Shown piece after piece: positions 1 through 12,224 of a stretch of DNA of 12,224 nt. Positions within the stretch are counted from its first letter, which is position 1; each line of letters starts with the position of its first letter. A program made the position numbers and the translations under genes. Under the pieces are notes generated by a model. It was not told where the DNA came from. It saw only the letters and a list, made by a program, of their open reading frames with translations, and did not search any database. The stretch comes from Alphaproteobacteria bacterium (GTDB taxonomy: Bacteria; Pseudomonadota; Alphaproteobacteria; Micropepsales; Micropepsaceae): positions 1 through 12,224 of the forward strand of contig CANGRN010000013.1 of the NCBI GenBank assembly GCA_947455695.1, read 5' to 3'.

Positions 1-42
1 AGCCAGCAGGACAAACAAGGCGGCGGCGAATTTCTTCATCAT
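1..42 (-). CDS. Start of a probable exported protein (3' part outside window)
   Basis: Only the first 14 codons are visible, read from 42 down to 1: MMKKFAAALFVLLA. Two adjacent ATG codons (42-40 and 39-37) are followed by two lysines and then an uninterrupted alanine/leucine/valine stretch. That is the n-region and hydrophobic core of a Sec signal peptide, so the product is probably periplasmic, outer-membrane or a lipoprotein. It begins 11 bases after the stop codon of the dehydratase gene on the same strand, so it is probably the next gene of the same transcript. No strong Shine-Dalgarno sequence precedes it (the gap is AT-rich), so translation may depend on coupling to the upstream gene. 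Nothing can be said about its function. Confidence 0.6.
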   Translation of the reverse strand, partial: MMKKFAAALFVLLA

Positions 43-53
43 GTATTTTTCAA

Positions 54-1301
54 TCAAATCGGTGTGGCGTTGTGATCCCAGCCCCAGCCCGGGGTGCGGG
101 TGGGATGCATGTAGATGCCTTCGGGGCCGCGTGTGATCTCATACTGTTCTTCGAACATGTCATAGGCCTTCTTGGGCCCGCCCGGCGGGGGCATGAACAG
201 TTCGGCCCAGGGGGCGTTGATATGGCTGATCGACCAGTGCACCGCGCCATTAAGGCCGCCGCCATGCGGAATGACGTCGATGTCATAGGCTTCGGCCAGC
301 GCGCCGATCTTGCGCAGCTCGCTCATGCCGCCGCACCAAGTCACGTCGGGCTGCCAGATGGACGCGCCATCGGCGTCCAGCAGCTTGCGGAAGCCGTAGC
401 GCCCATAGACATGCTCGCCGGTGGCGATGTTGGTGGAGGTGATCTTCTTGCGCAGCCGCCCAAAGCCCGCGAATTCATAGGGCGGCAACACTTCTTCCAC
501 CCACTTGACGCGATACGGCTCCATCAGCTTGCACATCTCGATGGTGTATTGCTCGTCCCACGACATCCAGCAGTCGCACATGACGTCGCCGTCCGGGCCG
601 ACCGCCTTGCGGGCCCGCGCCACCAGCGCGACATTCTCGCGCTTGCCTTCCTCGCCGCGGATCGGGCCGGCCGGCATCGCCACTTTCAGCCGCTTGTAGC
701 CGAAGGCGACATGCTGCTCGATGTCATTGCCGGTGCAATAGGCCGGGATGCGCGGCTTGGCCTCGCCGCCCAGGAGTTGATAGACCGGCACGCCCAGCGC
801 CTTGCCGACAATGTCCCACAGCGCATTGTCGAAGCCGGAGATGGCGTTCATCGTCACGCCTTCGGTGCCGTAGGATTCCATCACCCGGAAGGCGATGTCC
901 CAGTTGCGCTCGATGTCGAAGGGATCGCGGCCCATCATCAGCGGGGCCAGGTGCCCCATCACAAGCGCGCCGCCGCCGGCGCCGCCTTCGCCATAACCCA
1001 CAATGCCCTTGTCGGTGGTAATCTCCACTGTGAAGCCCGGCACATTCCTGGCTGCGAACAGGCTGCGGGTGGGGCGGAATTCCGGATAGATGTTGGGCGG
1101 CGCCGAGACTTCCACGCCCTGGGTGGACCAGGAACCGGCGGCCGGGGTGTAGACGGGCGGCGGATTCCTGGGCGTCAGCTTCACCAGGCGGATGCCGGTG
1201 ATCTTGAGCTTGGATTTCTCCTGCGCCCAGCCCAGCGTGGGCAAGCTCAAGGCGCCGGCCGCCAGGGCCGCCGCACCGGTCACGAAATCGCGGCGTTTCA
1301 T
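54..1301 (-). CDS. Tat-exported enolase-superfamily acid-sugar dehydratase (rhamnonate dehydratase-like)
   Basis: A 415-residue member of the mandelate racemase/muconate lactonizing subgroup of the enolase superfamily, which abstracts a proton alpha to a carboxylate with Mg2+ help. The N-terminus MKRRDFVTG followed by an Ala/Leu-rich core ending near GWAQ (residue 27) is a classic twin-arginine signal, so a folded enzyme should be exported to the periplasm. The capping domain is about residues 33-150 and the barrel about 155-370. It most resembles E. coli L-rhamnonate dehydratase as I recall it: DCWMS with D243, KWVEE with E269 and TGEH with E296 are the expected metal ligands, QPDVTWCGG follows, and H346 in PHGGG is the likely catalytic base. 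Ligand spacing (26, 27 and 50 residues) nearly matches that enzyme. A Shine-Dalgarno-like AAGGGGAG precedes the ATG. It lies 53 bases after the cytochrome-dehydrogenase gene. The fold is secure; the substrate (some aldonate) is not, and gluconate, galactonate or related acids are possible. Confidence 0.87.
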   Translation of the reverse strand: MKRRDFVTGAAALAAGALSLPTLGWAQEKSKLKITGIRLVKLTPRNPPPVYTPAAGSWSTQGVEVSAPPNIYPEFRPTRSLFAARNVPGFTVEITTDKGIVGYGEGGAGGGALVMGHLAPLMMGRDPFDIERNWDIAFRVMESYGTEGVTMNAISGFDNALWDIVGKALGVPVYQLLGGEAKPRIPAYCTGNDIEQHVAFGYKRLKVAMPAGPIRGEEGKRENVALVARARKAVGPDGDVMCDCWMSWDEQYTIEMCKLMEPYRVKWVEEVLPPYEFAGFGRLRKKITSTNIATGEHVYGRYGFRKLLDADGASIWQPDVTWCGGMSELRKIGALAEAYDIDVIPHGGGLNGAVHWSISHINAPWAELFMPPPGGPKKAYDMFEEQYEITRGPEGIYMHPTRTPGWGWDHNATPI

Positions 1302-1327
1302 GCTGTTCTCCCCTTTGCGCCACTTAT

Positions 1328-1354
1328 GGGCGTTTAAAGGAGAGCCTAACGCCC
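1328..1354 (-). other. Intergenic hairpin just after the cytochrome-dehydrogenase gene
   Basis: The 7-base arms GGGCGTT (1328-1334) and AACGCCC (1348-1354) are perfect inverted repeats around a 13-base loop, which can form a further 3-bp AGG/CCT stem. The structure starts immediately after the TAA stop codon at 1357-1355 on the minus strand. No T-run follows it, so it is not a standard intrinsic terminator. It could slow 3' RNA decay or tune expression between the dehydrogenase and dehydratase genes, or it may be chance in GC-rich DNA. Confidence 0.35.
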
Positions 1355-2905
1355 TTAGTTGGCGGGCACCAGACGGATGATGGAGCCGCCCTTGGCGTCG
1401 CCATTCATGTTTTGCAGCAGCACATAGAGCAGGCCGTCGGGCCCGACCTTCACATCGCGCACCCGGCCGTAATCGGCGATCAGTGTTTCCTGGGACACGA
1501 TCTGGCGGCCCTTGATCTCCATGCGGATCAGCTTCTGGCCGACCATGCCGGTGATGAAGAGATTGCCCTTCCAGGCGGGGAATTTGTCGCCCGTATAGAA
1601 AGTGATGCCACTGGGACCGATCGAGGGATTGTAATAGGTGATCGGATCGGTGACGCCGGTGGCGTGCAGACGGCCGATGCCCGGCTCGATTCCGAAGGTG
1701 GCCATGCCCCAGCCGTAATTCTTGCCCGGCTCGATGATGTTGACCTCATCGCCGCCCACCGGACCATGCTCGGTTTCCCAGAAGATGCCGGTGGCCGGAT
1801 CGAAGGAGAGGCCCTCCGGATTGCGGTGGCCGAAAGTCCAGATGCTGCCCAGCGCGCCGGGCGTGTGGACGAAGGGATTGTCCTTCGGGATAGAGCCATC
1901 GAGGTTGAGGCGATGGATCTTGCCCAGCGGCGAGGCCAGATTCTGGGACATCTGCATGTCATGGCGCTCGCCCATGGACCAGAAGAAGTGGCCCTTGCCG
2001 TCGAACAGGAAGCGCGAGCCGTAATGGTCGGCGGTGACGCGATAGGAATCGGCCGGCGGATTGAACAGCACCTGCTGATCCACCCACTCATTGTTGGCAT
2101 TGACCTTGCCGCGCACCACCCAGGTCATGGTCGGCGGCGCCATGTTGGGCGCCTGCTCGTCGCCCGGCTGGATCTGGTAGCCCGGCGCCACGGTGGAATA
2201 GGAAATATAGATCCAGCCCGTCTTGGCGAAGTCGGGCGGCACCGCCACGTCCAGAAGGCCGCCGTCCTGGCGTTCGAACACCGCGGGCGTGCCCTTTACC
2301 GGCGCCGACGCATTGCCGTTCTTGTCCATGAAGCGCAACTGGCCGGAACGCTCGGTGAAGACCATGCGGCCATCGGGCAGGAAGGCCATGCCCCAGGGCT
2401 GGTTCAGGCCCTTGACCAGGGTCTCGACCTTGAAGCTGGCCTTCTGGCTGTTGAACACCTTGCCGGTGATGTCGGGCACAGGACCGACCTTGCGGTTGAC
2501 GATGCCGGCACGGATGCGGATCAGCGCCGGCATCTGGGCGATTTCATCGAGGAAGAACAGGGTGGTGAACTTGTGATTGGGCGTGCCGGGCACGCCATCG
2601 GTCAGCGCCTGCACGATCTGGGCATCGGTGTGGCTGCCCAGATAGTCGTTGCTGAACAGCGCATGGGCGCTGGGCTCGGCGCCGGCGGTGGTGCCGTGGC
2701 AGGCGGCGCAGGTGGTGTTGTAGATCTCATTGGCGCGCGACTGCAGCAGCGCCGGCACCGGCGCCTGCTGCTTGCGGGCAGGAATGTTCAGCGGCTCAGC
2801 TTGCGCAGGCGTCGCTTTCTGCTGCACGCCGGGCTGGGCCAGCGCGGCGACCGTCAGGCCGGCGATCACGGTCGAGGCCAACGCGGCCAGCAAGATGCGC
2901 TTCAT
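1355..2905 (-). CDS. Exported cytochrome c / PQQ-dependent sugar dehydrogenase fusion (GSDH family)
   Basis: A 516-residue two-domain oxidoreductase. Residues 1-23 form a Sec signal peptide (MKRILLAALA... ending ALA). Residues about 50-135 are a small class I cytochrome c domain with the haem site CAACH at 66-70 and a probable axial methionine at M125 (AQMPAL). Residues about 160-516 are the six-bladed propeller of the glucose/sorbosone dehydrogenase family, starting with QPWGMAFLPDGRM. Compared with Acinetobacter soluble glucose dehydrogenase from memory, the catalytic His144 equals H294 in ADHYGSR and the Arg228/Asn229 pair equals R361/N362 in GHRNPEG. The segment ETEHGPVGGDE (377-387) matches the calcium/PQQ region. 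It should oxidise an aldose or similar alcohol to a lactone in the periplasm and pass electrons through its own haem to the respiratory chain. A good GGGAGAG ribosome site precedes the ATG. The gene is 43 bases after the PLP-enzyme gene. Substrate unknown. Confidence 0.88.
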   Translation of the reverse strand: MKRILLAALASTVIAGLTVAALAQPGVQQKATPAQAEPLNIPARKQQAPVPALLQSRANEIYNTTCAACHGTTAGAEPSAHALFSNDYLGSHTDAQIVQALTDGVPGTPNHKFTTLFFLDEIAQMPALIRIRAGIVNRKVGPVPDITGKVFNSQKASFKVETLVKGLNQPWGMAFLPDGRMVFTERSGQLRFMDKNGNASAPVKGTPAVFERQDGGLLDVAVPPDFAKTGWIYISYSTVAPGYQIQPGDEQAPNMAPPTMTWVVRGKVNANNEWVDQQVLFNPPADSYRVTADHYGSRFLFDGKGHFFWSMGERHDMQMSQNLASPLGKIHRLNLDGSIPKDNPFVHTPGALGSIWTFGHRNPEGLSFDPATGIFWETEHGPVGGDEVNIIEPGKNYGWGMATFGIEPGIGRLHATGVTDPITYYNPSIGPSGITFYTGDKFPAWKGNLFITGMVGQKLIRMEIKGRQIVSQETLIADYGRVRDVKVGPDGLLYVLLQNMNGDAKGGSIIRLVPAN

Positions 2906-2948
2906 GAATCTCTCCCAAATCGGATTATTTTGCCGGGACTATAACGCC

Positions 2949-4271
2949 TTACCAGACCGCAGCAACGGCGCTTTCGAACTGTTCCAGGGTAAACTGGACA
3001 TCCGCGTCGCTGTGCGCCGCCGACAGCGAACATTGCTTGGTCGCAATGGGCACGAAGAACACCCCGCGCTGGATCAGGGCACGGCGCAGCGCCACGTCCT
3101 TGGCGAAGTCATGACCTTCGATAATGTCATGCAGGTCGGCCGGCGGCTTTTCCATCAGGTAGAAGGAGAAGGCCGAGCCCTGGCGCGCCACGCAGGCCTC
3201 GATGCCCTTGCGCGCAAAGATATCCAGGATGCCCGCTTCCATCGTCGCGCCCATCTTCTCCATCCGGGGATAGAGCGAATCCTTGGTGGCGACCAGGTAG
3301 CGCACCGTCTCGATGGCCGCGGCCACGGCCACCGGATGACCATTATACGTGCCCGCCACGAAGGGACGGCGCGCCGGATCCGGATCGATGATCGAGTCCA
3401 TGTATTCGGCCTTGCCGCCCACCACCGCCAGCGGGAAGCCGTTGGCCACCGCCTTGCCATACACGACAAGATCGGGCCGCACGCCGCTGATCTCGCTGTA
3501 ACCGCCCACGGCATGGCGGAAGCCGGTCTTCACTTCGTCGAACACCAGCAGGAAGCCGAACTCGTCCGCCAGGTCGCGCAGGCCCTCGAGATAGCCCGGC
3601 TTGGGCTTCACCACCCCGATATTCTGCAGCAGGGGCTCGGTGATCAGGGCAGCGACAGGATAGCGGCGGCAGACATAGCGCACCGATTCCAGGTCGTTGT
3701 AGTTGACCGCATGGGTGAAGCGGTTGTGGGTCAGTGTCGTCCCCGCGCCCAGCGGCCGCAAAGGATATTCGCCGGGCGTCACGCGCGGCCCGATCTCGGC
3801 CAGCGTGTTGAAGACGTTGGTCGCCAGTTCGTCGTGATTGCCGTTATAGCCGCCCTGCATCACGATGACGTGCTGGCGGCCCGTCACGGCGCGTGAAATG
3901 CGGATGGCCAGCGAGGTCGCCTCGCTGCCGGTGTTCATCAGGGTGACCTTGTCGACCGCCGGCACATTCTCGCAGATCAGCTCGGCCAGACGCCCTTCGG
4001 AAATGGACGGCCCGGCGCCGAACAGGCTGTCGCCGCTGTTCAGGGCGGCGGCGGCGGCCATGTTGATGGTCTTGAAATTGTGCCCCAGGAAATAGGGCGC
4101 AAAGCCGGCATGATAATCGATATAGCGCTTGCCCTCGGTGTCCCACAGATAGGCGCCTTCGGCCTTCGTGAAGGTGATGGCCGGATCGATGGCGCGGTTG
4201 ACCGAGGAAATGCCGCCCGGAATGTAGCGGCGGTTGTGCTGCAGAACGGTTTCGGCGGAGGGCTTATCCAT
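2949..4271 (-). CDS. Class III PLP enzyme, glutamate-1-semialdehyde aminomutase-like
   Basis: A 440-residue fold-type I PLP enzyme. Visible signatures are RYIPGGISSVNRA at the N-terminus, the phosphate-site GSEATS (115-120), VFDEVKTGFR with D245 to hold the pyridine nitrogen, and YGKAVANGFPL with K273 as the Schiff-base lysine. SAAHSDADV near the C-terminus resembles the end of HemL enzymes. No signal peptide, so cytoplasmic. The family moves amino groups, either between molecules (aminotransferases) or within one (aminomutases). I do not assign it hemL. It sits between a hydrolase and a sugar dehydrogenase with a transporter, and no other tetrapyrrole gene is in view, so it more likely acts on an amino compound in the catabolic pathway. 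Its ATG lies inside the last codons of the hydrolase gene (8-base overlap, ATGGATAA), so translation is probably coupled. Exact reaction unknown. Confidence 0.85.
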   Translation of the reverse strand: MDKPSAETVLQHNRRYIPGGISSVNRAIDPAITFTKAEGAYLWDTEGKRYIDYHAGFAPYFLGHNFKTINMAAAAALNSGDSLFGAGPSISEGRLAELICENVPAVDKVTLMNTGSEATSLAIRISRAVTGRQHVIVMQGGYNGNHDELATNVFNTLAEIGPRVTPGEYPLRPLGAGTTLTHNRFTHAVNYNDLESVRYVCRRYPVAALITEPLLQNIGVVKPKPGYLEGLRDLADEFGFLLVFDEVKTGFRHAVGGYSEISGVRPDLVVYGKAVANGFPLAVVGGKAEYMDSIIDPDPARRPFVAGTYNGHPVAVAAAIETVRYLVATKDSLYPRMEKMGATMEAGILDIFARKGIEACVARQGSAFSFYLMEKPPADLHDIIEGHDFAKDVALRRALIQRGVFFVPIATKQCSLSAAHSDADVQFTLEQFESAVAAVW

Positions 4272-5664
4272 GGGCTTCTTCTAGTTTCCTGAGGGATTTG
4301 GTGGTGTCGTCGATCACCTGCTCCATGCAACCGGGCTGGAACAGGGAAATCTTGATCTGGTAAAGGCCCGGCTTCTCATAGGTATCGGCCGGCGCCAGAT
4401 ACCCGACATTGCCGTTGACGATGTTCAGCACCATCACGGCATGGCCGGGGAAGCGGGCGCGGATTTCCTTTTGATAGGCGCTGTAGGGCTCGGCCGGCGC
4501 GCCCACCAGGAACGCATCGCCCATCTGAACCAGCGTGGTCGAAACGGTGCGCGATTTACCCTCGCCCACGTCCCGTCGCACCATCAGCCGCCGTTCCAGC
4601 CGCTCCTTCAGGGGGCGGTCGGTGCAATCCTTCAATTGCGCCAGCAGTTCGGCTTCCGTGGGCAAATTGACGTAAGGCAGCTCGGTGTTGGAACGGGTGA
4701 TCTTCAGCGCCGTGCTGGCGGGCTTGGGACGCAGGCTCCAGCGGCCCAGCCGCGCGCCCGAATCCTCGATGCGGTCGAAGGCAATTTCCTGTTCCGGCGG
4801 CAGCATGCCGGTCAGGGTGGACAGCGCCGCATAACCCAGCTGGCGGCCATTCTGGTCGGCAATGGCGGCATCGCTTTCATAGGAGCGCAACGGCGTCATG
4901 TCGCCGGAGGCGCCATGCAGGAAGAAACAGGGCGCTCCGCCGGTGTCGCGTTCCACCACTTCGCGCATGGCGCCATAATAGTCGGGCGAGATCAGCTTGT
5001 TGCCGCCCCCCAGGGACACCGGGTGGCAGGCATAGTTGACCATGGTGGCGATGATCTTGCCCTTCGCGTCGGTGACGCGTCCCACCAGCACTGTGTCGTC
5101 GCTGGGGCCGTCGGGATTGACGCTGCACAGGAAGGTTTCACTGTCCAAAACCAGATCGCGATTGCGCGCCATGTCGCAGCGGCCCTCGGCCCAGCTGGCC
5201 ACCGCGGGCTGCACATTGGCCTTGGACACCTTGATGACCTTGACCGCGCCTTCCACGATCTTGTCGCGATAGGGCGGAATCAGATGACCGCCTTCGCGTT
5301 CCAGATTCTGAAGATTGGTGATCGGTCCCGAATGGGTATGGCCCATATGGGTGATGAGCTGGTCGTTGCGGATCCCCGTTTCCTTCAGGATGCGCTCGCG
5401 AATCTCCATCTCATGGGCGTTGTCGTACCACCAGCCCAGGTCGAAACAGACCAGATATAGCTCGATCCTGGGATCGCCGCCGCGAATGAACATGCTGGTG
5501 ACATAGAGCGGACGATGGATGCCCTCGGCCGAGTCGTGCTTGGCGCTGCCCCAGGACCGGGAATAGATGCCCACCGGCGGGGTGATATCGGCCTTGGCCA
5601 CACCGATCTCGCCTTTGAATTCCGACTGCCGAATGACCAGATCCGAAATGTTTCTTTTGTTCAT
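4264..5664 (-). CDS. Neutral/alkaline ceramidase-like metallohydrolase (N-terminal domain type)
   Basis: A 466-residue protein with landmarks of the neutral/alkaline non-lysosomal ceramidase N-terminal domain: GVAKADITPPVG (21-32), GHTHSGP (108-114), NYACHP (210-215), HGASGDMTP (250-258), GAPAEPYSAY (388-397) and NGNVGYLAP (418-426). By analogy with the Pseudomonas ceramidase zinc site, H109, H214, E392 and Y422 are the likely metal ligands. It has no signal peptide and no C-terminal immunoglobulin-like domain, so it is a short and apparently cytoplasmic version, unlike the secreted ceramidases. Many such short homologues have no proven substrate, and amide or ester hydrolysis is only an inference. 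The chosen ATG overlaps the symporter stop codon as ATGA and has a strong AGGAACAGG site. A longer reading frame extending to 7155 is the shadow of the symporter gene. Confidence 0.8.
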   Translation of the reverse strand: MNKRNISDLVIRQSEFKGEIGVAKADITPPVGIYSRSWGSAKHDSAEGIHRPLYVTSMFIRGGDPRIELYLVCFDLGWWYDNAHEMEIRERILKETGIRNDQLITHMGHTHSGPITNLQNLEREGGHLIPPYRDKIVEGAVKVIKVSKANVQPAVASWAEGRCDMARNRDLVLDSETFLCSVNPDGPSDDTVLVGRVTDAKGKIIATMVNYACHPVSLGGGNKLISPDYYGAMREVVERDTGGAPCFFLHGASGDMTPLRSYESDAAIADQNGRQLGYAALSTLTGMLPPEQEIAFDRIEDSGARLGRWSLRPKPASTALKITRSNTELPYVNLPTEAELLAQLKDCTDRPLKERLERRLMVRRDVGEGKSRTVSTTLVQMGDAFLVGAPAEPYSAYQKEIRARFPGHAVMVLNIVNGNVGYLAPADTYEKPGLYQIKISLFQPGCMEQVIDDTTKSLRKLEEAHG

Positions 5665-7388
5665 GGTCCTGTTCCTGGGAAGACGAACTGAGAGAATATC
5701 ACCATGGCGGCCAAGGTCAGCACCAATGACAGGCCGGCCCACAGCACCACGCTGCTGTACCAGGCCTTCCCCAGGCCTTCCCCCAGCGTTTCCCTGGAAT
5801 TCCAGAAGGTCACGGGATCCGGGTCGGTCCCCGGGGTGGGGGCGGGGTGGGCCAGGGTGCCCAGGACGCAGGCCAATATGGAGAGCGCCAGGCAGACCGG
5901 GGCCTGGTTGCCGAAGGGGTAGAACCAGCCCGGCAGGTACGGTGCCGGCCAGGTAAGGGCGGCCACCTTGAATGCGATGCCCACGCCGAAACCGGTGACA
6001 ATGGCGGCGATGGCCCCTGCCCCATTGGTGCGCTTCCAGAGCAGGCCCACCCACAGGATGGCGGCGAAGGGCGGCGCCACCAGCGCGTTGATGGTCTGCA
6101 TATACTGATAGATGCCCGCATCCATCCGGCTGATCGCGATGGCCATGGCGATGCCGGCCATGATCGAGGCGAAGGACGCCCAGATGCCGAAGCGCACTTT
6201 CTGTTTTTCGGTCGCGTGCTTGTTGATCAGCGCGGCATAGATGTCGAATGTCAGGATCGCGCCGGTGGCATTGACCACGGAACTCACGGTGGCCTGCACG
6301 GCGCAGATCAGGACTGCGAGCAACAGCCCGCGCAATCCGACCGGAAAGAACTCCCGCACCAGCACCACAAATCCGCCGTCGGCCCGGTGGCTGGCGGTTG
6401 CCCAGTCGCCCAGCATGAATTCGGGATGGCGCGCGAACAGGATCAGGCCCGGCAGCACGATGATCAGCGGCAGGAACAGCTTGGCATAGCCGGCCATCAC
6501 CATGCCCATGCGGGCATGCCAGATGTCGCGCGCGCCCAGCACGCGCTGGACGATGAACTGGTTCATCACCCCGTACCACACGCCTACCGCCAGGAAGCCG
6601 AAGAAAGTGCCGGTCCAGGGCACCAGCGGATGATCCGGCGGCTGGAACACCGTCATGCGGTTGTAGGTGCCGTACTGGGTGAGATGCGGGGAACTGGCTT
6701 CCAGCGCCCTGTGCCAGACGCCGCTGGCGGCGACATTCTTGTCGATCACATAGTTGAAGCCGTCGATGATGCCGCCCGATGCGGTCATCGCCTTCAGCGC
6801 CAGGATGGTGAGAAGCGTCACGCCGCCGATCTTGACGATGGCGGTCAGGACGCCGGTCCAGGCCACGGTGTTGAGGCCGCCATAGACCGCCCAGCCGCCG
6901 GCGAAGATGCCGGTGCCGATGATGCACCACAAAAGCGGCCAGCCGAAAAAGCCCGCCAGCGCCAGTCCGCCGGCATACATCACCGCCGCCATGAAGATGG
7001 TGATGTTGGCGAAGATGGTCAGCAGCGCAAAGGACAGCCGCACGCCGGGGCCAAACCGCTTGGCCAGATATTCCGGCACGGTGGTGATGCGCGCCCGGAT
7101 CAGGAAGGGCACGAACAGGAAAACGATGATGACCTCGGCCAGGGTGGTCTGCCACTGGGCCAGCGCCGGCGGCACGCCCAGCAGGTAACTGGCGCCGATC
7201 AGGCCGATAAAATGCTCGGTGGAGACATTGGCGGCAATATAAGAGCCCCCGACCACGTACCAGGGCAGCCGGCGGCCGGCCAAGAAATAGTCGCTGGAGG
7301 ATCCGCGCTCACCCCGGCCGGAAACAAAGCCCACGACAGACAGCACCGCCAGGAACACGAAAAACTCGACATAGTCGAGCGGCAGCAT
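5661..7388 (-). CDS. Sodium/solute symporter of the SGLT-like SSS family
   Basis: A 575-residue integral membrane protein with about 13-14 hydrophobic helices, the usual size for this family. Hallmarks are DYFLAGRRLPWYVVGGS (33-49), STEHFIG (56-62), TTVPEYLAKRFG (102-113), GVMNQFIVQRVLGA (273-286) and ATVSSVVNATGAILTFDIY (366-384), where the serine pair fits the Na2 sodium site. At the sugar site of vSGLT, by remembered alignment, N276 and Q431 are kept, Q69 is H59 (as in human SGLT1) and E88 is Q78. The cargo is therefore probably a sugar-like or polyol-like compound other than galactose. The start is uncertain: ATG at 7388 gives the usual MLPLDYVEFF beginning. GTG codons at 7406 or 7412, or ATG at 7478, would add 6 to 30 residues, and none has a clear ribosome site. 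First gene of the minus-strand row; its stop overlaps the hydrolase start. Confidence 0.88.
   Translation of the reverse strand: MLPLDYVEFFVFLAVLSVVGFVSGRGERGSSSDYFLAGRRLPWYVVGGSYIAANVSTEHFIGLIGASYLLGVPPALAQWQTTLAEVIIVFLFVPFLIRARITTVPEYLAKRFGPGVRLSFALLTIFANITIFMAAVMYAGGLALAGFFGWPLLWCIIGTGIFAGGWAVYGGLNTVAWTGVLTAIVKIGGVTLLTILALKAMTASGGIIDGFNYVIDKNVAASGVWHRALEASSPHLTQYGTYNRMTVFQPPDHPLVPWTGTFFGFLAVGVWYGVMNQFIVQRVLGARDIWHARMGMVMAGYAKLFLPLIIVLPGLILFARHPEFMLGDWATASHRADGGFVVLVREFFPVGLRGLLLAVLICAVQATVSSVVNATGAILTFDIYAALINKHATEKQKVRFGIWASFASIMAGIAMAIAISRMDAGIYQYMQTINALVAPPFAAILWVGLLWKRTNGAGAIAAIVTGFGVGIAFKVAALTWPAPYLPGWFYPFGNQAPVCLALSILACVLGTLAHPAPTPGTDPDPVTFWNSRETLGEGLGKAWYSSVVLWAGLSLVLTLAAMVIFSQFVFPGTGP
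5668..5676 (-). promoter_or_regulatory. Ribosome binding site fixing the hydrolase start
   Basis: On the minus strand AGGAACAGG lies 3 bases before the ATG at 5664-5662, with its AGGA part at a normal distance. It lies within the last codons of the symporter gene. Together with the ATGA overlap it supports this start over upstream in-frame codons, which lie in symporter coding sequence. Confidence 0.6.
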
Positions 7389-7498
7389 CGCCAATGTGGA
7401 ATTCACGTCCACGATAACCCCAACCGGCGCTTTTTTCGACGCCCCTTTTGCGGCTACTGTAACCGGCCCCCGCCACACCCGCCACTGGCAAAAGTGAC
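7389..7498. promoter_or_regulatory. Divergent promoter region between the symporter row and ppc
   Basis: This stretch of about 110 bases separates two divergently transcribed units and should hold both promoters, unless the symporter starts at the upstream ATG (7478), which would shrink it to about 20 bases. It contains short repeats (AACCGGC twice, CGCCAC twice) and a T-run at 7431-7436. I cannot point to convincing -35/-10 boxes or a clear operator. No ribosome site precedes ppc other than a weak AAAGTG. Confidence 0.4.
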
Positions 7499-10168
7499 AT
7501 GACCGAACAACCCAGACTCCCGCGCGAGGACCGCGCCTTCATCCGCCTGCTGGGCCGGCTGCTGGGCGAGGTGATCCGCGAGCAGCGCGGGGCGGACGCC
7601 TTCCGGCTGGTGGAGGACATTCGCCGCCAATCGGTGGGCGAACACCGCAGCGGCGAAATCGCCATGGACCGGCTGCGCGGTCTCAGCCAGCCGGAGATAC
7701 TGCTGCTGATCCGCGCCTTTTCGATCTTTTCCCAGCTGGCCAACATTGCCGATGATCACGTCGCGCGGCGCGAGACCAAGACGCTGGGCTCGGGCGCCGC
7801 CCAGCGCATGGAGCTGCATCCCGGCCTGACCCCCAAGCGGGTGCGCGCCTATCTGAAAGACGCGCTGTTCGTGCCGGTAATCACCGCGCACCCCACCGAG
7901 GTCAGGCGAAAATCCATCCTGGACCGCGAAAACGAACTCAGCGAACTGCTGGAGCGGCGCGAGGCGGCCAGCCTGCAGACCGCCGAGCAGGACGAGATCG
8001 ATGTGCAGCTCAAGCGCGCCATCCGTGTGCTGTGGCAGACCCGCATGCTGCGCGACAACCGCATCACCGTGCAGGACGAGATCGAGAACAACCTCGCCGT
8101 CTTCGCGCGCAGCTTCCTGCCCGGCCTGCCGCTGGTAAAGCGCCGGCTGGCACGGTTGTTCAAGCTGGATGGCGAGATGATGGCGTATCTCAAGCCCGGC
8201 TCCTGGGTGGGCGGCGACCGCGACGGAAATCCCAATGTCTCGCCCGAAACCCTGGATTATGCCGTGCGCCGCCAGGCCGAGATCGTGCTGGATCATTATC
8301 TGGGCGAAATTCACGCGCTGGGGGCCGAACTGTCGCTGTCCGATTCCCTGACACAAACCAGCGATGCGCTGAAGGCGCTGGCGGCGCGGGATGACCAGGT
8401 CTCGGTGCATCAGGGCGATGAGCCTTATCGCCGCGCACTGGTCACCTGCTATGCCCGCATGGCGGCAACCAGCGCGGCGCTGCTGGGCACCGAACCCGTG
8501 CGCAAGGCCCGCTTCAAGGCTGATGCCTATGCGACACCGGAAGACTTCGCCGCGGACCTGAACGTGATCGCGACCTCGCTGGCCGAACATGGCGATGGCG
8601 ATCTGGCGGAAGGGCGCCTGCTCAACCTGCGCGAGGCGGTCGGCGCCTTCGGCTTTCATCTGGCCACCATGGATGTGCGCCAGAACAGCGATGTCCACGA
8701 ACGCGCCGTGGCGGAACTGCTCAAAGTCGCGGACGCGGAAGCCGATTACCTGGCGCTGGCGGAAGAACAGCGGGCCGCGCTGCTGCTGACCGAACTGGCG
8801 CATGCCCGCCCCTTGCGCTCGCCTTATGCGGATTATTCCGCCGAGACGGCGCGTGAGCTGGCCATCGCCGACAAGGCCGCTGCGCTGAAGAAAAATTTCG
8901 GCGAAGGCGCGGTGGCGCAATATGTGATTTCCAAGGCCGCGACGCCATCCGACCTTCTGGAAACAGCACTCCTGATGAAGGAAGCCGGGCTGTTCCTGCC
9001 GGGCCAGACGCCGAATGCGCGGCTGCGCGTGGTGCCGCTGTTCGAGACCATCGACGACCTGCGCCAGAGCGCGGCGGTGATGGGCACCTACTTCGACGCC
9101 CCGCTGCCCAGGGCAATGATCGCCGCCCAGGGCAATTTGCAGGAAGTGATGATCGGCTATTCCGACAGCAACAAGGATGGCGGCTACGTTACCTCCAACT
9201 GGGAAATCTATTCCGGCATCGCCCGGCTGGTGGCGCTGGGCAAGGATCGCGGCATCCGCATGCGCTTCTTCCATGGCCGCGGCGGCGCGGTGGGACGCGG
9301 TGGCGGCTCCAGCTTCGACGCCATCCGCGCCCTGCCCTGCGAAGCCAGCGCCCATGGCATCCGCATCACCGAACAGGGCGAAGTGGTGGCGTCGAAATAT
9401 GGCGATCCGGAAATCGGCCAGGCCAGCCTGGAGACCATCGTCGCCGCCGCCCTGCTGGCCGAACTGTCGCCGCAGGATGATGCCGCCGATGGCGAAGACG
9501 GCGCACTGCTGGCGAAACTGTCCGAGACCGCTTTCACGCATTATCGCGGCCTGGTCTATGACACGCCGAACTTCGAGACCTATTTCCGCCAGGCCACGCC
9601 GCTGCTGGAAATCGCCGACCTGAAGATCGGCAGCCGTCCCGCCTCGCGTACCAAGTCGCCGAAGATCGAGGATCTGCGCGCCATTCCCTGGGTGTTTTCC
9701 TGGTCCCAGGCACGGGTCATGCTGCCCGGCTGGTTCGGCTTCGGCACCGCCGCGAATTCCGTGGGAATAGAACAGCTGAAACCACTCTATAAGAAGTCGG
9801 CCTTCTTTCGCACCATGCTGGCGAACATGGAGATGGTGCTGGCCAAGTCCAGCATGCCCATCGCCCGGCGTTACAGCGAACTGGTGGAGGACCGCGCCTT
9901 TGCGCAAACGGTGATGGCGCGGATCGAGGCGGAATGGCAAAGCACGCGCGCCGCGGTGCTGGCGATCAATGGGCAGTCCGAACTGCTGGCGCAAAGCCCC
10001 AGGCTGGCGGAGTCCATCCGCAGCCGCCTGCCCTATGTGGATGCGCTCAACCATCTGCAGGTAGACCTGCTGCGGCGGCGGCGCGAAGGTGATGCCAGCG
10101 CCGACATCCATGCCGGTATTCACATGTCGATCAACGGCGTCGCGGCGGGCCTTCGCAACAGCGGCTGA
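7499..10168 (+). CDS. ppc: Phosphoenolpyruvate carboxylase
   Basis: An 889-residue protein, close to the usual bacterial length. It carboxylates phosphoenolpyruvate with bicarbonate to give oxaloacetate in the cytoplasm, refilling the TCA cycle. Key motifs are all present: ITAHPTEVRR with catalytic H131, GYSDSNKDGGY with K559, FHGRGGAVGRGGGSS with R594/R600, and GEVVASKYGDPEIGQ. They match E. coli His138, Lys546 and Arg587. The C-terminus NGVAAGLRNSG retains the asparagine (N887) that in E. coli helps bind the inhibitor aspartate, and MVLAKS and SRLPYVD match the other aspartate contacts, so feedback inhibition by aspartate or malate is plausible. The ATG at 7499 gives a normal N-terminus (MTEQPRLPREDRAFIRLLGR), although only a weak purine stretch precedes it. 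The reading frame is intact. It diverges from the symporter gene and is followed closely by a sugar-dehydrogenase-like gene. Confidence 0.97.
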   Translation: MTEQPRLPREDRAFIRLLGRLLGEVIREQRGADAFRLVEDIRRQSVGEHRSGEIAMDRLRGLSQPEILLLIRAFSIFSQLANIADDHVARRETKTLGSGAAQRMELHPGLTPKRVRAYLKDALFVPVITAHPTEVRRKSILDRENELSELLERREAASLQTAEQDEIDVQLKRAIRVLWQTRMLRDNRITVQDEIENNLAVFARSFLPGLPLVKRRLARLFKLDGEMMAYLKPGSWVGGDRDGNPNVSPETLDYAVRRQAEIVLDHYLGEIHALGAELSLSDSLTQTSDALKALAARDDQVSVHQGDEPYRRALVTCYARMAATSAALLGTEPVRKARFKADAYATPEDFAADLNVIATSLAEHGDGDLAEGRLLNLREAVGAFGFHLATMDVRQNSDVHERAVAELLKVADAEADYLALAEEQRAALLLTELAHARPLRSPYADYSAETARELAIADKAAALKKNFGEGAVAQYVISKAATPSDLLETALLMKEAGLFLPGQTPNARLRVVPLFETIDDLRQSAAVMGTYFDAPLPRAMIAAQGNLQEVMIGYSDSNKDGGYVTSNWEIYSGIARLVALGKDRGIRMRFFHGRGGAVGRGGGSSFDAIRALPCEASAHGIRITEQGEVVASKYGDPEIGQASLETIVAAALLAELSPQDDAADGEDGALLAKLSETAFTHYRGLVYDTPNFETYFRQATPLLEIADLKIGSRPASRTKSPKIEDLRAIPWVFSWSQARVMLPGWFGFGTAANSVGIEQLKPLYKKSAFFRTMLANMEMVLAKSSMPIARRYSELVEDRAFAQTVMARIEAEWQSTRAAVLAINGQSELLAQSPRLAESIRSRLPYVDALNHLQVDLLRRRREGDASADIHAGIHMSINGVAAGLRNSG

Positions 10169-10175
10169 CAACAAT

Positions 10176-10181
10176 AAGGGG
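10176..10181 (+). promoter_or_regulatory. Ribosome binding site fixing the start of the second GSDH-like gene
   Basis: AAGGGG with a 6-base spacer before ATG 10188. It lies in the 19-base gap after the ppc stop codon. It selects the ATG that begins a signal peptide (MKRILFAAALLMPLAG) over the upstream in-frame ATG at 10089, which overlaps ppc. Confidence 0.7.
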
Positions 10182-10187
10182 AAACGC

Positions 10188-11462
10188 ATGAAACGAATCT
10201 TGTTCGCAGCGGCGCTGCTGATGCCGCTGGCGGGAATGGCGCAGGAACTGCCCCGTCCGGCGCCCACGCCGGGCGACAGCCGCGAATTTCCCACGCCTCG
10301 CATGGTCCAGGGACAATATTGGGATGCAAGGCCGCCGGAAAAGGCCGACGACAGGCCGCTGTTCCCGCAGCAGACCCGCGCGCCCTATCGCAAGTTTCAC
10401 GACTATAAAGTCACCACCATCACCGACAAATTGCACCTGCCCTGGTCCATCGCCTTCCTGCCGGATGGCAAGATGCTGGTGACGGAGAAGTATCCCGCCC
10501 ATTTGCGCATCGTCAGTCCCGACGGCGGCATGACCGAGCCGCTCGCTGGTCTTGCGGGCCTGGCATCGGCGCGTACGCTGGGGCTGCTGGACGTGGCGCT
10601 GGCGCCGGACTTTGCAAAAAGCCACCGCATCTATTTTTCCTTCTTCGATACCTTGCCCAAGGGCAACAGCAACACCTATCTGGCCCATGCCGTGCTCGAC
10701 CAGGCCGGCAACGCCGTGCATGACGTCACGGTGATCTATCGCGGCGTGCCGGAGCTGCCGATGCAGAACTTCTCCATGAAGCAGGGCGGCCGCATCGTCA
10801 TCGCGCGCGACGGCACCATCTTCATGACGGTGGGCGACCGCGACGGCAACCGCAAGGCGGACTATGACATGCAGCTGGCGCAAAAACTGGATGTCGATGT
10901 CGGCAAGATCATCCATGTGACGCCGGACGGCTTGCCCGCGCCCAACAACCCGTTCCTCAACCGTGGCGATGTGCGGCCCGAGATCTGGGCGTACGGCATC
11001 CGCAGCCCGGAGGGGTTCGTGATGGCGCCGGACGGCACGCTTTGGGAAACCGAACATGGCCCCCGCGGCGGCGACGAACTGAACAAGATCCAGCGCGGCA
11101 AGAATTACGGCTGGCCCATCATCACCCATGGCCTGGACTATCCGGGCGGCCCCATCGGCGAGGGTATTGTCGCCAAGGAGGGCCTGGAACAACCGGTCTA
11201 TTACTGGGATCCGGTGATCGCGCCTTCGGGCCTGGCCTTTTACAAGGGCAAGCTGTTTCCCAAGTGGAACGGCAACCTGCTGGCGGGCGCGCTGCGCGGG
11301 CTTGGCGTCTATCGCCTGGAACTGAAGAACGGCAAGGTTGTCGCGGAAGAACCGCTGCTGACCGACAGGAAAGAGCGCATCCGCGATGTGCGGGTGGGGC
11401 CCGACGGCGCGGTCTATGTTCTGACCGAGCAGAAGGCGCTGCTGAAGCTGACGCCGAACTAG
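10188..11462 (+). CDS. Exported PQQ-sugar-dehydrogenase-like protein with an altered active site
   Basis: A 424-residue protein with a Sec signal peptide (MKRILFAAALLMPLAGMAQ) and a single six-bladed propeller domain of the glucose/sorbosone dehydrogenase family (about 72-424). Family landmarks include LPWSIAFLPDGKMLVTE (84-100), GLLDVALAPDF (132-142), GGRIVIARDG (200-209), ETEHGPRGGDELN (287-299), GKNYGWP and the C-terminal RDVRVGPDGAVYVLTE. It has no cytochrome domain, unlike the relative at 1355-2905. In a remembered alignment to Acinetobacter soluble glucose dehydrogenase, catalytic Asp143/His144 become M197/K198 (SMKQGGR), Gln76 becomes T130 and Asn229 becomes S273 (GIRSPEG), while Arg228 is kept as R272. 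The calcium-region motif is kept. It may therefore be a non-catalytic sugar-binding or sensing propeller, or use altered chemistry. It starts 19 bases after ppc and is probably cotranscribed with it. The family is certain; activity is doubtful. Confidence 0.85.
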   Translation: MKRILFAAALLMPLAGMAQELPRPAPTPGDSREFPTPRMVQGQYWDARPPEKADDRPLFPQQTRAPYRKFHDYKVTTITDKLHLPWSIAFLPDGKMLVTEKYPAHLRIVSPDGGMTEPLAGLAGLASARTLGLLDVALAPDFAKSHRIYFSFFDTLPKGNSNTYLAHAVLDQAGNAVHDVTVIYRGVPELPMQNFSMKQGGRIVIARDGTIFMTVGDRDGNRKADYDMQLAQKLDVDVGKIIHVTPDGLPAPNNPFLNRGDVRPEIWAYGIRSPEGFVMAPDGTLWETEHGPRGGDELNKIQRGKNYGWPIITHGLDYPGGPIGEGIVAKEGLEQPVYYWDPVIAPSGLAFYKGKLFPKWNGNLLAGALRGLGVYRLELKNGKVVAEEPLLTDRKERIRDVRVGPDGAVYVLTEQKALLKLTPN

Positions 11463-12224
11463 GAGAAAATTACCGTCTTCTTGCCGTTGAGCAGGATGCG
11501 GTGCTCGCAATGCCATTTGACGGCGCGCGCCAGGGTACGGCTCTCGATGTCCCGGCCCACTGACACGTAATCCTCGGGCCCCAGCGCGTGGGTCACGCGC
11601 TCCACCGACTGTTCGATGATCGGCCCCTCATCCAGGTCGCCGGTGACATAATGCGCCGTCGCCCCGATCAGCTTGACGCCGCGCTCATGGGCCTGGGTAT
11701 AGGGATTGGCGCCCTTGAAGCTGGGCAGAAAGCTGTGGTGGATGTTGATGATCCGGCCCGGCCGCGGACGGCAAAAATCGTCTGACAGGATCTGCATGTA
11801 GCGCGCCAGCACCACCAGATCGATGCGGTGCTCGTCCATCAGCGCCGCAAGCCTGGCTTCCTGCTGCGGCTTGTTCTCCCGGGTCATCGGCAGATGGACA
11901 AAGGGAATGCCCTGTGCCGCCGCGACGTCTTCAAAGTCGCGGTGGTTGGAAACGATCAGCGGTACTTCGATCGGGATGGCGCCGATGCGGGTGCGATACA
12001 GGAGGTCCACCAAGCCGTGACCGAACCTGGACACCATGATCAGGGCGCGTGTCTTGCGGCTGGAATCGAAGAACTTCGCGTCCATGGCGAATTTCTGCGC
12101 GATGGCCGCGAATTCCTTTTCCAGCCAGGGAATGCCGAGGCCGCCTTCCGACAGGCAGTGTATCCGCATGAAGAAACGGCCATTGGCGCGGTCGCCGAAT
12201 TGCTGGCTGTCCAGGATGTTGCAG
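11459..12224 (-). CDS. purU: Formyltetrahydrofolate deformylase (5' end outside window)
   Basis: Hydrolyses 10-formyltetrahydrofolate to formate and tetrahydrofolate in the cytoplasm, balancing one-carbon pools and supplying formate for PurT in purine synthesis. The frame stays open to the window edge (CNILDSQQFGDRANGRFF precedes the internal ATG at 12169), so the true start is outside. About 254 residues are visible, and roughly 30 residues of the N-terminal ACT domain are missing compared with the usual 280-290. The formyltransferase-type catalytic domain shows RIINIHHSFLPSFKGANPY with the catalytic Asn and His, and GDLDEGPIIEQ with the catalytic Asp. FFMRIHCL and KFFDSSRKTR are typical of PurU rather than PurN. 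It converges on the dehydrogenase-like gene, with a 4-base overlap at the stop codons. Confidence 0.95.
   Translation of the reverse strand, partial: CNILDSQQFGDRANGRFFMRIHCLSEGGLGIPWLEKEFAAIAQKFAMDAKFFDSSRKTRALIMVSRFGHGLVDLLYRTRIGAIPIEVPLIVSNHRDFEDVAAAQGIPFVHLPMTRENKPQQEARLAALMDEHRIDLVVLARYMQILSDDFCRPRPGRIINIHHSFLPSFKGANPYTQAHERGVKLIGATAHYVTGDLDEGPIIEQSVERVTHALGPEDYVSVGRDIESRTLARAVKWHCEHRILLNGKKTVIFS

Follow-up and report, generated by a model that had tools for sequence, protein, structure and literature searches.

A conserved gene cluster with a predicted role in the catabolism of an N-acylated amino sugar in an alphaproteobacterium

On the minus strand of the window analyzed here, a 12,224-nucleotide stretch of an alphaproteobacterial genome, five genes are complete and a sixth is represented by its first 14 codons; they are arranged head-to-tail (Table 1). 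We propose that they act together in the breakdown of an N-acylated amino sugar, by a counterpart for amino sugars of the non-phosphorylating L-fucose/L-rhamnose pathway (Route III), and we give this reading a probability of roughly 40%. From the gene order, the families, the active-site residues, a predicted fold, leaders recognized by eye and the conservation of the genes, we infer the reactions and their order, the substrate and the carbon that bears its nitrogen.

Arrangement of the cluster

Table 1. Genes in the 12,224-nucleotide window
Feature	Coordinates	Strand	Remark
Predicted start of a PQQ quinohaemoprotein with N-terminal cytochrome c (sixth gene)	1..42	-	runs off window edge
Tat-exported enolase-superfamily acid-sugar dehydratase, L-rhamnonate-dehydratase-like	54..1301	-	415 aa
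Exported cytochrome c - PQQ aldose dehydrogenase (sGDH/YliI type; cytochrome-GSDH)	1355..2905	-	516 aa
GSAM-like class-III PLP enzyme	2949..4271	-	440 aa
Ceramidase-like zinc amidohydrolase	4264..5664	-	466 aa, catalytic domain only
SSS (sodium:solute symporter) transporter	5661..7388	-	575 aa from this start
PEP carboxylase	7499..10168	+	PRK00009 1039 bits (cut-off 815)
Second GSDH-family protein, divergent	10188..11462	+	GSDH 365 bits

The SSS and ceramidase-like genes overlap by 4 bases and the ceramidase-like and GSAM-like genes by 8 bases, counting the stop codon; the remaining genes are separated by 43 bases (GSAM-like to cytochrome-GSDH), 53 bases (cytochrome-GSDH to dehydratase) and 11 bases (dehydratase to the sixth gene). 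The preliminary description of a one-strand cluster with overlaps or gaps of at most 53 bases was therefore correct, and its five families were recovered as Pfam matches far above chance. Six starts are present, as it had counted, but its title named five families, and the sixth gene is represented here by 14 codons only. Terminator-like sites were not found in the intergenic gaps, since each of the five detected (5.0 expected) falls within the SSS gene; sigma-70-like promoters numbered zero against 1.7 expected. The contig spans exactly the window, and the cluster is thus truncated by the assembly end; the host genome is only 59% complete. The bacterium carrying the block is one of soil and freshwater.

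The transporter was recognized by PF00474 (SSF, 206 bits) and by TIGR00813 (256 bits, above the cut-off of 184). In 12 of the 13 genus loci its gene directly precedes the ceramidase-like gene on the upstream side, and in the remaining one the contig stops before this point. The cytochrome-GSDH protein contains a GSDH domain (366 bits), a Cytochrome_CBB3 match slightly below its cut-off (25.2 against 27 bits) and a CAACH haem motif at residue 66. Its histidine 294, at the position that we take to be catalytic in PQQ aldose dehydrogenases, is kept in all ten sequences compared, while the second GSDH protein has a lysine there in 10/10 and by this residue does not qualify as such an enzyme. The second GSDH gene nevertheless adjoins the cluster, or lies inside it (L025), in 10 of the 12 loci with upstream DNA, and is directly divergent from the SSS gene in L019, L020, L022, L023, L024 and L027. 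PEP carboxylase was found between the SSS and second GSDH genes, or beside the SSS gene, only in the window, L018, L030 and L031. The second GSDH gene belongs to the unit although PEP carboxylase, a housekeeping gene outside the unit, intervenes between the two halves in the window. In L025, where it lies among the cluster genes but is encoded on the other strand, a single transcript therefore cannot cover the whole set.

The 14 codons of the sixth gene (MMKKFAAALFVLLA) match the start (MKKFAAALFVLFA) of a 786-residue protein encoded at the same place in L030, and this full-length relative has PQQ and Cytochrom_C domains; identified through its relatives, the sixth gene is a predicted PQQ quinohaemoprotein gene. 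The preliminary description was right in treating the core genes, which are conserved together, as a unit, but it overlooked the second GSDH gene and the PQQ quinohaemoprotein gene as members.

The dehydratase was matched by MR_MLE_C (154 bits) and by the L-rhamnonate dehydratase profile PRK15440 at 253 bits, below the cut-off of 393. The residues that we assume to be its metal ligands and His/Asp dyad are conserved in comparison with 2oz3, 3fxg, 2p0i and 3d46 and in seven of seven sequences, all of which also begin with a twin-Arg leader as judged by eye. The protein thus has the metal ligands and the active-site His and Asp in common with L-rhamnonate dehydratase (RhmD), from which it differs in its Tat leader and its sub-cut-off score. 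Three of ten genus loci (L019, L020 and L021) lack the Tat dehydratase.

The amidohydrolase and the PLP enzyme

The ceramidase-like protein was matched by Ceramidase_alk (PF04734) at 40 bits, above the cut-off of 32, and its predicted structure contains the catalytic-domain fold of neutral ceramidase. The zinc ligands of the Pseudomonas aeruginosa neutral ceramidase, which we take to be His97, His204, Glu411 and Tyr448, align with H109, H214, E392 and Y422, each invariant in 32 of 32 sequences; these positions were counted in the alignment, whose second stretch, with the Glu and Tyr, is weak alone (10.8 bits). The C-terminal ceramidase domain is absent, the structural match stopping at chain residue 490, and by eye the protein, which begins MNKRNISDLV, has no hydrophobic secretion leader. 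It shares with neutral ceramidases (PF04734; 2zws, 4wgk) the catalytic-domain fold and the zinc ligands, but differs in having no visible leader or C-terminal domain, in its identity of about 20% and in its sugar-acid gene neighbors. It is a catalytic domain with an apparently intact zinc site and a predicted amidohydrolase.

The GSAM-like protein was matched by Aminotran_3 (PF00202, 176 bits), whereas its score with the HemL equivalog TIGR00713 was 308 bits, under the cut-off of 527. R26, N217, K273 and K412-Q413 are invariant in 12 sequences from three phyla, and in all 12 Lys412 occupies the column of GSAM Glu406, a residue that presumably excludes alpha-carboxylates. The protein thus has the fold family, the PLP lysine and the carboxylate-binding arginine of HemL, but it differs by the Lys for Glu406, by its sub-cut-off score and in that relatives carrying the cluster encode ALA synthase. 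ALA synthase scored above cut-off in six of the eight cluster genomes (all except the incomplete G000 and G018), and glutamyl-tRNA reductase of the C5 pathway in none of the eight compared with 10 of 14 controls. For this reason a role of the enzyme in haem synthesis is unlikely here, a point missed by the preliminary description, which had placed the protein in the right family. Its most probable activity is that of an aminotransferase with a gamma-amino acid as substrate.

Since one enzyme has a ceramidase fold and an aminopentol aminotransferase is among the solved relatives of the other (114 bits), the two might degrade a sphingolipid-like amide, with the aminotransferase acting on the sphingoid base as with fumonisin. 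This is very improbable: GSA aminomutases score far higher (237 bits), the ceramidase-like protein is without visible leader or C-terminal ceramidase domain, and the acid-sugar dehydratase and the aldose dehydrogenases would be left without a role.

Conservation and the choice of substrate

In 13 of 13 genus loci the ceramidase-like gene stands next to the GSAM-like gene, and together with an enolase-superfamily dehydratase gene the pair recurs in other Proteobacteria, Acidobacteriota and Planctomycetota; in planctomycetes, where a GalD-like dehydratase occurs, 8 of the 15 loci have the three genes no more than about 15 kb apart. Within the genus, the GSAM-like gene was found in 7 of 37 genomes, all of which belong to the eight whose ceramidase-like gene is at least 80% identical, and two further genomes had only matches of 27% identity. 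Both partners were absent nearby in four of the 15 planctomycete GSAM-like loci, and no GSAM-like gene was found in the six stretches read from five other alphaproteobacterial genomes with ceramidase-like relatives (G092, G213, G266, G308, G385). These counts omit L037-L071, which had a GSAM-like match alone at 36% identity or less, and include duplicates once (L125-L129 equal L030, L018, L020, L019 and L022; L076, L077, L074 and L075 equal L023, L025, L027 and L021). The conserved synteny proposed earlier as a check was thus found, both as adjacency throughout the genus loci and as recurrence in distant phyla, and the homologs of the core are not scattered, as would have spoken against a unit, but kept together. 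The window by itself shows a short stretch only, in which unrelated genes could stand together by chance, but this is barely credible given the same adjacency and recurrence. A grouping by chance is excluded where the SSS, ceramidase-like and GSAM-like genes are concerned, and less firmly for the sixth gene.

An amino sugar or an N-acylated sugar-acid derivative, as suggested previously, would be the best substrate class. It is also possible, although doubtful, that the ceramidase-like protein is a lactonase or esterase in ordinary sugar oxidation, that no amino sugar is involved and that the GSAM-like enzyme serves another need. A plain aldose would call for no more than the PQQ dehydrogenases, dehydratase, SMP-30 and aldose epimerase, and GH67 alpha-glucuronidase genes are located upstream in L020, L023 and L024 (domain read on L023, family by clustering). 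However, such a lactonase would be redundant because SMP-30 genes occur near the ceramidase-like gene in L113, L114, L152 and L154; furthermore, the amidase zinc site is kept in 32/32 and the PLP enzyme is coupled to the ceramidase-like gene across phyla.

Somewhat less doubtful, but still unlikely, is a 2-acylamino substrate (GlcNAc or its aldonate), which would undergo PQQ oxidation, SSS import, de-acylation by the ceramidase-like enzyme and PLP-dependent deamination at C2. This would be an analog, built from other families, of the ong pathway of Pseudoalteromonas for N-acetylglucosaminate, in which, according to the available part of its description, OngB belongs to the D-aminoacylase-type amidohydrolases, OngC is a putative D-amino-acid deaminase and KDG kinase follows (PMC9537276). 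As far as that part goes, its logic of SSS importer, cytoplasmic deacylase, PLP deaminase and RidA acting on an amino-sugar acid resembles that of the window, whose deacylase and PLP enzyme belong to different families; no amidohydrolase or D-serine-dehydratase-type domain of the OngB/OngC kind was found by Pfam scan of the window's eight proteins. Genes for RidA and a DgaE-like PLP ammonia-lyase are located downstream in L019, L021, L022 and L023, joined in L019, L021 and L022 by a PRK09237-type amidohydrolase gene (families assigned by clustering, domains read on L022 only), and as a counter-point to a nitrogen at C4 the RidA and DgaE-like neighbors in these four genus loci favor a 2-amino sugar acid. 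In G001 a ceramidase-like paralog stands beside DgaE-like and RidA genes, and in L032 and L036 a D-threonine-aldolase/BhcC-like gene precedes the GSAM-like gene. However, RidA, DgaE-like, PRK09237-type and BhcC-like genes are all absent from the window, no class-III PLP enzyme would be needed at C2 if enolase-type dehydration came ahead of de-acylation, the GSAM fold favors gamma-amino acids, and an FAH-type hydrolase would be left without a role.

The proposed pathway and its meaning

Judging from the leaders seen by eye, oxidation and dehydration would take place outside, and the amidase and the PLP enzyme would act inside. In the proposed N-acylated amino-sugar pathway, the cytochrome-c/PQQ aldose dehydrogenase would oxidize C1 in the periplasm to give the aldonate, and the Tat-exported rhamnonate-dehydratase-like enzyme would convert this by 2,3-dehydration to a 2-keto-3-deoxy acid retaining its acylamino group. 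The SSS symporter would import this acid, and in the cytoplasm the ceramidase-like zinc enzyme would strip the acyl group. The GSAM-like enzyme, which retains the carboxylate-binding arginine of GSAM, would then take off the amino group in a transamination whose likeliest site is C4, corresponding to the gamma position of GSA and GABA. The product would be a 2,4-diketo-3-deoxy acid, and an LRA6/FucG-like hydrolase could split it into pyruvate and a hydroxy acid.

Route III is carried out by FucM, FucA, FucB, FucC, FucF and FucG, with LRA5 and LRA6, in the portions of the reports available (PMC11199699, PMC6336799). On that basis the window has in common with it the classes of C1 dehydrogenase and enolase-superfamily dehydratase, and the classes of aldose epimerase, SMP-30, SDR and FAH hydrolase are found in related loci; in comparison, the cluster adds the ceramidase-like amidase and the GSAM-like PLP enzyme, its C1 oxidation is PQQ/cytochrome-based and its dehydratase is Tat-exported.

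Genes for an FAH-type diketo-acid hydrolase, an SDR 4-dehydrogenase or a lactonase were not found within the window. Planctomycete versions of the cluster add an SMP-30 gene and an SDR gene. In two of them, G464 and G560, the gene adjoining the GSAM-like one on its downstream side encodes an FAH-family hydrolase, for which L-2,4-diketo-3-deoxyrhamnonate hydrolase is the top match among solved structures (230 bits, 170 for the next). The idea of a diketo-hydrolase was formed after these genes had been seen, and the agreement is therefore a fit rather than a prior prediction; as a counter-point, the hydrolase adjoins the core in just two of 15 planctomycete loci. The search for FAH homologs covered cluster-carrying genomes only and gave matches in 24 of the 26 genomes searched. 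In Rhizomicrobium the best of these are on other contigs (266 bits at G000:C19), with none at E 1e-30 in G017 and G018, and their role may be in the use of ordinary fucose or rhamnose. An orthologous SDR gene lies between the dehydratase and ceramidase-like genes in seven planctomycete loci, accompanying the core in L111, L112, L145, L150, L151, L152 and L154. A further counter-point is that this SDR could itself yield the diketo acid, which would leave the PLP enzyme unexplained.

The titles and abstract openings searched for this cluster, for its families together or for PF04734 contained no description of such a set, and the term "perosamine degradation" appeared in none of the literature found. 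We know of no catabolic route for the 4-amino sugars of bacterial surface glycans. It is conceivable, though unlikely, that the cluster is the first example of a catabolic pathway for 4-acylamino-4-deoxy sugars such as the N-acyl-perosamine or Qui4N of bacterial surface glycans. In such an amino-sugar branch of Route III, N-deacylation would fall to a ceramidase-fold enzyme and C4 transamination by a GSAM-fold enzyme would replace the C4 dehydrogenase; the branch would be common to Alphaproteobacteria, other Proteobacteria, Acidobacteriota and Planctomycetota. Ceramidase-like and GSAM-like proteins are usually named after lipid and haem enzymes, and the gene order in three phyla ties these groups to acid-sugar dehydratases, giving them testable functions. 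If the C4 reading is true, it would explain how bacteria use the 4-amino sugars of bacterial surface glycans.

Gene layout and conservation of the cluster

The entire window is one contig of 12,224 bases from a Rhizomicrobium-type genome with a completeness of 59%; the genus is taken from the source names given for a few close homologues. On its minus strand, genes for an SSS symporter, a ceramidase-like protein, a class-III PLP enzyme resembling glutamate-1-semialdehyde aminomutase (GSAM), a cytochrome-c/PQQ aldose dehydrogenase-family (GSDH) dehydrogenase and an enolase-superfamily dehydratase with a Tat leader follow one another in this order, ending with 14 codons of a sixth gene; neighbours overlap by 4 and 8 bases (the second counted with the stop codon) and are then separated by gaps of 43, 53 and 11 bases. 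The plus strand carries genes for PEP carboxylase and a second GSDH-family protein, and a PurU-like minus-strand reading frame runs off the right end of the contig. The preliminary description had taken the minus-strand genes for a probable single transcript serving one compound. The comparison shows a real, conserved and functionally coherent cluster: the GSAM-like gene comes directly after the ceramidase-like gene in all 13 genus loci counted (the window, L018-L027, L030 and L031), and the core recurs beyond the genus. The SSS gene lies before this pair in 12 of the 13 loci, the contig of L021 ending there, and the cytochrome-GSDH gene comes after the pair in 10, with L024, L026 and L027 ending too early. 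Of the 10 loci that extend far enough, 7 have the Tat dehydratase gene after it, and L019, L020 and L021 lack it.

The distribution of the gene set in the genus is patchy, the GSAM-like gene being found in 12 of 60 genomes at a threshold of E 1e-100. Among the 37 genus genomes common to both searches, it was present in 7, all within the 8 having a ceramidase-like protein at 80% identity or more; in the eighth, G001, the contig stops 70 bases past the ceramidase-like gene, and the matches in G007 and G033 were only 27% identical. The hypergeometric value for this co-occurrence, which treats related genomes as independent, was 8e-7.

The second GSDH gene adjoins the cluster in 9 and lies inside it in 1 of the 12 loci with upstream DNA (L021, without DNA at that position, was left out), and in six (L019, L020, L022, L023, L024 and L027) it is directly divergent from the SSS gene with no PEP carboxylase gene between them; it is therefore part of the unit. 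In L025 it is located between the GSAM-like and cytochrome-GSDH genes on the opposite strand, and it was not found in L018 and L026. After the dehydratase, L030 and L031 encode a protein of 786/787 residues with two cytochrome-c motifs; the L030 protein contains a PQQ propeller, and its start is matched by the window's 14 codons. Another PQQ-family enzyme of 661-666 residues takes its place in L020-L023 (family by clustering; domain read on L022). The quinohaemoproteins have a DWD motif like the Asp pair typical of lanthanide-dependent PQQ alcohol dehydrogenases.

Genes for Gfo/Idh/MocA and AP_endonuc_2 TIM-barrel proteins were seen beyond the second GSDH gene in L019, L020, L027, L030 and L031, and beyond PurU in L018. 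The best NCBIfam match of the Gfo/Idh/MocA gene was levoglucosan dehydrogenase (182 bits, not reaching the cut-off of 650). The two genes suggest a putative glycoside-oxidation module adjoining the cluster.

Coordinates of features in the window and related loci
Feature	Position	Remark
Second GSDH gene	window:10188-11462	plus strand
Gfo/Idh/MocA and AP_endonuc_2 genes	L030:31-2129	
GH67 alpha-glucuronidase	L020:2289-4409	upstream of second GSDH; family by clustering
GH67 alpha-glucuronidase	L023:3279-5402	upstream of second GSDH; domain read here
GH67 alpha-glucuronidase	L024:1520-3646	upstream of second GSDH; family by clustering
Quinohaemoprotein	L030:13832-16192	DWD at residues 560-562
Quinohaemoprotein	L031:14223-16586	DWD motif
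Ceramidase-like paralogue region	L078:129-4354 (G001:C124)	46% identical; DgaE-like gene is a PLP ammonia-lyase; galactonate-type MFS transporter
GSAM-like gene directly after BhcC/D-threonine-aldolase-like gene	L032:8856-12171	Planctomycetota; differing partner set; amidohydrolase next
GSAM-like gene directly after BhcC/D-threonine-aldolase-like gene	L036:1307-3756	Planctomycetota; differing partner set

Predicted enzyme functions and the position of the amine

The GSAM-like protein scored 308 bits against hemL, for which the cut-off is 527, and keeps R26, N217 and K273. GSAM glutamate 406 keeps alpha-carboxylates out; at its position, all 12 sequences compared, which come from three phyla, have K412-Q413, and the lysine suggests that the protein would be a true aminotransferase. 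A role in haem synthesis is unlikely, because, of the eight genomes of the genus that carry the cluster, six had ALA synthase over its cut-off (the other two being the incomplete G000, from which the window comes, and G018) and none had glutamyl-tRNA reductase over its cut-off.

The dehydratase (P0001) is closest to L-rhamnonate dehydratases, whose metal ligands and His/Asp residues it keeps, and a twin-arginine leader is present in 7 of 7 sequences, so that dehydration should take place in the periplasm. The catalytic histidine position is kept in 10 of 10 cytochrome-GSDH sequences. The second GSDH has a lysine at this position of PQQ aldose dehydrogenases (10 of 10 sequences), which makes its activity doubtful, and it may not be a dehydrogenase. 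PqqE was over the cut-off in none of G000, G001, G012, G015, G017, G018, G031 and G036, though the cluster has at least two PQQ-type enzymes; in this search no genome at all passed the cut-off, so absence is not proven, and the hosts may depend on outside PQQ.

In our main reading, the amine of an N-acylated amino sugar would be removed at C4. Alternatively, the substrate could be an alpha-amino beta-hydroxy acid such as glucosaminate, with the amine at C2, as in the ong (N-acetylglucosaminate) pathway (PMC9537276). RidA and DgaE-like genes are located downstream in L019, L021, L022 and L023, a PRK09237-type amidohydrolase gene in L019, L021 and L022 as well (by clustering; domains read on L022), and a ceramidase-like paralogue of G001 sits among DgaE-like, RidA and creatininase-like genes. 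These neighbours point to acids of that kind. They speak for a general role of the ceramidase-like proteins as amidases acting on amino sugar acids, and leave C2 as a live alternative. The window's genome has a ceramidase-like paralogue of its own (G000:C221).

Occurrence beyond the genus and relation to Route III

At E 1e-120, the GSAM-like subfamily was found in the window's genome alone among 398 sampled genomes of its phylum and in 15 of 294 sampled Planctomycetota genomes (the phylum of G422); of 385 genomes of the class, 7 had a member of the ceramidase-like family at E 1e-60. Six stretches read around ceramidase-like genes of five genomes outside the genus (G092, G213, G266, G308 and G385) held no GSAM-like gene, and thus ceramidase-like proteins occur also without it. 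In L092-L094 (G385, G308 and G213, other Alphaproteobacteria), whose stretches read hold no GSAM-like gene, the ceramidase-like gene lies at most about 11 kb from a PRK09237-related amidohydrolase gene (179-190 bits to that of L022).

In eight of the 15 planctomycete genomes (G526, G503, G617, G557, G464, G678, G726 and G422), a stretch of about 15 kb contains genes for the GSAM-like protein, the ceramidase-like protein and a galactonate-dehydratase-like enolase-superfamily enzyme; three have two of them together (G587, G560 and G667; the reading of G587 and G667 covered just 1.5 kb flanks), and four (G508, G523, G577 and G421) have the GSAM-like gene without both partners. All three are also nearby in planctomycete G423, reached through L034 outside the 294-genome sample. 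Acidobacterial L035 has GSAM-like, dehydratase and ceramidase-like genes one after another. Two proteobacterial contigs (L028 with L113; L029 with L114) carry a pair of ceramidase-like genes together with genes for an SSS symporter (698 and 665 bits), a TonB receptor, SMP-30, aldose epimerase, the GSAM-like protein and dehydratase, with a LacI-type regulator in L114.

The gene order in planctomycete G464 is dehydratase, SDR, ceramidase-like, GSAM-like, FAH-family protein, SMP-30 and Gfo/Idh/MocA, and the best solved relative of the FAH protein is L-2,4-diketo-3-deoxyrhamnonate hydrolase (230 bits; next 170). An FAH-like gene likewise comes after the GSAM-like gene in G560, and in seven planctomycete loci the dehydratase and ceramidase-like genes flank an orthologous SDR gene, which is labelled by grouping with two proteins named SDR by Pfam. 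The enzyme classes around the core are as in the non-phosphorylating fucose/rhamnose pathway (Route III), which comprises mutarotase, 1-dehydrogenase, lactonase, dehydratase, SDR 4-dehydrogenase and diketo-acid hydrolase (PMC11199699, PMC6336799). A 2,4-diketo acid of the Route III type would also result from transamination of an amine at C4; this reading was formed after the G464 order was known and is thus a fit rather than a prior prediction. FAH matches were found in 24 of the 26 genomes searched (none in G017 and G018), the best ones in Rhizomicrobium lying on other contigs than the cluster; since only genomes with the core were covered, this occurrence adds little.

The substrate class guessed in the preliminary description, an amino sugar or N-acylated sugar-acid derivative, remains the best guess, and the chemistry is what we infer from these comparisons. 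The gene set is best called a variant of the known non-phosphorylating sugar-acid pathways.
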